From contig NZ_FNQT01000001.1 in NCBI RefSeq assembly GCF_900107665.1, positions 660,398 through 724,397 of the forward strand: DNA of 64,000 bases, in the 5' to 3' direction. The translations under genes and the position numbers were made by a program. Below are positions 1-64,000 of this stretch, piece by piece. Numbering within the stretch: the stretch's first letter is position 1; the number at the start of each line of letters is the position of its first letter. The notes beneath the pieces were generated by a model. That model was not told where the DNA came from. It ran no database searches and saw only the letters and a list, made by a program, of their open reading frames with translations. Source of the DNA: Haloplanus vescus. GTDB lineage: Archaea; Halobacteriota; Halobacteria; Halobacteriales; Haloferacaceae.

Positions 1-52
1 TGCTGTAACGGTACGGTACTGTAGCAGTATGCTGTAACGGTACGGTACTGTA
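1..52. repeat. Two direct 23-bp repeats, period 29 bp
   Basis: A 23-base unit beginning TGCTGTAACGG occurs at 1-23 and again, identical, at 30-52. The first unit continues to AGCA, so TGCT...AGCA gives it partial dyad symmetry. A related, diverged stretch with TGCTATAGCA lies near 140-150. This looks iteron-like and could be a protein-binding array, but no replication-initiator gene is in view. More copies may lie to the left of the window. Confidence 0.6.
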
Positions 53-75
53 AGCCGCTGACCTTATCTCTCCCA

Positions 76-699
76 TTCCCGCCGTTATGGTTTTACATTA
101 ATGGGTCTCTTAGTAGTCGACTACGAGTTCCCATCTATACTGCTATAGCACCGTACAGCACCACTTCCCGCCGTTAATGGTCCTTTAGCGTTCTCTCAGT
201 AGTCTACAATCAATTCGTATCTAATTTTATTCAAAGCCACAGTTAATTCTAAGGAACGTGAAGGGGTCTACAAGCGATAGTAAATCTGAACGATGTTGGC
301 TGCGCTGACCCCCCACAAATGGAACCGGACCCCCTTGTTGGCTCTCAGAATGGCCAGAGATATGCCCCGGTGCTGGCCATCTCGAATTGACCTATGATTC
401 TCACTATAGTCCTCCCGACTGTTCGCGTCGGTCGAGGTCTGGTGAGAGTCGGCTTACAGAGTGCGTGAGAGTGACTGAGACACGTATCTGAAGCATCCGA
501 TAGTTTGTAAGGGACATTCATCGTCTCAATCTCAAATTCACGCAGAGCAGGGTGGTCGTGCTTAGTAGAACTCTCGCGCACTAGTCAGAATTCACATATT
601 AGTAAGAAAGTTGATAATTGAGAAGATGTAGTTGATGATTAGAGTGGATGTGGTTTGATTGGTCCGTGATACTAATTATCCCATTCCCGCCGTTAATGG
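76..699. repeat. Dispersed 16-bp motif, three non-coding copies
   Basis: The motif TTCCCGCCGTTAATGG occurs at 165-180 and 684-699, and with one base missing at 76-90. A fourth, 14/16 match lies inside the recombinase gene at 1097-1112. The first two copies are 89 bp apart and share downstream similarity around TCTC(T/A)...AGTAGTC, so they may be remnants of a longer direct repeat. The function is unknown; accessory recombinase sites or a regulator-binding site are possible. Confidence 0.55.
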
Positions 700-846
700 A
701 CTATACAGCATACCAAAAGCAAAAGCGATTACCCCACAAATAATGAAGAAAAGTGACCGAATCCATTATTTATCCTCAGTCCCCATATTTCATTATCTCC
801 AAATAAATTCAAGAGAAGTTTTCTTATTGGATATTTTGTGCCAACT

Positions 847-1854
847 CTATATCTCTCTCAGATATTCACTCCTTCGCTCTGCTTTTTCGTCGTAACTCCC
901 GTGGTCGTAGTGCTTTTCGAGGACCTTCCCGCCCATATTGACTCGTTCTCCGGTCACGTCTTTGGGCTGGCCGGCGTTTCGAGCGGCTGTGACGTATCCC
1001 CGTCGAAGGGCGTGCGGGCTAACTGAACCGGGGCATTTGTTTGCTTGGTCGAATGCAAGGGCTTCACAGGAGTCTGTGTCTTCGCCGAATGGACACTTCC
1101 CGCCGTTATAGGTACACGGCCGGGTCGCAGTGTAGATATTCTTCTGGATGGTTGTCTCGGCTAGTCGGCCGTATCTTGACGCGAGAAGTGGTTCTCTCCC
1201 ATTGTCGTCTTTCACGTTGGGCCGAGTGTCGTTGATGTAGTCTTCTATTACGTCGGAGGTCTCCCAATTGAGCAGGACGTCTCGTTGGCCTTTCTGTTTG
1301 CGTTTGAGGGGCGTTCCTGTTTCGGGCCGGTGTCTGATTTCCAGCGCCGGACGGCTTTTGTCGACGTCTTTGAGGTCGAGCGCCCGAAGGCCTCCGATTC
1401 TCATTCCGGTTTTCCAGAGGATGAGCGTGATGACGTGACGGTTGCTGGCGTATTCGTATTTCCCGAGGTGGGCCAGTATGTCATTGGCTTCCTGCTTGGT
1501 CAGAATGTCTTCGCAGATTTCCTCGTCTTCGGAGACCTTGGTGGGGACTACGAGTTCGTGTAGGCCGACTGGGACGGCTTGGATGGTTTCACAGAATTGG
1601 ATGAAGTTGCTCACTGTTCGCATATCGTTTCGGCAGGTGATTGGTTTCACACTGTCCAGCCTCCACGATTCAAACCGAACGATTTCGTCGCTGTCCACGT
1701 TGTTCATATCTTTGATGCCGCGCTTGTCGAGGAATTCGAGGAACCGTTTGAGGGCGGTGTCGTAGTTGTAGATTGTCTTTTTGGAGACGTGTGATTTCTT
1801 TTTCTTGAGGTAACGCTTCTTGGCGTCTTGTGGGGGCGTGGGTTTGAGTTCCAT
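847..1854 (-). CDS. Tyrosine recombinase / integrase of a mobile element
   Basis: This 335-residue protein belongs to the phage integrase (XerC/D-like) family, which cuts and rejoins DNA at attachment sites through a covalent tyrosine intermediate. An N-terminal SAM-like DNA-binding domain (about 20-100) precedes the catalytic domain. Visible active-site elements are Arg152 in TGMRIGGLR, His281-x-x-Arg284, and the probable nucleophile Tyr316 in LEKHYDH. Between the boxes are four cysteines (247, 254, 263, 274), a possible zinc site. Lower G+C and less acidic residues than its neighbours mark it as acquired DNA. It sits at the inner edge of the element, about 90 bp from a tRNA 3'-end sequence, the usual position for an integrase. 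Confidence 0.9.
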   Translation of the reverse strand: MELKPTPPQDAKKRYLKKKKSHVSKKTIYNYDTALKRFLEFLDKRGIKDMNNVDSDEIVRFESWRLDSVKPITCRNDMRTVSNFIQFCETIQAVPVGLHELVVPTKVSEDEEICEDILTKQEANDILAHLGKYEYASNRHVITLILWKTGMRIGGLRALDLKDVDKSRPALEIRHRPETGTPLKRKQKGQRDVLLNWETSDVIEDYINDTRPNVKDDNGREPLLASRYGRLAETTIQKNIYTATRPCTYNGGKCPFGEDTDSCEALAFDQANKCPGSVSPHALRRGYVTAARNAGQPKDVTGERVNMGGKVLEKHYDHGSYDEKAERRSEYLREI

Positions 1855-1944
1855 AGTGGATTTCCACGCTCATACTGGCAGGAGATTATCTTCGGAGACG
1901 ACCGACGGCGGGCGAGTCGTGCGTAATCGCCCGACGGCGTGGCC

Positions 1945-1969
1945 GAGGGTTCAAATCCCTCCTCCGGCT
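1945..1969 (+). other. tRNA 3'-end fragment, probable attachment site
   Basis: A T-arm is seen: stem GAGGG (1945-1949), loop TTCAAAT, stem CCCTC (1957-1961), followed by acceptor strand CTCCGGC and T at 1969. Upstream I cannot fold an acceptor 5' strand, D-arm or anticodon arm, so this is not a complete tRNA. Its orientation, with the 3' end pointing away from the element and the recombinase gene just inside, fits the duplicated tRNA end created by integration. The intact tRNA gene would lie at the other end, outside the window. The tRNA identity is unclear; a U at position 73 would suit tRNA-Cys. Confidence 0.55.
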
Positions 1970-2080
1970 TCTTCTCCCGAAACGTCTCAAATGACCAGAT
2001 AGCGGCGCTGCTTCTCTCGTTTTCGATAGAGGAATTCGACCCCGTTACGCCGATACCGAACGCCCGTCCAGCGACCCCCG

Positions 2081-2842
2081 CTACAGCGAAATCCGCTCAC
2101 CGTCTTCGGGCACGAGTACGCCCTCCGTCTGCGCTTGCAGGTCCGCCCGCGAGAGCAGGCAGTGATTGATGGCTTCCATGTGGACGACGGCGACAGTCGC
2201 ATCCGTGGCCGCACGGACGGCGCGGACGTCCTCGATGCCCATCGTAATCGGTTCGTCTTGGTCGAACTGCGCTGCCCCGCCGTTGAGGACGACCATCTCG
2301 GGGTCGAATCGGTCGAGCGTTTCCTTGACGGGGTCGTACCAGATTGTATCGCCGGCGACGTACAGCGTATCGTCGCCCTCGAAGACGAACCCGGAGACGG
2401 GGCCCATCCCCTCCGCTAACTCGCCGTGGCCGTGTCGGCCGGGCGTCCGGTGAATCGTGACGCCGTCGAAGGTGGTTTCGTCGTCGACGGGCCGCACGTC
2501 GGTGAACCCCTCGTCAGTCAAGGCGGCTTCGTCCGCTCGCTGACAGAAGAGGGGAACGTCGGCGTCGAGTTGCTCTCTGGCGGCCTCGTCCCAGTGGTCG
2601 GGGTGTCGGTGCGTGACGACGACGGCGTCGTGGTCGAAGTCGACGTCCGGGAGCGCCACGAGCGGATTCCGTTTCTGGTTCGCGGTGGTGAGAAAGTCAG
2701 GGACGCCCGGGCTATCCGTCACCGTCGGCATCTCGCCCTGTGGCGTGAACATCGGGTCAACGAGGAACGTCGTGTCGTCAACCGTCGCGAGGAGCGTCGC
2801 GTTTCGAACGAGTCGAACGCTGATATCGGAGTCGTCCGTCAT
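2081..2842 (-). CDS. MBL-fold metal-dependent hydrolase (UlaG-like)
   Basis: This 253-residue protein has the metallo-beta-lactamase fold. The metal-binding HxHxDH motif is His78-Arg-His80-Pro-Asp82-His83. Later ligands are probably the Asp in AGDTIWYDP (about 169) and the His in NHC (about 229). The compact length and the early LVDP strand resemble the UlaG-like/L-ascorbate-6-phosphate lactonase-type group, most members of which have unknown substrates. It is the first chromosomal gene right of the element and is transcribed toward it. No partner gene lies close by, so only the hydrolase class can be named. Confidence 0.85.
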   Translation of the reverse strand: MTDDSDISVRLVRNATLLATVDDTTFLVDPMFTPQGEMPTVTDSPGVPDFLTTANQKRNPLVALPDVDFDHDAVVVTHRHPDHWDEAAREQLDADVPLFCQRADEAALTDEGFTDVRPVDDETTFDGVTIHRTPGRHGHGELAEGMGPVSGFVFEGDDTLYVAGDTIWYDPVKETLDRFDPEMVVLNGGAAQFDQDEPITMGIEDVRAVRAATDATVAVVHMEAINHCLLSRADLQAQTEGVLVPEDGERISL

Positions 2843-3312
2843 GTACGACTACCTTGGCGAGGAGGCGGATTACGAGTTACGTTGGCCGATTCCGAGTGGG
2901 AACGCCTCACCGAGAGAGTTCCACGTCCTCGCCCCACGCCGTCCGTGTTCGGAGAGGAGTGAGCCCTCGCCGACGGACGCGGCAGAGACCCGTTCGTCGG
3001 CGATGGTCCGAAAGGCGGGGCGCGTCCTTCGGAGCGCAGGGCCCACCCTTAGTTCGTAAACATAATTAAAAATGATGTTGGATTCGTCAGTTTTCGCGAA
3101 CGGGCTCACAGCGGTCGGTGACGGCGCCGACGGTCGACGCCGTCTCGCGTCGCATGCGGTGGCATGTCGCACGCTGCTCGGATGTGGGTCACACGAACCG
3201 GCGCTACACGCTGGCGTGGATAGCGATACGTGAAATCCGAGCGTGATAACATATATCACACAGAATAGTAAATCTTGGTGTCAATTTCACCGCGTGAAAG
3301 AGACGCTGGGTG
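2843..3312. other. Gene-free stretch of about 470 bp
   Basis: I see no credible gene here. The open frames crossing it are rich in Arg/Ser/Pro and read as shadows. It lies upstream of the MBL-fold gene and downstream of the EamA gene. It contains an A/T-rich patch around 3058-3080 that could be a promoter on either strand, and a dyad at 3243-3259. A small RNA cannot be excluded. Confidence 0.5.
3243..3259. repeat. Short dyad GTGATA-N5-TATCAC
   Basis: A perfect 6-bp inverted repeat with a 5-base A/T-rich spacer lies between the EamA stop and the MBL-fold gene. It has operator-like spacing but no obvious promoter beside it. Confidence 0.35.
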
Positions 3313-4224
3313 TCAGCCAGTGAGGCGTGCGAATTCCTCGGCGACGACGTGGCGTTCGAGGAGGGCGACGCCGGCGACGACGACGCAGAAACCGACCGCC
3401 GTCGCCAGCGTGACCGATTCGCCGAGGAGGAGCCAGCCGGTGAGCGCAGCGACGATGGGGACGACGTACGCCACCAGATTCGTGCGGACGGGCCCGATGC
3501 GGCGGATGAGTGTGAAGTAGATGGGGTACGCGGCGGCCGTCGACGGGATGGCGACGGCGAGGATGGCGAGCAGAACCGTCGGCGTCAGCGCCGCCGTCGT
3601 GGCGTGTTCGCCCATGCCGACGCTCCAGACGTGGAGGAGAACGGCCCCGACTGCCATCGCCCACGCGGTCAGGGAGATGCTGGGAATCGTCGACTCGATG
3701 CGCCGGGTGAGCACGCTCCCGAGGGCGATGCCCGCCGCGGCGGCGAGGACGTACAACTGGCCAATCGTCGAACTCGACGTGAGCGTCTCGGGCGTGGGTT
3801 GGACGATGATGACGACGCCGAGGAGACCGAGGAGGATGCCCACCGCGCCCCGAAAGTCGAGTCGCGAATCGAGGACGAAGAGCGCGAAGACGGGCGAGAG
3901 AATGGGATTCAGGCCGTACATCACCGACGCCGCGGCGGGCGTAATCTGCTGCTGTCCAAGAAAGAGGAGGCCGTTGTTCGCGGCGATGATGGTCACGGCG
4001 CCCACGAGGAGCGCGACCACGTCGGCCCGGGTTCGAGGCAGCCACGAGTCGTATCGCCACGCGGCGTACGCGAGGAGGATGGGCGCCGCGATATCGAATC
4101 TGAGCGCGGCGAAAAACACCGGTGGCAACGCGTCGAGACCGGCCTTGATGGCGACGAAGGAACTGCCGAACAACACCCCCAAGAGGACAAACAGACCGAG
4201 ATTTCGGTATCGAGTGGAGGACAC
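3313..4224 (-). CDS. EamA/DMT-family transporter
   Basis: This protein of about 303 residues has ten predicted membrane segments in two EamA repeats, typical of the drug/metabolite transporter superfamily, whose members export amino acids or small metabolites. The GTG at 4222-4224 was chosen because the membrane-spanning sequence (RYRNLGLFVLLG) begins directly after it and the length then matches the family. A longer in-frame extension would overlap the divergent methyltransferase gene and has no EamA similarity. The repeat-end motif with Gly-Glu (LLLGESVTL) is present near the C terminus. The substrate cannot be inferred. Confidence 0.85.
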   Translation of the reverse strand: MSSTRYRNLGLFVLLGVLFGSSFVAIKAGLDALPPVFFAALRFDIAAPILLAYAAWRYDSWLPRTRADVVALLVGAVTIIAANNGLLFLGQQQITPAAASVMYGLNPILSPVFALFVLDSRLDFRGAVGILLGLLGVVIIVQPTPETLTSSSTIGQLYVLAAAAGIALGSVLTRRIESTIPSISLTAWAMAVGAVLLHVWSVGMGEHATTAALTPTVLLAILAVAIPSTAAAYPIYFTLIRRIGPVRTNLVAYVVPIVAALTGWLLLGESVTLATAVGFCVVVAGVALLERHVVAEEFARLTG

Positions 4225-4300
4225 AGCAGCCGTATCGCGTGGTCGCTGATGGGTGTGTCGATTGCGGATACTTAACCCGCCAGCGTTCCTCCCTGACCCC

Positions 4301-4912
4301 GTGACCGACGACCGCGACCGCTGGAACGAGAAGTACAACGACGACTCGTTTAGGCTGCCGGACGACCCGATTCCCGAACTGGCGCGTCGAATCGACACGC
4401 TCCCGTCGGGTCGCGCACTCGACGTGGCGACGGGGACCGGCCGCAACGCTCGCTTCCTCGCCGCCGAGGGGTACGACGTCGACGCCGTCGACGTCTCCGA
4501 CGAAGCACTCGACCGAGCGCGGCGGGCCGCCGAGGAAGCCGGCGTCGACGTGAACTGGATTCGCGCCGACATCGACGACTTCGAGTTCGAACCGAACGCC
4601 TACGACGTGATTACGGTGAGTTTCTTCGCGATGCTGGAGCGCCTCCCCGACCTCACGACGGCGCTCGCGCCGGGTGGCGTCCTCGTCTACGAACACCACC
4701 TGCGGTCGAGCGACGACATCGACATCGGGCCGTCGAGCGACCGCTATCGCTACCCCACGAACCACCTTCTCCACGCCTGTCTCGACCTGACGATACTCCA
4801 CTACGAGGAGCGGACGCGAGCGGACCACGAGGGACAGACCCAAGCGGTCGCGACGCTCGTCGCTCGAAATTCGACGGGCGGGAAGCAGTCGTATCCGCGA
4901 TTGGACGAGTGA
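4301..4912 (+). CDS. Class I SAM-dependent methyltransferase
   Basis: This 203-residue protein begins with GTG at 4301; a TATA-like GATACTTA at 4267-4274 sits about 30 bases upstream, suggesting a leaderless mRNA. The SAM-binding motif I is ALDVATGTGRNA (about 44-55), followed by an acidic residue at the end of strand 2 (DAVDVSD). The opening RDRWNEKY is shared with TehB-like/thiopurine-type small methyltransferases. It is divergent from the EamA transporter gene. The methylated substrate is unknown. Confidence 0.85.
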   Translation: MTDDRDRWNEKYNDDSFRLPDDPIPELARRIDTLPSGRALDVATGTGRNARFLAAEGYDVDAVDVSDEALDRARRAAEEAGVDVNWIRADIDDFEFEPNAYDVITVSFFAMLERLPDLTTALAPGGVLVYEHHLRSSDDIDIGPSSDRYRYPTNHLLHACLDLTILHYEERTRADHEGQTQAVATLVARNSTGGKQSYPRLDE

Positions 4913-4924
4913 GGATTGCAGAGG

Positions 4925-5914
4925 CTACCCGGAAACGCCGTCCAGCATCGCCGTATCGAGTTTGACGCCGACGGTGAAGTAGTCGGGACGGATGAACTGA
5001 TACGTCCGCACGGTGACGTTGGGATTGACGCTCATCTGGATGTACGCTTCCCGCTCGCTGAATCCGTGCTCCTCTATCAGTTCGGCCATCATCGCCTCGA
5101 AACAACCGTCGAGTGCTGCCGCGGGCGTGCCGGCATTTTTCGAGGAATCGACGTGGATAATCGAGTCCTCGGTTTCGATGCGGAAGACACCAGGCACGTC
5201 GTGATCGACGACTTCGACGCGGAGGGTGACCGTCGCCCGGGTTTCGACGGCGAAGCCAGTGTATTCGGAATCGCTCTGTGACGCGTGCACGTCGCCAAGG
5301 AATAGTTGGCCTCCCTCGGTGAACGATGTGAGACAGACGGTACTCCCTTGCTGGAGGTCGCGGACGTCCATGTTCCCACCCCACGGTCCCTGCGTCGTGA
5401 GTGGGTCTTGGACAGTCCGACCGGGTGCAGTGGCGATGGTTCCGATGTGGGGGTTGAGCTCCCACTCCCACTCGCGGCCGCCGAGTTCCATACGCGCGGT
5501 GCCGTCCGCCGTCGTGCCACTCGGTCCCGGTTCGAGCGTGACCTCGTGAGCGTAGTTCGTCTTGCACGAATCCCACCCCTCCTTGCCCGCGAGATTGCCG
5601 TGTCCCTCCAACGTGGTGGTGTACCCGCGTTCGGGCACGATTTCCTCGACGTGGACGGCGAGCGTGTCTCCGGGGTCGACGCCCTCGACGTACACAGGGC
5701 CACTCACAGGGTTGGCGTCGAATCCCGGTGGGGGGGCGTTCATCGTCGGCACGTCCGACGCGTCGAACTCCCCCATTCCGTGGTCGAACAGTTGGTCTTT
5801 GAACGAGTCCCACACTTCGACAGTGAAAGATTCGCCCGGTTCGACGCGAAGAGCCGGCTCCATGCCACTCCCGAATTCGTAGTGTCCAGATTCTTCGCGA
5901 TTTAATTCTGTCAT
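4925..5914 (-). CDS. Acetamidase/formamidase family amidase
   Basis: This 329-residue protein matches the FmdA/AmdA family, which hydrolyses short aliphatic amides (formamide, acetamide) to the acid and ammonia. Family hallmarks are GPVYVEGVDPGDTLAV (about 71-86), NPHIGTI, the GGNMD motif with LFLGDVHASQ, and a C-terminal segment with YTV-like strands. It has no signal peptide, so it acts in the cytoplasm. A TATA-like box at 5930-5940, 16-26 bases before the ATG, fits a leaderless transcript. It diverges from the ABC importer operon starting at 6193, suggesting a shared nitrogen- or amide-scavenging role; this link is inferred from position only. Confidence 0.9.
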   Translation of the reverse strand: MTELNREESGHYEFGSGMEPALRVEPGESFTVEVWDSFKDQLFDHGMGEFDASDVPTMNAPPPGFDANPVSGPVYVEGVDPGDTLAVHVEEIVPERGYTTTLEGHGNLAGKEGWDSCKTNYAHEVTLEPGPSGTTADGTARMELGGREWEWELNPHIGTIATAPGRTVQDPLTTQGPWGGNMDVRDLQQGSTVCLTSFTEGGQLFLGDVHASQSDSEYTGFAVETRATVTLRVEVVDHDVPGVFRIETEDSIIHVDSSKNAGTPAAALDGCFEAMMAELIEEHGFSEREAYIQMSVNPNVTVRTYQFIRPDYFTVGVKLDTAMLDGVSG

Positions 5915-5927
5915 TCAAATCTATTTC

Positions 5928-5940
5928 GGATATATCAATA
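5928..5940 (-). promoter_or_regulatory. TATA-like box of the amidase gene
   Basis: On the minus strand this reads TATTGATATATCC just upstream of the ATG at 5914, in an A/T-rich stretch. The spacing suits a leaderless haloarchaeal mRNA. Confidence 0.5.
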
Positions 5941-6095
5941 CAAATAGTTTGTGTAGGCTAAATTTGGTTTAGAAACAGAATATATGCTCGGCACCACCGA
6001 ACACAGGGAAGACGGCCGCCAGTGGCAGTTATTTGGGAATTAGATAATAAACTGGAAAGCGCATTTCAACTAAATTTATAACTATTTTCTAGAAT

Positions 6096-6164
6096 TAACA
6101 CTCTATTTGATGGCTATTTTTTCGAATGAGTGTTAGAATATCCAATTCTATCCCAAGATATATG
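6096..6164 (+). promoter_or_regulatory. Inverted repeat and TATA-like box before the ABC operon
   Basis: TAACACTC (6096-6103) and GAGTGTTA (6128-6135) form a perfect 8-bp inverted repeat with half-sites about 32 bp apart, roughly three helical turns. It lies just upstream of a TATA-like AGATATATG (6156-6164), about 30 bases before the ATG at 6193. The position suits binding by a dimeric or tetrameric regulator that could also affect the divergent amidase gene. Confidence 0.5.
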
Positions 6165-6192
6165 TGGGGACATTCGCTCGTATGCAGTGGAC

Positions 6193-7845
6193 ATGACGGA
6201 ACAACCAGACGACGATAGCTATCGACGCCGACGGATACTGCAAGCAGCGTCGGTCGCCGCGGGGTCGACAGTGCTGGCTGGCTGTACCGGTGGCGATTCG
6301 GGCGGGGACGGCAGTACGGAGACCGGAAGCGGGTCGGGCGACGGCAAGCACGGCGGCAGCATGACGTTCGCCCTCGGTGGGTCGCCGGCTAACCTCTCGT
6401 ACTGGCAGTCCTACGACACGGTCACCAACAATCTCACGACACAGATCTGGGACAGTCTCTTGGAGTACAGCGAACCGGAGATGGAACTCAAGCCCGCGCT
6501 CGCGACCAGCTGGGAGTCCCCGGACGACACGACGTACGTGTACGAACTCCGGGAGGGTGTGACGTTCCACGACGGGAGTGAGATGACCGCGGGCGACGTC
6601 ATCGCGAGCGCCGAACTGACCCTCCGCGACGAAGCGAAATCGCCGCTGGCGTGGATGTTCGGAGCCGTCGACGACTTCGAGAAAATCGACGACTACACCG
6701 TACAGGTGAACATGAGCGAGGTCGACGCCTCGTTCAAGTACGTCCCCGCCACAACGGCGTGGGGAGTCGCGCCAGCGTCACAGATAGAGGAGAAAGGGAC
6801 CGACCTCGCACAGGAACCGGTCGGTGCCGGACCGTTCCAACTGGAGGAGTGGCAGAGCGGTAACCACGTCCGTCTCACTCGTCACGACGACTACTGGGAC
6901 GGTGACCTCCCGTACCTCGACGAGGCGACGTTCCAGATCGTCCCCAACGGCACCTCGCGCATCACGGGGATGCGAAACGGCGAGTTCGGCGGGACGAGTG
7001 GTATTCCCATCGACCAGTTGTCGGTGCTCGACCAGCTCGACAACGTCGACCTCTACACCACGACGTCCTTCCAGACGAGCCATCTGGTGTTCAACTGTAT
7101 GGAAGGGCCGTTTAGCGACGCGCAGGTTCGGCGCGCGGTGAGTTACGCCATCGATACGGAGGCCATCACCCAGAGTACGGTCGGTGACTACGGCTCCCAC
7201 GCGCACAGCATGCTGCCCGAGGGGATGATGGGACACGTCACGCCCGAGGACCTGGAGTACGACGGGTTTCCGTACGACCCCGAGAAGGCGAAACAGCTCC
7301 TCGACGACGCCGGGCTGACGGGGAGTCCTCGGCTCGAGACGACGCTGATGACGACGCAGAATACCGTCACACAGAAGCCAGCAATCGCCATCCAGCAGTA
7401 TCTCAGCGAGGTCGGCATCGACGTAAGCGTCAACAAAGTCTCCCAATCGACGTACGTCGACACCATCTGGGGAGAGGAGGACTTCTCCGAGCGGCCAGAC
7501 ATGCAGATGACGCTCTGGGCCTCCGACTACCCCTCGCCGGACGCCATCATCCGCCCGCTGTTCGACTCGGAGCAACTGCCGCCGAGTAACAACTGGTTCG
7601 GCTACCAGAACGAGGAAGTCGACCAACTCCTCCAGCAGTTCAAGACGACGACCGACCCCGAAGAACGGGCCCAGTACGCGAAGCAGGCCAATCAAATCGT
7701 CGTCGACGACGCGCCCGGCGTCTGGGTCTTCCACCCGGACACCACCAAGGCGTTCAACACGAAATTCGAGGGGTACGACGGACAGGTCCCGGCGTTCGTC
7801 ACGTACTTCACCAGCTTCCTTCGTGACATGTACGTCTCGGAATAA
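6193..7845 (+). CDS. ABC transporter solute-binding lipoprotein (peptide/nickel family 5)
   Basis: This 550-residue secreted substrate-binding protein belongs to the Dpp/Opp/Nik family (SBP_bac_5). The ATG at 6193 starts an acidic segment, then a Tat signal with RRRR (11-14), a hydrophobic stretch, and the lipobox LAGC with Cys31 as the likely lipid anchor. A Gly/Ser/Asp-rich linker follows. The mature part carries the family's conserved segments, such as the LATSWESPDDTTYVYELREG region and VRRAVSYAID. It leads a five-gene operon with two permeases and two ATPases. The ligand is unknown; the divergent amidase makes short amides or peptides plausible. Confidence 0.92.
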   Translation: MTEQPDDDSYRRRRILQAASVAAGSTVLAGCTGGDSGGDGSTETGSGSGDGKHGGSMTFALGGSPANLSYWQSYDTVTNNLTTQIWDSLLEYSEPEMELKPALATSWESPDDTTYVYELREGVTFHDGSEMTAGDVIASAELTLRDEAKSPLAWMFGAVDDFEKIDDYTVQVNMSEVDASFKYVPATTAWGVAPASQIEEKGTDLAQEPVGAGPFQLEEWQSGNHVRLTRHDDYWDGDLPYLDEATFQIVPNGTSRITGMRNGEFGGTSGIPIDQLSVLDQLDNVDLYTTTSFQTSHLVFNCMEGPFSDAQVRRAVSYAIDTEAITQSTVGDYGSHAHSMLPEGMMGHVTPEDLEYDGFPYDPEKAKQLLDDAGLTGSPRLETTLMTTQNTVTQKPAIAIQQYLSEVGIDVSVNKVSQSTYVDTIWGEEDFSERPDMQMTLWASDYPSPDAIIRPLFDSEQLPPSNNWFGYQNEEVDQLLQQFKTTTDPEERAQYAKQANQIVVDDAPGVWVFHPDTTKAFNTKFEGYDGQVPAFVTYFTSFLRDMYVSE

Positions 7846-7847
7846 CA

Positions 7848-8810
7848 ATGGTGTCGAGTCACGCGCTCAGGTATCTAGTCAAGCGACTCGGAGTCGGCGT
7901 GTTCATCGTATGGGCGGTGACGTTCCTCGTGTTCGGCCTGCTCCAGATCGCTCCCGGCTCGCCTGCCGACATCCTACTGGCAGGTGGCGTCGTCACCGAG
8001 GAGATGCGCCAGACCGTCATCCAGCAGTACAATCTCAACGAGCCGTGGCACGTCCAGTACCTTCTATGGCTGAAAGACGTCCTGACGGGCGACTTGGGCT
8101 ACTCGTTCGCCCAGCAGCGCCCGGTTGCGGCGCTCATCGCCGAACGGTGGGCGATCACGGCCCAAATCGTGACGCTGAGCATGGTACTCGCGACGCTGCT
8201 GTCCATTCCGACGGGCATCGTTGCCGGCTACAAACACGGCTCGCGGCTGGACCGCGTGCTGACCGTCCTCGCCATCGTCGGCGTCAGCGTTCCGGTGTTC
8301 GTCAGCGGCGTGCTGGCGATTCTGGTCTTCTCGTTCCACCTGAACGTGCTCCCGTCGAGCGGTGCCGGCTCCGGCGTCGTCGGGCGCCTCACACATCTGT
8401 TCGTCCCTTCGCTGCTGTTGGGGGGGACAATCGGCGCCCTGATGTTTCGGATGATGCGGTCGGGAATGCGGGACGTACTCGAGAAAGACTACATGGAGAC
8501 CTGCGTCGCGATGGGACTGCCGACCCGGAGGATAGTCCTGAAGCACGCGACCATCAACGCGCTCGCCCCGGTACTGACGGTGTCGGGGCTGTGGATCGGC
8601 TTTCTCATCGTCTACGCGATGGTCGTCGAGTACGTGTTCGGCATGGGTGGATTGGGCCGTCTCATCATCCATGCCGTCCAAGCACAGGACGCGCCAGTCG
8701 TGCTGGCGGGAACCATCATCACCGCGGTCGTGTTCGTCGTCTCGAACATCGTCGTCGACTTCCTCTATACGAAGATCGACCCGCGGATCACCATCGGAGG
8801 ACAGACCTGA
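7848..8810 (+). CDS. ABC transporter permease, DppB/OppB type
   Basis: This 320-residue inner-membrane permease has an N-terminal segment RYLVKRLGVGVFIVWAVTFL typical of DppB, six predicted helices and the EAA-like loop (ETCVAMGLPTRRIVLKHATI) that docks with the ATPases. It begins 2 bases after the stop of the binding-protein gene, indicating co-transcription. It should pair with the next gene as the heterodimeric channel of a peptide/nickel-type importer. The length is normal for the family. Confidence 0.92.
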   Translation: MVSSHALRYLVKRLGVGVFIVWAVTFLVFGLLQIAPGSPADILLAGGVVTEEMRQTVIQQYNLNEPWHVQYLLWLKDVLTGDLGYSFAQQRPVAALIAERWAITAQIVTLSMVLATLLSIPTGIVAGYKHGSRLDRVLTVLAIVGVSVPVFVSGVLAILVFSFHLNVLPSSGAGSGVVGRLTHLFVPSLLLGGTIGALMFRMMRSGMRDVLEKDYMETCVAMGLPTRRIVLKHATINALAPVLTVSGLWIGFLIVYAMVVEYVFGMGGLGRLIIHAVQAQDAPVVLAGTIITAVVFVVSNIVVDFLYTKIDPRITIGGQT

Positions 8811-8849
8811 CATGAGCCATCGGAGCACTCACTCGCAGGAGGAATCGAC

Positions 8850-9761
8850 ATGAGCCAGGAGTCAACAGACGTCGCTGTCACCGGCAGCGCACGCCGCTCT
8901 CGCGTCATCGGTGGCGTGACCAACGGGTGGCGCATGATCAGAGCCAACCCGCTCTCGACGGTCGGATTTTGCATCGTGCTCGGGCTGATATTCGTGGCCA
9001 TCTTCGCCCCGGTGCTGGCCCCGTACTCACCGAGCGCGCAGGACCTCGACGACACGCTCGCGCCACCGAGTGCCGACCATCCCTTCGGCACCGACAATAC
9101 GGGGCGCGATATCTTCTCGCGCATCGTCTTCGGGACGCGATACGCCATCGCAATCGCGGTGGTCGTCGTCACACTCGAAACGGTCGTCGGCGTCAGTCTC
9201 GGCCTCGTCGCCGGATATTACAGGGGACGCGTCGACGAGACGGTGATGCGCGGCCTCGACGTACTGGTGTCGATCCCGCCACTGTTGTTGGCGATGGTCA
9301 TCGTCACCACGTTCGGCATCAACATCTGGAACGCGATGCTCGCCATCGGCATCGTCTACGTCCCGATGATGTCGCGAACGGTCAGGTCGTCGGCGCTGTC
9401 GATACGAGAGGAGACGTACGTCCGCGCCGCAGAGGGACTGGGCTACGACAGCAAGCGAGTCATGCTGAAACACATGCTCCCCAACGCGGTGCCGCCCATC
9501 GTCGTCCTCGGGACGACCGACGTGGCGTACGCCCTCATCGACGTGGCGACGCTGAGCTTCCTTGGCCTCGGCATCCAACCACCCAAACCCTCGTGGGGCG
9601 CGATGGCCAACGCCGCCCGCGAGTATATCCTCGTCACGCCGTGGCCAATCGTCTTCCCGACACTCGCTATCGCCATCGCGGTGCTGGGGTTCAACCTCCT
9701 CGGCATGGGACTGCGTGAAACGCTGTTGTACGGCGAGGACCGCGACGAGGTGGTCGAATGA
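8850..9761 (+). CDS. ABC transporter permease, DppC/OppC type
   Basis: This 303-residue permease has the DppC N-terminal signature (an early helix followed by FAPVLAPYSP and HPFGTDNTGRDIFSRI) and a cytoplasmic EAA loop (YVRAAEGLGYDSKRVMLKHMLPN). It starts 39 bases after DppB; an upstream ATG at 8812 runs on to only a short frame, so ATG 8850 is preferred. Its end overlaps the next start by 4 bases (ATGA), so translation is probably coupled with the ATPase gene. Confidence 0.92.
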   Translation: MSQESTDVAVTGSARRSRVIGGVTNGWRMIRANPLSTVGFCIVLGLIFVAIFAPVLAPYSPSAQDLDDTLAPPSADHPFGTDNTGRDIFSRIVFGTRYAIAIAVVVVTLETVVGVSLGLVAGYYRGRVDETVMRGLDVLVSIPPLLLAMVIVTTFGINIWNAMLAIGIVYVPMMSRTVRSSALSIREETYVRAAEGLGYDSKRVMLKHMLPNAVPPIVVLGTTDVAYALIDVATLSFLGLGIQPPKPSWGAMANAAREYILVTPWPIVFPTLAIAIAVLGFNLLGMGLRETLLYGEDRDEVVE

Positions 9762-10825
9762 CGGCACCGTTGCTCGACGTCGACCGTCTCAGCACGCATT
9801 ATCAGACGCCTACGGGGCCGGTCAAGGCTGTCGAGGACAACTCACTCACTCTCGAGGAGGGCGAAGTGCTCGGCGTCGTCGGCGAATCGGGGTCCGGAAA
9901 ATCGACGTTGCTGCGCTCGGTGATGGGGCTGGTCGAAGACCCCGGCGAAATCGTCGAGGGAAGCGTCGAGTACCGCGGACGCGAGCTGACGACGATGTCG
10001 GACGCCGAGCTTCGGAAACTCCGGGGCAACGATATCAGCTTCATCTTCCAGGAACCGACGGCACACCTCAATCCAGCGTACACCGTCGGCGACCAGATTA
10101 CGGACGTACTCGAGGCCCACACTGACCTCGATTCCGACGAACGGTGGGAGCGGGTCTACGACCTGCTCGGTCGGCTGGGCATTCCCTCGCCTCGTGAGCG
10201 CGCCGAGGCGTATCCGCACGAATTCAGCGGCGGGATGGCCCAGCGCGTCTGCATCGCGATGGCGCTGGCCTGTGACCCCGACCTGTTGCTCGCGGACGAA
10301 CCGACATCGGCGCTCGACGTGACCATCCAGGCCCAGATTATCGACCTTCTGTCCGACCTGCAGGAGGACCTCGGCCTGTCGATTCTGTGGGTAACCCACG
10401 ACATGGGCGTCGTAGCCGAAACCTGTGACACGATGGCTGTCATGTACGCGGGCAACGTCGTCGAGTACGGACCGGTCGAGTCGGTGTTCGCGGAGCCGAG
10501 CCACCCCTACACCGAGGCGTTGCTTCGGACGGTCCCGAGCCACCTCGACACCGAGCCCCGGTTCGACACCATCGAGGGCTCACCACCAGACCTCCAAAAT
10601 CTTCCCGACGGCTGTGTCTTCAGGGAGCGCTGCCCGGACGAGATGGAGGCGTGCAGCGCGCGACGACCGCCGTACTACGAACTCAGCGAGGAACGCCTGT
10701 CGAAATGCTTCCTACACGAGGGCTGTTCGACCCGTCCGTCGTCGCCGAGTGCCCCCGACCCGACCGCCCTCGACGACGTCACTGCAGACGGTGGACAGCT
10801 GACGGACCCGGAGGGAGAACGATGA
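9758..10825 (+). CDS. ABC transporter ATP-binding protein, DppD/OppD type
   Basis: This 355-residue ATPase powers the importer. The Walker A motif is GESGSGKST (42-50), the signature is FSGGMAQR (about 158-165), and Walker B with its catalytic Glu is LLLADEPTSALD. The C-terminal oligopeptide/dipeptide domain carries the Cys-rich CVFRERCPDEMEAC segment known from the family, which may bind an Fe-S cluster or metal. The tail after it is a longer, Pro/Ser-rich stretch. It overlaps neighbours on both sides by 4 bases. Confidence 0.93.
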   Translation: MTAPLLDVDRLSTHYQTPTGPVKAVEDNSLTLEEGEVLGVVGESGSGKSTLLRSVMGLVEDPGEIVEGSVEYRGRELTTMSDAELRKLRGNDISFIFQEPTAHLNPAYTVGDQITDVLEAHTDLDSDERWERVYDLLGRLGIPSPRERAEAYPHEFSGGMAQRVCIAMALACDPDLLLADEPTSALDVTIQAQIIDLLSDLQEDLGLSILWVTHDMGVVAETCDTMAVMYAGNVVEYGPVESVFAEPSHPYTEALLRTVPSHLDTEPRFDTIEGSPPDLQNLPDGCVFRERCPDEMEACSARRPPYYELSEERLSKCFLHEGCSTRPSSPSAPDPTALDDVTADGGQLTDPEGER

Positions 10826-11790
10826 CGCTGCTCGAAGTCCAAGGGCTCAAAAAGCACTTCCCCCTCGAAGAGGGGCTACTGAGCGGGTTGCTGGGCGACG
10901 ACCGTGCGGTGAAGGCCGTCGACGGCGTCGACTTCAGCGTCGATGCCGGCGAAGCGCTCACCCTCGTCGGTGAATCTGGCTGCGGCAAGACCACGTCGGT
11001 CCTTTCGGCGCTTCGTCACCAGGACCCCACCGACGGACTGGTGCGGTTCAAGGGCAAAGACATCGCTACGTACAACAAGAAAGCGCTTCGCAGCGAGGCG
11101 CAACTCATCTATCAGGACCAGCAGGACACCCTCAACCCGACGATGTCCGTCGGTGAGGCTATCGCGGAGGCCATCCGCGTCCACGACATCGTTCCCGACG
11201 ACGAGGTAGACGCGCGCGTCGACGAACTGCTCGAACGCGTGGGTATCGCGCCCAGCGACAAACACCAGCGTCCCTCGGCGTTCAGCGGCGGCCAGAAACA
11301 GCGTATCGCCATCGCGCGGGCGCTGGCGGTCGAGCCGTCGCTGCTCGTCGCCGACGAACCGGTATCTGGGTTGGACGTATCCGTCCAGGCCCAGATACTC
11401 AATCGGCTTATGGACCTGCAAGAGGAGTTCGGGCTCGGGCTCATCTACGTCACCCACAACCTCGGCATCGCTCGAAAGATCAGCGATACGATCGGGGTGA
11501 TGTATCTCGGACAGATAGTCGAGTACGGCGACGTGGACGATATTTTCGAAGACCCACAGCACCCGTACACGCAGGCGTTGCTCTCCGCGAATCCGATTCC
11601 CGACCCCACTGCAGACCGGGAACGAATCGTCCTCCAAGGCGATATGCCAGACCCGATAGACGTGGACGAACACGGCTGTGCGTTCGCACCACGGTGTCCG
11701 GAGGCGACCGAGGAGTGCGAGACGGCCGAGATGGGTCTGGAACCGTTCGAGGACGACGAGGGTCATCTGGTGGACTGCATCCACCGGTAG
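10822..11790 (+). CDS. ABC transporter ATP-binding protein, DppF/OppF type
   Basis: This 322-residue second ATPase of the importer starts at ATG 10822, overlapping the DppD stop (ATGA); the upstream in-frame extension is only a shadow of DppD. Walker A is GESGCGKT (50-57), the signature is FSGGQKQR, and Walker B is LLVADEPVSGLD. The C-terminal CAFAPRCPEATEEC motif matches the oligo/dipeptide domain. It closes the operon, which runs from 6193 to 11790 without a gap above 40 bases. Confidence 0.93.
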   Translation: MTLLEVQGLKKHFPLEEGLLSGLLGDDRAVKAVDGVDFSVDAGEALTLVGESGCGKTTSVLSALRHQDPTDGLVRFKGKDIATYNKKALRSEAQLIYQDQQDTLNPTMSVGEAIAEAIRVHDIVPDDEVDARVDELLERVGIAPSDKHQRPSAFSGGQKQRIAIARALAVEPSLLVADEPVSGLDVSVQAQILNRLMDLQEEFGLGLIYVTHNLGIARKISDTIGVMYLGQIVEYGDVDDIFEDPQHPYTQALLSANPIPDPTADRERIVLQGDMPDPIDVDEHGCAFAPRCPEATEECETAEMGLEPFEDDEGHLVDCIHR

Positions 11791-11820
11791 TCGCTGTACA
11801 GAAAGAGCAGCGGCCGGATA

Positions 11821-13047
11821 TTACGCCGGCTGTTCGACCGAGAGGGCATCCGCGGCCTGTTCGGCCTCGTGCTGGACGAGGTAGGCCCGGTCGTCGGTGT
11901 ACTCGGCGGCGGCGTCGAGTGCGCGCTCGGTGCCGATCTGTCGGAGCGCCCACGCCGCGGCGGCGCGGGTCTCGTCGTCCTCGTCGTCGGCGAGCGTGTC
12001 GGCCAGCGGGTCGATGGCCCGCGTGTCGCCGATGAGGCCGAGTGCGCGCGCAGCGTGGGGCCGAATCTGCTCGTTCTCGGCGACGAGTTTGTTGGCGATG
12101 GGGCCGGTAGCCTCCTCGCTGCCGATTTCGCCGAGCGCCTTGAACGTCACCTTCTGGAGGCCGGGATCGGAGTCAGCGTCGACGTACTCGACGAGCGTGT
12201 CGACGGCGTCGGTCGCGGCCATCTTACCGAGCGCACGGATGCCGGGTTCGTCGCGCTTGCCCGCGCGCTGGTTCATCTCGTCGAAGGCCGCTTCGTCGTT
12301 CATCCGCGTGAGGGCTTCGAGGCAGTGGCGCTCCATGAAGTCGGACTGGAAACTGTCGAGCGCGAGCAGGACCATCTCGACGTTACCCTGCTGTTCCCAC
12401 TCCTTGAGCGCGGCCCACTCGGGCGGGTAGTCCTTGTAGTGGCCGAGCACGTCGTAGAACCCCTCCGCGCGGAGCTGCTCGTGAGTCTCCAGGTCGTCCC
12501 ACTCCTCGGCGTCCTCCAGTCCGCTGGCGAGTGCGTCGGTGTGGTCAAGCAGCGTCGCGATAGTGTCGGCGTCGTCGTCGGGGTCGAGTCCCGCCTCGGC
12601 GACGGCCTCGGCCGCAGCGTCGAGGGCGTCGGCGTCGTCGCCGGTGAGGTCGACGCCGAGCGTCTCGGCCACGTCCGCGACGAACGATTCGACGGCGGCG
12701 GCCGTCTCGCCTTCGCCGTCCTCGGTCCAGCGCGTGTCGGTGAGCGTCGCCGTCGCGTCCTCGATGGCGTCGACCACGTCGGTGTCGTAGGGCCCACGAG
12801 CCTCGTCGAGGTCGTCACGGAGGCCGTCGAGGCGGTCCTGTAACTCCTCGGCGGGGTCGTCCTCGTCGTCGTCCTCGGGGCTGGGGAGGTTGGCGTCCTC
12901 CAGGTCGGCGGCGATGTCGTCCAGCTGTGCCTCGACGTCGTCGAGGTCGGCTTCGGTCTCGGCGGCGTCGAGGGCCTCGGCCGCCTCGTCGAGGCGCGAG
13001 TCGAGGGTCTCGGCTGGGAGGTCGGTCTCGTCGTCCCCGTCAGTCAT
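11821..13047 (-). CDS. HEAT-repeat protein with acidic N-terminal region
   Basis: This 408-residue protein starts at ATG 13047 (MTDGDDETD); an earlier ATG at 13074 is possible. Residues 1-180 are highly acidic with Ala/Asp/Leu-rich helices, probably coiled coil. The C-terminal half (about 240-400) holds PBS-lyase-type HEAT repeats with units such as RPHAARALGLIGDTRAIDPL and TRAAAAWALRQIG. Such repeats usually mediate protein-protein binding; no enzymatic motif is visible. It is convergent with the ABC operon, with only 30 bases between stops. Confidence 0.8.
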   Translation of the reverse strand: MTDGDDETDLPAETLDSRLDEAAEALDAAETEADLDDVEAQLDDIAADLEDANLPSPEDDDEDDPAEELQDRLDGLRDDLDEARGPYDTDVVDAIEDATATLTDTRWTEDGEGETAAAVESFVADVAETLGVDLTGDDADALDAAAEAVAEAGLDPDDDADTIATLLDHTDALASGLEDAEEWDDLETHEQLRAEGFYDVLGHYKDYPPEWAALKEWEQQGNVEMVLLALDSFQSDFMERHCLEALTRMNDEAAFDEMNQRAGKRDEPGIRALGKMAATDAVDTLVEYVDADSDPGLQKVTFKALGEIGSEEATGPIANKLVAENEQIRPHAARALGLIGDTRAIDPLADTLADDEDDETRAAAAWALRQIGTERALDAAAEYTDDRAYLVQHEAEQAADALSVEQPA

Positions 13048-13135
13048 ACGCGTACACTCGGTGTGACTGTCCAAAGAGCGTTTCCATTACTCCCGACAGA
13101 CAACAACCATTACCGCTCACCGCGTAGGGAGGGTG

Positions 13136-14068
13136 ATGCGACTTTCGTCCCTCCCGACTCGATCGCTCGCCGTCACCGCCGTGGTCCTCGCGCTCGTCGT
13201 GAGTGCGGCGGGCGTCGGGGTCGCCCTCGACGACTCGCGCGACGCCCCGTCAGACACCAGCTCACCCGTTCGCGTGTACGTGAGCGAATCACTCGACATC
13301 TCCGACGCCCAGCTCTCCGGCGGCGGCACGGTCGGCACTGAGCAGACGACGTTCGTCTCGGCGTCCGGCGACGACGTGTTCACCGTCGACCCGGAGGATG
13401 CCGACTTCGACGGTATCTCTCCGGGGTCGTACGACGCCGAGAGCGACAACGACAGTCGGGCCGACCTGCGCGTCATCCAGCCACGAATCAGTGACTTCGA
13501 CGTGCGCAACGAACGCGGCGTCGACATCGCTGGCGACACCGTCAGCGCCACCGACTTCGAAGAGGTCCGCCTTACCGTGGAGTATAACTTCGCCGACGCG
13601 GACTACCTCGAAGTGACCGTCGAGACACCCGGCGGCGTCGACCTCGCCGGCAATCGCCGAATCACCTCCAGCGGTGGGAGTGTCACCATCGACACGAGCG
13701 GTGCCGAAGCCGGCACCTACCGCATCAGCGTCGAAGGCGGCGACATCGAGGCCGGCGCGGCGTCGACGACGGTGACCGTCGCCGGCGGGGCAGAGTCGAC
13801 GGCGACACCGAAGCCGACGGCGACGCCGAGACCGACCGCCACCGCGACCGAACGCCCGACGCCGGAACCGACCGCGACGGCGACCGCCACGTCGACAGCG
13901 ACTCCGACCCCCACACCCGAGCCGACCGCGACGGCGACGGTGACCCCCACCGCGACGGCGACAGCCACCCCGACCACGACCACCAGTGATGGTCCCGGCT
14001 TCGGCCCCGTCGTCGCGGTGGTAGCACTCGTCGGCGCGGCGCTCGCGGCAATCCGCCGCCGCGACTGA
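13136..14068 (+). CDS. PGF-CTERM secreted surface protein with Thr/Pro-rich stalk
   Basis: This 310-residue protein has an N-terminal signal peptide (MRLSSLPTRSLAVTAVVLAL), a beta-rich extracellular domain (about 40-220), and a long Thr-Pro-Ala low-complexity stalk (about 220-280) that is probably O-glycosylated. Its C terminus is DGPGFGP, a hydrophobic helix and RRRD. That tripartite tail is the PGF-CTERM signal recognised by the archaeosortase ArtA, which replaces the tail with a lipid anchor. ATG 13136 was chosen over the GTG one codon earlier; a GGGAGGG stretch precedes it. The binding partner or role of the globular domain is unknown. Confidence 0.8.
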   Translation: MRLSSLPTRSLAVTAVVLALVVSAAGVGVALDDSRDAPSDTSSPVRVYVSESLDISDAQLSGGGTVGTEQTTFVSASGDDVFTVDPEDADFDGISPGSYDAESDNDSRADLRVIQPRISDFDVRNERGVDIAGDTVSATDFEEVRLTVEYNFADADYLEVTVETPGGVDLAGNRRITSSGGSVTIDTSGAEAGTYRISVEGGDIEAGAASTTVTVAGGAESTATPKPTATPRPTATATERPTPEPTATATATSTATPTPTPEPTATATVTPTATATATPTTTTSDGPGFGPVVAVVALVGAALAAIRRRD

Positions 14069-14110
14069 CTGCCCGGCAGTCTAATCCGAAGCCAGACCGT
14101 ACGGCCGTCC

Positions 14111-14710
14111 ATGCCGAACCGTGACGACGAGGACCTGGCAGACCTACTCGCCGAACTGGAGCGGACGCTGACCGACCTCCGGGCCGCCGTCGACGACGAC
14201 GTCCGGCGGCAGCGCCGTCCGCCGACGCCCCGCGAGATGCTCCGTCTCACCGAGGAGTACACGCTCCCGACGATAATCGCGCTCCTCGAAGCCACGGTGC
14301 AGTCGCTCGAACTCCTTCGGGCCGTGTTGCGCCTCTCCGACCCGGAACGGACGGGCGAGCGACTCCGCGACCAACTGTCGACGCGAGAGCGTGGCCCGAC
14401 CGATGCGACGCTCAGGGCGGCAGTCACGGACTTGCGTGACGCACTGACGGGGGCAGACCTCCCAGAGGATTCGGCGGCGTCGTCGGTCGTCGCCGACGCT
14501 CGGGAGTTGACCGCGACCATCGAGGAACGACTGCGTGAGATGGAGGACGAACGCGCCGCGGACGACGCGACAGAAGCCGAGTCACGGGGTGTCGACATCG
14601 ACGTCGACAGCGATATCGACGATATCGACGACAGCGAGGCCGACGACAGCGATATCGACGCGGAACTCGAATCGATACGGGAGTCGGTCGAAGACGAAAA
14701 CGACCAGTAG
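14111..14710 (+). CDS. Conserved haloarchaeal protein of unknown function
   Basis: This 199-residue acidic protein is predicted to be almost entirely helical, with coiled-coil-like heptads in the first 60 residues (LADLLAELERTLTDLRAAVDDDV). There is a conserved-looking central segment PPTPREMLRLTEEYTLPTIIALLEATVQSLELLRAVLR (about 40-75) and a very Asp-rich tail with repeated D-I-D units. No membrane segment or catalytic motif is visible. It is followed by the convergent wHTH gene with a 1-base gap. I do not recognise a function. Confidence 0.7.
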   Translation: MPNRDDEDLADLLAELERTLTDLRAAVDDDVRRQRRPPTPREMLRLTEEYTLPTIIALLEATVQSLELLRAVLRLSDPERTGERLRDQLSTRERGPTDATLRAAVTDLRDALTGADLPEDSAASSVVADARELTATIEERLREMEDERAADDATEAESRGVDIDVDSDIDDIDDSEADDSDIDAELESIRESVEDENDQ

Positions 14711-14711
14711 C

Positions 14712-14957
14712 CTACGAGGCCGACGCGGGGACGTACTCGCCGTCGACGTGGTCGACCAGTCCGCGCTCCGACAGCGTCTCCAGCACGGGGAACAGGGTGA
14801 GCTTCGACATGTCGAGGCTCGCGTGTAGGTCGTCGACGGTCGCGCCGTCCGAGACGGCGACGAACAGGTACACGAGTTTGGACTCGCTAGCGGTCAGCTC
14901 GTTCGGAACGTCGAAGGAAGTGGGGGGTCGACCGCGTATCGTCTGTGTCTCGGGCAT
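14712..14957 (-). CDS. Small winged-helix DNA-binding protein
   Basis: This protein of about 81 residues has a winged helix-turn-helix pattern: a helix (SESKLVYLFVAVS), a TrmB/MarR-like recognition region (TVDDLHASLDMSKLTLFPVLETLSERGLV) and a beta wing (DHVDGEYVPA). ATG 14957 was preferred because a TATA-like GTTATATATTG lies about 40-50 bases upstream. An upstream TTG would add 14 residues but sits too close to that box. It reads away from the PHA locus and could be a regulator of it or of an unlinked gene; the target is unknown. Confidence 0.65.
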   Translation of the reverse strand: MPETQTIRGRPPTSFDVPNELTASESKLVYLFVAVSDGATVDDLHASLDMSKLTLFPVLETLSERGLVDHVDGEYVPASAS

Positions 14958-15105
14958 CTCGTCTGAATTGTCAATCGCATATGCAATAAACGCTTTCAAT
15001 ATATAACCTATACTATCGAAATACCTAGTATGTGCTAGAATGCCTCATACAGATACTGCGTATGTTCGAAGGCCACGCCTGCGAGCACCGAAAAGAGCGC
15101 GACGG

Positions 15106-16473
15106 CTATGACGTTCGCTCGGTCGCGGCCTCGATCCAGCGGCGGATGCGACCCTCGTCGATACCGGCTTCCTGTGAGAGGACGGCAGGTTCGGCGTCGG
15201 CGAGGTCCTCGACGGAGACGATGCCAGCGCCTTCGAGTCGCGAGGCGTAGGCGGGACCGACCCCGTCGAGTTCCTGTAGGTTCGTGACCGAAACGTCCTC
15301 GGCCGTCGTCTCTACGTCTTCGGTGACGGCGGCGTCGGGCGTCGCTTCCCCCGTGTCGACGGCGGACGGCTCCTCGGCGGCCACATCACCCGAGCGCTCG
15401 GCGAACCACTCGGCCACGGCGGGCCAGAGGTTCTCGTGGCTCGACCCCGATACCGAGAGGCCGATGTGGCCCGTGGAGAACTCCATGATTTCGGTGTCGT
15501 CGCTGGCGACCTGTTCGTTGAACGGCTTGCTCGCCTCCGGCGGGATGAGGTGGTCGTACTCGCCGATGACCTGAATCACGGGCATGGTGATGGCATCGAG
15601 GTCGACCCGTTCCCCGTTCAGTTCGAGTTCGTTCCGGTAGAGCTTGTTTTCCTGGTAGATGTCTTCGAGGAACTCGCAGTAGGCGGCGCCCGCGACGTCG
15701 ATGGGGTCGTTGAGCCACTTCTCCATGCGCGCGAAGTTCTCGACGAACTCGTCGTCGTCGATGTTGTCGTAGAGATTGCCGTACTTCGTGACGTAGTTGT
15801 GGACGGGGTCCATCAGCGCGAAGCCCACGTCGAGGAACTCGGCGGGGACGTTGCCGAACGTCTCCGCGATTGCGCGGGGATTGAACACGTCCTCGTCGCC
15901 CCACAGTTCGAGGATGCCGCCGGTGTCGTCGAAACACAGCCCCGCGGCCATCAAGCCGAGGTTCCGGACCTTCTCCGGATTGAGTGCAGCGTACATCACG
16001 CTCATCGTGCCGCCCATGCAGTAGCCGAGGAGGTTGATGGCGTCCTGTCCCGAGCGCTCGCGAACCTCGTCGACGCAGTTGTCGATGTAGCGGTTCACGT
16101 AGTCGTGCAGGGAGAGCGAGGTGTCGAGTTGGGACGGCTCCCCCCAGTCAATGAGATAGACGTCGAAGCCGGCTTCGAGCAAGCGGCGGACGACGCTCCG
16201 GTCTGGTTGGAGGTCGAGGATGTACGGCCGGTTGATGAGCGCGTAGACGAACAGAATCGGCACGTCGTGGCGCTCCTCCTCGGGCACGAGCGGTTCGTAG
16301 TGGAGGAGTTCGAGCTTGTTCTCGCGGTAGACCACGTCGCTGGGCGTCTCACCGACCTCCACGTCGGCCATGGTCTCAAGTCCGTCGGGGATGGCACCGA
16401 CGGAGGCCGTGTCGTCCGCGGCGCGCTCCCAGAGTTCGCGCTGGGCGTCCAGCGGGAAGGTGAAGGGGTTCAT
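15106..16473 (-). CDS. phaC: Class III poly(3-hydroxyalkanoate) synthase PhaC with HhH tail
   Basis: This 455-residue subunit polymerises 3-hydroxyacyl-CoA into PHA on the granule surface. It has an alpha/beta-hydrolase core with the lipase-like box GYCMGG (nucleophile Cys152), Asp307 (GEYDHLIPP) and His336 (TGHIGLS). The conserved LIDWGEPS (107-114) is typical of the family. After an Ala/Glu-rich linker (about 360-395), residues 397-455 form a helix-hairpin-helix module ([19 protein letters not shown]) as seen in DNA-binding proteins. Haloarchaeal PhaC proteins are known to carry a C-terminal extension. The start overlaps the phaE stop (ATGA), consistent with a PhaE-PhaC complex. Confidence 0.95.
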
Positions 16474-17012
16474 AGCTCGTCGAGCACCTGGTCGAGCTTC
16501 TGCTCGATGGCGTGTTGGCGACGCTCGAGTTCGACCAGTCGCTCACCGACTTCGCGCACGTCGCCGACGGTGGCGAAGTTGAGTGCGTGGAGCGTCTCCT
16601 CGGAGGCTTCGTCTATCTGCTGGCGCATGTTCATCGCCTCCTCGATGCTCTGACCCGTCGCCGCTGCGAAGGCCGTCGTCGTCATCATCTCCTTGAACGC
16701 CTCGTTGGCGGCCGAGAGCCAGATATCCTGAAACTCGTCGGGGTCGACGTCTTCGCCCTGGAACGCACTCCCCATGCGTTCGAACGACGTCTCGGCGGCG
16801 TCCATCCACGCCTCGTAGGCGTGCATCGACCCCTCGTACCCCTCCTGGATGCGTTCCTCCGACAGGTTGTCCTCCATCGAATCCATCCACGATTCGAGGA
16901 AGGCCGACTGTGCGTCGAGATTTCTGTCGAGTGCGTTCATGTACGTCTCAGTCATGCGCTCCAAGAACGCGTCCATCTCGCCGTCGAACGTGCCGCTAGC
17001 GTCGTTTGTCAT
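16470..17012 (-). CDS. phaE: PHA synthase subunit PhaE
   Basis: This 180-residue acidic, helical protein is the partner subunit that class III PhaC needs for activity. The sequence has the family's Met/Glu/Trp-rich helices ([28 protein letters not shown]) and ends in a likely coiled coil ([24 protein letters not shown]). ATG 17012 is preferred; the upstream in-frame start is a TTG three codons earlier. It lies between phaP and phaC on the same strand and overlaps phaC by 4 bases. Haloarchaeal PhaE is shorter than bacterial PhaE, as here. Confidence 0.9.
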
Positions 17013-17052
17013 GGTATGCAAATAATGGGCGGGTGGCGTGAAAACGCTCCGG

Positions 17053-17523
17053 TCAGGCCGACTCCGCCAGTTCTTCGGCGGACTCGGCGACCTCTTCGGC
17101 GGACGATTCGGCGTCAGCCTGAATCTGTTCGACGGCGTCGAAGCTCTCGGCGAGTAGTTCGCGCTGGGTCTCGGTCAGCTCGTCGTAGGCCGCGTCGGCC
17201 TCTTCGACGCTCTCGAGGAAGGACTCCCACGCTTCCGCGTGAATCTCGTCGACGGCTTCGAACTGCTCGTCCACGGCGGCTTCGAGCTCGTCGACGGACT
17301 CCTCGGGAAGCACCGAGCTCAGACCGTCGAGGTAGGCCTGAATGGCCGTCTTCGAGAGGGAGACGCCACTCTCCTGGAAGGACTTGGTCGACTCGGCGGC
17401 GTCGAACCACGTCTCGACGGCGGTTCGCTGGGCGTCGAGGGTCGTCTCTGCCGCGCGGCGGCTCTGGTCAATCATCGTACGTTGCAGCTCGAAAGCCGAA
17501 CTGAAGGGGTTGTTAGCGCTCAT
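17053..17523 (-). CDS. phaP: Haloarchaeal phasin PhaP
   Basis: This 156-residue amphipathic helical protein fits the haloarchaeal phasin that coats PHA granules and limits their size. It begins MSANNPFSSAFELQRTMIDQ and is composed of Ala/Glu/Gln/Ser-rich helices with no Cys and no membrane segment, ending in EEVAESAEELAESA repeats. ATG 17523 overlaps the end of the upstream AbrB-type gene by 4 bases, so phaR and phaP are co-transcribed. The order phaR-phaP-phaE-phaC matches the cluster described in Haloferax mediterranei. Confidence 0.88.
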   Translation of the reverse strand: MSANNPFSSAFELQRTMIDQSRRAAETTLDAQRTAVETWFDAAESTKSFQESGVSLSKTAIQAYLDGLSSVLPEESVDELEAAVDEQFEAVDEIHAEAWESFLESVEEADAAYDELTETQRELLAESFDAVEQIQADAESSAEEVAESAEELAESA

Positions 17524-17843
17524 TGTGAATCGTTTGAGTTTCGTTTGACGGGGATGACGATAGTCTGGACGATGTCGCCGTCCTCGATGTCGAGCGTCTC
17601 GCGCTCGGCGTCGGGGATGCTGATGCGTCCGCCGCTCTGCACGCGCGTCTTGAACATCGCGGTGCCCATGCTCATCGCACCGAGTTGCGAGAAGCCGTCG
17701 AAACCGCCACCGGAACCGGCAGACATGAACTGCTTGAACAGTTGCATCTGCTGTTCGACGGCGTCTTCGCTCGCGTCCTGAAACTGCTGGGCGAACGGCA
17801 TCGGGGGCCACGTCGGCGACCCGTCATCCTCGTCTTGCGTCAT
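17520..17843 (-). CDS. phaR: AbrB/SpoVT-type PHA regulator PhaR
   Basis: This 107-residue protein has a C-terminal swapped-hairpin AbrB domain (about 64-104: FKTRVQSGGRISIPDAERETLDIEDGDIVQ). Its N-terminal half is Phe/Gln/Met-rich and helical, suited to granule binding. In Haloferax mediterranei, PhaR represses its own phaRP operon and associates with PHA granules; the same role is inferred here from position at the head of phaRPEC. A TATA-like AACCTTAT (minus strand, about 17873-17880) lies about 34 bases upstream of the ATG. Two TGGTA half-sites lie just beyond it. Confidence 0.9.
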   Translation of the reverse strand: MTQDEDDGSPTWPPMPFAQQFQDASEDAVEQQMQLFKQFMSAGSGGGFDGFSQLGAMSMGTAMFKTRVQSGGRISIPDAERETLDIEDGDIVQTIVIPVKRNSNDSQ

Positions 17844-17869
17844 CCGTATCTCTCCAGAGGGGCGCGAGA

Positions 17870-17904
17870 GGCATAAGGTTTACTTCTCTTACCATTCTAT
17901 ACCA
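17870..17904 (-). promoter_or_regulatory. phaR promoter with TGGTA direct repeats
   Basis: On the minus strand a TATA-like AACCTTATG sits about 34 bases before the phaR ATG. Upstream, TGGTA occurs twice exactly 10 bp apart (plus-strand TACCA at 17890-17894 and 17900-17904), so both lie on one face of the helix. This is a reasonable candidate for the PhaR autoregulatory site, but it is inferred. Confidence 0.45.
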
Positions 17905-17960
17905 CTCAAAGACATTCAATGGTCACATCGGGTCGGGGCCCGGTTCAGCAGACGACCAGT

Positions 17961-17966
17961 CTTTAC
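17961..17966 (+). promoter_or_regulatory. TATA-like box of phaJ
   Basis: CTTTAC lies 30-35 bases upstream of the phaJ ATG (17996) in an otherwise G/C-rich stretch, placing the transcript start a few bases before the ATG. It is divergent from the phaR promoter. Confidence 0.4.
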
Positions 17967-17995
17967 GCGCGCACCCCGAATGCGCACCCATCACC

Positions 17996-18634
17996 ATGTC
18001 GGAACGCACACACTCATCGACGGACGACAACGCGTGGCGCGAGTCACAGAAACACCTCTCGAACAGCGCCGGACACCTCTATAGCAGCGTCCTGGCCGCT
18101 AACCGGGCAATGATTCCCGGTCTGAACGCCGGCGACGACGCAGACGCGGACGACCGACAACCGGCCCCGTCGCTGGAAATCACCTACACCAAGCCCGACT
18201 GGACGTTCGAAAGCTCCGACGACGGCGACGGCGTCAGCGTCGGCGACCGGGTTCGGTTCACGAAGCGCCTGACCGACGCGGAGGTCCAGACCTTCGCGGA
18301 CGCCAGCGGCGACACGAATCGGCTCCACCTCGACAGCGAGTTCGCCGAAAAGACGCGCTTCGGACGCCGAATCGCCCACGGGACGCTCGTCTCGGGCGTC
18401 ATCAGCGCCGCACTCGCGCGCCTGCCCGGCCTGACCATCTATCTCTCACAGGAGCTCGAGTTCCGCGGCCCGGTCCACATCGGCGAGGAAGTCACCGCCA
18501 TCTGCGAAGTCGTCGAGGACCTCGGCGACGACCGCTACCGCGTGACGACCGTCGTCGAGGACGAGGACGGCGAGACGGTCATCGACGGCGAGGCCGTCGT
18601 CCTCATCGACGACGTGCCCGAGGACGAAGCGTAA
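17996..18634 (+). CDS. phaJ: MaoC-family (R)-specific enoyl-CoA hydratase PhaJ
   Basis: This 212-residue hot-dog-fold hydratase would convert trans-2-enoyl-CoA from fatty-acid oxidation into (R)-3-hydroxyacyl-CoA for PhaC. The MaoC motif is seen as DASGDTNRLHLD (Asp106, His111) followed by GRRIAHGTLVSG (His128). The hot-dog helix and catalytic loop lie within about 85-200. An N-terminal extension of about 80 residues, helical then acidic, precedes the domain and could be a granule-targeting segment. It is transcribed divergently from phaRPEC with its own promoter. Confidence 0.88.
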   Translation: MSERTHSSTDDNAWRESQKHLSNSAGHLYSSVLAANRAMIPGLNAGDDADADDRQPAPSLEITYTKPDWTFESSDDGDGVSVGDRVRFTKRLTDAEVQTFADASGDTNRLHLDSEFAEKTRFGRRIAHGTLVSGVISAALARLPGLTIYLSQELEFRGPVHIGEEVTAICEVVEDLGDDRYRVTTVVEDEDGETVIDGEAVVLIDDVPEDEA

Positions 18635-19120
18635 TCAGTCCGTTTCGACGGCGAGGCCCACAGCCCGGAACGCGTCTTTCGCGCGGTCGAACTCCTCGTC
18701 ACCGTACGAGAGCCACCGGGACGGCATCATGACGTACCGCTTTTTCGTCGCCCCGTCTCGCTCGTAGACGACGAACCGCGGGCGGGTGAGCCCGGAGGTC
18801 CCCGGCACGGCCGTGACGTGGCTAATCGCCTCGAGCGGAATCTCCTCGTCGTCGGTGAATCCGCGAACGACGTTGCTCACTCGGCCGACCCCCCACAGGA
18901 TGAGAAAGGCGCCGCCGCCGATCAGGAGCGGTCGCCAGTTCCCCGACAGAACTTGGACGACGACAGTGACGACAGCGCCGATCATCCCGCCGGCCATCAG
19001 GAGCGCGGGCCACCGTCCACCTTCGCGATACCGACGCCACTGACCGCGGAGACTCGACTGCAGGCTGAGCGTGTCGTCGTCAAGGACACAGCGACCGCGC
19101 TTGGTTCGAAAGGAGGGCAT
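18635..19120 (-). CDS. Membrane protein of unknown function, PH-like C-terminal domain
   Basis: This 161-residue protein has an N-terminal cytosolic strand region (RCVLDDDTLSLQSSLRGQWRRY), two adjacent membrane helices (about 38-85) and a C-terminal beta-rich domain (IPLEAISHVTAVPGT..RPRFVVYERDGATKKRYVMM) resembling the PH-like bPH domains of bacterial and archaeal membrane proteins. It is convergent with phaJ with no gap. The repeat element at 19156-19236 lies just upstream of its start. The function is unknown. Confidence 0.7.
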   Translation of the reverse strand: MPSFRTKRGRCVLDDDTLSLQSSLRGQWRRYREGGRWPALLMAGGMIGAVVTVVVQVLSGNWRPLLIGGGAFLILWGVGRVSNVVRGFTDDEEIPLEAISHVTAVPGTSGLTRPRFVVYERDGATKKRYVMMPSRWLSYGDEEFDRAKDAFRAVGLAVETD

Positions 19121-19155
19121 CGGGCGAACCGAGGCGCCCGAATTGTAAAAATATC

Positions 19156-19236
19156 ATACGGTTATTGTAACTGTTTTCCGGTGGTTCACCGGCCTGTCTC
19201 GGCGAACCGCCGGCAATGACTTACAATAAACCGTAT
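19156..19236. repeat. Palindromic element, copy 1 (81 bp)
   Basis: The outer inverted repeats are ATACGGTTATTGTAA and the complement of TTACAATAAACCGTAT. The inner arms CCGGTGGTTCACC and GGCGAACCGCCGG pair with one wobble and one mismatch. The right edge T is the first base of the TCA that forms the stop codon of the OB-fold gene on the minus strand. A second copy is at 59879-59955. It may be a MITE-like or REP-like element, and could also serve as a terminator. Confidence 0.75.
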
Positions 19237-19592
19237 CAGACCGGTTCGAACCGATAGCCGTCCCACTCCTGACTGTCCGGTTCGCGGATGCCCGCGCCCG
19301 GTTCGCGGAGTTCCTCGACGTAGACGGGGCGCACCTCGTCGCCGATTTCGACGTCTTCGGTCGTCACGCCACCGATTGCGCGGACGGGTTCGCCGTCCAC
19401 GTCGAACTCAACGATGGCCAGCGTGTTCGGTTCGCGAACGCCCGGTGGCGTCGCGGTACTCGTCGTCCACGTGATGACCTCTGCGGTGTACTCGCTGAGG
19501 TCGACCGTGTCGACCGGTTCTTCGCCGCCCGGACCGATTGGGTGGCCGGGGTACGTGATGCTGCCGTCGGGGTAGCGATGTGCTTCCATCAT
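19236..19592 (-). CDS. OB-fold (DUF35-type) beta subunit of haloarchaeal beta-ketothiolase
   Basis: This protein of 117-118 residues aligns with the OB half of DUF35 proteins (TPPGVREPNTLAIVEFDVDGEP, then VEIGDEVRPVYVEEL), which bind CoA thioester chains for partner thiolases. DUF35 proteins normally start with a zinc ribbon, but this one has no cysteine at all. Two tandem ATGs (19592, 19589) are possible starts. It overlaps the thiolase stop by one base, so both subunits come from one mRNA. Two-subunit beta-ketothiolases with an OB-fold beta subunit are described for Haloferax mediterranei PHA synthesis. Its own stop codon abuts the palindromic element. Confidence 0.82.
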   Translation of the reverse strand: MMEAHRYPDGSITYPGHPIGPGGEEPVDTVDLSEYTAEVITWTTSTATPPGVREPNTLAIVEFDVDGEPVRAIGGVTTEDVEIGDEVRPVYVEELREPGAGIREPDSQEWDGYRFEPV

Positions 19593-20743
19593 TAGTTTGC
19601 CTCCATGAGCGTGGTGATGACGCAGTTGCCGAACCCGCCGACGTTACAGGCCAGTCCCGTGTCAGCGTCGACCTGTCGCTTCCCGGCGTCGCCCATCAGT
19701 TGCTGGTAGATTTCGTACACCTGCGCGACGCCGCTGGCGCCGAGAGGATGGCCCTTCGACTTCAGGCCACCCGAGGTGTTGATGGGCAGGTCGCCGCCGC
19801 GTTCCGTGCGCCCCTCTTCGACCGCTTTCCACCCTTTGCCCTTCTCGAAGAAGCCGAGGTCCTCGCTCTGGAGGAACTCGAGGATGGTGAACATGTCGTG
19901 GAGTTCGGCCACGTCGACGTCTTCGGGACCCATGTCGGCCATGTCGTACGCGATTCGACTCGATTCGACGACGCCGCGCATCGTCGTCGGGTCGGCGCGT
20001 TCGTGGACGACGTGCGTGTCCGTCGCGCCGCCGATGCCCGGGATGACGACGTAGTCGTCGGTGTACTCCCGCGCCACCGACTCGGGGCAGAACATGAGCG
20101 CCGCGCTCCCGTCGGTGATGGGACAGAAGTCGTACAGCCGGAGGGGGTCGGCGACGATGGGCGACTCCAAGACAGTCTCCAAGTCCACCTCCTTCTGGAA
20201 CTGTGCGTGGGGGTTGTCGACGCCGTGGCGGTGGTTCTTGACCGCCACCTTGCCCAGACTCTCGCGGGGCGCGTCGTAGGTGTCGAGGTAGAGCCGCGCC
20301 GTCAGCCCGGCGAAACTCGGGAGGGTGACGCCGTGTTTGTACTCGACGGGGTGGGTGAGCGAGGCGATGACGTCCGTCGCCTCCGCCGTCGTCCGGTGAG
20401 TCATCTTCTCGCCGCCGACGAGGAGCGTCATGTCGCTGGCGCCGCTGGCGACCGACTGCCACGCGTGTTTGACGCCCGCGCCACCGCTCGAACTCGTCTG
20501 GTCGATGCGGGCGGTGTACGCCGGCATCGCGGCGAGGTCGTGGACCAGCGCGTTCACCACACCCGTCTGCCCCTCGAACTCGCCGCTCGCCATGTTCGAG
20601 ACGTAGAGGTGGTCGACCGCGTCGGGCGAGACGCCGGCGTCGTCGAGACACGCCGTCCCGGCCTCGGCAAGCAAGTCGCGAACCCAGCCGTCCCGCTGAC
20701 CGAACTGGGTCATCGAGGCGCCGATTATCGCTACGTTCTCCAT
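19592..20743 (-). CDS. Haloarchaeal-type beta-ketothiolase alpha subunit (Ser nucleophile)
   Basis: This 383-residue thiolase-fold protein would condense acyl-CoA units to 3-ketoacyl-CoA, the first step of PHA precursor supply. The usual nucleophile motif Cys-Ala-Ser-Gly is replaced by TSSSGG, putting Ser84 at the nucleophile position. Other catalytic elements remain: AELHDMF (His282), KGHPLGASG (His332) and CNVGGFG (Cys366). Haloferax mediterranei beta-ketothiolases have been reported, as I recall, to use a Ser-His-His triad, which fits. ATG 20743 follows the family start (MENVAIIGAS). It is paired with the OB-fold gene and lies near phaRPEC, supporting a phaA/bktB-like role. Confidence 0.85.
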   Translation of the reverse strand: MENVAIIGASMTQFGQRDGWVRDLLAEAGTACLDDAGVSPDAVDHLYVSNMASGEFEGQTGVVNALVHDLAAMPAYTARIDQTSSSGGAGVKHAWQSVASGASDMTLLVGGEKMTHRTTAEATDVIASLTHPVEYKHGVTLPSFAGLTARLYLDTYDAPRESLGKVAVKNHRHGVDNPHAQFQKEVDLETVLESPIVADPLRLYDFCPITDGSAALMFCPESVAREYTDDYVVIPGIGGATDTHVVHERADPTTMRGVVESSRIAYDMADMGPEDVDVAELHDMFTILEFLQSEDLGFFEKGKGWKAVEEGRTERGGDLPINTSGGLKSKGHPLGASGVAQVYEIYQQLMGDAGKRQVDADTGLACNVGGFGNCVITTLMEAN

Positions 20744-20804
20744 ACACCCGTTCGCGTGAGCCACCGGCTTACCGTTTACTCTTGTCGCGATTTCCGACGC
20801 CAGC

Positions 20805-22211
20805 TCAGAACGCCAGCGCGTCGACGACGACGGCGAGCAACAGCGCACCGAGGTAGGCGTTCGAGGCGTGGAACGCCCGGAACGCCGCGGATTCGGTGCG
20901 GTCGACGTGGAGGCGGACGACCGCCCACAGGAACACCGCCCCGAGGACCACCGCCGTCGCCACGTAGAGCCAGCCGAGCGAACTCCACGTCGCGAGCACG
21001 CCGGCACCGACGAACGTCGCGCCGAGCCACCAGAGGATGTGCTTTCGCGTCTCCGTCTCGCCGCGCACGACGGGCATCATCGGGAACCCGCCGCGGGCGT
21101 AGTCGTCCTTGTACGCGAGCGCGAGATTGTAGAAGTGAGCCGGCGTCCAGAGGAAGATGACACCGGCGAGGACGAGGCCGCCGAGGCCGATTTCGCCCGT
21201 CGCGGCCGCCCACCCGATGAGCGCCGGGAGCGCGCCCGCCGCGCCCCCGATGACCGTATTCTGGACCGTGTTCGGCTTCAGAATCAGCGTGTAGATGACG
21301 CTGTAGAAGACGATGGCGGCGAGGCCGAGGACGGCGACGAGGTAGTTGACGGCGGCGAAGGCCGCGAGCGAGGCGAGCGTCAACAGGCCGCCGAACGCGA
21401 GGGCGTTGCGAACCGACACCACGTCCGTCGCGATGGGTCGGTCGTTCGTGCGGGACATCCGCCGGTCCACGTCGCGTTCGAGGACGTGATTGAACGTTCC
21501 GCTGGCGCCGATGGAGAGGACGCCACCGAGGAGCGTCAGGACGACGGTTCGGGGGGCGAGATTCGTCCCCACGGCGAGCGCCATGCCCGCGGAGGCGACG
21601 AGACAGAGCAGCCACATCAGCCGCGGTTTCATCAGCCGGAAGTACGCTGAGAGCAGCGTCCGGACCCTGGCGACGGGGGCGTCGGGAAGCGACGGCCGTT
21701 CGACCGGGTCGGACGGCGCCTCGGGCGGCGAGAGTGCGTCCGGGTCGGTCACGGGACCGTCGTCCGGGTCGCCGGTCTCGATTTCGAGCGTCCACGCGAG
21801 CGCGGCGACGAGGCCGCCGAAGATGAGCATGCCGACGAACAGGTGGATGGCGGGCAGCGACCCCGCCGCGCCGGACGTGGCGACGACGGCACCGAGGCCG
21901 GCCTGGACGGGATAACAGACGAGCGAGACGCCGAGCGCGACTTCGACCCGGCGGGGCAGGTCGGCGCGCCACGCCGCAAGCCCCGCGGTGAGGACGAGGA
22001 ATCCGACGGCGACGGCGGCGACCCGGTGGCCGACGACGAGTGCGCCGGCGGTGGTGGTCGGCACCGTCGCGCCGTTCCCACACAGCGGCCACGCGGAACA
22101 GGTTTCGACCGCGTCGGTCACGGCGACGGTGGTCCCCACGAGCAAGAGGAGGTACACACCCATCGCACTCGCGGCGAGCAAGCCGGGAACACGGTCGATC
22201 ACGTCTCGCAC
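20805..22211 (-). CDS. ctaB: Haem O synthase (CtaB) fused to a half-size CtaA domain
   Basis: This 468-residue polytopic protein makes haem for terminal oxidases. Residues about 185-468 are protoheme IX farnesyltransferase, a UbiA-type prenyltransferase with N241-H-V-L-E-R-D-V-D-R and TNDRPI for Mg-prenyl-diphosphate binding, and a second YKDDYARGGFPMMP motif. Residues 1-145 form four helices with features of haem A synthase: Cys38-x5-Cys44 in ETCSAWPLCG, His62 and His123. That equals half of bacterial CtaA and resembles the compact four-helix archaeal form. An acidic/Pro linker joins the two. It is divergent from coxB, supporting a role in oxidase assembly. Confidence 0.9.
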   Translation of the reverse strand: MRDVIDRVPGLLAASAMGVYLLLLVGTTVAVTDAVETCSAWPLCGNGATVPTTTAGALVVGHRVAAVAVGFLVLTAGLAAWRADLPRRVEVALGVSLVCYPVQAGLGAVVATSGAAGSLPAIHLFVGMLIFGGLVAALAWTLEIETGDPDDGPVTDPDALSPPEAPSDPVERPSLPDAPVARVRTLLSAYFRLMKPRLMWLLCLVASAGMALAVGTNLAPRTVVLTLLGGVLSIGASGTFNHVLERDVDRRMSRTNDRPIATDVVSVRNALAFGGLLTLASLAAFAAVNYLVAVLGLAAIVFYSVIYTLILKPNTVQNTVIGGAAGALPALIGWAAATGEIGLGGLVLAGVIFLWTPAHFYNLALAYKDDYARGGFPMMPVVRGETETRKHILWWLGATFVGAGVLATWSSLGWLYVATAVVLGAVFLWAVVRLHVDRTESAAFRAFHASNAYLGALLLAVVVDALAF

Positions 22212-22353
22212 GAATCGATCACTGGCGGCGTTTGGAAACCCGCCTATTTATGTGCCCCGCTTCTTCCCACCGACTGACGAGGCGGCGGTACGAGTGCCAT
22301 CCCCGACCCTATCAGTAGTTATTTACGGAGGTGATTCTAACGGCCGATAGACT

Positions 22354-23151
22354 ATGAAACGGTCGCGCCTCGTGCTGGCGTCGCTGCTCTCGGCAGTGGT
22401 TTTCTCACTCGCTGCCGACCCCGTGGCGGCCCAGACGTCAGTGTCCGCAGGGCTCATCAACAACCTCAACGAGAAGTTGCTTCTCGTCGCCGTCCCCATC
22501 ACCCTCCTCGTCGAGGGGATTCTCATCTACACCGTGTACCGGTTCAAGGACGCCGACGATGCCAAGCCGACCCGAGAGAACCGACGGCTCGAAATCACGT
22601 GGACCGTCGCCACGGCTGTCATCCTGCTGTTCGTCGGCGTCGCCTCCTACGGCGTGCTGGCGAACGAGAACGTCAGCTTCGAACAGGACGAGCAGAAAGT
22701 TGCGCCGGACGGTGACGACGTGGTCGTCCACATGGATGCCTTCCAGTGGGGCTGGCAAGCGAGTTACCCCCAGGAAGACGTTCAGATTTCGAGTACGGAG
22801 CCAACGGTGGTGATACCGAAAGACCAAGACATCTACTTCAACATCACGTCGAGTGACGTGTTGCACGCGTTCCACGTGCCCCAACTCGGCCTGAAGCAGG
22901 ACGCCATGCCCGGTCAGTCGAACGTCATCAAGACCGAGGCGCTCGAAGAGGGCACCTACCAAGGCTACTGCGCGGAGTTCTGTGGCGTGGCCCACTCCCA
23001 GATGTACTTCGAAATCAAGGTCGTCTCGCAATCGGAGTACGAGCAGTACATCGAGGAACAGCAGAGTGGCGGAAGCGAATCGTCGAGTGACCTCGAACCG
23101 GACACCGAACTCGTCACCGCACACGACGAAACGCTGTCGGCCGGCGCGTAA
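22354..23151 (+). CDS. coxB: Cytochrome c oxidase subunit II (CuA)
   Basis: This 265-residue subunit accepts electrons from a blue-copper protein or cytochrome through its CuA centre. A signal-like N terminus (ending VAAQT), two membrane helices (about 40-62 and 82-104) and an extracytoplasmic cupredoxin domain are seen. CuA ligands are His171, Cys206, Cys210, His214 and Met217 in YCAEFCGVAHSQM. A Ser/Glu-rich tail follows. A TATA-like GTTATTTAC (about 22317-22326) precedes a GGAGGTGAT stretch 19 bases before the ATG. It is the only oxidase subunit in the window; subunit I is not adjacent. Confidence 0.93.
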   Translation: MKRSRLVLASLLSAVVFSLAADPVAAQTSVSAGLINNLNEKLLLVAVPITLLVEGILIYTVYRFKDADDAKPTRENRRLEITWTVATAVILLFVGVASYGVLANENVSFEQDEQKVAPDGDDVVVHMDAFQWGWQASYPQEDVQISSTEPTVVIPKDQDIYFNITSSDVLHAFHVPQLGLKQDAMPGQSNVIKTEALEEGTYQGYCAEFCGVAHSQMYFEIKVVSQSEYEQYIEEQQSGGSESSSDLEPDTELVTAHDETLSAGA

Positions 23152-23172
23152 GGTTCGTTTTCGACCGTTTCG

Positions 23173-23598
23173 TTAACTGCGCCGTTCCAGAATTCGTTCG
23201 ACTATCCGTCCGGTCGAGCAGAGTTCCTCGGCCTCGCTTTCTCGCGCTGAGGCCCGCCGCACCTCACAGTCGATGTCGCGTGCATCGAGCGCTCGCTCCA
23301 GTTTCTCCTCGTCGTGGTGCTGGTCGTAGCCGAGGGCGATGATGTCCGGGTCGATGCGCTCTATCGGAACGAAGATGTCGTCGGGGTGGCCGAGGTGGGC
23401 CTCGTCGACGACGGCGAGGGCGCCGACCATCTCTCGACGCTGTCGGTCGGGCAGGATTGGCTGGGGTTTGTGGGTGACGTTCTGTCCGCGAGCGACGATG
23501 ACGTGCAGTTCGTCGCCCATGGCCGCGGCGTCGGAGAGGTAGTGGACGTGGCCGGGGTGGAGGAGGTCGAAGGTCCCCTGTGCGACGACCGTCGTCAT
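23173..23598 (-). CDS. ribL: FAD synthase RibL (archaeal nucleotidyltransferase)
   Basis: This 141-residue cytidylyltransferase-like protein matches archaeal RibL, which adenylates FMN to FAD. Near the N terminus is the nucleotide-binding [14 protein letters not shown] (8-21) with the HxGH motif (His14, His17). The second conserved region, [13 protein letters not shown] (about 92-104), also fits. The length is typical of RibL. Glycerol-3-phosphate cytidylyltransferase is a close relative, but that activity is not usual in haloarchaea. It is convergent with coxB; its own promoter lies in 23599-23772. Confidence 0.85.
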
Positions 23599-23772
23599 CG
23601 GTCGGCCCCCAGACGCAGTCGTTCGACGGTGCCGACAGAGCGTGTCGACCGGCGGAGCCGCATGGCTCCGAGTCGGTCGCGTCGCCTTCTAAGGGTTCCG
23701 GATACGCGCTGGCGAGCGTGGACAGACACGGATTCTGCAAGGCTTAACTTCGGGCGCCCGTCACACAGAGGT

Positions 23773-25692
23773 ATGACCGCAGGGACTGCCGGGGATTCCG
23801 GCATCGACGCGGACGAGGATTCCCGTCCCGTCGTTTACGATCTCGCGCCCGATTGCACGGCCGACGACGTCGAGGTCGGCGAGTATTACCACGCCGTCGT
23901 CAACGGCGTCGTCGCCTACGGCGTCTTCGTCGACCTCTCCGACGAGGTGTCCGGCCTCGTCCACGAGTCGAATCTGTCCGGCGAGTACGACGTCGGCGAC
24001 CGCTTGCTCGTCCGCCTCGACGAGATTCGAGACAACGGCGATATGGCCTTCGAAGAGGCAACGCTCGACGACTACCGCACGGTAGCAGTCGACCACCAGC
24101 CGAGCATTACGCCCATCGAAGAACTCGAAATCGGCGAGACAGCCACCATCGAGGCGACCGTGAGCCAGATCAAACAGACCGCCGGCCCGACCGTGTTCCG
24201 GTGCTGTGACGAGACGGGCATCGTCGCCTGTACTGCCTTCGAAGACGCGGGCGTCCGCGCCTACCCCGACGTGGAACTCGACGACCCCGTCCGAATCTCG
24301 GGGACCGTCGAGGAACACGAAGGAAGTCCGCAGATAGAAGTGTCGTCGCTCACCCCGCTCGACGGCGAGACGGCCGACGAGGTGCGCGAGCGAATCGATG
24401 CCGGACTGGCCGAGCGAGCCACCCCCCACGAGGTCGACCCCATCGTCGAGTGGGAGGCCTTCGACAAGCTCCGGCCGGACCTCCGTGAGGTGGCCCGACA
24501 GCTCCGCCGGACCGTCCTCGAAGGGCGCCCGATTCGTGTCCGTCACCACGCCGACGGCGACGGCATGTGTGCCTCGCTGCCGGTCCAGGTCGCACTCGAG
24601 CGCTTCATCCGCTCGGTCCACGACGACGAGGACGCCCCCCGTCACCTCATCAAGCGCCTGCCGAGCAAGGCGCCGTACTACGAGATGGAGGACGTGACTC
24701 GCGACCTTAACTTCGCGCTCGAAGGCCGCGAGCGACACGGGCAGAAGCTTCCCCTCCTGCTCATGCTCGACAACGGCAGCACGGAGGAGGACGTGCCCGC
24801 CTACGAGAACCTCGCTCACTACGACGTGCCCATCGTCGTCGTCGACCACCACCACCCCGACCCGGATGCGGTCGACCACCTCCTCGACGCCCACGTCAAC
24901 CCCTACCTCCGCGACGAGGACTACCGCATCACGACGGGCATGATGTGTGTCGAACTCGCGCGGATGATCGACCCCGAGATGACCGACGAACTGCGGCACG
25001 TCCCCGCCGTCGCGGGACTGGCCGACCGGTCGAAAGCCGAGGCGATGTCCGAGTTCGTCGACCTAGCGAACGAGGCCGGCTACGACCGCTCGGCGCTCGT
25101 CCGCATCGGCGAGGCCCTCGACTACGCCGCTCACTGGCTCCGCTACAGCGAGGGCAAGACGCTCGTGAGCGACGTGCTCAACGTCGACTGCGACGAGGCG
25201 GGGCGCCACGAGGAACTCGTCGACTTCCTCGCCGACCGCGCGGAGCGTGACATCGACCGCCAGCTCGCCGCACTCGACCCCCACGTCGAACACGAGCGAC
25301 TGTCGAACGACGCCCACCTCTACCGGGTCGACCTCGACGATTTCGCACACCGATTCACCTACCCCGCGCCGGGCAAGACGACGGGCAACCTCCACGACCG
25401 GAAGGTCGAGGAGACGGGCGACCCCGTCATCACCATCGGCTACGGGCCTGACTTCGCCGTCCTTCGCTCCGACGGCGTGCGCCTCGACATCCCGGAGATG
25501 GTCGCCGAACTCGACGAGGAAGTCGTCGGCGGCGGCGTCTCCGGCGGCGGCCACCTCGTCGTCGGCTCCATCAAGTTCGTGAAGGGGATGCGAAGCGAGG
25601 TCATCGACCGCCTCGTGGAGAAGATGGCCGACGCGGAACTCGACGAAGCCCTGTCGAGTGCCTCGGCGCTCGACGCGCACGGCTCCGACTGA
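23773..25692 (+). CDS. DHH-family phosphoesterase with S1 and OB domains (RecJ-like)
   Basis: This 639-residue protein begins at ATG 23773; upstream in-frame codons are shadows of ribL and its promoter. Domains in order: S1 RNA-binding (about 30-92), an OB-fold (about 110-215) and the DHH/DHHA1 phosphoesterase (about 240-620). DHH motifs are HHADGDGMCAS (about 257-267), LMLDNGS, VVVDHHHPD, and the C-terminal GGGVSGGGHL substrate-binding loop. In motif I the usual DxD is HADGDG. Archaeal relatives are RecJ-like 5'-3' nucleases or nanoRNA-type enzymes; which substrate this one prefers is not evident. Confidence 0.88.
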   Translation: MTAGTAGDSGIDADEDSRPVVYDLAPDCTADDVEVGEYYHAVVNGVVAYGVFVDLSDEVSGLVHESNLSGEYDVGDRLLVRLDEIRDNGDMAFEEATLDDYRTVAVDHQPSITPIEELEIGETATIEATVSQIKQTAGPTVFRCCDETGIVACTAFEDAGVRAYPDVELDDPVRISGTVEEHEGSPQIEVSSLTPLDGETADEVRERIDAGLAERATPHEVDPIVEWEAFDKLRPDLREVARQLRRTVLEGRPIRVRHHADGDGMCASLPVQVALERFIRSVHDDEDAPRHLIKRLPSKAPYYEMEDVTRDLNFALEGRERHGQKLPLLLMLDNGSTEEDVPAYENLAHYDVPIVVVDHHHPDPDAVDHLLDAHVNPYLRDEDYRITTGMMCVELARMIDPEMTDELRHVPAVAGLADRSKAEAMSEFVDLANEAGYDRSALVRIGEALDYAAHWLRYSEGKTLVSDVLNVDCDEAGRHEELVDFLADRAERDIDRQLAALDPHVEHERLSNDAHLYRVDLDDFAHRFTYPAPGKTTGNLHDRKVEETGDPVITIGYGPDFAVLRSDGVRLDIPEMVAELDEEVVGGGVSGGGHLVVGSIKFVKGMRSEVIDRLVEKMADAELDEALSSASALDAHGSD

Positions 25693-25713
25693 GACGGGTT
25701 GTAGTCATCACCG

Positions 25714-27312
25714 TCAGTCGAATCGAATCGTTTTGCGGGCGACGACGACGGCGAGCACCAGCGCCGCGAGTGCGCCCGCGACCACCAGCCAGACCGAGCG
25801 GCCGCCACCGCCGCCGCGCCAGTCCGCGACGAACGTCTCGCGGAAGTACGTCGCCAGCGTCTCGCTCCGAATCGCGAGTGCGACTTCGCGGTTCTCCGTG
25901 CGCGCGTTCGCGTTCCAGTTGAGGCTCCCCACGACCACCACGTCGTCGGCGACGACGCCTTTCGCGTGAATCTTCTCGAAGCGACCGTCTGGCTCGGCGA
26001 CGCGGGCCGTGAGCGGGAGGCCGCGACGCTCGGCGAGGTCGTTCAACCACTCGACGAGTGCGGCGTTCTCCTCGGCGGCGTACCACGCCCCCGAGAGGAG
26101 GACACGCACGTCGACGCCGCGTTCGGCCGCACGAATCGTCGCGCGCAAGAGTGGTTCCTGTCGTCCGCCGACGGTGGGCTGAATCACGTCCACCCGTTCG
26201 TCGGCGCTGTCGATGACACCGACGAGGGCCGACCCGGCGTTGCCGGGCGCAGTCAGGACGCGAACCTCGCTGGCCGTCGCAGTCGTCGGGTCGAACCGCG
26301 AGGGGTAGGACCCCTGGGCGGCCGCGCCGGATTCGAAGGTCCGGCCCTGTCGGTACTGGCGCCACGGCACGGCGTCGACCCACCCGGAATCGCCGCGGAA
26401 CAGGCCGGCGAGGTCGGTGGCGACGGTGGGCGAGTCGACGAGCGCGCCCCACCCGCGACTACTCTGCCCGCCCACGCCGGCGGGTTTCCAGTTTTCCGTC
26501 AAGACGAGCGCCCGGTCGTCGACGACGGCGTACTTCGGGTGGTGGTAATCGAAGCGGGCGCGCGGCCCGCCAAGCACCGCCACGTCGACGCCGGCGGCGG
26601 CGAGGCGGTCGAGTGCCTTGGCGCCGCGGGCCGTCCGGCCACCGACAGGGTCGGCGTCCACGAGGACGCGAACGTCGACGCCGCGTCGCTCCGCGGCGAC
26701 GAGGGCGTCGGTGGCCCGCTCGCTGGAGAACGTGTAGCCGGCGAGATAGAGGCGACGCTCGGCGTCGCGGAGCGTCTGTAGGGGAACGTCCGGGGAGTCC
26801 GGCAGGACGAAGCCGGTGACACATGCGGGGCCGTGACGAGTCACGTCGCGTGGCTGGTAGCCGGCGGGGCGCCACCGAGTCCCGTCGTCGGTGCGGACGA
26901 GTCGCTCGCCGTCGGGGGCGTCCCGGTAGTCAAGCGACGCGACGACGGTCCCGTTACGCCGGAGGCGGAGACGCTCGCCACCGTTCGCCAGTGCGAGGTG
27001 GGGGACGGCGACGACCGGCTCGTCGGTGAGTCGCCGTGTCGCGTTCGGGTCGGCGGTGACGGCGACTCTGGTCGCTGGGCGGTCGGCGGGCAGGGAGACG
27101 ATGCGTTCGCCGTCGCCGAGCGTCCAGTTGCCTCCCGTCTTCGGCACGTCGAGGACGACGAATTCGCCGGCGTCGCCGTCGGCGACGGGGTTGGGGACGG
27201 CGGCGACGATGGCGGGGTCTGTCTGGGACGCTGCGCCCCCGACGCCGCTCGCGACGGGGACGACGAGCAACAGCACGCAGACGAACGCGGCGAGTGAGCG
27301 CGCTCGGGACAC
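25714..27312 (-). CDS. Secreted membrane-anchored phospholipase-D-family protein
   Basis: This 532-residue protein has an N-terminal signal peptide (ending near VGGAAS) and a C-terminal membrane helix (SVWLVVAGALAALVLAVVVA) followed by RKTIRFD, so the body faces outside. Residues about 35-150 resemble a lamin-tail/LTD-like beta domain. Two PLD catalytic repeats follow, HHPKYAVVDD (about 260) and HAKGVVADD (about 449), each with the H-x-K-x4-D pattern and a downstream Asn-containing strand (LTENW, GSLNWN). Such proteins can be nucleases or phospholipases; the outside location suits degradation of extracellular DNA. It is convergent with the DHH gene, 21 bases apart. Confidence 0.85.
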   Translation of the reverse strand: MSRARSLAAFVCVLLLVVPVASGVGGAASQTDPAIVAAVPNPVADGDAGEFVVLDVPKTGGNWTLGDGERIVSLPADRPATRVAVTADPNATRRLTDEPVVAVPHLALANGGERLRLRRNGTVVASLDYRDAPDGERLVRTDDGTRWRPAGYQPRDVTRHGPACVTGFVLPDSPDVPLQTLRDAERRLYLAGYTFSSERATDALVAAERRGVDVRVLVDADPVGGRTARGAKALDRLAAAGVDVAVLGGPRARFDYHHPKYAVVDDRALVLTENWKPAGVGGQSSRGWGALVDSPTVATDLAGLFRGDSGWVDAVPWRQYRQGRTFESGAAAQGSYPSRFDPTTATASEVRVLTAPGNAGSALVGVIDSADERVDVIQPTVGGRQEPLLRATIRAAERGVDVRVLLSGAWYAAEENAALVEWLNDLAERRGLPLTARVAEPDGRFEKIHAKGVVADDVVVVGSLNWNANARTENREVALAIRSETLATYFRETFVADWRGGGGGRSVWLVVAGALAALVLAVVVARKTIRFD

Positions 27313-27383
27313 GGGCGTGGTGGCCGCGTCACCACGGATAAACGTCGGTGGGTTTTTGCCGTCACTCGGCCCGCCCTACGAGT

Positions 27384-27629
27384 ATGGTCGCAGTCGCGAA
27401 CACGCTTCGACTGCTCGGAACCGCGCTCGGAACCCTCGGCGGTGCGCTCGTCTTCGTCGAGTTCTTCCAGTATCCGAGCTACGTGCAGTACAGTCCGGAG
27501 TTTCAGGACTACCGCCTCGACGCGAGCGACGCCGGAATCCGCGAACACACGTGGCTCGGACGCATCGGCGGTCTCTGCGTCTCGCTGGGGTTCGCGCTCC
27601 TGTTCGTCGCGACGTTTCTGGGTCGATAG
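27384..27629 (+). CDS. Small two-helix membrane protein
   Basis: This 81-residue protein has two predicted membrane helices (about 3-25 and 60-80) joined by a polar segment rich in Tyr (QYPSYVQYSPEFQDYRLD). ATG 27384 was chosen because the hydrophobic region starts right after it. It lies between the divergent PLD-family gene and the downstream ATP-grasp gene. I do not recognise the family. Confidence 0.65.
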   Translation: MVAVANTLRLLGTALGTLGGALVFVEFFQYPSYVQYSPEFQDYRLDASDAGIREHTWLGRIGGLCVSLGFALLFVATFLGR

Positions 27630-27681
27630 GCACGACGAAAGCCGGCGGAGAGATTTTGTCGCCGCCGCGTGTCGGTGACGT

Positions 27682-28992
27682 ATGGAGACCCGACGGTTCC
27701 TCTTCGTTTCGCTGGACGCGGCCCTGATAACCGACCTCGCGTGGCAAGTCCACCGCGAGGGCCACGAGGTGCGATACTACATCGAAGCCGACACCGACCA
27801 GGAAATCGGCGACGGGTTCGTACCCAAGACGGACGACTGGCGCGCGGAGGTGGAGTGGGCCGACGTGATAATCTTCGACGACATCTGGGTCGGGTCAGAT
27901 ATCGGCACGGGAGCCATCGCCGACGAGCTCCGGGAGCGAGGGAAGGCCGTGGTCGGTGGCACGCCGAACACCGACCGCCTCGAAGAGGACCGCGGCTACG
28001 CGATGGACGTGCTCGAAGAACACGGCGTCAACACCGTCGAACATCACGTCTTCCACGACTTCGAGGCGGGAATCCAGCACGTTCGGGAGCACCCGGCACC
28101 GTACGTCATCAAACCGCTCGGTGAGGTCCAGAACGTGAAGCGCCTGCTCTACGTCGGCAACGAGGACGACGGGAGCGACGTGGTGGACGTCCTTCGCGCG
28201 TACGAGAAAGCGTGGGGCCACCGGATGAAGGGTTTCCAACTCCAGCGGAAAGTCGAGGGCGTCGAAGTCGCGGTCTGTGGCTTCTTCGACGGCGAGCGAT
28301 TCGTCGATCAGGTCAACTTCAACTTCGAGCACAAGAAGCTGTTCCCGGGCAACATCGGACCCTCGACGGGCGAGATGGGCACCTCGATGTTCTGGGCGGG
28401 CCGGAACGACCTGTTCGAGGAGACACTCGGGGAGTTGGAGGGATGGCTGGCCGAGGAGGGCTACGTCGGCAGCATCGACCTCAACTGCATCGTCAACGAG
28501 AGCGGTATCTATCCGCTGGAGTTCACGCCACGCTTTGGCTATCCGACCATCGCGCTCCAAGAGGAGTCCTTCGAGTCCTCGACGGCCGAGTTCTTCCACG
28601 ATCTCGCCCACGGCAACGACCCTGAGTTGGAGACCCACGACGGCTACCAGATCGGGGTCCGTGTCGTGCTCCCGCCGTTCCCGTTCGACGACGAGAAGAC
28701 GTACGACGAGAACTCTCGCAACGCAGCCGTCGTGTTCCAGACAGAGAGCCGCGAGGGAATCCACCTCGAAGACGCGAAGCGAGTCGACGACCAGTGGCGC
28801 GTCGCCGGCGAGAACGGGATGCCAGTCGTCGTGACCGGGAAGGGCGAGACGATGCAGGCCGCCCGAGAGCAGGCGTACGGCCGACTCGACGACATCGTGA
28901 TGCCGAACCTGTACTACCGCGACGACATCGGCGAGCGATGGATCGACGGCGACGGCGACCGCTTGCTCGCGTGGGGGTATCTGGGTCCCTGA
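27682..28992 (+). CDS. ATP-grasp ligase, PurD-like
   Basis: This 436-residue protein has a Rossmann-like N-terminal domain (FLFVSLDAALITDLAWQVHREGHEV), an ATP-grasp core with YVIKPLGEVQNVKRL as the ATP-binding strand and SIDLNCIVN..YPLEFTPRFGYP as the metal/phosphate-binding end, and a C-terminal domain resembling phosphoribosylamine-glycine ligase. The GTGRPG-type loops of true PurD are not seen, so purine synthesis is not certain. Related haloarchaeal proteins are often labelled PurD-like. No biosynthetic neighbour helps to assign the substrate. Confidence 0.75.
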   Translation: METRRFLFVSLDAALITDLAWQVHREGHEVRYYIEADTDQEIGDGFVPKTDDWRAEVEWADVIIFDDIWVGSDIGTGAIADELRERGKAVVGGTPNTDRLEEDRGYAMDVLEEHGVNTVEHHVFHDFEAGIQHVREHPAPYVIKPLGEVQNVKRLLYVGNEDDGSDVVDVLRAYEKAWGHRMKGFQLQRKVEGVEVAVCGFFDGERFVDQVNFNFEHKKLFPGNIGPSTGEMGTSMFWAGRNDLFEETLGELEGWLAEEGYVGSIDLNCIVNESGIYPLEFTPRFGYPTIALQEESFESSTAEFFHDLAHGNDPELETHDGYQIGVRVVLPPFPFDDEKTYDENSRNAAVVFQTESREGIHLEDAKRVDDQWRVAGENGMPVVVTGKGETMQAAREQAYGRLDDIVMPNLYYRDDIGERWIDGDGDRLLAWGYLGP

Positions 28993-29005
28993 AGCCACCA
29001 CGGCG

Positions 29006-30121
29006 TCAGCGCGATGGCGGCCGGCGGAACTCCACGACGACTTCCGTGCCCCGCGGGTCGTTGTCGCGAGCGCGGACGTCGCCGCCGTAGTGGTTCATCA
29101 CCGTCTTCACGAGTGCGATGCCCCGGCCCTCGCCGGATTCGATGGCCGAGTCGAAGAGGGTCGCCTTCACCTCGTCGCGCATGCCAGGGCCGTCGTCGAC
29201 GATGTGGACCGACACCGTCCGCGGGTGGCGGTCGGCGCGGATGGTGACGGACGGCGACTCGGCGTCGTTGTGTTCGACGGCGTTCTGGATGAGGTTCGCG
29301 AAGACGGCAGAGACGGCGCCGGTCGCCTGCACGTACAGTTCCGGAGGGATATCCACGTCGAACGTCGCCGACTCGTGGGTTTCGCGGGCGTGTTCGACTT
29401 CGCGGAGGATGACGGTCGAGATGTCGAGCGCCGTCGGCGTGTGCTCGCCCGAGAAGAGGTCGGCCAGTTCTTTCATGTCGTCGATGAGCGACGCGATGGC
29501 GGCGCTCCGGCGTTCGATGGGGTCGAGATACCTCGACTCGTCAGTGCGGTCGGCAAGCAGGTCCGTGTAGCCCTGAATCACCTGCGCAGCGTTCAACACG
29601 TTGTGTCGGAGGTGGCTGTTCAGGAAGACGAGGGCGTCGCGGCGGTGGTCGGCTTCTCGTGCCGCGAGTGTCGCTCGAGCGTAGTAAATCCCGGCGACGC
29701 CGCCGCCGATGCCCCCACCCGACGCCATGACGACGAGGGTCAGCGCCGCGCCGTCGACGACCTGTCCCTCGGCGAGGCGGATACCTATCGTCAGCGCGGC
29801 GAGCGCGCCGAATCCGGCCATCCCGCCGAGACACCAGCGGGCGACGGTCCACGTGTCGGCAACGGGGAGGTCGCTGTTTGCGAGCCAGCGACCCAGTCCG
29901 AACAGGCCGGCCGAGAGCGAGAGACAGAGGCCGAGAGCGACGACGGGGAAGACGCCGACGCCCAACGTTTCGATATCGCGAAGGAACTGCGCGACGGCGA
30001 CGACGGCCACCAACCCACCGAGGACGGCAATCAGCGACGGTGCGTGACCGGCGAGTCGTCGTTCCCACGCCGGTACGTCCATGCCCCGAAATCGGTAAGC
30101 TCCTACAAAACGGTTGGCCAT
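29006..30121 (-). CDS. Membrane sensor histidine kinase (orphan)
   Basis: This 371-residue kinase has about four membrane helices (about 28-150) without a large extracellular loop, then a dimerisation helix with the phospho-acceptor His in NSHLRHNVLNA (about 174-184), typical of haloarchaeal kinases. ATP-binding motifs are the N box NLIQNAVEHND, G1 VDDGPGM and G2 GRGIALVKTVMNHYGG. ATG 30121 was chosen over upstream codons that intrude into the divergent gene's promoter; ATG 30082 (MDVPAW) is an alternative. No response regulator is adjacent, so the output is unknown. Confidence 0.87.
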   Translation of the reverse strand: MANRFVGAYRFRGMDVPAWERRLAGHAPSLIAVLGGLVAVVAVAQFLRDIETLGVGVFPVVALGLCLSLSAGLFGLGRWLANSDLPVADTWTVARWCLGGMAGFGALAALTIGIRLAEGQVVDGAALTLVVMASGGGIGGGVAGIYYARATLAAREADHRRDALVFLNSHLRHNVLNAAQVIQGYTDLLADRTDESRYLDPIERRSAAIASLIDDMKELADLFSGEHTPTALDISTVILREVEHARETHESATFDVDIPPELYVQATGAVSAVFANLIQNAVEHNDAESPSVTIRADRHPRTVSVHIVDDGPGMRDEVKATLFDSAIESGEGRGIALVKTVMNHYGGDVRARDNDPRGTEVVVEFRRPPSR

Positions 30122-30194
30122 ATCGTTTCTATTCGGTGACGGGAGGGCGAGTCGAGAGCCGAGAGTATACCTGTCTGGGGGCCGACTCGCGACT

Positions 30195-32363
30195 ATGACC
30201 GCGCCGACGCCGACGGACCGCAATCGCCTCAACGAGGAGGCCAGCCCCTATCTCGAACAGCACGCCGACAACCCCGTCAACTGGCAGCCGTGGGACGAGA
30301 CAGCGCTCCAGGCCGCGCGCGAACACGACGTGCCCATCTTCCTCTCTGTCGGCTACGCCGCCTGTCACTGGTGTCACGTCATGGAGTCCGAGAGCTTCCA
30401 AGACGAGGAGGTGGCGACCGTTCTCAACGAGCAGTTCGTCCCCATCAAGGTCGACCGCGAGGAGCGACCGGACGTCGACAGCGTCTACCAGACCATCTGC
30501 CAACTCGTCTCCGGCGGCGGCGGGTGGCCCCTCTCCGTCTTCCTCACGCCCGAGGGCAAACCCTTCTACGTCGGGACGTACTTCCCGCGAGAGCCACAGC
30601 GTGGCCGCCCCGGCTTCCTGCAGTTGCTGAAAGACATCACGAAGTCGTGGCAGACGGACCGCGAGGAGATAGAGACTCGGGCGGACGAGTGGACCAAGGC
30701 CATCACGGACGAACTCGAATCGACGCCGGAGTCGGTGGGCGAGCCACCCGAGTCCGACCTCTTGGAGTCGGCGACGGCGGCGGTGGTGCGGAGCGCCGAC
30801 CGCACGCACGGCGGGTTCGGCACCGGCGGCGGCCCGAAGTTCCCCCAGCCCCGACGCCTCGACCTCTTGCTTCGGGCGGCGACGCTCGACGGCGACGACA
30901 CGTCCGCGACGGTGGCGGGCGAGACGTTAGACGCCATGGCCACCGGCGGCCTCTACGACCACGTCGGCGGCGGCTTCCATCGCTACGCCACTGACCAGGA
31001 ATGGACGGTCCCGCACTTCGAGAAGATGCTCTACGACAACGCGGAGATTCCGCGCGTCTACTTCGAGGCGGCCCAAATGATGGACGCGGACCGCTACGCC
31101 CGCGTCGCCACGGAGACGGTGGCCTTCCTCGAACGCGAACTCCAGCACCCAGAGGGTGGCTTCTACAGCACGCTCGACGCCCAGAGCGAGACGCCGCCGT
31201 CCCGCCTCAACGAGGGCGACGACCCCGAAGACGAGGAGGGCGCGTTCTACGTCTGGACGCCCGAGGAGGTGCGCGAGGCGATGGGCGAGGAGCCAATCGA
31301 CGGCGTCGACGCCGAGACGGCGGCGGACCTGTTCTGTGACCGCTACGGCGTCGAGACCGGCGGCAACTTCGAGGGGGGCACGACGGTCCTCACCGTCGCG
31401 ATGGGGTACGACGAACTCGCCGAGGCGCACGACTTGTCGGTCGAGACGGTCGAACGCACGCTGATGACCGCCCGGACGCGAGCGTTCGACGCCCGGTCGT
31501 CGCGCCCGCGCCCCGCCCGCGACGAGAAGATACTCGCGGGGTGGAACGGCCTCGCCATCTCCGCCATCGCCACGGGGGCGCGCACGCTCGACCCGGCGCT
31601 CGTCGACACCGCGACGGACGCACTCTCCTTCGTCCGCGACACCCTCTGGGACGCGGAGGATGAACGGCTGTTCCGACGGTTCAAGGGCGGCGACGTGCAG
31701 GTGGACGGCTACCTCGACGACTACGCCTTCCTCGCGCGAGGCGCCTTCGACTGCTATCAGGTGACGGGCGAGGTGAGCCATCTCGCGTTCGCGCTCGACT
31801 TGGCGCGGGTGATTCGGGAGGAGTTCTGGGACGCGGAGGCGGGGACGCTCTACTACACGCCAGCGAGCGGCGAGGGACTGGTGACGCGACCACAGGAGTT
31901 GACCGACCAGTCGACGCCGTCGAGTCTCGGCGCCGCCGCGGAACTGTTCGACGAACTCGCGCTCTTCGCCCCGGACGAGGGATTCGACGAGATAGCCGAG
32001 GACCTACTGGCGACCCACGCCGACCGGATTCGGAGCGGCCCGCTCGAACACGCGTCGCTCGTCCTCGCGGCCGACGCCCACACTCGCGGCCCGGTCGAAC
32101 TGACGCTCGCCGCCGACGAGATTCCGGCGTCGTGGCGAGAGACGCTGGCCGATACACCGCTCCCGACGGGCGTCGTCGCACCTCGTCCGGCGAGTGACGA
32201 CGACCTGACGGCGTGGCTGGACGAACTCGGACTGGACGAGGCGCCGCCCATCTGGGCGAATCGCGACGCAGAAGACGGACAGCCGACGGCCTACGTCTGC
32301 CGTGACTTCACGTGTTCGCCGCCCCAGACGGACCTGGACGCGGCGCTCGACTGGTTTAATTAG
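30195..32363 (+). CDS. DUF255 thioredoxin-domain protein (YyaL/SPATA20-like)
   Basis: This 722-residue protein belongs to the widespread DUF255 family: an N-terminal thioredoxin-like domain (about 5-165) with the CHWCH motif in YAACHWCHVMESESF, then an (alpha/alpha)6 barrel like N-acylglucosamine epimerase/glycosidases. Other family hallmarks are NEQFVPIKVDREERPDVD and the GGGGWPLSVFLTPEG stretch. ATG 30195 follows the divergent kinase promoter. The biological role of the family is not settled. Its stop overlaps the stop of the convergent thioredoxin gene. Confidence 0.88.
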   Translation: MTAPTPTDRNRLNEEASPYLEQHADNPVNWQPWDETALQAAREHDVPIFLSVGYAACHWCHVMESESFQDEEVATVLNEQFVPIKVDREERPDVDSVYQTICQLVSGGGGWPLSVFLTPEGKPFYVGTYFPREPQRGRPGFLQLLKDITKSWQTDREEIETRADEWTKAITDELESTPESVGEPPESDLLESATAAVVRSADRTHGGFGTGGGPKFPQPRRLDLLLRAATLDGDDTSATVAGETLDAMATGGLYDHVGGGFHRYATDQEWTVPHFEKMLYDNAEIPRVYFEAAQMMDADRYARVATETVAFLERELQHPEGGFYSTLDAQSETPPSRLNEGDDPEDEEGAFYVWTPEEVREAMGEEPIDGVDAETAADLFCDRYGVETGGNFEGGTTVLTVAMGYDELAEAHDLSVETVERTLMTARTRAFDARSSRPRPARDEKILAGWNGLAISAIATGARTLDPALVDTATDALSFVRDTLWDAEDERLFRRFKGGDVQVDGYLDDYAFLARGAFDCYQVTGEVSHLAFALDLARVIREEFWDAEAGTLYYTPASGEGLVTRPQELTDQSTPSSLGAAAELFDELALFAPDEGFDEIAEDLLATHADRIRSGPLEHASLVLAADAHTRGPVELTLAADEIPASWRETLADTPLPTGVVAPRPASDDDLTAWLDELGLDEAPPIWANRDAEDGQPTAYVCRDFTCSPPQTDLDAALDWFN

Positions 32364-32722
32364 GCCGTCGACTCGGCGGCAATCTTGTCGGCGAGGTGGG
32401 CGGCGATGCCCTCCGGTTCCTCCTCGACGAATCGGGCAATCTCCTCGCCGTCTCGCTCGACAACGACGGTGGGGATGAACTCGATGCCGTACGCCTCGAC
32501 GCCCTCGCCCTGTTTGTCCTCGTCGAGCGCGAATTCCTCGATTCGGTCGTCGGGGACGCCCGCGGCGTCGAGAGCGGCCGCGAACGTCGGGAGCTGGTCT
32601 TGGCAGTCACCGCACCAGTCGCCACCCCAGACGAGGTAGGTCAGGCCCTCGCGCCCGAGGGCGTCGAGAACGTCGTCGCTGCCGCTCCACTCGCCAGTCG
32701 GCTCCATCGTTTCCAGAGACAT
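32360..32722 (-). CDS. Thioredoxin-family protein, WCGDC active site
   Basis: This 120-residue thioredoxin-fold protein has the active site WGGDWCGDCQDQLP (about 33-46) and a cis-Pro segment FIPTVVVERDGEE. The CxxC pair is C-G-D-C, as in thioredoxin-like proteins linked to thiol-disulfide exchange or metal handling. ATG 32722 is preferred; the longer frame upstream overlaps the ligA leader. It ends 4 bases inside the convergent DUF255 gene. Both proteins have thioredoxin-type folds, but whether they cooperate is unknown. Confidence 0.82.
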   Translation of the reverse strand: MSLETMEPTGEWSGSDDVLDALGREGLTYLVWGGDWCGDCQDQLPTFAAALDAAGVPDDRIEEFALDEDKQGEGVEAYGIEFIPTVVVERDGEEIARFVEEEPEGIAAHLADKIAAESTA

Positions 32723-32819
32723 GCGCGTCACTACCACGCCCGGGGGTTTAACCCTCGCGTTCGCGCGGCTACCGAGTCGCTGGCTATTCCTACCCGGCGC
32801 CCCCTCTCCCGACAGCGAG

Positions 32820-34859
32820 ATGGTCGAGGAACCAGCGGACAACCCGTACGTACACGCCCCGGACACGTCATTCACGCCGGTCGAGGAACTGGACGCGTCG
32901 GCGGCCCGCGAGCAGGTGTCGCAGTTGCGCGCGGCGGTCGAGTATCACGACTACCGCTACTACGTCGAGAACGACCCCGTCGTCTCGGACGCCGCCTACG
33001 ACGCGCTGTTCGCGCGGTTGGACCGCCTCGAAGACGCCTTCGACCTGCACGACGAGAACTCGCCGACCCAGCGTGTGGGCGGCGAACCGCTGGACGAACT
33101 GGAGACGGTCGACCACGTCGCGCCCCTCCTGAGCCTACAGTCGTCGGGCGAGCGCGAGGAGATTCGAGAGTTCGACCGTCGCATCCGCGAGGCGGTGGGC
33201 GACGTGGACTACTCCGCGGAGCCGAAGTTCGACGGGTTCTCCGTCGAGGTGGTGTACGAAGACGGCGCCTTCGAGCGAGCGGTCACCCGCGGCGACGGCC
33301 AGCAAGGTGAAGACGTCTCCGCGAACGTCCGGACCATCGGGAGCGTCCCACTCCACCTGCCGGCGTCGGCGCCGGACTCCCTCGCCGTCCGGGGCGAGGT
33401 GTACATGCCCCGGACGGGCTTTCAGGAACTGAACGAGCGCCGTGTCCAACGCGGCGACGACCCCTTCGCCAACCCCCGCAACGCGGCGGCGGGGACGGTC
33501 CGCCTGCTCGATCCCGAGACGGTCGCCGACCGACCGCTCGACGCCTTCTTCTACGACGTCATCGACACGTCCGCCGACCTCGGCTCGCAGACGGAAGCGT
33601 TCGACTTACTCCGTGACTTGGGCTTTCGCGTCAACGACGAGACGACCGTCGTCGACGACGTGGACGCCGTCCTCGACTACCGCGACCGCCTCATGGCCGA
33701 GCGCGACGACTTGGAGTACGAAATCGACGGCATCGTCGCCAAGGTGGTCGACTTCGACGCGCGCGAGCAGTTGGGGTCGACCGCCCGCCACCCCCGGTGG
33801 GCGTTCGCGTACAAGTTCCCCGCGCGGACGGGACGAACGACCGTGGAGCGAATCGTCGTCCAAGTCGGGCGAACGGGGAAGCTGACGCCGGTCGTCCTCC
33901 TCGAACCCGTGGACGTACAGGGCGTGACCATCAGTCGGGCGACGCTCCACAACGCCGGCCAAGCCCGCGAACTGGGCGTCACCGAGGGTGCGAGCGTCGA
34001 AATCGAGCGAGCGGGCGACGTGATTCCCGAAGTCGTCGAGGTGGTCGAGGGCGGCGAGGTTGGCGCTTTCGAGATGCCCGACACCTGCCCCGTCTGTGAC
34101 AGCGAGGTGGTGCAAGAGGGCGAACACCACTTCTGTACGAACGCGTCGTGTCCCGCGCAGTTGCGGCGCTCGCTCGAACACTTCTGCTCGCGCGACGCGA
34201 TGGATATCGAGGGACTCGGGGCGGAGGCCGCCGACCAGTTGGTCGACGCCGGACTGGTCGAGTCGCCCGCGGACCTCTACGACCTCAACCGTGACGAGTT
34301 GGTCGCGCTTGAGGGGTGGGGCGAACGCTCCGCGGGGAACCTCCTCGATGAACTCGACGCGAGCACGGACGTGGCGCTGGCGACGTTCGTCTACGCCCTC
34401 GGCATTCGGCACGTCGGCACCGAGCGAGCGCGGGCGCTCGCGGGCGCGTTCTCGCTCGACGCGTTGCTGGACGCGAGCGTCGAGGACCTGCAGGCCGTCG
34501 AGGACGTTGGCCCCGAGGTGGCCGAGGCCGTCGTCTCCTTCTTCGACATCGAGTCGAACGTCGAGATGGTCGAGCGACTCCTCGATGCGGGCGTCACCCC
34601 CGAGCGCCGCGACAGGGGGGAGGAACTGGAGGGACTGACGCTCGTGTTCACGGGGAGCGTCCCCGGCTACACCCGCGCCGAGTTGACAGAGCTCCTCGAA
34701 ACCCACGGCGCGAACGTCACGTCGTCGGTCAGCGGCGAGACGGACTACCTCGTCGTCGGCGAGAATCCGGGGGCACGAAAGCAGTCGCAGGCGGCCGAGG
34801 AGGGCGTGGCGACGCTCGACCCCGACGCGTTCGAGGAGCGGATTCTCTCGCAGCTGTAG
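32820..34859 (+). CDS. ligA: NAD-dependent DNA ligase LigA
   Basis: This 679-residue ligase seals nicks using NAD. Domains: Ia NAD-binding helix region (about 20-90, YHDYRYYVENDPVVSDAAYD), adenylation domain with nucleophile Lys136 in EPKFDGFS, OB fold (about 340-420), four-Cys zinc finger (CPVC...CTNASC, about 423-445), helix-hairpin-helix repeats (about 450-595) and a C-terminal BRCT (about 600-679). ATG 32820 gives the usual N terminus; a longer start is possible. NAD-type ligase is a bacterial enzyme that haloarchaea are known to have acquired alongside their ATP-dependent ligase. Confidence 0.95.
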   Translation: MVEEPADNPYVHAPDTSFTPVEELDASAAREQVSQLRAAVEYHDYRYYVENDPVVSDAAYDALFARLDRLEDAFDLHDENSPTQRVGGEPLDELETVDHVAPLLSLQSSGEREEIREFDRRIREAVGDVDYSAEPKFDGFSVEVVYEDGAFERAVTRGDGQQGEDVSANVRTIGSVPLHLPASAPDSLAVRGEVYMPRTGFQELNERRVQRGDDPFANPRNAAAGTVRLLDPETVADRPLDAFFYDVIDTSADLGSQTEAFDLLRDLGFRVNDETTVVDDVDAVLDYRDRLMAERDDLEYEIDGIVAKVVDFDAREQLGSTARHPRWAFAYKFPARTGRTTVERIVVQVGRTGKLTPVVLLEPVDVQGVTISRATLHNAGQARELGVTEGASVEIERAGDVIPEVVEVVEGGEVGAFEMPDTCPVCDSEVVQEGEHHFCTNASCPAQLRRSLEHFCSRDAMDIEGLGAEAADQLVDAGLVESPADLYDLNRDELVALEGWGERSAGNLLDELDASTDVALATFVYALGIRHVGTERARALAGAFSLDALLDASVEDLQAVEDVGPEVAEAVVSFFDIESNVEMVERLLDAGVTPERRDRGEELEGLTLVFTGSVPGYTRAELTELLETHGANVTSSVSGETDYLVVGENPGARKQSQAAEEGVATLDPDAFEERILSQL

Positions 34860-34907
34860 CTCCAAACATTCACCACCGATTTAGGCGCCCGCCGCGAATC
34901 AGGTTCC

Positions 34908-35807
34908 ATGTACGACAGCGTTCTCGACGCCATCGGCTCGCCGCTGGTGCAAATCGAGTCGCCGGCGGGCGCGACCGTCGCAGCGAAAATCGAGTCGAAG
35001 AATCCGGGCGGGTCCGCGAAGGACCGCCCGGCGCTGGCGATGGTCGAAGCCGCCGAGGAAGCGGGCGAACTCGAACCCGGCGACACCATCGTCGAACCCA
35101 CGAGCGGGAACACGGGCATCGGGTTGGCCGTCGTCGGCGCCGCCAAGGGCTACGACGTGCGAATCGTGATGCCGGCCTCGAAGTCGCCGGAGCGCCGACA
35201 GATTATGAAAGCGTACGGCGCCGAACTCGAACTCGTCGACGGCGAGATGAATGAGGCGAAGGCGCGAGCGGACGAATTCGAAGCGGAGGGGATGGTCCAG
35301 ATGCACCAGTTCGAGAACCCCGCGAACCCGCAGGCTCACTACGAGACGACGGGCGCCGAGATTATAGAGCAGACCGACCGCCCCGTCGACGCGCTGGTCT
35401 GTGGCGTCGGCACCGGCGGTACCATCTCGGGGACGGGGCGACGGCTGACAGAGGAATATCCCGACCTCTCGGTCGTCGGCGTCCAGCCCGAATCCAACCA
35501 GTTCCTGACCGGGAATCCGGGCGAGAACGACTTCCAGGGGATGGGTCCGGAGTTCATCGCTGACAACGTCGACATGGACCTGCTCGACGACGTGGAGAAC
35601 GTCACGCTCGCCGACGCCGAAGCGGAGTGTCGGCGCCTCGCTCGCGAGGAGGGCATCCTCGTCGGGCAGTCGAGCGGCGCGTCGAGTCTCGGCGCGAAAC
35701 GCGTCGCGGAGCGCCTGACCGAGACGCTCGACGACCCGCTTGTCGTGACCGTCTTCTGGGACAGCGGCGAGCGCTACATGTCGACGGGGCTGTTCGACGA
35801 CGAGTAG
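34908..35807 (+). CDS. cysK: Cysteine synthase / O-acetylserine sulfhydrylase
   Basis: This 299-residue PLP enzyme of the CysK/CysM group makes cysteine from O-acetylserine (or a related serine derivative) and sulfide. The PLP lysine is Lys38 in NPGGSAKDRPA; the asparagine loop is EPTSGNTGIG and the phosphate-binding loop is GVGTGGTISG. Length and the final WDSGERYMS are typical of the family. It is transcribed in the same direction as ligA but after a 48-base gap with its own start region, so the two are probably separate units. Confidence 0.92.
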   Translation: MYDSVLDAIGSPLVQIESPAGATVAAKIESKNPGGSAKDRPALAMVEAAEEAGELEPGDTIVEPTSGNTGIGLAVVGAAKGYDVRIVMPASKSPERRQIMKAYGAELELVDGEMNEAKARADEFEAEGMVQMHQFENPANPQAHYETTGAEIIEQTDRPVDALVCGVGTGGTISGTGRRLTEEYPDLSVVGVQPESNQFLTGNPGENDFQGMGPEFIADNVDMDLLDDVENVTLADAEAECRRLAREEGILVGQSSGASSLGAKRVAERLTETLDDPLVVTVFWDSGERYMSTGLFDDE

Positions 35808-36263
35808 TTACGCGCCGCCGAATTCGGCTTCCGTCACGCGGACGACGAGCGTGTCGTCCACGTCGCGGAGGTCGTACTCCGGGATGGTGCCCTCGACGCG
35901 CGTGGCGTACATCGGCTCGACGAGGTCGTCGCCGTCGATGCCGTGGATGCGGAGATAGGCGTCGGTCGCCTCGGGGTCGCAGTCGCCGTCGCGAATCCGC
36001 TCCGCGAGGTCACGGGAGAGCCACTCCTCGGTCGAGACGCTCGGCTCGCGGACGAGCGCGTAGTCGGCGAAGCGGACCAGATACCAGTTCAGGTCGTTCA
36101 GGAGGGAGACGGCCGCGCCGAGGCTGACGGTGTCGACGGCCACAGAATTGGCGAACGGCTCGTGGAGGTCGTAGGTGGCGAGCGCCGCCCGCGCCGTCTC
36201 CCGCGAGAGGAGTTCGTACCGGAGGTCGACGGCGTCGTCACCGACGAGACACACCTGCGTCAC
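35808..36263 (-). CDS. Conserved haloarchaeal protein of unknown function
   Basis: This 151-residue acidic soluble protein is convergent with the cysteine synthase gene with no gap between stops. It starts MTQVCLVGDDAVDLRYELLSRETARAAL and ends in a beta strand (TLVVRVTEAEFGG). A helical centre with SLLNDLNWYLVRFADYALVR is its most hydrophobic part but too short for a membrane span. No motif is recognised. Confidence 0.65.
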   Translation of the reverse strand: MTQVCLVGDDAVDLRYELLSRETARAALATYDLHEPFANSVAVDTVSLGAAVSLLNDLNWYLVRFADYALVREPSVSTEEWLSRDLAERIRDGDCDPEATDAYLRIHGIDGDDLVEPMYATRVEGTIPEYDLRDVDDTLVVRVTEAEFGGA

Positions 36264-36286
36264 GGGTACACAGTCGGCGCGGGGGC

Positions 36287-37477
36287 CTAAAGCGATTCGG
36301 GGTCGACGAGTCGCCGGTCGTCGACGGCGGCGGCCGCACGGTCGAGGAAGTCGTCCGGTTCGGCTGCTTCGACGGCCTCCAGCGTCGCGCCCGTCTCGGG
36401 GAAGGGCGGGTCGAGGCGTTCACAGCCGACGGGGACCGACGAGTCCTCGTGGGTCCCGATGGCCCGCGCCCGTTCGAGAACGTCGGGCTTGTCCCACGCG
36501 ATTAGCGGGCGATGCACGGGCAGGTCGACCGCCGCGTCGGTCGCGGCGAGGTTGGCGGCCGTCTGACTCGACTTCTGTCCCAGCGCCTCACCCGTGACGA
36601 TGCCGACGGCGCCCTCGCGTTCGGCGACGGTTTCGGCGATGCGGAGGAGCGCCCGCCGCCACGAGAGCATCCGCGTGTCGTTGACTGACTCGACCAGCGT
36701 CTCGGCGAGGGGGCCGCCGGGGACGACGTGTACCCGGAAGTCGAAGTTCGGCGCGTACGCGGCGAGGCGACCGACGGTGGCGACGGCCCGCGCCTCGTGG
36801 TCGGGGCCGCCGTAAACGCCGAGGTCGACGTACACGGGGACGATTGGCGCCCCGCGGCGCATCATCTCGTAGGCGGCGACGGGGGAGTCGTGCCCGCCGC
36901 TGACGAGGGCGACAAGGGGGTCCTGCGTGCCGAGGGGGAGGCCGCCCGGCCCCTCGTAGCTCGTCGCCGCGAGGTAGGCGTCGCCGTCGCGCACCTCGGC
37001 GTAGTAGGTTCGGTCGGGGGCGTCCAAATCGACGGTCGCGTCGGTGGCGTCGCCGACAGCGCTGCCCGCCTCGCGTTCGACATCGCGACTGGAGAAGTCG
37101 TGTTCGTCGGCTTCGCCGGCGCGGGTGGCGCGGACGGCGTAGGTGTCGACGGGTGAGGCGTCCCGGGCGAGAGCGGCGAGCGTCTCGCGGATGGCGTCGA
37201 GACGCGCGGGGCGGTGGACGACGGGGCGGGCCCAGACGACGCCCATCGCGTCGGCGGTGACCCGGGCGGCGCGGTCGGTGTCGGCGGGGTCGGCGGGGTG
37301 GACGACGATGCGGGCCCACTCTCGCTCGACCGTCGCGTCGACGCCGCGGGCGTCGAGGAGGGCGGCCACGTTGTCCCGGAGGCGGCGCGTCATCTTCCCG
37401 CGGACCTCGCGGCTCTTCGTGGCGAGTTCGCCGAAACTGGCGAGGACGGTCGTCGGGTGGGTGTCGGCCACGGTCAC
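36287..37477 (-). CDS. thiI: tRNA 4-thiouridine synthetase ThiI
   Basis: This 396-residue protein would adenylate U8 of tRNA and transfer sulfur to it. The THUMP region lies at about 60-170 and the PP-loop is SGGHDSP (193-199). Later family signatures are TGEALGQKSSQT and HRPLIAWDK. There is no C-terminal rhodanese domain, so sulfur must come from another donor, as in other archaeal ThiI. The start codon is GTG at 37477; the sequence after it (ADTHPTTVLASFGELATKS) matches the family N terminus. Confidence 0.92.
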   Translation of the reverse strand: MTVADTHPTTVLASFGELATKSREVRGKMTRRLRDNVAALLDARGVDATVEREWARIVVHPADPADTDRAARVTADAMGVVWARPVVHRPARLDAIRETLAALARDASPVDTYAVRATRAGEADEHDFSSRDVEREAGSAVGDATDATVDLDAPDRTYYAEVRDGDAYLAATSYEGPGGLPLGTQDPLVALVSGGHDSPVAAYEMMRRGAPIVPVYVDLGVYGGPDHEARAVATVGRLAAYAPNFDFRVHVVPGGPLAETLVESVNDTRMLSWRRALLRIAETVAEREGAVGIVTGEALGQKSSQTAANLAATDAAVDLPVHRPLIAWDKPDVLERARAIGTHEDSSVPVGCERLDPPFPETGATLEAVEAAEPDDFLDRAAAAVDDRRLVDPESL

Positions 37478-37514
37478 GAACCGTGTAGACCGCGGGCGTA
37501 CTAGACTGGTTCGA

Positions 37515-38741
37515 TTAGAAGGTGCGGATGTCGCCCTCGATGACGTCGCGGGTCACGTCCGTCACGGCGGCGAGTTCGCGGTCGACGATGGCCTCGACGT
37601 CGGCTTCGATGTCGGCGAGGGTGACGCTGTCGTCGGTGACGACGAAGCCGTCGGCGACGTGCGGGCGGTCGATAGGGCGGCCGATTTGGCTGAGGAGGCG
37701 CACGCGGAAATCGCGGATGCCGTCCACCTCTTCGACGACGGCCTCGGCGATGCGCGTGCTGAGCAGGTTGTAGATTTTGCCGATGTGGTTGACGGGGTTC
37801 TTACCGCTCGTGGCCTCCATGCTCATCGGTCGATTGGGGGTGATGAGGCCGTTCGCGCGGTTGCCGCGGCCGACGGAGCCGTCGTCGCCCTGTTCGGCGC
37901 TGGTGCCGGTCGTCGTCAGGTAGAGGCCGTCTTTCCCCTTGTCGGGATTGTCGGCGGTGTTGACCTCGACGCCGACCGTGCGGTCGGTCGAGGCTTCCGC
38001 GAGGTCCGTGACCGCTTCGCGGACGGACGCCACCGCGTCGTGGTAGTCGTCGGCGTCGTCGAGGTAGCGGTCGACCATCGCTGCCGCGACGGTGAGGTCG
38101 ATGTGGTCGCCCTCGCGCTTGCCCATAATCTTCACGTCGGGGCCGAGTTCGGGGTGGTCCTCGGCGTAGGGGCCGTTGAGGTGTTCCTCGGCTTCGAGGA
38201 CTATCTGTTCCGTCTCGGTCAGGGGGGCGTGTCCGACGCCGAAACTCGTGTCGTTGGCCATCGGGACGGCGGCGCCCTCCTCGCCGAAGACGGTCTGGAG
38301 GTCGCCGCTCCCCTCGCCGAGTCGGACGTCGACCACCACGTCGGTGCCGAAGTCCAGTTCCGGGACGGTTTCGGCGAGGTAGTCACGGGCGGCCGAGAGG
38401 GCCACCGAGTCGACGGGCAGGGTGTGTTCCGTGCCGTCCTCGTCCACGTAGTGTCGGGTCGCGCGCCCGACGATGAGGACGTGAATCGGTTCGACGACTT
38501 CGCCGCCACCGAAGGCGGGCGTGGCGCTCCCCGCAGCCAACTGCGTCTCGTCCGTGTTGTAGTGCAGTACCTTGTCGACACGGTCGAGATAGAGTTTCGA
38601 AAGGGCACGCGAGACGTTCTCAGCGATGCCGTCACAGAGAGAGTCGGGATGTCCGATTCCCTTCCGCTCGACGATTTCCACCTCTTGGTCCTCGACCGCA
38701 CGGCGGTCGACGGACTCGATACGAATGTTCCGATCGCTCAT
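37515..38741 (-). CDS. Archaeal S-adenosylmethionine synthetase
   Basis: This 408-residue enzyme is the archaeal-type methionine adenosyltransferase, forming SAM from ATP and methionine. Family blocks visible are [17 protein letters not shown] (about 25-41), [22 protein letters not shown], the ATP loop [14 protein letters not shown], and the C-terminal [16 protein letters not shown]. It has very little similarity to bacterial MetK, as expected. It lies near thiI and the CYTH gene on the same strand but has a 59-base upstream spacer, suggesting its own promoter. Confidence 0.95.
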
Positions 38742-38800
38742 CGACGGTACTTCGCGCCACCGGGTGCTATAACTTGCGGAAACCTTTCGACGCAGAAGTA

Positions 38801-39343
38801 TTACTCAGAGGAATTTAATAGTAGTCCGAGGTACGACGTGCGAATCTGGTCGTCGGGGTCGAGATTCAGGTCACGGAGGCGGTCGATGGCCTCGTTGCGG
38901 ACGGTCTCGACCGCGTCTTCGGGCACTTCGCGTTCGATTTCGACGAACTCACCGAGGTCGTCGATAGTGTCGAGCGTGACCGTGAACTCGTCGAGCGCGT
39001 AGCGCTCCCGCTCCTTTTCGACCACCGCGGCGGGCGAGAAGCCGAGCGCTTCGAAGATGTCGTCGAGTCGGTCGGCGTCGTCGACGCCCGTCTCTATCTC
39101 GCGGCGCGTCTTCGAAGCTTCCTCGACGAGCGGTCCCTTGTACGTGACGCGGGTCGTCGACTCGTCGTCGTGGGTCTCGCGGCGGATGCGGAGCGCCTCG
39201 TCTGTCGCCGCGAAGTTGCGGTGGGGGGCGTCGTAGTAGGTGTCGACTTGGACGACGGTTTCGACGGCGTCGGCTCCGAGCGCCGCGAGTCGGTCGCGGA
39301 CCGCGTCGTGACTCGCTCGGACCTTCAACTCGACTTCGTACAT
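38801..39343 (-). CDS. CYTH-domain protein (class IV adenylate cyclase-like)
   Basis: This 180-residue protein has the CYTH signature ExExK at the extreme N terminus (Glu3, Glu5, Lys7 in YEVELKV) and the alternating charged strands of the tunnel fold (ALRIRRET, TRVTYKGP, RREIETG, EIEREVP). Such proteins act on triphosphates: class IV adenylate cyclase, thiamine triphosphatase or inorganic triphosphatase. Archaeal members are commonly labelled CyaB, but the substrate is rarely proven. It is divergent from the FKBP gene. Confidence 0.87.
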   Translation of the reverse strand: MYEVELKVRASHDAVRDRLAALGADAVETVVQVDTYYDAPHRNFAATDEALRIRRETHDDESTTRVTYKGPLVEEASKTRREIETGVDDADRLDDIFEALGFSPAAVVEKERERYALDEFTVTLDTIDDLGEFVEIEREVPEDAVETVRNEAIDRLRDLNLDPDDQIRTSYLGLLLNSSE

Positions 39344-39435
39344 ACCCGGGGGTCGTTGGCGGGCGACAAAAGCCCCGCGACGAGCGCCCGACAGGAAACG
39401 TGATTCTTAAGGGTCGCACGGGAGTTGTAGCCAGT

Positions 39436-40422
39436 ATGAGTGACGAACAGGCCGAATCGGTCGATTCCGACGCGGCCGATGACCCCGAGGAGACAGCGAC
39501 GGAGACCGAACCCGAGGCCGCGGAGTCCGGCCTTCAGGACGGCGATTTCGTCCGTATCGACTACACCGTCCGCACGGTCGACGACGACACCGTGGTCGAC
39601 ACGACCTACGAGGACGTCGCGGAAGAAGCCGGTATCGACGACGAGGACCACGAGTTCAGTCCGCGCATCATCGTCGTCGGCGCCGGCCACGTCTTCGAAG
39701 ACGTCAACGAGGACCTCATCGGGAAGGACGTCGGTGACACCGGCTCCGTCCACATCGACGCCGTCGACGCCTTCGGCGAGTTCGACCCCGACGACGTGCG
39801 CACCGTCAGCGCCAACAAGATCGACGAGGACGACCGTTACCCCGGCGCCCACGTCAACGTCGACGGCCAGCAGGGCCACGTCGAGACCATCATCGGCGGG
39901 CGCGCCCGCGTCGACTTCAACCACCCCCTCGCCGGCGAGGACCTCGAATACGAGTACGAAATCGTCGACGTCGTCGACGACCCCGAGGAACAGGCGCAGG
40001 GCCTGCTCGGCATGCACCTCGACCACGCGCCCGAGGTCTGGATCGAGACCGACGAGGTCGAAGAGGAGGTTCAGGTCGAAGTCGAGAGCGACGACGAGGA
40101 CGCAGAGCCCGAGTACGAGACCGAGACCCAGACGGTCGAGAAAGAGACGCTGTACATCGAAGCCACGCCGCAGATGACGATGAACCAGCAGTGGCTCTTC
40201 CAGAAACAGCAGATCGCCCAACAGGTCATGGACCGACTCGGCCTCGACCGCGTCATCGTCCAGGAGACCATCGACGGCACGGGCGGCATGATGGGCGGCA
40301 TGGGCGGTATGATGGGCGGTATGGGCGGCGCCGGCGGCGCTGACGTCGAGGAAGCCCTCGAAGACGTCGATGTCGACGCCGACGAAATCGTCGACGAACT
40401 CGAAGAAGACCTCGACGAGTAG
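39436..40422 (+). CDS. FKBP-type peptidyl-prolyl isomerase (SlyD-like) with GGM tail
   Basis: This 328-residue protein starts at ATG 39436 with an acidic leader. The FKBP domain opens with GDFVRIDYTVRTVDDDTVVDTTY; an insert-in-flap segment with the AFGEFDPDDV loop follows, then GRARVDFNHPLAGEDLEYEYEIVDVV closes the FKBP fold. That is the long archaeal SlyD-like layout with chaperone activity. Residues about 200-280 form a C-terminal domain. Next comes an unusual MMGGMGGMMGGMGGAGG stretch (about 286-303), similar in composition to GroEL and thermosome GGM tails, then a very acidic end. Confidence 0.88.
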   Translation: MSDEQAESVDSDAADDPEETATETEPEAAESGLQDGDFVRIDYTVRTVDDDTVVDTTYEDVAEEAGIDDEDHEFSPRIIVVGAGHVFEDVNEDLIGKDVGDTGSVHIDAVDAFGEFDPDDVRTVSANKIDEDDRYPGAHVNVDGQQGHVETIIGGRARVDFNHPLAGEDLEYEYEIVDVVDDPEEQAQGLLGMHLDHAPEVWIETDEVEEEVQVEVESDDEDAEPEYETETQTVEKETLYIEATPQMTMNQQWLFQKQQIAQQVMDRLGLDRVIVQETIDGTGGMMGGMGGMMGGMGGAGGADVEEALEDVDVDADEIVDELEEDLDE

Positions 40423-40465
40423 TCGACATCAGCGCGTTCTTGTATCGGCCGACCGACGGTCGACC

Positions 40466-40726
40466 ATGAATATCTCAGCGGACGTGGCGGCGGACCTCCG
40501 CGTCGCGGCGGTCGCGGCGGGCTGTACCGTCGCGCTCTCCCTCGTGCTTCGGTACGGACTCGGTATCGCCGCTAGCCCCCTCCTTCGTCTCTCGCCCATC
40601 GCCGTCTACTTCGGCTACCTGTTTCTGGGCAAGGGGTCGACCGGAAGCGCGTTCGAGAACCCGCGGCTCTGGATGGTGCTGACCGCCGTCGTGACGGTTG
40701 CGACCGGTGCCTACCTCGCGACGTAA
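40466..40726 (+). CDS. Small membrane protein of unknown function
   Basis: This 86-residue protein has three predicted membrane helices (about 10-28, 35-52, 66-85) with short loops (LGKGSTGSAFENPRLW). ATG 40466 lies 43 bases after the FKBP stop; a longer frame upstream overlaps that gene. The convergent RecA-fold gene follows with no gap. No family is recognised. Confidence 0.65.
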   Translation: MNISADVAADLRVAAVAAGCTVALSLVLRYGLGIAASPLLRLSPIAVYFGYLFLGKGSTGSAFENPRLWMVLTAVVTVATGAYLAT

Positions 40727-41353
40727 TCAGGCGATGTCGCGGCTGGTGTCGATGGTGACGCCGTCGGTGAGTTTGAGCTTGATCGTCTCTTCGAGCGAGC
40801 CACCGCCACGGAACTTCGGGACAGCCAGTCGGTTGACGATTTGAGACCCGTCGGTGTCGGTCTTGAGGTCGAACACCACGTCGGCCATGTGCTCGGTGAG
40901 CGCCCGATTCTCCGGTGCGTCGCGATGCATCGCGTGCAACACCGCTATCGACCCCGTGTTGACCATGTGGGTCTGGAGTTCGTTGAGGAACGCCCGGTAT
41001 CGGGTGGGGTCGGCCTCTTCGAGGGGGTCGACCACGTCGACGAGCAAGTTCGAACTCTCGGGGAGGTCCTTGACGAGACGGGTGGCGTTGTCGATGGGCG
41101 GGTAGTCGCCCGCGTCGCGAATCGTCAGGCGGTCGAGGCCGCCGCTGTAGCGGTCGACGGCGTCGCGGACCGCCTGCTCGGAGCGGACCGTCGTCACGTA
41201 CAGCGTCCCGCGCGTGGCGGCGATTTCATAGAGCAGGGATTCGGATTGGCTGGCCGGGTCGGCAGTCAGAAGCAAGATGCTCCCCGGCGGGATGCCGCCG
41301 TCGAGCTGCCGGTCGAGAACGGAGATACCCGTCGGAAGACGGTCAGCCATCAT
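40727..41353 (-). CDS. RecA-superfamily (KaiC/RadA-like) protein with degenerate P-loop
   Basis: This protein of about 208 residues has a KaiC-like opening (LPTGISVLDRQLDGGIPPGSILLLTA) but the Walker A site is TADPASQSESL, without GxxxxGKT, so ATP hydrolysis is doubtful. A Walker B-like strand is NLLVDVVDPL. It belongs to a haloarchaeal group of RecA-fold proteins of unknown function. Two tandem ATGs (41353, 41350) are possible starts. It is the last of three same-strand genes (YlbF-like, MinD-like, this one) with gaps of 31 and 17 bases. A paralogue is at 46240-46905. Confidence 0.75.
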   Translation of the reverse strand: MMADRLPTGISVLDRQLDGGIPPGSILLLTADPASQSESLLYEIAATRGTLYVTTVRSEQAVRDAVDRYSGGLDRLTIRDAGDYPPIDNATRLVKDLPESSNLLVDVVDPLEEADPTRYRAFLNELQTHMVNTGSIAVLHAMHRDAPENRALTEHMADVVFDLKTDTDGSQIVNRLAVPKFRGGGSLEETIKLKLTDGVTIDTSRDIA

Positions 41354-41370
41354 TCCTCATACGGACGGCA

Positions 41371-41994
41371 TCATAATATGTCTTCGCCAAAGGAGGTTGC
41401 GAGCTGCCGATACGCCGCCCGAGCGGCCTCGTCGTCGAGAATCGGCGGTTCGGCGGACGGAACGGACGCCACGACCGGACAGCCGAGCAACTCGGTGACG
41501 GCCTCGGGCGACGCCCGCGTGCGCGTCAACACCACCCCGACTGGTGGCGCGTCGAGCGTGCGGGCCATGGCCGCCGTCTTCGCGGCGTCGCGAAGCGCGG
41601 GCGCACAGAGCGTGCTGACGAGAAGCGTCGCGTCGGCCCGGCGAAGCGGTGCCGCGGCGTCCGGGCCGGCGCCCGCCGGACAGTCGACGATGGCCCGCCG
41701 GTCGCTCCGGGCCAACCGGTCGAGCGACTGGTCGACTGCGTCGGCATCGCCGAGTCGCGGCGCCGGCAGGAGCGTGACGGCCGAGTCGTCGGGGTGTGGC
41801 TGGGCGACGGTCGGAACGTCGTGCTCGCGGACGGCGGCGAGCGTCGGCGTGCGGTCGACGCCCGCGAGCGCGTGCAGATCCGGCATGTCGGGATCGGCGT
41901 CCGCGGCGACGACCGGCGCGTCAAGCGCCGTCGACAGGCCGAGTACCGTCGTCGTCTTCCCCACGCCGCCCTTGCCACCGGCGATAGCGAGCAT
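41371..41994 (-). CDS. MinD/ParA-family ATPase
   Basis: This 207-residue P-loop ATPase has the deviant Walker A GGKGGVGKTT (6-15), switch I-like DADPDMPDLH and a Walker B strand DRRAIVDCPAGAGPD. It lacks an obvious C-terminal amphipathic membrane-targeting helix, so classical MinD membrane oscillation is not supported. Haloarchaea carry several MinD paralogues, not all linked to division. It follows the YlbF-like gene by 31 bases; a TTCTTATCC in that gap could be its own TATA box. Confidence 0.82.
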   Translation of the reverse strand: MLAIAGGKGGVGKTTTVLGLSTALDAPVVAADADPDMPDLHALAGVDRTPTLAAVREHDVPTVAQPHPDDSAVTLLPAPRLGDADAVDQSLDRLARSDRRAIVDCPAGAGPDAAAPLRRADATLLVSTLCAPALRDAAKTAAMARTLDAPPVGVVLTRTRASPEAVTELLGCPVVASVPSAEPPILDDEAARAAYRQLATSFGEDIL

Positions 41995-42025
41995 GGGGCG
42001 GGTGGCCGCCCGACCGGATAAGAAG

Positions 42026-42400
42026 CTAGTCGTGACAGCAGCCGCCGGCCTCGCCGCCGAAGTCGACCGCCAGCGGCTCGGAGATGGCGCGGTTGACGGC
42101 TTCGAGCTGGTTCTGGAGCGCCTCCTGTGCGTTCAGGTACTCCTCCATCACAGGCATGGTGTGGAGTTCGTTCTGGGCCTGCTGGAGTTTGCCGATGTCG
42201 GATTGGGTCGCCTCGCCCGTCTCGCGGGCGGCGACGAATTCGTCGCGGAGTCGCTCGACCTCTGCAATCTTCTCTTGGGCTTCGTCGTCGTTCTCGACGG
42301 CTGCCTTCGCCTCCTCGAATCGCTGGTACGCGGGCGTGTCGGCGATTTCCTCGCCGAGTTCGTGACCGAGGTCCTCGAGCTTCGAGACGTTCGTGCTCAT
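42026..42400 (-). CDS. YlbF/YmcA-family helical protein with C-terminal Cys pair
   Basis: This 124-residue, all-helical protein matches the Com_YlbF family (EIADTPAYQRFEEAKAAVENDDEAQEKI, then ELHTMPVMEEYLNAQEALQNQLEAVNRAI). Bacillus members (RicA/YmcA, RicF/YlbF) form a complex influencing RNA processing and development and can bind Fe-S clusters. Here the tail GGEAGGCCHD has two cysteines and a His that could bind metal. ATG 42400 was chosen; the start is divergent from hyuA at 42492. The role in archaea is unknown. Confidence 0.8.
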   Translation of the reverse strand: MSTNVSKLEDLGHELGEEIADTPAYQRFEEAKAAVENDDEAQEKIAEVERLRDEFVAARETGEATQSDIGKLQQAQNELHTMPVMEEYLNAQEALQNQLEAVNRAISEPLAVDFGGEAGGCCHD

Positions 42401-42491
42401 GTCTCTCTCTCGTCGCGCCAGTCGCTTCAATTTGCCGCCTCGCTGGCCGGGGAAGCCGGATTTATCAGCCCCACTGCCGTGGCCCCTCGAT

Positions 42492-44525
42492 ATGGAAGCC
42501 GACACTCGAATCGGGGTCGACGTCGGCGGGACGTTCACGGACGTCGTCGTCGCCACCGAGTCGGGCCTCTCGATGCTGAAGGTGCCGTCGACGCCGGCCG
42601 CCCCGGACCGCGGCGTCCTCGACGGCCTCGACGCCGCGCGCGACACCACCGGCGTCGACCCGTCGGACGTGACCTTCTTCGGTCACGGAACCACCGTCGC
42701 CACCAACGCGCTCTTGGAACGCGAGTGGGCCGAGACGGCGCTCGTGACGACCGAGGGCTTTCGCGACGCGGTCGAAATCGGCCGCCAGACTCGACCGAGT
42801 CTCTACGACCTCAACGCGGAGAAACCGGCGCCAATCGTCGAACGCCACCGCCGACACGAGGTGCCAGAACGCCTCGACCGACGGGGCGAAGTCGTCACGC
42901 CATTCGACGAGTCGGCGGCCCGCGAGGTAGCGGAGCGGATTGCCGAGGGCGACGCCGAAAGCGTCGCCGTCGCCTTCCTCTTCGCGTTCGAGGACGACGC
43001 CCACGAGCGACGGATGCGCGACCTGCTGGTCGAGGCGGGCGTCGAGGGCGAGATATCGCTGTCGAGTGAGGTGCTCCCCGAGATTCGGGAGTACGAACGC
43101 ACGCTCGCGACGGCCATCAACGCGGCGCTCAAGCCGGTGATGAACCGCTATCTCGGCCGACTGGAGGAGGGCGTCGCCGACGCTGGCGTGCCCGCGCCGG
43201 TGAAGGTGATGCAGTCGAACGGCGGCGTCGCTTCGGCGGCGGCCACGCGAGATCGCCCGGTGAACACGTTGCTCTCGGGGCCGGCAGCGGGCGTCCGGGG
43301 CGCCGCCCACGTCGCCGGCGCGGCGGGGTTCGACGACGTACTCACGATGGACATGGGCGGCACCTCGTGTGACGTGTCGCTGGTTCGGGACGGCGACCCC
43401 GTCGTCACGACGGAGGGGCAGGTGGGCGACTACCCCGTCACCGTCCCAATGGTCGACGTGCACACCATCGGTGCGGGCGGTGGCTCGGTCGCGTGGGTCG
43501 ACGAAGGCGGGAGCCTCCGCGTCGGGCCGAAGTCCGCGGGCGCCGACCCCGGCCCGGTCTGTTACGGTCGGGGCGGGACGGAGCCGACAGTCACGGACGC
43601 CCACTGCCTCCTCGGGCGCATCGACCCCGACGCCTTCTTCGAGGGGAGCGCCGACGAGGCGGCGGTCCGCGACGCAGTGGCGGCGCAGGTGGCCGACCCC
43701 CTCGGCCTGAGCGTCGCGGAGGCGGCCCAGGGTATCGTCGACATCGCCAACGCGAACATGGAACGCGCTCTGCGGGTGGTGTCGGTCGAACGCGGCCACG
43801 ACCCGCGGGACCTCTCCCTCGTCGCCTACGGCGGCGCGGGCCCGCTTCACGCCGCAGAACTCGCGGCCGAACTCGACGTGCCGCGGGTCGTCGTTCCGCA
43901 GACGGCGGGCGTCCTCTCCGCGCACGGCCTCCTCATCAGCGACGCCGTCTACGAGGAGGGCGTCTCCGCGGTCCGCCCGTGGAGTGAGGTCGACCCTGCC
44001 GACCTGACGGAACGCTTCGAGTCGATGGCAGCGGAAGGACGGGAGCGTCTGGCTGCGGAGGGGTATCCGCCCGACCGGCGGCGCTTCGAGCGCGCGGTCG
44101 ACCTTCGGTACCGCGGCCAGTCCTTCGACCTTCGGGTGCCGGTGCCCGAGGGCCGACTCGACGCCGACGCGCTCTCGACCGTCGCCGACCGCTTCCACGA
44201 GCGCCACGAGCGACGGTACGGGCACGCCTCGCCGGACGAACCCGTCGAACTCGTGACGGTCCGCCTGCGCTCGCGGGGCGTCGTCGACCCCCCGGAGTTG
44301 GCGGTGACGGGAGACGGTGAGACAGAGCCCGACCCGGGGACGACGCGGACGGCGAGGTTCGACGGCGACGCAATCGAGACGCCGGTGTACGACCGCGGGA
44401 CGCTCGCACCCGGTGCGACCCTCGACGGGCCGGCAGTCGTCGAGGGCGGCGAGACGACCGTCGTCGTGCCGCCAGCGGCGAGCGCACACGTCGACGACTG
44501 GGGGAACGTGGTGGTGGAGCCATGA
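42492..44525 (+). CDS. hyuA: Hydantoinase/oxoprolinase subunit A
   Basis: This 677-residue protein is the ATP-binding half of the N-methylhydantoinase/5-oxoprolinase family, which couples ATP cleavage to ring opening of hydantoins or oxoproline. The N-terminal actin-like ATPase motif is RIGVDVGGTFTDVVV; GHGTTVATNALLER, VMQSNGG, TMDMGGTSCDVSL and GPLHAAELAAEL are further family blocks. ATG 42492 gives the canonical start. The stop overlaps the hyuB start (ATGA), so the two subunits are translationally coupled. Confidence 0.93.
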   Translation: MEADTRIGVDVGGTFTDVVVATESGLSMLKVPSTPAAPDRGVLDGLDAARDTTGVDPSDVTFFGHGTTVATNALLEREWAETALVTTEGFRDAVEIGRQTRPSLYDLNAEKPAPIVERHRRHEVPERLDRRGEVVTPFDESAAREVAERIAEGDAESVAVAFLFAFEDDAHERRMRDLLVEAGVEGEISLSSEVLPEIREYERTLATAINAALKPVMNRYLGRLEEGVADAGVPAPVKVMQSNGGVASAAATRDRPVNTLLSGPAAGVRGAAHVAGAAGFDDVLTMDMGGTSCDVSLVRDGDPVVTTEGQVGDYPVTVPMVDVHTIGAGGGSVAWVDEGGSLRVGPKSAGADPGPVCYGRGGTEPTVTDAHCLLGRIDPDAFFEGSADEAAVRDAVAAQVADPLGLSVAEAAQGIVDIANANMERALRVVSVERGHDPRDLSLVAYGGAGPLHAAELAAELDVPRVVVPQTAGVLSAHGLLISDAVYEEGVSAVRPWSEVDPADLTERFESMAAEGRERLAAEGYPPDRRRFERAVDLRYRGQSFDLRVPVPEGRLDADALSTVADRFHERHERRYGHASPDEPVELVTVRLRSRGVVDPPELAVTGDGETEPDPGTTRTARFDGDAIETPVYDRGTLAPGATLDGPAVVEGGETTVVVPPAASAHVDDWGNVVVEP

Positions 44526-46237
44526 CGGCCGTCGACCCCGTGACGCTGGAGGTACTTCGCAACGCCTGCGTCGCCGTCGCCGAGGAGATGAACGCGACGC
44601 TCGTGCGGACGAGTTACTCGCCGAACATCAAGGACCGCAAGGACTGCTCGTGTGCGCTGTTCGACGTGGTGGACGACGGCGACGGGCCGGCCGCCGAGAT
44701 GATAAGCCAGGCCGAGAACATCCCGGTCCACCTCGGGGCGATGCCCTACTCCGTCGCCGCGGCCATCGAGGCGTTCCCGCCGGAAGAACTGCACGCCGGC
44801 GACGCCATCCTCCTGAACGATCCCTTCCACGGCGGCGCCCACCTGCCAGACATGACGCTCGTGACGCCAGTCTTCGTCGACGGCGAGCTGGTCGCCGTCG
44901 CGGCCAACCGCGCCCACCACGCGGACGTGGGCGGGGGGCGCGCCGGCAGCGTCGCCGCCGACTCGACCGAAATCTATCAGGAGGGGCTTCGCGTGCCGCC
45001 CGTGAAACTGTACGAGGGCGGCGACCCCGTCGAGGACGTGTTCGACCTCCTCCTGACGAACGTGCGGACGCCCGACGAGCGCCGGGGCGACTTCCGCGCC
45101 CAGCGAGCGGCCAACCAGACGGCGGTCCGTCGCATCCGGGATATCGTCTCACGTCACGGCCTCGAGACGGTCCGCGCGGCGACGGACGAAATCAAAGAGT
45201 ACGGCGAGCGACGGATGCGCGCCGAAATCGACGCGCTCCCCGACGGCACCGTCACCTTCGAGGACTGCCTCGACGACGACGGGCAGGGGACCGAGAACGT
45301 GCGCATCGCCGTCGCGGTGACCGTCGATGGCGACGAGCTCGTCGTGGATTTCGAGGGGACGAGCGAGCAGGTTCGGGGCGCCGTCAACGCGCCACTGGCC
45401 GTCACGGCGAGTGCGACGTACTACGCGGTGCGCTGTGTGACCGACCCCGACGTGCCGCCGAACGCGGGGACGTATCGCCCCGTCGAGATTCGGGCGCCGG
45501 CGGGCACCGTCGTCAACGCGACGCCGCCCGCTGCCGTCGTCGGCGGCAACCTCGAAGTCTCTCAGCGCGTGACGGACGCGTTACTGGGCGCGTTCGGCGA
45601 GGAGGCCCCGGAGCGCTCCGTCGCCGCCGCGCAGGGGACGATGAACAGCGTCACCTTCGGCGGGACGGACCGCGACGGCGAGACGTTCGCCTTCTACGAG
45701 ACCATCGGCGGCGGCTACGGCGGCCGAGCAAGTGGGGACGGGATGGACGGCGTCCACGCTCACATGAGCAACACGCTCAACACGCCCGCGGAGGTGCTCG
45801 AAACCACCTATCCCGTCCGGGTCCGAGCGTACGCGTTCCGCGAGGACTCCGGCGGCGATGGCGAGTTCCGGGGCGGCCTCGGCCTGCGTCGAGATATCGA
45901 GGCCCTCGTCGACGACGTGGCGTTCAGCCTCCTCGCCGACCGGCGGCGCCACTCGCCGTACGGCCTCGCGGGTGGGGGCGACGGCGCTCCGGGCGAGGAC
46001 TACCTGCAGAAGGCTTCTGGCGAGACCGAGCGCATCCTGGCCAAATCGACACACGACCTCGACGCCGGGGACGTGGTGAGCGTGCGGACGCCCGGCGGCG
46101 GCGGGTACGGCGACCCGGCGGACCGCGACCCCGAGGCGGTGGCGCGAGACTATCGGCTGGGCGTCGTGTCCGCGGAAACGGTTCGAACGGCGTACGGGCT
46201 GGACCCGGCGGAGTTCGACGCCGCAGGGTCGGAGTGA
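44522..46237 (+). CDS. hyuB: Hydantoinase/oxoprolinase subunit B
   Basis: This 571-residue partner of HyuA has the family N terminus (VDPVTLEVLRNACVAVAEEMNATLVRTSYSPNIKDRKD) and the conserved HLGAMPYSV and NDPFHGGAHLPDM segments. Near the end are GGDGEFRGGLGLRRDIE and the Gly-rich TPGGGGYGDPADR closing motif. The physiological substrate (hydantoin, 5-oxoproline or an acetone/acetophenone carboxylase-type ketone) cannot be decided from sequence. The ABC importer at 6193-11790 is not linked. No third subunit is present, arguing against acetone carboxylase. Confidence 0.93.
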   Translation: MTAVDPVTLEVLRNACVAVAEEMNATLVRTSYSPNIKDRKDCSCALFDVVDDGDGPAAEMISQAENIPVHLGAMPYSVAAAIEAFPPEELHAGDAILLNDPFHGGAHLPDMTLVTPVFVDGELVAVAANRAHHADVGGGRAGSVAADSTEIYQEGLRVPPVKLYEGGDPVEDVFDLLLTNVRTPDERRGDFRAQRAANQTAVRRIRDIVSRHGLETVRAATDEIKEYGERRMRAEIDALPDGTVTFEDCLDDDGQGTENVRIAVAVTVDGDELVVDFEGTSEQVRGAVNAPLAVTASATYYAVRCVTDPDVPPNAGTYRPVEIRAPAGTVVNATPPAAVVGGNLEVSQRVTDALLGAFGEEAPERSVAAAQGTMNSVTFGGTDRDGETFAFYETIGGGYGGRASGDGMDGVHAHMSNTLNTPAEVLETTYPVRVRAYAFREDSGGDGEFRGGLGLRRDIEALVDDVAFSLLADRRRHSPYGLAGGGDGAPGEDYLQKASGETERILAKSTHDLDAGDVVSVRTPGGGGYGDPADRDPEAVARDYRLGVVSAETVRTAYGLDPAEFDAAGSE

Positions 46238-46239
46238 AC

Positions 46240-46905
46240 TCAGTGCGGGAAGTCGGTCCAACTGGTGTCGACGCCCGGTAGCCCGCGGACGCGGAGTTCG
46301 CGGTCGCCGTCGGTCTCTCGAAGCTCGATAACGACATCGAAAATCGAGGTGACGACGTTGACGAACTGTTCGTCGTGTGTGCTGGGGTCGAGCGTGAAGA
46401 CGCCGAGATAGCCGGCCGCGCTCGTCCGACGAGAGAGGACGTGCATGAACGAGAACGTGCGCTCGCTATCGACGTACTGGAGGAGCGTCGAGATGGAGAG
46501 AAACCCCAGTCGAAGGCGGTCCGGCGTCCCCATCTGCTCGACCGCTTGGGTGAACGCGACGCCCATGCCGGTGAGGTCGGCGGGCGAGTTGACGCGGTGA
46601 ATCGCGGGGTCGTCGTCGCCCGGCGCGCCCGTGGCGTCGACGACGCGGACGGCGTCGGGGGCGAACGAGACTCCGCGGTCGCCGAGCTGCGTCTGGATGC
46701 GCTGGGCGGGGTCGTCCGTCGTCATCACGACGACAGGGTCCATCGCGTCGGAGTCGGGGGCGAGCAAGTCGAAGACGAGCTGTCGCTTCCCGGACATTGA
46801 CGGGCCGGACACCAGCACGTTCAAGCCAGGGTCGAGTTCGTCGACGCCGGCCGGGAGGGCGTCGGAAACCGGGTAGGGACCGGGCTGGGCGTCGCCGTCA
46901 GCCAT
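46240..46905 (-). CDS. RecA-superfamily (KaiC-like) protein with partial P-loop
   Basis: This protein of about 221 residues is a paralogue of the one at 40727-41353. Its nucleotide-binding loop GPSMSGKRQL keeps Gly-Lys but lacks the final Thr/Ser of a strict Walker A. A Walker B-like strand is LRLGFLSIST. The RecA-type core runs to about 200, followed by VRGLPGVDTSW. ATG 46905 is the conservative start; a GTG at 46968 would add 21 basic residues and sits closer to a TATA-like GTTTAATT near 47020. It is convergent with hyuB, 2 bases apart. Confidence 0.72.
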   Translation of the reverse strand: MADGDAQPGPYPVSDALPAGVDELDPGLNVLVSGPSMSGKRQLVFDLLAPDSDAMDPVVVMTTDDPAQRIQTQLGDRGVSFAPDAVRVVDATGAPGDDDPAIHRVNSPADLTGMGVAFTQAVEQMGTPDRLRLGFLSISTLLQYVDSERTFSFMHVLSRRTSAAGYLGVFTLDPSTHDEQFVNVVTSIFDVVIELRETDGDRELRVRGLPGVDTSWTDFPH

Positions 46906-47067
46906 CGCGCGGCCCCCGTAGCGCCGCCGCTGATACCTGCCGGTCGTCAGCCCCCCGAACAGTCCCACCCTCTGTCCAATTCATGTTCGGCACCTACCAC
47001 TCTAGGCGGGACGCGCACAATTAAACCCTCTTGCCACCAGGGAGGTCGGAACGGGCATGCGGTGGCG

Positions 47068-48195
47068 TCAGCCGAGCTCCTCCGTAACGAGTTCGGCCGC
47101 ACGGCTGACAGCACCGATAGAGGAGAGGTGGCCGGCGCCAACGGAGGCTTTCATCGCGCGCGCCGCCGCGCCAGTGAACACCTTCGGGCCGACGGTGGCC
47201 ACGGCGTCGTCGCCGACGGACGCAATCCATCCCGGCGCGTCGAACCGGAAGGGGTCGAGTCGTGGCTCGAAGCCGTCGGCGTCGGCCAGCGACGCGCGCA
47301 CGAGACGGTCGATGTTCGTCGCAGCGACGCGTGCCTCGCGGATGGCGGCGGCGGCGCTCGCGGGGACGGCCTCGCCGTCGGCGTCGACGACGCGGGCTGC
47401 GTCGCCGACGGCAAAGGTGTGGTCGTCGAGACGGAGGTCACGCCGGACGACCGGCCGGTCGCCGTCGGTGGCGTCCGGGCCGCGGATGCCGCCGGTCCAC
47501 ACGAAGACGTCGTAGGGTATCGTCTCGTCGCCGAGTTCGACGGCCTCTGCCGTGGCGCCGCTGACGCTCGTGCCCGTGCGGACGGTGACCCCGGCGGCGT
47601 CGAGAGCGTCGCGGACGGCCGTCTGGAACGCCTCGGGGAAGGCCGGCGCGACCGTCGGTTGCTGTTCGAGCAACGTCACGTCGAGGGCGGCGTCCTCGTC
47701 GTCGGCAAGGGCCGCGAGTTCGCCGGCGACCTGGACGCCCGAGAGGCCGGCGCCACCGACGACTGCCCGGCCGTCGGCGTCACAGGCGTCGAGGGCCGCG
47801 TCGCGGACGGCGCGAGCGTGGTCGAGGCGCTTGAGCGGCAGTCCGTGTTCGGCGACGCCCGGCAGGTCGTAGAAGGCGGTTTCGGCGCCGAGACAGACCG
47901 CGGCGTAGTCGTAGTCGATGGCGTCTCCACCGGCGAGGTGGACCCGTCGTTCGTCGCGGTCCAGTCGCTCGACGCGAGCGGTTCGAATCGTCGCGCGGTC
48001 CAGTACTTCGTCGAGGGGGACGGTGATGGCGTCGGCGACGGACGGGTATCGGACGACGCGGTGGAGTTCGTGCTGGACGAGGTGGCTGTCGGATTCGTCG
48101 ACAATGACGATGTCGGCCGTCTCGGGGAGGCGGCGTTCGAGGCGACGAGCGAGCGTGAGGCCGGCATATCCGGCACCGAGGACGACAACGCGCAT
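47068..48195 (-). CDS. NAD(P)/FAD-dependent oxidoreductase, NDH-2-like
   Basis: This 375-residue flavoprotein has two dinucleotide-binding folds: FAD at VVVLGAGYAGLTLAR (3-17) and NAD(P)H at AVVGGAGLSGVQVAGELA (about 144-161). The FAD-binding HTFAVGDAARV motif follows at about 260-275. This layout matches type II NADH dehydrogenase, which passes electrons to quinone without proton pumping. Similarity also covers sulfide:quinone reductases, but the paired Cys expected there are absent. A C-terminal membrane-binding helix is not obvious. Confidence 0.82.
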   Translation of the reverse strand: MRVVVLGAGYAGLTLARRLERRLPETADIVIVDESDSHLVQHELHRVVRYPSVADAITVPLDEVLDRATIRTARVERLDRDERRVHLAGGDAIDYDYAAVCLGAETAFYDLPGVAEHGLPLKRLDHARAVRDAALDACDADGRAVVGGAGLSGVQVAGELAALADDEDAALDVTLLEQQPTVAPAFPEAFQTAVRDALDAAGVTVRTGTSVSGATAEAVELGDETIPYDVFVWTGGIRGPDATDGDRPVVRRDLRLDDHTFAVGDAARVVDADGEAVPASAAAAIREARVAATNIDRLVRASLADADGFEPRLDPFRFDAPGWIASVGDDAVATVGPKVFTGAAARAMKASVGAGHLSSIGAVSRAAELVTEELG

Positions 48196-48269
48196 ACTGG
48201 ACGCTTGGACCGCAGGGCAAAGAAGGGTCGGAGCGGGGTTTATGTGCGGCCGGCGTCAGGACCGAACTA

Positions 48270-48797
48270 ATGGCTATCGACGGCTTCGTCTGCTGGACGG
48301 CGCACGCAGTCGACGACTCGGCGGAGTTGCGGCGCGTCCTTGACGCCCAGTTGCCGGCGGGGAGCCGCGCCGTCGCCGACGCACAGAGCGCGGGACTGCT
48401 GGAGGGGACGCGACTCCGCGCGCCGGGACTGGCTGCGGCCCACGAGTTCGCCGAACAGAGCGGCCTCCCGATGTCGGGACCGACCGACGCCATCGCCGAC
48501 TTCACGGCGCTGCTCGACGGACTCGACACGGCGGCCGAAGAGGGACGACGGTTCGAACCCGACGCCATTCCCGAGGGGTTCGAGTCGATTACGCCCTCGA
48601 TAGACCGCTACGACCGCTCGTATCACACGGTCAACGTCGCCAAGGAGTACCCCTCGGGGGCAACGGTCGAACTCAACTACCGCTCGCGGGACCCGAGTCA
48701 CGGCGAGGAGCGAAAGCCGAACGTCTCCAACGGCATCCTGTGGCTCCGCGGGACGGACGCCGCCTACGAACACCACACCGAGTGGGAAGAGCGTTAG
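48270..48797 (+). CDS. Conserved haloarchaeal protein of unknown function
   Basis: This 175-residue soluble acidic protein has alternating helices and strands. The C-terminal third has several Tyr/His-rich stretches (SIDRYDRSYHTVNVAKEYPSGATVELNYRSRDP and NGILWLRGTDAAYEHH). No signal, membrane helix or known catalytic motif is seen. It overlaps the convergent mevalonate-pathway gene by 4 bases at their stops. Confidence 0.65.
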   Translation: MAIDGFVCWTAHAVDDSAELRRVLDAQLPAGSRAVADAQSAGLLEGTRLRAPGLAAAHEFAEQSGLPMSGPTDAIADFTALLDGLDTAAEEGRRFEPDAIPEGFESITPSIDRYDRSYHTVNVAKEYPSGATVELNYRSRDPSHGEERKPNVSNGILWLRGTDAAYEHHTEWEER

Positions 48798-49762
48798 AAG
48801 AGCGCGTCGCTCTCGGGGCGCACCTCGGCGGGGCCGCCGACCTCCCACACCTCGGTTTCGACGCCGCAGTCGGCGACGGCGGATTCGACGCGGTCGACGT
48901 ACTCCTCGGTCGTGTTGACGTAGACGCTGGCGCCGGTGTCGGTCGAGAAGTAGACGGGCACGTCCTCCTTGCGGAGCGCGCGGACGGCGTTGAACACGGC
49001 GAGCGTGCGTGGCTGCCAGTACACCCAGCCCGCGGGCCCGGTCATCGTCGTCGCGGCGAGGGAGAGCGAGTCGTGTTCGGCGAGTTCGAACGTCCGCTGG
49101 AAGTCGCCCGCGCGGAGCGCGTCACGCATCTCGGCAATCTGTTCGTGGATGTGGGCGAGGCGTGCCTGGAACATGTGGCTGTCCGCGGCCTCCTCGTGGG
49201 CCTGTTCCGTCTCCTTGTAGGACGGGACGAGGCCGGCAACGATGCGCAGGTCGTCTTCGAGGTCCGTCTCGATGCGCTCGGAGCGACAGTCCTCGTCGTT
49301 GAGGCCGGTGTAGAGCTGCGAGAACGCGCCGGTGACGGCGCGGGCGGCCGAGGAGGAGCCACGGCGAGCGACGGTCGAGATTTCGGGGCGCGTCATGTCG
49401 AGGTCGGCGGCGGCACAGAGCGCCATCGCCGCGGCGGCGAAGCCAGACGACGAGGAGCCGAAGCCAACGTTCGACTGGAAGGAGTTCTCACTCTCCAGGC
49501 GGACGGGGTCGTCGATGTCGGCGAGGGTTCGGACGTGGTCGACGACGGCGTCGATTCGCTCGGCGCCGCGCCCCTCGACGGAGTCGCCGTCGACGACGTA
49601 GACGTCCTCGTCGGTCGCGCCGAACTCGACGGTGGTGGTCGTGCGACTGGGTGCCGTACAGACGCTGATGCTGTCGTGATACGGGAGCCGAAGCTCCGGG
49701 TCGCGCATCCCGTGGTACTTCACCAACCCCTGAATTGGGTGGGCCGTCGCGGTCGCTTTCAT
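48794..49762 (-). CDS. mvaD: Phosphomevalonate decarboxylase (haloarchaeal MvaD type)
   Basis: This 322-residue GHMP-kinase-fold enzyme acts in the archaeal mevalonate pathway to isopentenyl phosphate, feeding ether-lipid and isoprenoid synthesis. The opening TAHPIQGLVKYHGMRDPELRLPYHDSIS and the ATP loop NVGFGSSSSGFAAAAMAL (about 98-115) match the diphosphomevalonate decarboxylase family; S-T-D-T-G-A-S near 279 is the late active-site loop. The Haloferax volcanii homologue was shown to decarboxylate mevalonate 5-phosphate, so that substrate is preferred. ATG 49762 gives the family N terminus; the upstream extension is not supported. Confidence 0.9.
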   Translation of the reverse strand: MKATATAHPIQGLVKYHGMRDPELRLPYHDSISVCTAPSRTTTTVEFGATDEDVYVVDGDSVEGRGAERIDAVVDHVRTLADIDDPVRLESENSFQSNVGFGSSSSGFAAAAMALCAAADLDMTRPEISTVARRGSSSAARAVTGAFSQLYTGLNDEDCRSERIETDLEDDLRIVAGLVPSYKETEQAHEEAADSHMFQARLAHIHEQIAEMRDALRAGDFQRTFELAEHDSLSLAATTMTGPAGWVYWQPRTLAVFNAVRALRKEDVPVYFSTDTGASVYVNTTEEYVDRVESAVADCGVETEVWEVGGPAEVRPESDALF

Positions 49763-49853
49763 GCCTGAACGGGCGTCGGACGGGCGGATAAACGTCCCGG
49801 AACGGGCGAGCGGGCAGCCGAGATTATAAATCGCCCCAGTCCCAGCGAGAGGT

Positions 49854-50726
49854 ATGTCACACGTCTCGCGCCGGCAGTTGCTCGCGGCGATGGGCGCCGT
49901 CGGCGGTGCCGCGCTCGCGGGCTGTTCGACCGACGGCGAGACGACGGCGACGCAAATGGGAACGACGACAGCGACGCCGACAGCCACGGCGACAGCGACG
50001 CCACGGGCCGCCCCCGACGAGACGATTGGATTCGCCGCGATGCTGGAGCGAACCCCGACACATCCCGAGATGGCAGACGAGTCGTACGTCTGGGCGCGCT
50101 ACCTGAACTCCGCGGGCGTGTTCGCGAGCGTCGAGGACGAGAACATCGAGAGCCGCCTCCGCAACGGATGGCTCGGCGCGGGGCCGCCGAAGTACGCCGA
50201 CAGCGACGCCTTCGAACTCGTCCACGTCCAACCGGGCGGCCTCTCGAACGTGACGTTCGGGCGCGGGGACTACGACGCAACCGCGGCGGTCGAGGGGATG
50301 GTCGGCGACGGGTGGGGACAGGAGGGCACTGTGGACGGGTACGACCTACTCACGGGCGGTGGCTACGGGGCGGCAGTCGGCGACCGGCAGTGGATTATCG
50401 TGAGCGACCCGGCGCTGACGCTGGTCGAGCAACTGGTGGCGGCGACCGAGACCGACCCGCTCGTCGACCACCTCGACGCCGTCGACCGGGAGGCGGTGTC
50501 CCGAGCTGCACAGGAGTCGGGGAACTACCGCGTCGTCCAGCGGTCGGTGCCGGGCGACTACGCGGCGGGCATCGCGGTCGATTACGGCGCGTATCGCTAC
50601 CCGGTCGGCGTGTTGCAGTACGGGACGAACCGCGAGTCGCCGTCGTGGGAGCGTGTCGAGCGTCGCTTCCGGACGCAGATTGCGGGCGAGCTCCGCGCGA
50701 CGGATTTCGGCGAGGACTTCGGCTGA
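49854..50726 (+). CDS. Tat-exported lipoprotein of unknown function
   Basis: This 290-residue protein has a twin-arginine signal SRRQLLAAMGAVGGAALAGC with lipobox Cys24, then a Thr/Ala-rich linker (about 30-55) and a soluble extracytoplasmic domain. The domain repeats patterns such as FGRGDYDATAAVEGMVG and LLTGGGYGAAVGDRQWIIVS, but no known enzyme motif. It is divergent from mvaD and upstream of the DUF655 gene. The function is unknown. Confidence 0.75.
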   Translation: MSHVSRRQLLAAMGAVGGAALAGCSTDGETTATQMGTTTATPTATATATPRAAPDETIGFAAMLERTPTHPEMADESYVWARYLNSAGVFASVEDENIESRLRNGWLGAGPPKYADSDAFELVHVQPGGLSNVTFGRGDYDATAAVEGMVGDGWGQEGTVDGYDLLTGGGYGAAVGDRQWIIVSDPALTLVEQLVAATETDPLVDHLDAVDREAVSRAAQESGNYRVVQRSVPGDYAAGIAVDYGAYRYPVGVLQYGTNRESPSWERVERRFRTQIAGELRATDFGEDFG

Positions 50727-50785
50727 CGGCGTCGCGACGCGGGCCGGCCGACCGTTTAAATATCCCGTCGCCGTACACGTGTAGT

Positions 50786-51394
50786 ATGACGACCTCCGAG
50801 AGCGGAGAGGCCAGCGACGACCAGGGCGTCGACGCCGCGGAGGAAGCAGAGCGGACCTACGCGGTCGTACTCGACCACCTGCCCCACGGGCGGCCGGGCG
50901 ACGACCGCCCCCAGTACAAGAAGTCGCCGCTGGCGTACGCACTCGGGGAGTCGGAGTTCCGACTGCTCGAACTCACCCTCGACGACGACGCAGACGTGAG
51001 CATCGGTGACCGAATCGTCCTCGCGCCCGACTCGGAGCGCGAGGCGGTCACGCGCATCCGCGAAGTCGAGTACGACGACCTCTCGAACGCCGCCAACTCG
51101 GAACTCGAATACGGCGTCGAGGAGATCGTCGACCGCCACGAACGGCGGTTCGTGGACTACTACAACGACGCACAGCCCATCACCCTCCGACTCCACCAGC
51201 TCAACCTCCTGCCGGGCATCGGGAAGAAACTCCGCAACGACGTGCTGGACGAACGCAAGCGCCAGCCCTTCGAGAGTTTCGAGGAACTCGAGGAGCGCAT
51301 CGCGGGGCTCCACGACCCGAAGGGCGTCCTCGTCGAGCGGATTCTCGAAGAACTGCGGGACGAGGACCTGAAGTACCGGACGTTCGTCGAGTGA
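50786..51394 (+). CDS. DUF655 putative RNA/DNA-binding protein
   Basis: This 202-residue protein matches the archaeal DUF655 family: an OB-like N-terminal part (YAVVLDHLPHGRPGDDRPQYKKSPLAYALGE) and a helix-hairpin-helix near the C terminus (NLLPGIGKKLRNDVLDERKRQPFESFEEL). ATG 50786 follows a TATA-like TTTAAATATCC. In many archaea this gene lies between the L21e/RpoF genes and ksgA. Here ksgA follows but L21e and RpoF are not upstream. A role in rRNA or translation is inferred from that conserved context. Confidence 0.85.
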   Translation: MTTSESGEASDDQGVDAAEEAERTYAVVLDHLPHGRPGDDRPQYKKSPLAYALGESEFRLLELTLDDDADVSIGDRIVLAPDSEREAVTRIREVEYDDLSNAANSELEYGVEEIVDRHERRFVDYYNDAQPITLRLHQLNLLPGIGKKLRNDVLDERKRQPFESFEELEERIAGLHDPKGVLVERILEELRDEDLKYRTFVE

Positions 51395-51458
51395 CGGCAC
51401 GCGCCGCGCGGCCCCGGAAAACGGGAAATTTACCCCGACTCGCTCGCTATCGAGGACG

Positions 51459-52310
51459 ATGACAGGGACGCGTTCACCGGAAGGGTTACTCGAACGGGCG
51501 GGGGTCCGCGGCAACCCCGACCGCGATCAGCACTTTCTGATCGACGAGCGCGTTCTCGACCGAGTCCCGGGGTACCTCCCCGAGGACGCAGACCGGAGCC
51601 ACGTCCTCGAAATCGGCGGGGGGACGGGCGCACTCACCGACCGACTGCTGGCTGCGAGCGAGCGAGTGACGGTCATCGAACGCGACCCCGACCTCGCCGC
51701 GTTCCTCCGCGAGGAGTTCGCAGCCGAAATCGACGCCGACCGGTTGACGGTCGTCCACGGCGACGCACTCGAAGTCGATTTGCCCGACGACGCGACGGCG
51801 AGTGTCTCGAACCTCCCGTATGGCGTCTCCAGCGAGATTACGTTCCGACTTCTGCCGCTCGGGATTCCGACCGTCCTGATGTTTCAGAAGGAGTTCGCGG
51901 AGCGCATGGCCGCCGAGTCGGGCACGAGCGAGTACGGACGGCTGTCGGTGAGCGCCCAGCATTACGCGGCGGTCGAGGTAGTCGAACCCGTGCCGCCGAC
52001 GGCGTTCTCGCCGCCGCCGGCCGTCGACAGCGCCGTCGTCCGCACGACGCCGCGCGACCCCGATTACGAAGTCGACGACGAGGACTTCTTCCTGCGGTTC
52101 GTGAAGGCCGTCTTCACCCAGCGCCGGAAGACGGTCCGTAACGCGATTCGAAACACGGCCCACATCTCGGGACTGGACACCCCGGACGCCGTCGTCGACG
52201 CGGCGCCGGAGGCCCTCCTCTCGAAGCGAGCGGGCGATTTGGCGCCCGACGACTTCGCCGAACTGGCGAGTCTCGCGGCCGAACACGGCGTGGAGGGCGG
52301 GAATGGCTGA
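51459..52310 (+). CDS. ksgA: 16S rRNA dimethyladenosine transferase KsgA
   Basis: This 283-residue enzyme dimethylates two adjacent adenines near the 3' end of 16S rRNA. Seen motifs are DQHFLID at the N terminus, the SAM-binding VLEIGGGTGALT (about 49-60), ERDPDLAAFL and the catalytic NLPYGVSS (about 119-126). The C-terminal domain contains FVKAVFTQRRKTVRN, typical of KsgA/Dim1. It overlaps the mscS start by 8 bases and follows the DUF655 gene by 64 bases. Confidence 0.94.
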   Translation: MTGTRSPEGLLERAGVRGNPDRDQHFLIDERVLDRVPGYLPEDADRSHVLEIGGGTGALTDRLLAASERVTVIERDPDLAAFLREEFAAEIDADRLTVVHGDALEVDLPDDATASVSNLPYGVSSEITFRLLPLGIPTVLMFQKEFAERMAAESGTSEYGRLSVSAQHYAAVEVVEPVPPTAFSPPPAVDSAVVRTTPRDPDYEVDDEDFFLRFVKAVFTQRRKTVRNAIRNTAHISGLDTPDAVVDAAPEALLSKRAGDLAPDDFAELASLAAEHGVEGGNG

Positions 52311-53406
52311 CCCGCTGGCGGTCGCGGACGCGACGACGCTGACACGGCTGGTCGCGACACTCGTCGTCGTGGGCGTCGTCGTCGGGATTCGGATCGCCGC
52401 ACGGCGCTGGCGGCGTCGCCACGAATCGGGCGCCGGGCGCTCGATAGCGAACCTTGCCGTGTCGGGCGGCGTGACGCTGACGACCGCGGCGGGCATCGTC
52501 GGCATCGTCCTCCTGTGGGACCTGGTCGGCCCGCTCCAGCGGTCGTATCAGAGTCTCGGACTCCAGGACATGGCGGGACGGGTGTTGCTCGCGGTGGTCA
52601 TCCTCGCGACGACCTACGCCCTGACGGGATTCGTGGGGCACATCATCGGCGAGTTCACGGGCAAGCGCTCCAGCATCAGCGAACACCAGCGAGAGATTAT
52701 CTATCGGCTCACGCAGGTCGGCCTCTACACGCTCGCCTTGCTGGTCGTTATCGGCCTGTTCACGCGTGACCTGGGCAGCCTGCTCGTCGGGGCGGGCTTT
52801 CTCGGAATCGTCGTCGGGATGGCGGCACGCCAGACGCTTGGCGCCATCCTCGCGGGCTTCGTCCTCATGTTCTCGCGTCCCTTCGAAATCGGTGACTGGG
52901 TGGAAATCGGTGAGCGGGAGGGCATCGTCACCGATATCACCATCTTCACCACACGAATCCAGACCTTCGACGGCGAGTACGTGATGCTCCCGAACGACGA
53001 GGTGAGCGGGCAGCCGATAATCAACCGGACGCGCAAGGGCCGCCTCCGCATCGAAGTCGAGGTCGGCATCGACTACGACGACGACCCCGAGGAGGCGGCG
53101 GCACTCGCACGCGAGACGGTCAAGGAGTTGGACGAGGTGTTGCAGGTGCCGACGCCGCAGGTCGTCGGCAAGCGCTTCGGCGACTCCGCCATCGTCCTCG
53201 GGGTTCGGGTCTGGATAGACAACCCCAGCGCCCGCCGGATGTGGCGCGCGCGGACGGCGGTCATCGAGGCCGTCACCGACGCCTACGACGAGGCCGGCAT
53301 CAAGATTCCGTTCCCCCAGCGCGAACTCATGGGCCGGACGGAGGAGGGCGGCTTCGCCGTCGCCGACGGCAGGCGGGACGCACCCGCCGGAGGCGACGGT
53401 GACTGA
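52303..53406 (+). CDS. Small-conductance mechanosensitive channel (MscS family)
   Basis: This 367-residue channel protein has N-terminal helices (about 15-125) before the MscS core. The pore helix is seen as GLFTRDLGSLLVGAGFLGIVVGMAARQTLGAILAGFVL (about 147-184) and the beta domain as FEIGDWVEIGEREGIVTDITIFTT with NDEVSGQPIIN. The cytosolic cage domain follows. It opens on membrane tension to release solutes at osmotic downshift, a critical event for a haloarchaeon. It overlaps ksgA and the downstream methyltransferase by 8 bases each. Confidence 0.92.
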   Translation: MADPLAVADATTLTRLVATLVVVGVVVGIRIAARRWRRRHESGAGRSIANLAVSGGVTLTTAAGIVGIVLLWDLVGPLQRSYQSLGLQDMAGRVLLAVVILATTYALTGFVGHIIGEFTGKRSSISEHQREIIYRLTQVGLYTLALLVVIGLFTRDLGSLLVGAGFLGIVVGMAARQTLGAILAGFVLMFSRPFEIGDWVEIGEREGIVTDITIFTTRIQTFDGEYVMLPNDEVSGQPIINRTRKGRLRIEVEVGIDYDDDPEEAAALARETVKELDEVLQVPTPQVVGKRFGDSAIVLGVRVWIDNPSARRMWRARTAVIEAVTDAYDEAGIKIPFPQRELMGRTEEGGFAVADGRRDAPAGGDGD

Positions 53407-53983
53407 CGAGGATACCCGCGAGGACCTCGCGGACCGCCGCGGACTGGAGCGAGACGTGTACCAACCGGCCGAGGACTCGCGCCTCCTCGCCGAAGCGGCG
53501 GTCGAACACGCCCGCGGGCGGACGCTGGAGGTGGGGACTGGCTCGGGGTGGGTCGCGGAACAGATTTCCCGAGAGACGGACGCGACGGTGGTCGCGAGCG
53601 ACTACAACCTCGAAGCCTGCCGACAGGCCCGCGAGCGCGGCCTGGCGGTCGTTCGCGCCGACCTCGTGGCGCCGTTTCGCGATGCGGCGCTCGACACTGT
53701 CGCGTTCAACCCACCCTATCTCCCCACCGACCCCGACAACGAGTGGGACGACCGGATGGAGCGCGCACTGTCTGGCGGCGAGTCTGGGCGCGCAGTCATC
53801 AATCCCTTCCTCGATACAGTCGGCCGCGTCCTCAGCGCGGACGGCATCGTCCTCTTACTGGTGAGTAGCCTCACCGGCTTCGACGACGTGGTCGCCCGCG
53901 CGGAGTCGAACGGCTTCGCCGTTTCGACGGTCCGACAGGAGTCATATCCCTTCGAGACGCTGTCGATTCTGTGTCTCGAATAA
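53399..53983 (+). CDS. Mtq2/HemK2-like protein methyltransferase
   Basis: This 194-residue SAM-dependent methyltransferase starts with GTG at 53399 inside the end of mscS. Motif I is TLEVGTGSGWVA (about 42-53) and the catalytic NPPY is at 104-107 (FNPPYLPTDP). The YQPAEDSRLL opening is typical of HemK2/Mtq2, which methylates the glutamine of the GGQ loop in archaeal/eukaryotic release factor 1. The ksgA neighbourhood is also typical in archaea. It ends the ksgA-mscS cluster. Confidence 0.9.
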   Translation: MTDEDTREDLADRRGLERDVYQPAEDSRLLAEAAVEHARGRTLEVGTGSGWVAEQISRETDATVVASDYNLEACRQARERGLAVVRADLVAPFRDAALDTVAFNPPYLPTDPDNEWDDRMERALSGGESGRAVINPFLDTVGRVLSADGIVLLLVSSLTGFDDVVARAESNGFAVSTVRQESYPFETLSILCLE

Positions 53984-54042
53984 CTGTAGGGAATAATTTG
54001 GTTTAGCAAATATTAAGCGACGGCATTACGAACGCTGACGTG

Positions 54043-55029
54043 ATGACCGATTTAATCGCCACGACGCCGGGGCTCTATCCGCTTCCCGACTGGGCGAAAG
54101 ACGAACTTTCGGAGCTGAAAGGGCATCAGAAGGGCGACCTCATCAGCGGCGACGAGGGGCCGGAAATCGTCGACGCGTACCAGCGCGCTCGGAACGACGT
54201 CGTCGACGCACAGACCGACGCCGGACTCGACCGCGTCGTCGAGGGGCAGCTCCGCTGGGACGACATGCTCGCCCATCCGCTGACGGTTCACGACAACGTC
54301 GAGACGGGCGGCATCGTCCGGTATTACGACAACAACAACTTCTATCGCGACCCGCAGGTGCAGGACGAACTCACGGCGTCCGGCGACGTGGCGGCCGAAC
54401 TCGAATCGGTCGACGCCGGCCCGCAACAAGCGGTCCTGCCGGGTCCGTACTCGCTTTCCGACCTCGCGACCGACGAGCACTACGGCGACGAGGCGGAATT
54501 CCTCGACGCCATCGCCGACTACCTCGCCGGCGAAATCGACGCGTTCCCGAGCCACGAGACGCTCTTCCTGCTCGAACCGTCGCTCGTCGAGAACGCGCCG
54601 GACGACGACACGCAGGAGCTCGCGAGCGAGGCCATCGACCGCGTGGCCGACGCCACCGACGCCGACGTGGTCGTCCACACCTACTGGGGCGCCATCCCGG
54701 AGAAGACGTACGCGTACCTGATGGACGCGGACGTCGATGCCATCGGCTTCGACTTCGTGACTGACGCCGACGAGTCGCTCTACAACATCAACGAGTACGG
54801 CACCAAGAATCAAATCGCAATGGGCGTCGTCGACGGCCAGAACACGCTGGTCGAGTCGCCGGAGACGATTCGTGACCGTGCCGACTGGGTCCTGGAGAAC
54901 GCCCACGAGGAGTTCGACCAGGCCTACCTCACCGCCAACACCGAACTGTTCTATCTGCCGGTGAACAAGTTCGAGGACAAACTGCAGGCACTCGGTGACG
55001 CCGCTACGCTCGCGGAGGTGGACGCATGA
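54043..55029 (+). CDS. MetE-like barrel protein without zinc ligands
   Basis: This 328-residue protein has the UROD/MetE-like fold (TTPGLYPLPDWAKDELSELKGHQKGD, VLPGPYSLSDLAT) and is annotated in haloarchaea as a methionine synthase component. In place of the zinc motif His-x-Cys it has VVHTYWGAIP (His but no Cys), and no late Cys is seen, so it cannot bind zinc in the standard way. ATG 54043 follows a GTG one codon earlier. A TATA-like AAATATTAAG lies about 30 bases upstream. It overlaps the next gene by 4 bases, implying a paired complex. Confidence 0.82.
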   Translation: MTDLIATTPGLYPLPDWAKDELSELKGHQKGDLISGDEGPEIVDAYQRARNDVVDAQTDAGLDRVVEGQLRWDDMLAHPLTVHDNVETGGIVRYYDNNNFYRDPQVQDELTASGDVAAELESVDAGPQQAVLPGPYSLSDLATDEHYGDEAEFLDAIADYLAGEIDAFPSHETLFLLEPSLVENAPDDDTQELASEAIDRVADATDADVVVHTYWGAIPEKTYAYLMDADVDAIGFDFVTDADESLYNINEYGTKNQIAMGVVDGQNTLVESPETIRDRADWVLENAHEEFDQAYLTANTELFYLPVNKFEDKLQALGDAATLAEVDA

Positions 55030-56084
55030 ACACCCGCGAGCAGTTCCGGCCCGAGGACCACGCTAACGACCACTTCCTGCTCACCTCCATCGTCGGCTCC
55101 TACCCCAAGCCCAAGTGGCTCAACCGGGTGTCCGACCTCGCAGAGGACGACGACTCGAAGTTCACCGAGGAGCAGCTCCACGAGGCCCACGACGACGCCT
55201 GTCGCGTCATCGTGGACGAACACGAACGCATGGGACTGGACACCGTCTGCGACGGCGAGATGCGCCGCAACGAGATGGTCGAGTTCTTCGCCGACCGCAT
55301 CGGCGGCTACGAGTTCAACGGCCCCGTGAAGGTCTGGGGACACAACTACTTCGACAAGCCCTCCGTCGTCAACGACGTGCAGTACGACGAGTCGTGGCTC
55401 GTCGACGAGTTCGAGTTCACGCGCGACGCCGCGAGCAAGCCGGTCAAGGTGCCCATCACCGGCCCCTACACGCTCGCCTCGTGGTCGTTCAACGAAGCCT
55501 ACGAGGACGACGCCGAACTCTCCTACGCGCTCGCCGACCTCGTCAACGAGGAAATCGAGGCGCTGGTCGACGCCGGCGCCCGGTACATCCAAATCGACGA
55601 ACCCGCCCTCGCGACGACGCCCGACGACCACGCCATCGTCGGCGAATGTCTGGAGCGCATCGTCGCCGACATCCCCGACGAGGTCCGCATCGGCCTCCAC
55701 GTCTGTTACGGCGACTACTCCCGCATCTACCCCGAACTCCTCGAATACCCCATCGACGAGTTCGACCTCGAACTCTGTAACGGCGACTACGAACAGATCG
55801 ACGTGTTCACCGACCCCGAGTTCACGACCGACCTCGCTCTCGGCGTCGTCGACGTGCACACCACGGAAGTCGAATCCGTCGAGGAGATCAAGGCAAACAT
55901 CAAGCAGGGCTTCAAGGTCGTGCCCCCGGAGAACCTGACTGTCAGCCCGGACTGCGGCGTGAAACTCCTGCCCCGCGAAGTCGCGTACCAGAAGATAGAG
56001 AACATGGTCACGGCGACCCGCGAAATCGAAGCCGAACTCGACGCCGGCGAAATCGACATCGACCCCGAGATTCGCGCGGACTGA
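55026..56084 (+). CDS. Cobalamin-independent methionine synthase, catalytic half
   Basis: This 352-residue MetE-family protein keeps the zinc-site residues that activate homocysteine: His225-Val-Cys227, a likely Glu249 and Cys310 in SPDCGVKLLP. The N-terminal SIVGSYPKPKWL and ITGPYTLASWSF blocks match archaeal MetE core proteins of about 310-350 residues, which lack the N-terminal half of bacterial MetE. The methyl donor in archaea may differ from the triglutamyl folate of bacteria. It is coupled with the zinc-less protein just upstream. Confidence 0.88.
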   Translation: MNTREQFRPEDHANDHFLLTSIVGSYPKPKWLNRVSDLAEDDDSKFTEEQLHEAHDDACRVIVDEHERMGLDTVCDGEMRRNEMVEFFADRIGGYEFNGPVKVWGHNYFDKPSVVNDVQYDESWLVDEFEFTRDAASKPVKVPITGPYTLASWSFNEAYEDDAELSYALADLVNEEIEALVDAGARYIQIDEPALATTPDDHAIVGECLERIVADIPDEVRIGLHVCYGDYSRIYPELLEYPIDEFDLELCNGDYEQIDVFTDPEFTTDLALGVVDVHTTEVESVEEIKANIKQGFKVVPPENLTVSPDCGVKLLPREVAYQKIENMVTATREIEAELDAGEIDIDPEIRAD

Positions 56085-56178
56085 CCGCGCCGGCGGCTCT
56101 CGACGGTATTTTTTCGACAATCGAATGCGACAGTCGCGACTCAGCGTCGCGGCGGGTCAATAAAAGAAACGGGCGGCG

Positions 56179-56643
56179 TTACTCGTAGAGCCAGGTTTCG
56201 TCGACCGTCTCGTAGTCGACGAGTTCGTCCTCGTCGAAGAAGAGGTCGATCTCTCGCTCGTTCGCGCCGTCGTCGGCGTGGTCGGAGCCGTGGATGACGT
56301 TCCGACCGAGGTCGAGTCCGAAGTCACCGCGGATGGTGCCGGGGTCGGACTCGGCGGGGTCGGTCTCGCCCATCATGCGGCGGACCTGCCGCGTCGCGTC
56401 CTGTCCCTCCCAGACCATCGCCATGACGGGCCCGGAGGTGATGAAGTCGACGAGCCCCTCGAAGAAGGGTTTGCCCTCGTGCTCACCGTAGTGTTCGTGT
56501 GCGAGGTCCTCGGAAATCTGCATGAACTTCGCGCCGACGAGCTTCAGGCCGCGGTCCTCGAAGCGAGAGATAATCTCCCCGATGAGGCCGCGCTGAACGC
56601 CGTCGGGCTTGACCATCACGAAGGTGCGCTCGGTGTCGCTCAT
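56179..56643 (-). CDS. ndk: Nucleoside diphosphate kinase
   Basis: This 154-residue enzyme balances NTP pools. The start matches the family ([15 protein letters not shown]) and the phospho-histidine is His118 in NVIHGSD. The acidic C-terminal tail is typical of halophilic Ndk. ATG 56643 overlaps the L24e stop by 4 bases; it is the last gene seen of the rpl7ae-rps28e-rpl24e-ndk operon that is conserved in archaea. No translation factor IF-2 gene follows on this strand. Confidence 0.95.
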
Positions 56644-56837
56644 TCCTCGCTCTGGCCGCCGGAGGCCTGCCCTTCCTGAGTCCACTCGAGGTCGCGGGGC
56701 TCGCGACCGAGGAAGTAGTTCTTCTCGGCCTTCGAGTCCTTGAAGTGGAGGATGGAGCCGTCTTTCTTGACGTACATCGTTCCCGTTCCCGGTTCGATCT
56801 CTTCACCCGAGTAGTCGCAGGTGCGTGTGTCGACCAT
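56640..56837 (-). CDS. rpl24e: Ribosomal protein L24e
   Basis: This 65-residue large-subunit protein reads [28 protein letters not shown], followed by [11 protein letters not shown] and a short acidic tail. Archaeal and eukaryotic L24e usually carry a four-Cys zinc site; only one Cys (Cys7) remains here, as in other haloarchaeal forms. ATG 56837 overlaps the S28e stop by one base, and its end overlaps ndk, so all three are co-translated. Confidence 0.93.
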
Positions 56838-57061
56838 TACTGTCCTCCGATGGAGTCGGCGTCTCGCTGTGTCTCGCGCAGCTGGAGCACGTCGCCCTCG
56901 CGGACGGGGCCCAGTACGTTGCGCGTGATGATTCGCCCCTGATTCGAGCCCTCCTGAATTCGGCATTTGACCTGCATGGCCTCACCATGCATGCCGGTTT
57001 TGCCGACGATCTCGATGACCTCTGCCGGCATCGAGTCGCTGGCACTCTCTTCGGCGCTCAT
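56837..57061 (-). CDS. rps28e: Ribosomal protein S28e
   Basis: This 74-residue small-subunit protein has the OB-like S28e core [45 protein letters not shown], preceded by about 11 acidic residues and followed by [11 protein letters not shown]. It is 6 bases downstream of rpl7ae and overlaps rpl24e by one base. It was located by operon order and by the conserved core. Confidence 0.93.
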
Positions 57062-57067
57062 AGTGGC

Positions 57068-57430
57068 TTACCGGAGGTCCTCGACCTTGGTGGCGATGTC
57101 TTCGACCTGTTCGTCCGCGTCGCCCGCGTCGACGATGGCTGCCGCGGCACTCCCGACTTCGAGGCCGGCGGCGTGACCAACGTCATCCTGCGTCTCGACG
57201 AAGACGTAGGGGATGCCCTTCTCGTCTGCGAGTTCGGGAAGGTGCATCACGATTTCTTCGGGCTGGACGTCTTCCGCGATGACGACGAGGTCGGCGTTAC
57301 CGCGCTCGACCGCCTTGGTCGTCTCGTTGGTTCCTTTCTTGACGCTGCCTGTGTCTCGCGCTACTTCGAGCGCCTCGATAGCGCTCTCGGCGAGATCCGC
57401 CGGGACATCGAAATTGACGTAAACTGACAT
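57068..57430 (-). CDS. rpl7ae: Ribosomal protein L7Ae
   Basis: This 120-residue protein binds kink-turn RNA in 23S rRNA, box C/D and H/ACA RNPs and RNase P. The L7Ae fold is seen in [58 protein letters not shown] 57430 is preferred because the segment upstream is a structured leader rather than coding. It heads the operon rpl7ae-rps28e-rpl24e-ndk. A TATA-like CTTTTATGG on the minus strand (57571-57579) implies a leader of about 110 bases. Confidence 0.95.
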
Positions 57431-57580
57431 GATTGTACCCCCCGCCCGTGGGCTCGCACACCTCACCAGAGTGCGAGCGAGCGTCGGCCGGTCCGACGCC
57501 ACTCAGAGTCCCTGATGGCGAGGCGCATCATCAACCCCGGGCAGGCTGTACGCATCATTAGCCAGGGCCACCATAAAAGC
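57431..57580 (-). promoter_or_regulatory. Promoter and structured leader of the rpl7ae operon
   Basis: Minus-strand TATA-like CTTTTATGG lies at 57571-57579. The predicted leader of about 110 bases holds two adjacent hairpins: GCGTCGG/CCGACGC (57481-57499, 5-base loop) and GCTCGCAC/GTGCGAGC (57452-57478, 11-base loop) just ahead of the start codon. L7Ae is known in Sulfolobus to bind a kink-turn in its own leader and repress translation, so autoregulation is a reasonable guess. I cannot assign a canonical kink-turn by eye. Confidence 0.5.
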
Positions 57581-57664
57581 GCTTTCAAAGCCGCCACAGC
57601 GTGTGAGCAGGACACACGCCGCGCGGAGGGCAAGGCCCTTGGTCGCCGCCTGGGTACGCCGAGT

Positions 57665-59875
57665 ATGGACCGTGCCGAACTCGTCGATGCGCTCGTGGCC
57701 GAGGCCGAGCGTGCGAACGAGCGACGACTGCTCGTGCTCGCCGGCGACCGAGACAGCGGGTTCGACGCCGCTCGCGACGCCCTCGCCGCGCTGGACGACC
57801 CCGACGCGACGACGGTCAGCACGCGCGAGGACGCCGACTACCACCCCGAACACGTCGCGGAGCTCCTCGGCACGACCCGGGACGCCGTCGTCCTCGACTG
57901 CCACGAAGACTTCTCGGCCAACCGTCTGGGGCGCGTCGTCGGCGCCGTCGACGGCGGCGGCCTACTCATTCTCTTGACACCGACGCTCGACGACTGGCCC
58001 GACTGCCCCGGCGACGAGCGACTCGCCGTCCCGCCGTTCACCGTCGACGAGGTGACCGGCCACTTCCGGCGCCGACTGGTCGAGACGCTGCGGACGCATC
58101 CCGGCGTCGCCGTTGTCGACGTGGACACAGGGGCCGTCGAGCGCGACGGCCTGACCGACCCGATACCGCCCCAGACCTGCGCGGTGGCGCGAACGCCGCC
58201 CGACGGAGCGGCGTTCCCCGACGCGGCCTACGCCGCCTGCCGCACCGGCGACCAAGTCGACGCCGTGGGTGCGTTGGAACGGCTCGGCGAGGCGGGCAAC
58301 GCCGTCGTCGTCGAGGCCGACCGCGGCCGGGGGAAATCCGCCGCCGCCGGCCTCGCCGCCGGCAGTCTCGCCGCCGACGGAAAGGATATCCTCGTCACCG
58401 CGCCCACCTACCGCAACGCCGCCGAGGTGTTCGACCGGGCCGCGGCCCTCCTCTCGACGCTCGACGCACTCGACGCGCGCGACGACCACACACTCACCGC
58501 GACCGGTGGCGGGCGAGTCCGATATCTCGACCCCGCGGCCGCGATAGACCTACCCGATGACCCGGACGCCGTCGTCGTCGACGAAGCCGCCGCGTTGCCC
58601 GTGCGTCGGCTGACCTCCTTCCTCGACGCGCCGGCCGTCGCCTTCGTCACCACCGTCCACGGCTACGAGGGCACGGGCCGCGGCTTCGACGTGCGCTTTC
58701 GGGAGCGCCTCGCCGAACACGGCCACGACGTGACCGAGGTTCTCCTCGACGAACCCATCCGCTACGCCGGGGGCGACCCCGTGGAGGTGTGGGCGTTCCG
58801 CGCGCTCTTGCTCGACGCCCGCCCCGCCGTCGACCAACTCGTCGCGGACGCGACGCCCGACGACGCGACGTATCGGGTGCTCGACGCGGCCGACCTCACC
58901 GCCGACGAACACCTGCTTCGCGAGGCGTTCGGCCTCCTCGTCCTCGCACACTACCGGACCGAACCCGACGACCTGCACCGCCTGCTCGACGCGCCGAATC
59001 TGGACTGTCGGGCGCTCTCGGTCGACGGCCACGTGGTCTCCGTCGCCCTCCTCGCCCGCGAGGGCGGCCTCTCGCCCTCGCTCCGGGAGTCGATGTACGA
59101 GGGCCAACGCGTCCGGGGCAACATGCTCCCGGACGTGCTGACGAGCCAGTTGCGCGACCTACACGCCGGCGCCCCCGTCGGCTACCGCGTGCTCCGCATC
59201 GCCACCCATCACGCGGTCCGGTCGTCTGGCTTCGGCTCTCGACTCCTCGCCAACTGCCACAAGGAGTTCGCCAGCGAGGTGGACTGGTTCGGCGTCGGCT
59301 TCGGCGCGACGCCGCAGCTCGTCCGCTTCTGGGAGCGGAACGACTACCACACCGTCCACTGTTCGACGACGCGCAACGCCACGAGCGGCGAGTATTCGGC
59401 GGTCATGCTCCGCCCGACGAGCCCCGACGGCCAGTCGCTCCACGACCGGCACGCCCGCCGGTTCTGCGCCCGGATGCGCGACGGTCTCTCGGACGCGCTC
59501 GACGACCTCGTGCCCGACGTGGCGCGGGCGGTGTTGCGAGCGACCGCGCACGAACCGATTCCAGACCTGACCGCACACGAGTGGCGCGTCGTCGCCGCCG
59601 CGGCGTACGGCCCCGGCCTCTACGACGCCGCGCCCGGCGCGTTCCGGGAGTTGGCGCTCGCGAGCCTCGTCGACCCACTCGACGCCCACAGCCCCGACGA
59701 GGCGCGCCTCCTCGTCGCCAAAGCGCTGCAAGCCCACGACTGGGAGACGGTGGCCGATGACCTCGACTACGTCTCGACGCGCCAGTGCATGCGGGCGTTC
59801 GGCGAGGCGAGCAAGCCGGCCATCGAGCGGTACGGTAGCGGTGCCGCAGAAGAAGAGCGTCGCCGATACGACTGA
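57665..59875 (+). CDS. tmcA: tRNA(Met) cytidine acetyltransferase TmcA
   Basis: This 736-residue RNA acetyltransferase makes N4-acetylcytidine on RNA using acetyl-CoA and ATP. Domains: N-terminal DUF1726 (about 1-185), helicase/ATPase domain with Walker A EADRGRGKSA (218-227) and Walker B VVVDEAAALP, GNAT domain (RVLRIATHHAVRSSGFGSRLL) and a C-terminal tRNA-binding part. ATG 57665 fits the family N terminus. It is transcribed divergently from rpl7ae; a palindromic element starts 4 bases after its stop. In archaea TmcA/Nat10-type enzymes can also modify rRNA and mRNA. Confidence 0.93.
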   Translation: MDRAELVDALVAEAERANERRLLVLAGDRDSGFDAARDALAALDDPDATTVSTREDADYHPEHVAELLGTTRDAVVLDCHEDFSANRLGRVVGAVDGGGLLILLTPTLDDWPDCPGDERLAVPPFTVDEVTGHFRRRLVETLRTHPGVAVVDVDTGAVERDGLTDPIPPQTCAVARTPPDGAAFPDAAYAACRTGDQVDAVGALERLGEAGNAVVVEADRGRGKSAAAGLAAGSLAADGKDILVTAPTYRNAAEVFDRAAALLSTLDALDARDDHTLTATGGGRVRYLDPAAAIDLPDDPDAVVVDEAAALPVRRLTSFLDAPAVAFVTTVHGYEGTGRGFDVRFRERLAEHGHDVTEVLLDEPIRYAGGDPVEVWAFRALLLDARPAVDQLVADATPDDATYRVLDAADLTADEHLLREAFGLLVLAHYRTEPDDLHRLLDAPNLDCRALSVDGHVVSVALLAREGGLSPSLRESMYEGQRVRGNMLPDVLTSQLRDLHAGAPVGYRVLRIATHHAVRSSGFGSRLLANCHKEFASEVDWFGVGFGATPQLVRFWERNDYHTVHCSTTRNATSGEYSAVMLRPTSPDGQSLHDRHARRFCARMRDGLSDALDDLVPDVARAVLRATAHEPIPDLTAHEWRVVAAAAYGPGLYDAAPGAFRELALASLVDPLDAHSPDEARLLVAKALQAHDWETVADDLDYVSTRQCMRAFGEASKPAIERYGSGAAEEERRRYD

Positions 59876-59878
59876 TTC

Positions 59879-59954
59879 ATACGGATTAGTGTAACTGTTT
59901 GCCGGTGGGTCGCCGAGACGGGCGGGCGACCCACCGGCCTTACAATAAAGCGTA

Positions 59955-59955
<1 letters not shown>
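59879..59955. repeat. Palindromic element, copy 2 (77 bp)
   Basis: The outer arms are ATACGGATTAGTGTAA and the complement of TTACAATAAAGCGTAT. The inner stem CCGGTGGGTCGCC/GGCGACCCACCGG is a perfect 13-bp inverted repeat. It closely resembles 19156-19236. The right edge T is again the first base of a TCA stop codon on the minus strand, here for the ferredoxin gene, and both genes end in GTC-TGA. It lies between convergent genes and could act as a bidirectional terminator. Confidence 0.78.
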
Positions 59956-61281
<1,326 letters not shown>

Positions 61282-61295
61282 TCGCCGCCCCGTCG

Positions 61296-62999
61296 CTACT
61301 CGTGGGCGAAGTAGGCGACCGACTCGTCGCCGTGGGCGTCGACGCGCGCGAAGCCGACGCGTTCGAACTGCACCACGTCGTCGACGGCGGTGTCGGCGAA
61401 GCCCGGTTCGGCGACGCCTGTCACGTCACCGTCCATCGTCCGCAGGCGAACGGACACGCCGTCGGTGGGCGTCCAGTGAACCACGGGCACGCCCTCCTCG
61501 CGGACGGCATCGATGTCGTCGCCGACGTACTCGAACGCGCCGTCGACGTGGCGGACACAGCCGAAGCCCTTCAGCCAGACGCGTTCGCCCTCGGCAGGCA
61601 CGTCGTCGGGTTCGACGAGGACGGCGTCGTCGGCGGGCACGTCGCGCCGGCCTCGGTCCTCGTGTTCGGGGTGGACGGGCGGATGGCCCGCGTCGGGGCC
61701 GCCTTCGACGGCCTTCTCGACACCGTCGCGGACGAAGAAGTAGCGGTTCGCGTCGTCGTCTATCAGGTCGCGGTTGGTGGCGTAGACGGCGCTCATCGAC
61801 AGTTCGACGTTGCTCGTCGAGGTGCCGAGTTCTATCATCGCGTCCACGATGGCTTGGCCGCGAATCCCGCGACGGCGCAGGCTGGCGAGGGTCGGGGCAC
61901 GCGGGTCGTCCCAGCCGTCGAGTTCGCCCGCGTCGACGAGTTCCTTGATGCTCGACGTGGAGAGTTGCAGGTCGTACTCGTCGACCTGGACGTGGCCCCA
62001 GTGGACGACTTCGGGGTACTCCCAGTCGAAGTAGTCATAGACGAACTGCTGGCGCTTGGCGGAGTCCTGGAGGTCGATGCCGCGGATGATGTGGGTGACG
62101 CCCGTGAGGTGGTCGTCGACGCCCGACTGGAAGTCGAGCATGGGCCAACAGCGGTAGTCGGCGGCCTCGGGTCGCGGGTGCGCGCGGTCGATCATCCGGA
62201 AGGCGACCCAGTCACGGAGCGCGGGGTTCTTGTGCGTGATGTCGGTGCGAACGCGGAGGACCATCTCGCCCGCGGAGTAGTCGCCGTCGATCATCGCCTC
62301 GAACTCCTCGCGTGTCGTCTCGGCGTCCTTCTCGCGGTGGGGACAGGCCTCGCCCGCGTTCTTCAGGTCGGAGAACTCGCCCTGCGGACAGGAGCAGGTG
62401 TACGCGCCGCCGATGTCGATGAGTTCGCGCGCGTGGTCGTAGTAGGTTTCGAGGCGGTCGCTCGCGCGAATCACCTCGTCGGGTTCGAAGCCGAGATACT
62501 CGATGGCGTCGAGGATGGCGTCGTAGGCGTCGAGGTCCGGCCGCTTCGTCTCGGGGTCGGTGTCGTCGAACCGGCAGATGAAGCGCCCGTCGTAGCGGTC
62601 CTTGTACGTCCCGATGACTGCGGGCATCCGGGCGTGGCCGAGGTGCCACGGGCCGTTGGGGTTCGGCGCCGCCCGCATCACCACGCCGTCGTCGACGTTC
62701 GACAGGTCGGGGAGGGTGTGTTCGTCTTCCTCGTCCTCGGCTTCGATTTCGGCCAGTTCCTCGGGCGCGAGTTCTTCGAGTTCTGCTCGGCGCTCGTCGG
62801 CCGAGAGGCCGTTCACCTCGCTCACGACGCCCCCGACGATGCCGGGAATATCGTCGCTATGCTCTCGGAACTCGGGGTTGTCGCCCATCAGCGGTCCCAT
62901 GACCGCACCGACCTCGGCGTCGCTGTCGTACTTCACCGCGTTGAGGAGCGCGTGCGTTCGCGCCGCACGCTCGACGCGCTCGCGCAGTTCGGAATCCAT
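61296..62999 (-). CDS. gltX: Glutamyl-tRNA synthetase (archaeal type)
   Basis: This 567-residue class I synthetase has a long N-terminal acidic helical region (about 1-100), the HIGH-like motif PNPNGPWHLGHAR (about 112-124) and a KMSKS-equivalent LSTSSIKEL. The beta-barrel anticodon-binding domain characteristic of archaeal GluRS/GlnRS forms the C-terminal part. In archaea it is non-discriminating, charging both tRNA-Glu and tRNA-Gln, the latter being amidated afterward. ATG 62999 was chosen because the upstream in-frame region lacks acidic bias and overlaps a promoter. Confidence 0.94.
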   Translation of the reverse strand: MDSELRERVERAARTHALLNAVKYDSDAEVGAVMGPLMGDNPEFREHSDDIPGIVGGVVSEVNGLSADERRAELEELAPEELAEIEAEDEEDEHTLPDLSNVDDGVVMRAAPNPNGPWHLGHARMPAVIGTYKDRYDGRFICRFDDTDPETKRPDLDAYDAILDAIEYLGFEPDEVIRASDRLETYYDHARELIDIGGAYTCSCPQGEFSDLKNAGEACPHREKDAETTREEFEAMIDGDYSAGEMVLRVRTDITHKNPALRDWVAFRMIDRAHPRPEAADYRCWPMLDFQSGVDDHLTGVTHIIRGIDLQDSAKRQQFVYDYFDWEYPEVVHWGHVQVDEYDLQLSTSSIKELVDAGELDGWDDPRAPTLASLRRRGIRGQAIVDAMIELGTSTSNVELSMSAVYATNRDLIDDDANRYFFVRDGVEKAVEGGPDAGHPPVHPEHEDRGRRDVPADDAVLVEPDDVPAEGERVWLKGFGCVRHVDGAFEYVGDDIDAVREEGVPVVHWTPTDGVSVRLRTMDGDVTGVAEPGFADTAVDDVVQFERVGFARVDAHGDESVAYFAHE

Positions 63000-63160
63000 T
63001 ACGCGTCCGTATCCGCCCGCGGGTAAAAACTGGCGTGGGTCGGGGTCAGGGGTAGGGGTACGGTTCGTGTTAGCATTCAACATACAAGAGCGTTTCGCGC
63101 CGGTCGATTCTGGCTTGGTCGGGGGCTTATGTGTGGCCGGGGAGACATACATGTCGGACT

Positions 63161-64000
63161 ATGGACACAGGATACGGTTCGGGCGGTGACGAGAACGCCA
63201 ATCGCACGGGCGAGGCGCCCGCGACGGTTATCGACCCGTCCGCAGAGGCGGACGAAGCGTCGGTGACGGAGTCGGGCACGGAACTGGAGCGGTCGATTGG
63301 CTTGGTCGGCGGCCTGTCGGTCGGCGTCGGGACGATGATTGGCGCTGGTATCTTCGTGTTCCCGGGGCTGGCCGCGGGTCAGGCGGGGCCGGCGGCCGCA
63401 GGGTCGTTCGCCATCGGGGCGGTCATCGCGCTCCTGGTCGCGCTGCCCGCCTCGGAACTCGCGACAGCGATGCCGCGGTCGGGCGGTGGCTACTACTTCA
63501 TCTCGCGGGCGCTCGGCGCGCTCCCCGGCGCGGTGGTGGGCATCAGCATCTGGCTGGGCCTCGTCTTCGCGACGGCGTTCTACCTCGTCGGCTTCGGCAA
63601 CTACGCCGCGGCCGTCCTCGCCGAGGCGGGCGTCTCCCTCGGGGGGAGCGGCGTCGTCGTCCCACTCGCGTTGGTGTTCGGCGTCCTCCTCACCGGACTC
63701 AACCTCTTCGGGACGGAGAACGCCGCGACGCTCCAGAACTACGTCGTCGGCCTCCTGCTGACGATTCTCGTCATCTTCCTCGGCTACGGCAGTCTCGACG
63801 CCCTCGGCGTGTTCGGGAGCGCCAGCACGCCCGAGCAGTTCATGCCCTTCGGTCCGGTTCCGATGTTCACCACCGCCGCGCTGGTGTTCACGTCGTATCT
63901 CGGCTTCGCGCAGGTGGCGACTATCGCCGGCGACATCAAGAACCCGGGCCGGAACCTGCCGGTAGCGATGGTCGGGTCGGTGCTCATCGTCGGCGTGCTC
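63161..64000 (+). CDS. APC-family amino-acid permease (5' part, cut by window end)
   Basis: The first 280 codons are visible without a stop. After an acidic N-terminal tail of about 45 residues, helices begin at [36 protein letters not shown], the substrate-binding helix 1 signature of amino acid-polyamine-cation permeases (IGAGIFV). Further helices include [13 protein letters not shown] (TM3 motif). At least eight helices fit before the end of the window; the full protein is normally longer, and haloarchaeal members may carry C-terminal USP domains. ATG 63161 is preferred; the nearby ATG 63151 is out of frame. Confidence 0.88.

Follow-up and report, generated by a model that had tools for sequence, protein, structure and literature searches.

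The three minus-strand genes YlbF, MinD and DUF7125 in the Haloplanus window (the whole 64,000-nucleotide stretch of DNA analysed) form a run that is very probably of composite origin, the junction of two older blocks. We consider it probable that one block contributed a functional pair, a MinD3-type switch ATPase and a DUF7125 pseudo-ATPase, and the other an independent YlbF gene with a thiol-bearing tail; for the mechanism of either part our confidence is lower. In reading order, the run comprises a YlbF-like protein (42026–42400, minus strand, 124 aa; Pfam Com_YlbF, E=3e-24), a MinD3-type ATPase (41371–41994, minus strand, 207 aa; Pfam CbiA/MinD/ParA, E=1.2e-12) and a DUF7125 protein with a RecA/KaiC fold (40727–41353, minus strand, 208 aa; Pfam DUF7125, E=4.4e-83; KaiC, E=9e-10), separated by gaps of 31 and then 17 bases. 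On re-check, the coordinates, strand and gap lengths given in a preliminary description of this DNA were right, as were its family calls for all three genes (Pfam matches, with a predicted RecA/KaiC fold for the third). The trio is stable within one family, the Haloferacaceae, to which Haloplanus belongs, but it is a junction rather than a demonstrated complex.

Among 80 named YlbF loci, the order YlbF>MinD>DUF7125 was found in 64, nearly all from Haloferacaceae, while four carried YlbF and DUF7125 but lacked this MinD (by a looser profile test, one of the four has it) and one carried MinD without DUF7125; within Haloferacaceae, such a gene order is far from what chance would yield. The three-gene order looked for in other genomes thus holds within this family and breaks down beyond it, with neither MinD nor DUF7125 found at YlbF in any of 14 loci from other haloarchaeal families. 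In 11 of these 14 loci, dph2 lies divergently upstream of YlbF at a distance of 115–5628 bases (115–262 in the closest), and wherever dph2 was in range of a named YlbF locus (58 loci), the orientation was likewise divergent. MinD and DUF7125, in turn, are same-strand neighbours in 10 of the 12 loci of other families in which this MinD occurs, so the proposed pairing of a switch ATPase with an inactive RecA-fold protein is borne out as a neighbourhood kept across haloarchaeal families. There the pair often sits between pyrBI and FKBP26/CYTH/MAT (loci L108, L109, L217 and L220), and DUF7125 occupies the pyrBI-FKBP26/CYTH/MAT neighbourhood without this MinD in loci L230–L234. Because the trio is missing elsewhere, MinD-DUF7125 lies at pyrBI/FKBP26 and YlbF lies at dph2, we read the run as a junction of two blocks; the Haloferacaceae order therefore joins dph2 and YlbF to MinD3-DUF7125-FKBP26-CYTH-MAT.

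Within Haloplanus, the gap between YlbF and MinD ranges from 33 to 2493 bases, with inserts of 248–2493 bases in several genomes (in G010, two opposite-strand genes), and the gap between MinD and DUF7125 stays at 20–27 bases, free of inserts. Across 64 loci only one MinD-DUF7125 gap exceeds 300 bases, and it belongs to a split minD3. Conserved order alone is nevertheless weak functional evidence, because retention is just as strong for pyrB, FKBP26, CYTH and MAT, neighbours that are not evidently related to the pair. In Haloplanus, hyuAB occupy the former place of dph2, which no longer lies beside YlbF; in the window this site holds a hydantoinase/caprolactamase-like hyuA-hyuB pair (42493–46237, plus strand), divergent from YlbF.

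To look for promoter-like elements, we dereplicated the upstream regions of orthologues and set them against nulls made by circular shifting. The TATA box of leaderless haloarchaeal transcripts lies at −30 to −24, and AT content peaked at this position upstream of each gene: 0.70 for YlbF (background 0.33, null maximum 0.42; 105 upstream regions), 0.74 for MinD (background 0.36, null maximum 0.50) and 0.74 for DUF7125 (background 0.32, null maximum 0.49; 53 upstream regions). The MinD peak reached 0.74 where YlbF lies upstream and 0.73 where it does not. In the window, YlbF is preceded by the promoter-like element GCGGCAAATTGAAGC (42424–42438, minus strand; family consensus CCGGCAgnTTnAAaC, TATA-like part at −30 to −24), MinD3 by the TATA-like element TTCTTAT (42018–42024, minus strand; −30 to −24 of its start, just past the stop codon of YlbF as read along the minus strand) and DUF7125 by ATATTAT (41373–41379, minus strand; 23–29 bases before Met2, overlapping the last MinD3 codons). 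Judged from sequence, TTCTTAT is promoter-like and would serve as MinD3's own leaderless-type promoter, with read-through from YlbF into MinD3 possible in Haloferacaceae. A single three-gene operon was rejected, since each gene appears to have its own promoter-like element and YlbF stands apart in other families. The preliminary description had counted separation of the genes in relatives and separate promoters as evidence against the grouping; both apply to YlbF, and only the promoter half applies to the MinD-DUF7125 pair.

Different haloarchaeal families share the YlbF element CCGGCAgnTTnAAaC, in which the GC bases at −37 to −33 show unusual conservation and may be a regulator site. Its pattern had one match in the window against 0.5 expected by chance, and we therefore propose no regulon for it. 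A GG[C/A]CCA-like motif, conserved among MinD3 orthologues of several families, lies upstream of MinD3 at about −16 to −11 (window 42005–42010), after the TATA-like element and ahead of the start codon.

Presence/absence profiles were evaluated in genomes at least 90% complete, in which co-occurrence was not significant for MinD and DUF7125 (p=0.58), for YlbF and DUF7125 (p=0.20) or for YlbF and MinD (p=0.07; 0.20 with one Haloplanus). In the same set, MinD3 was unaccompanied by DUF7125 in 3 of 36 genomes, and nine genomes had DUF7125 but no MinD3. As presence does not co-vary significantly, the pairing of MinD3 with DUF7125 rests on adjacency.

The window MinD carries a deviant Walker A motif (GGKGGVGKTTT), with K8 and K13 of GGKGGVGKTT invariant in the orthologue alignment and D34 (switch I) and DCPAG (D104) invariant or nearly so. 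The alignment revealed no conserved C-terminal membrane-targeting amphipathic helix, the C terminus being short and variable. Locus-tag order and the Haloferax relatives identify the protein as orthologous to MinD3 (HVO_1634) of Haloferax volcanii, a species with four MinD homologues (PMC11621097; PMC11588486). The Haloferax orthologues are 55–60% identical to the window protein, and the Haloferax trio of the window type lies ~0.9 kb from dph2 (L103/L159), the H. volcanii dph2 being HVO_1631 (PMC8305020). These Haloferax loci show the gene order with both dph2 and FKBP26, and the window retains FKBP26 but not dph2. The Haloferax genome used for comparison shares an identical PCNA with H. volcanii, and a control search with DUF7125 returned a match in H. 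volcanii; a literature search on HVO_1632, HVO_1633 and HVO_1635 found no paper. MinD2 (HVO_0595) is similarly followed by a partner gene conserved in haloarchaea (HVO_0596, downstream, described in PMC11588486), but an identity with MinD2 was rejected because dph2 is HVO_1631 and the catalytic numbering disagrees (K16/D117 in MinD2 versus K13 and D96–D104 in the MinD3 group of Haloferax and Haloplanus); the loci also differ. The functions of MinD1–3 were given as undescribed in 2024 (PMC11621097). Growth and division are normal when all four H. volcanii minD genes are deleted (PMC11588486), and motility of the quadruple deletion equals that of the minD2/minD4 double deletion (PMC11621097). 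A natural disruption occurs in Haloferax massiliensis (L104:3993-7050; L167), where minD3 is split and ~1.7 kb separates its N-terminal part from DUF7125; the MinD match is partial, too, in genome G083 and in H. marisrubri (L168).

The third protein matches DUF7125 (PF23442) at 277.9 bits against a curated cut-off of 29.1. Its start is probably Met2 (41350), because orthologues start there. At the P-loop position it reads ADPASQSES, lacking the Walker A pattern GxxxxGK[ST] (no GK[ST]), and the pseudo-P-loop PASQS/AE is conserved in 26 aligned sequences with P33, S35, Q36 and E38 invariant; the broken P-loop noted in the preliminary description is thus confirmed, as a conserved family feature and not local decay. 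The AlphaFold2 (AF2) model (pLDDT 82.9) places this loop between the first long strand (26–31) and a helix (35–46), and its fold matches in the PDB are 2w0m, KaiC and FlaH (4yds). DUF7125 therefore shares its predicted fold with the RecA-superfamily ATPases KaiC and FlaH (ArlH) but lacks their P-loop lysine and Ser/Thr, with PASQS/AE in their place. No sequence relative was found in the PDB, and the link to KaiC comes from the fold search and Pfam. The C-terminal tail DTSRDIA, predicted at low confidence, is present in all but one of the 26 sequences, the exception being a paralogue (L085) with DTSRNIS.

The YlbF-like protein is helical in its AF2 model (27 sequences, pLDDT 88.8), and Foldseek aligned the model with RicA/RicF at TM 0.71–0.78 (matches 6prh, 6prk and 2pih). 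Its best conserved stretch among 45 orthologues is the tail D-F-G-x-x-A-G-G-C-C-x-D (also given as D-F-G-x-x-x-G-G-C-C-x-D), which ends in GGCCHD in the window. Of the Cys-Cys-His tail described earlier, Cys-Cys is invariant in the 45 orthologues and the next residue varies (H/Q/N/E). Residues 116–124 have pLDDT <50, and the tail is accordingly predicted to be disordered yet invariant. The window's own genome has one YlbF match (E<=0.001), YlbF of this type is missing from 11 of 60 haloarchaeal genomes, and a haloarchaeal YlbF has been reported as up-regulated in aerial hyphae (PMC10067837).

The suggestion that YlbF acts in a Bacillus-like Fe-S complex did not survive comparison with the Bacillus subtilis RicA-RicF-RicT (YmcA-YlbF-YaaT) system, with which the window protein shares the Com_YlbF fold and cysteines near the C terminus. 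In RicAFT, cluster 1 is held by RicT alone and cluster 2 by RicT C167, RicF C134/C146 and RicA C141 (PMC6751060). RicT/PSP1 was found in none of 60 haloarchaeal genomes, with a positive control search in B. subtilis, and a Bacillus-type Y-complex was rejected for its absence. Bacillus has two YlbF-type subunits (RicA and RicF) whereas the window genome has one. Near the C terminus, the window protein has an invariant vicinal Cys-Cys where the Bacillus cysteines are spaced. The tail may yet act in Fe-S, metal or redox chemistry; the remaining hints at Fe-S are indirect, namely the invariant disordered Cys-Cys and the conserved long-range linkage to dph2, which encodes an Fe-S enzyme.

A paralogue, HcsL (halo-CC-star protein, NCBIfam NF041416), is likewise a haloarchaeal YlbF-type protein ending in Cys-Cys. 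All 27 aligned window-type YlbF proteins match the NF041416 model, but the window protein scores 57.1 bits against a curated cut-off of 140 and is ~30% identical to HcsL; the assignment as HcsL was rejected on the score. HcsL itself ends in GGGCC, and in all seven loci (L235–L241, for example L238:2516-5333) it is preceded by an arsD-like gene and an adjacent arsA, both genes being named from sequence without a family search; its start overlaps the arsA end wherever both were called. HcsL may be a thiol carrier comparable to ArsD but built on a YlbF scaffold. A CC-type protein of ~62 aa comes after HcsL in most haloarchaeal arsenic operons examined, and a literature search on halo-CC-star proteins found no paper.

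In the reading that we favour, MinD3 and DUF7125 would form an old two-gene unit in which MinD3, a soluble deviant-Walker ATPase, switches with nucleotide state and, most likely, docks in one state on DUF7125. The latter, a KaiC/FlaH-fold pseudo-ATPase with a P-A-S-Q-S/A-E loop replacing the P-loop and a conserved C-terminal tail, could be an adaptor or scaffold for a target, and is the more persistent partner, being retained in lineages from which MinD3 has gone. YlbF would be a gene in its own right, with the divergently transcribed dph2 as its older neighbour, and would encode a RicA/RicF-like helical scaffold whose flexible tail carries the invariant Cys-Cys; we infer that these thiols handle a metal, a metalloid or an Fe-S cluster, or sense redox state. 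In an ancestor of Haloferacaceae, the YlbF block may have been placed upstream of the MinD3-DUF7125 block, each gene keeping its own promoter. The conserved pseudo-ATPase neighbour is a concrete candidate binding partner for MinD3. In the YlbF part, a scaffold of Bacillus type, lacking RicT, comes with an invariant Cys-Cys tail and is linked to dph2 (a gene of diphthamide and Fe-S chemistry) and, by way of HcsL, to an arsenic ATPase operon. More generally, two unrelated blocks that have met can look like one gene run conserved family-wide.

That MinD3 and DUF7125 are functionally unrelated, their adjacency being retained synteny like that of pyrB and FKBP26, is unlikely but has some appeal: the pyrBI-DUF7125-FKBP26-CYTH-MAT order is kept across families, presence of the two genes is uncorrelated, DUF7125 has its own promoter-like element and the quadruple minD deletion lacks a growth or division defect (PMC11588486). 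Against this, the genes share one strand with mostly short gaps across families, lie insert-free in Haloplanus and show a single long gap explained by a split minD3, and MinD3 is seldom found without DUF7125 among genomes at least 90% complete. The opposite extreme, one Haloferacaceae complex in which the YlbF Cys-Cys holds an Fe-S cluster or metal, MinD3 gates with ATP and DUF7125 senses or scaffolds, we regard as improbable. The identical order and strand in most named loci, the short gaps in Haloplanus, the invariant Cys-Cys tail and the position of HcsL after arsA, another deviant-Walker ATPase, would fit such a complex; set against them are the absence of the trio in other families, the inserts between YlbF and MinD, a MinD3 promoter-like element present even with YlbF upstream, the non-significant profiles, loci that lost MinD while YlbF and DUF7125 remain, and the missing RicT. 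Membership of YlbF in the unit, as first proposed, finds no support, given its separation from the pair in every other family tested, the Haloplanus inserts, the separate promoter-like elements and the non-significant profiles.

YlbF might instead be an accessory of Dph2, the [4Fe-4S] diphthamide enzyme, for example as an electron or iron donor replacing eukaryotic Dph3, an idea that we consider very improbable. The divergent arrangement with dph2 recurs in several families, with 115–262 bases between the genes in the closest; the reconstructed archaeal pathway consists of Dph2, Dph5 and Dph6 only, with Dph3, described as an iron-binding electron carrier, listed as additional in yeast. Yet this YlbF is missing from 11 of 60 haloarchaea, whereas Dph2 is present in 58 of 59 archaea, dph2 no longer adjoins YlbF in Haloplanus, neutral neighbour retention is common here, and Pyrococcus Dph2 and Dph5 gave diphthine formation in vitro. 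A broader version, to which we likewise assign little probability, makes the haloarchaeal Cys-Cys YlbFs a family of thiol carriers built on a RicA/RicF-like scaffold, in which HcsL, together with ArsD/ArsA, would handle As(III) and the window branch would serve Dph2 as an electron or iron donor in place of Dph3; MinD3-DUF7125 would be a separate switch/pseudo-ATPase pair.

Two further genes near the trio deserve mention. A RecA-fold protein (46240–46968, minus strand) belongs to DUF7504 and is also DUF7090-like. Between FKBP26 and DUF7125, an 86-aa protein (40466–40726, plus strand), without a Pfam or NCBIfam match and probably membrane-bound by its sequence, is kept at the same place in many Haloferacaceae.
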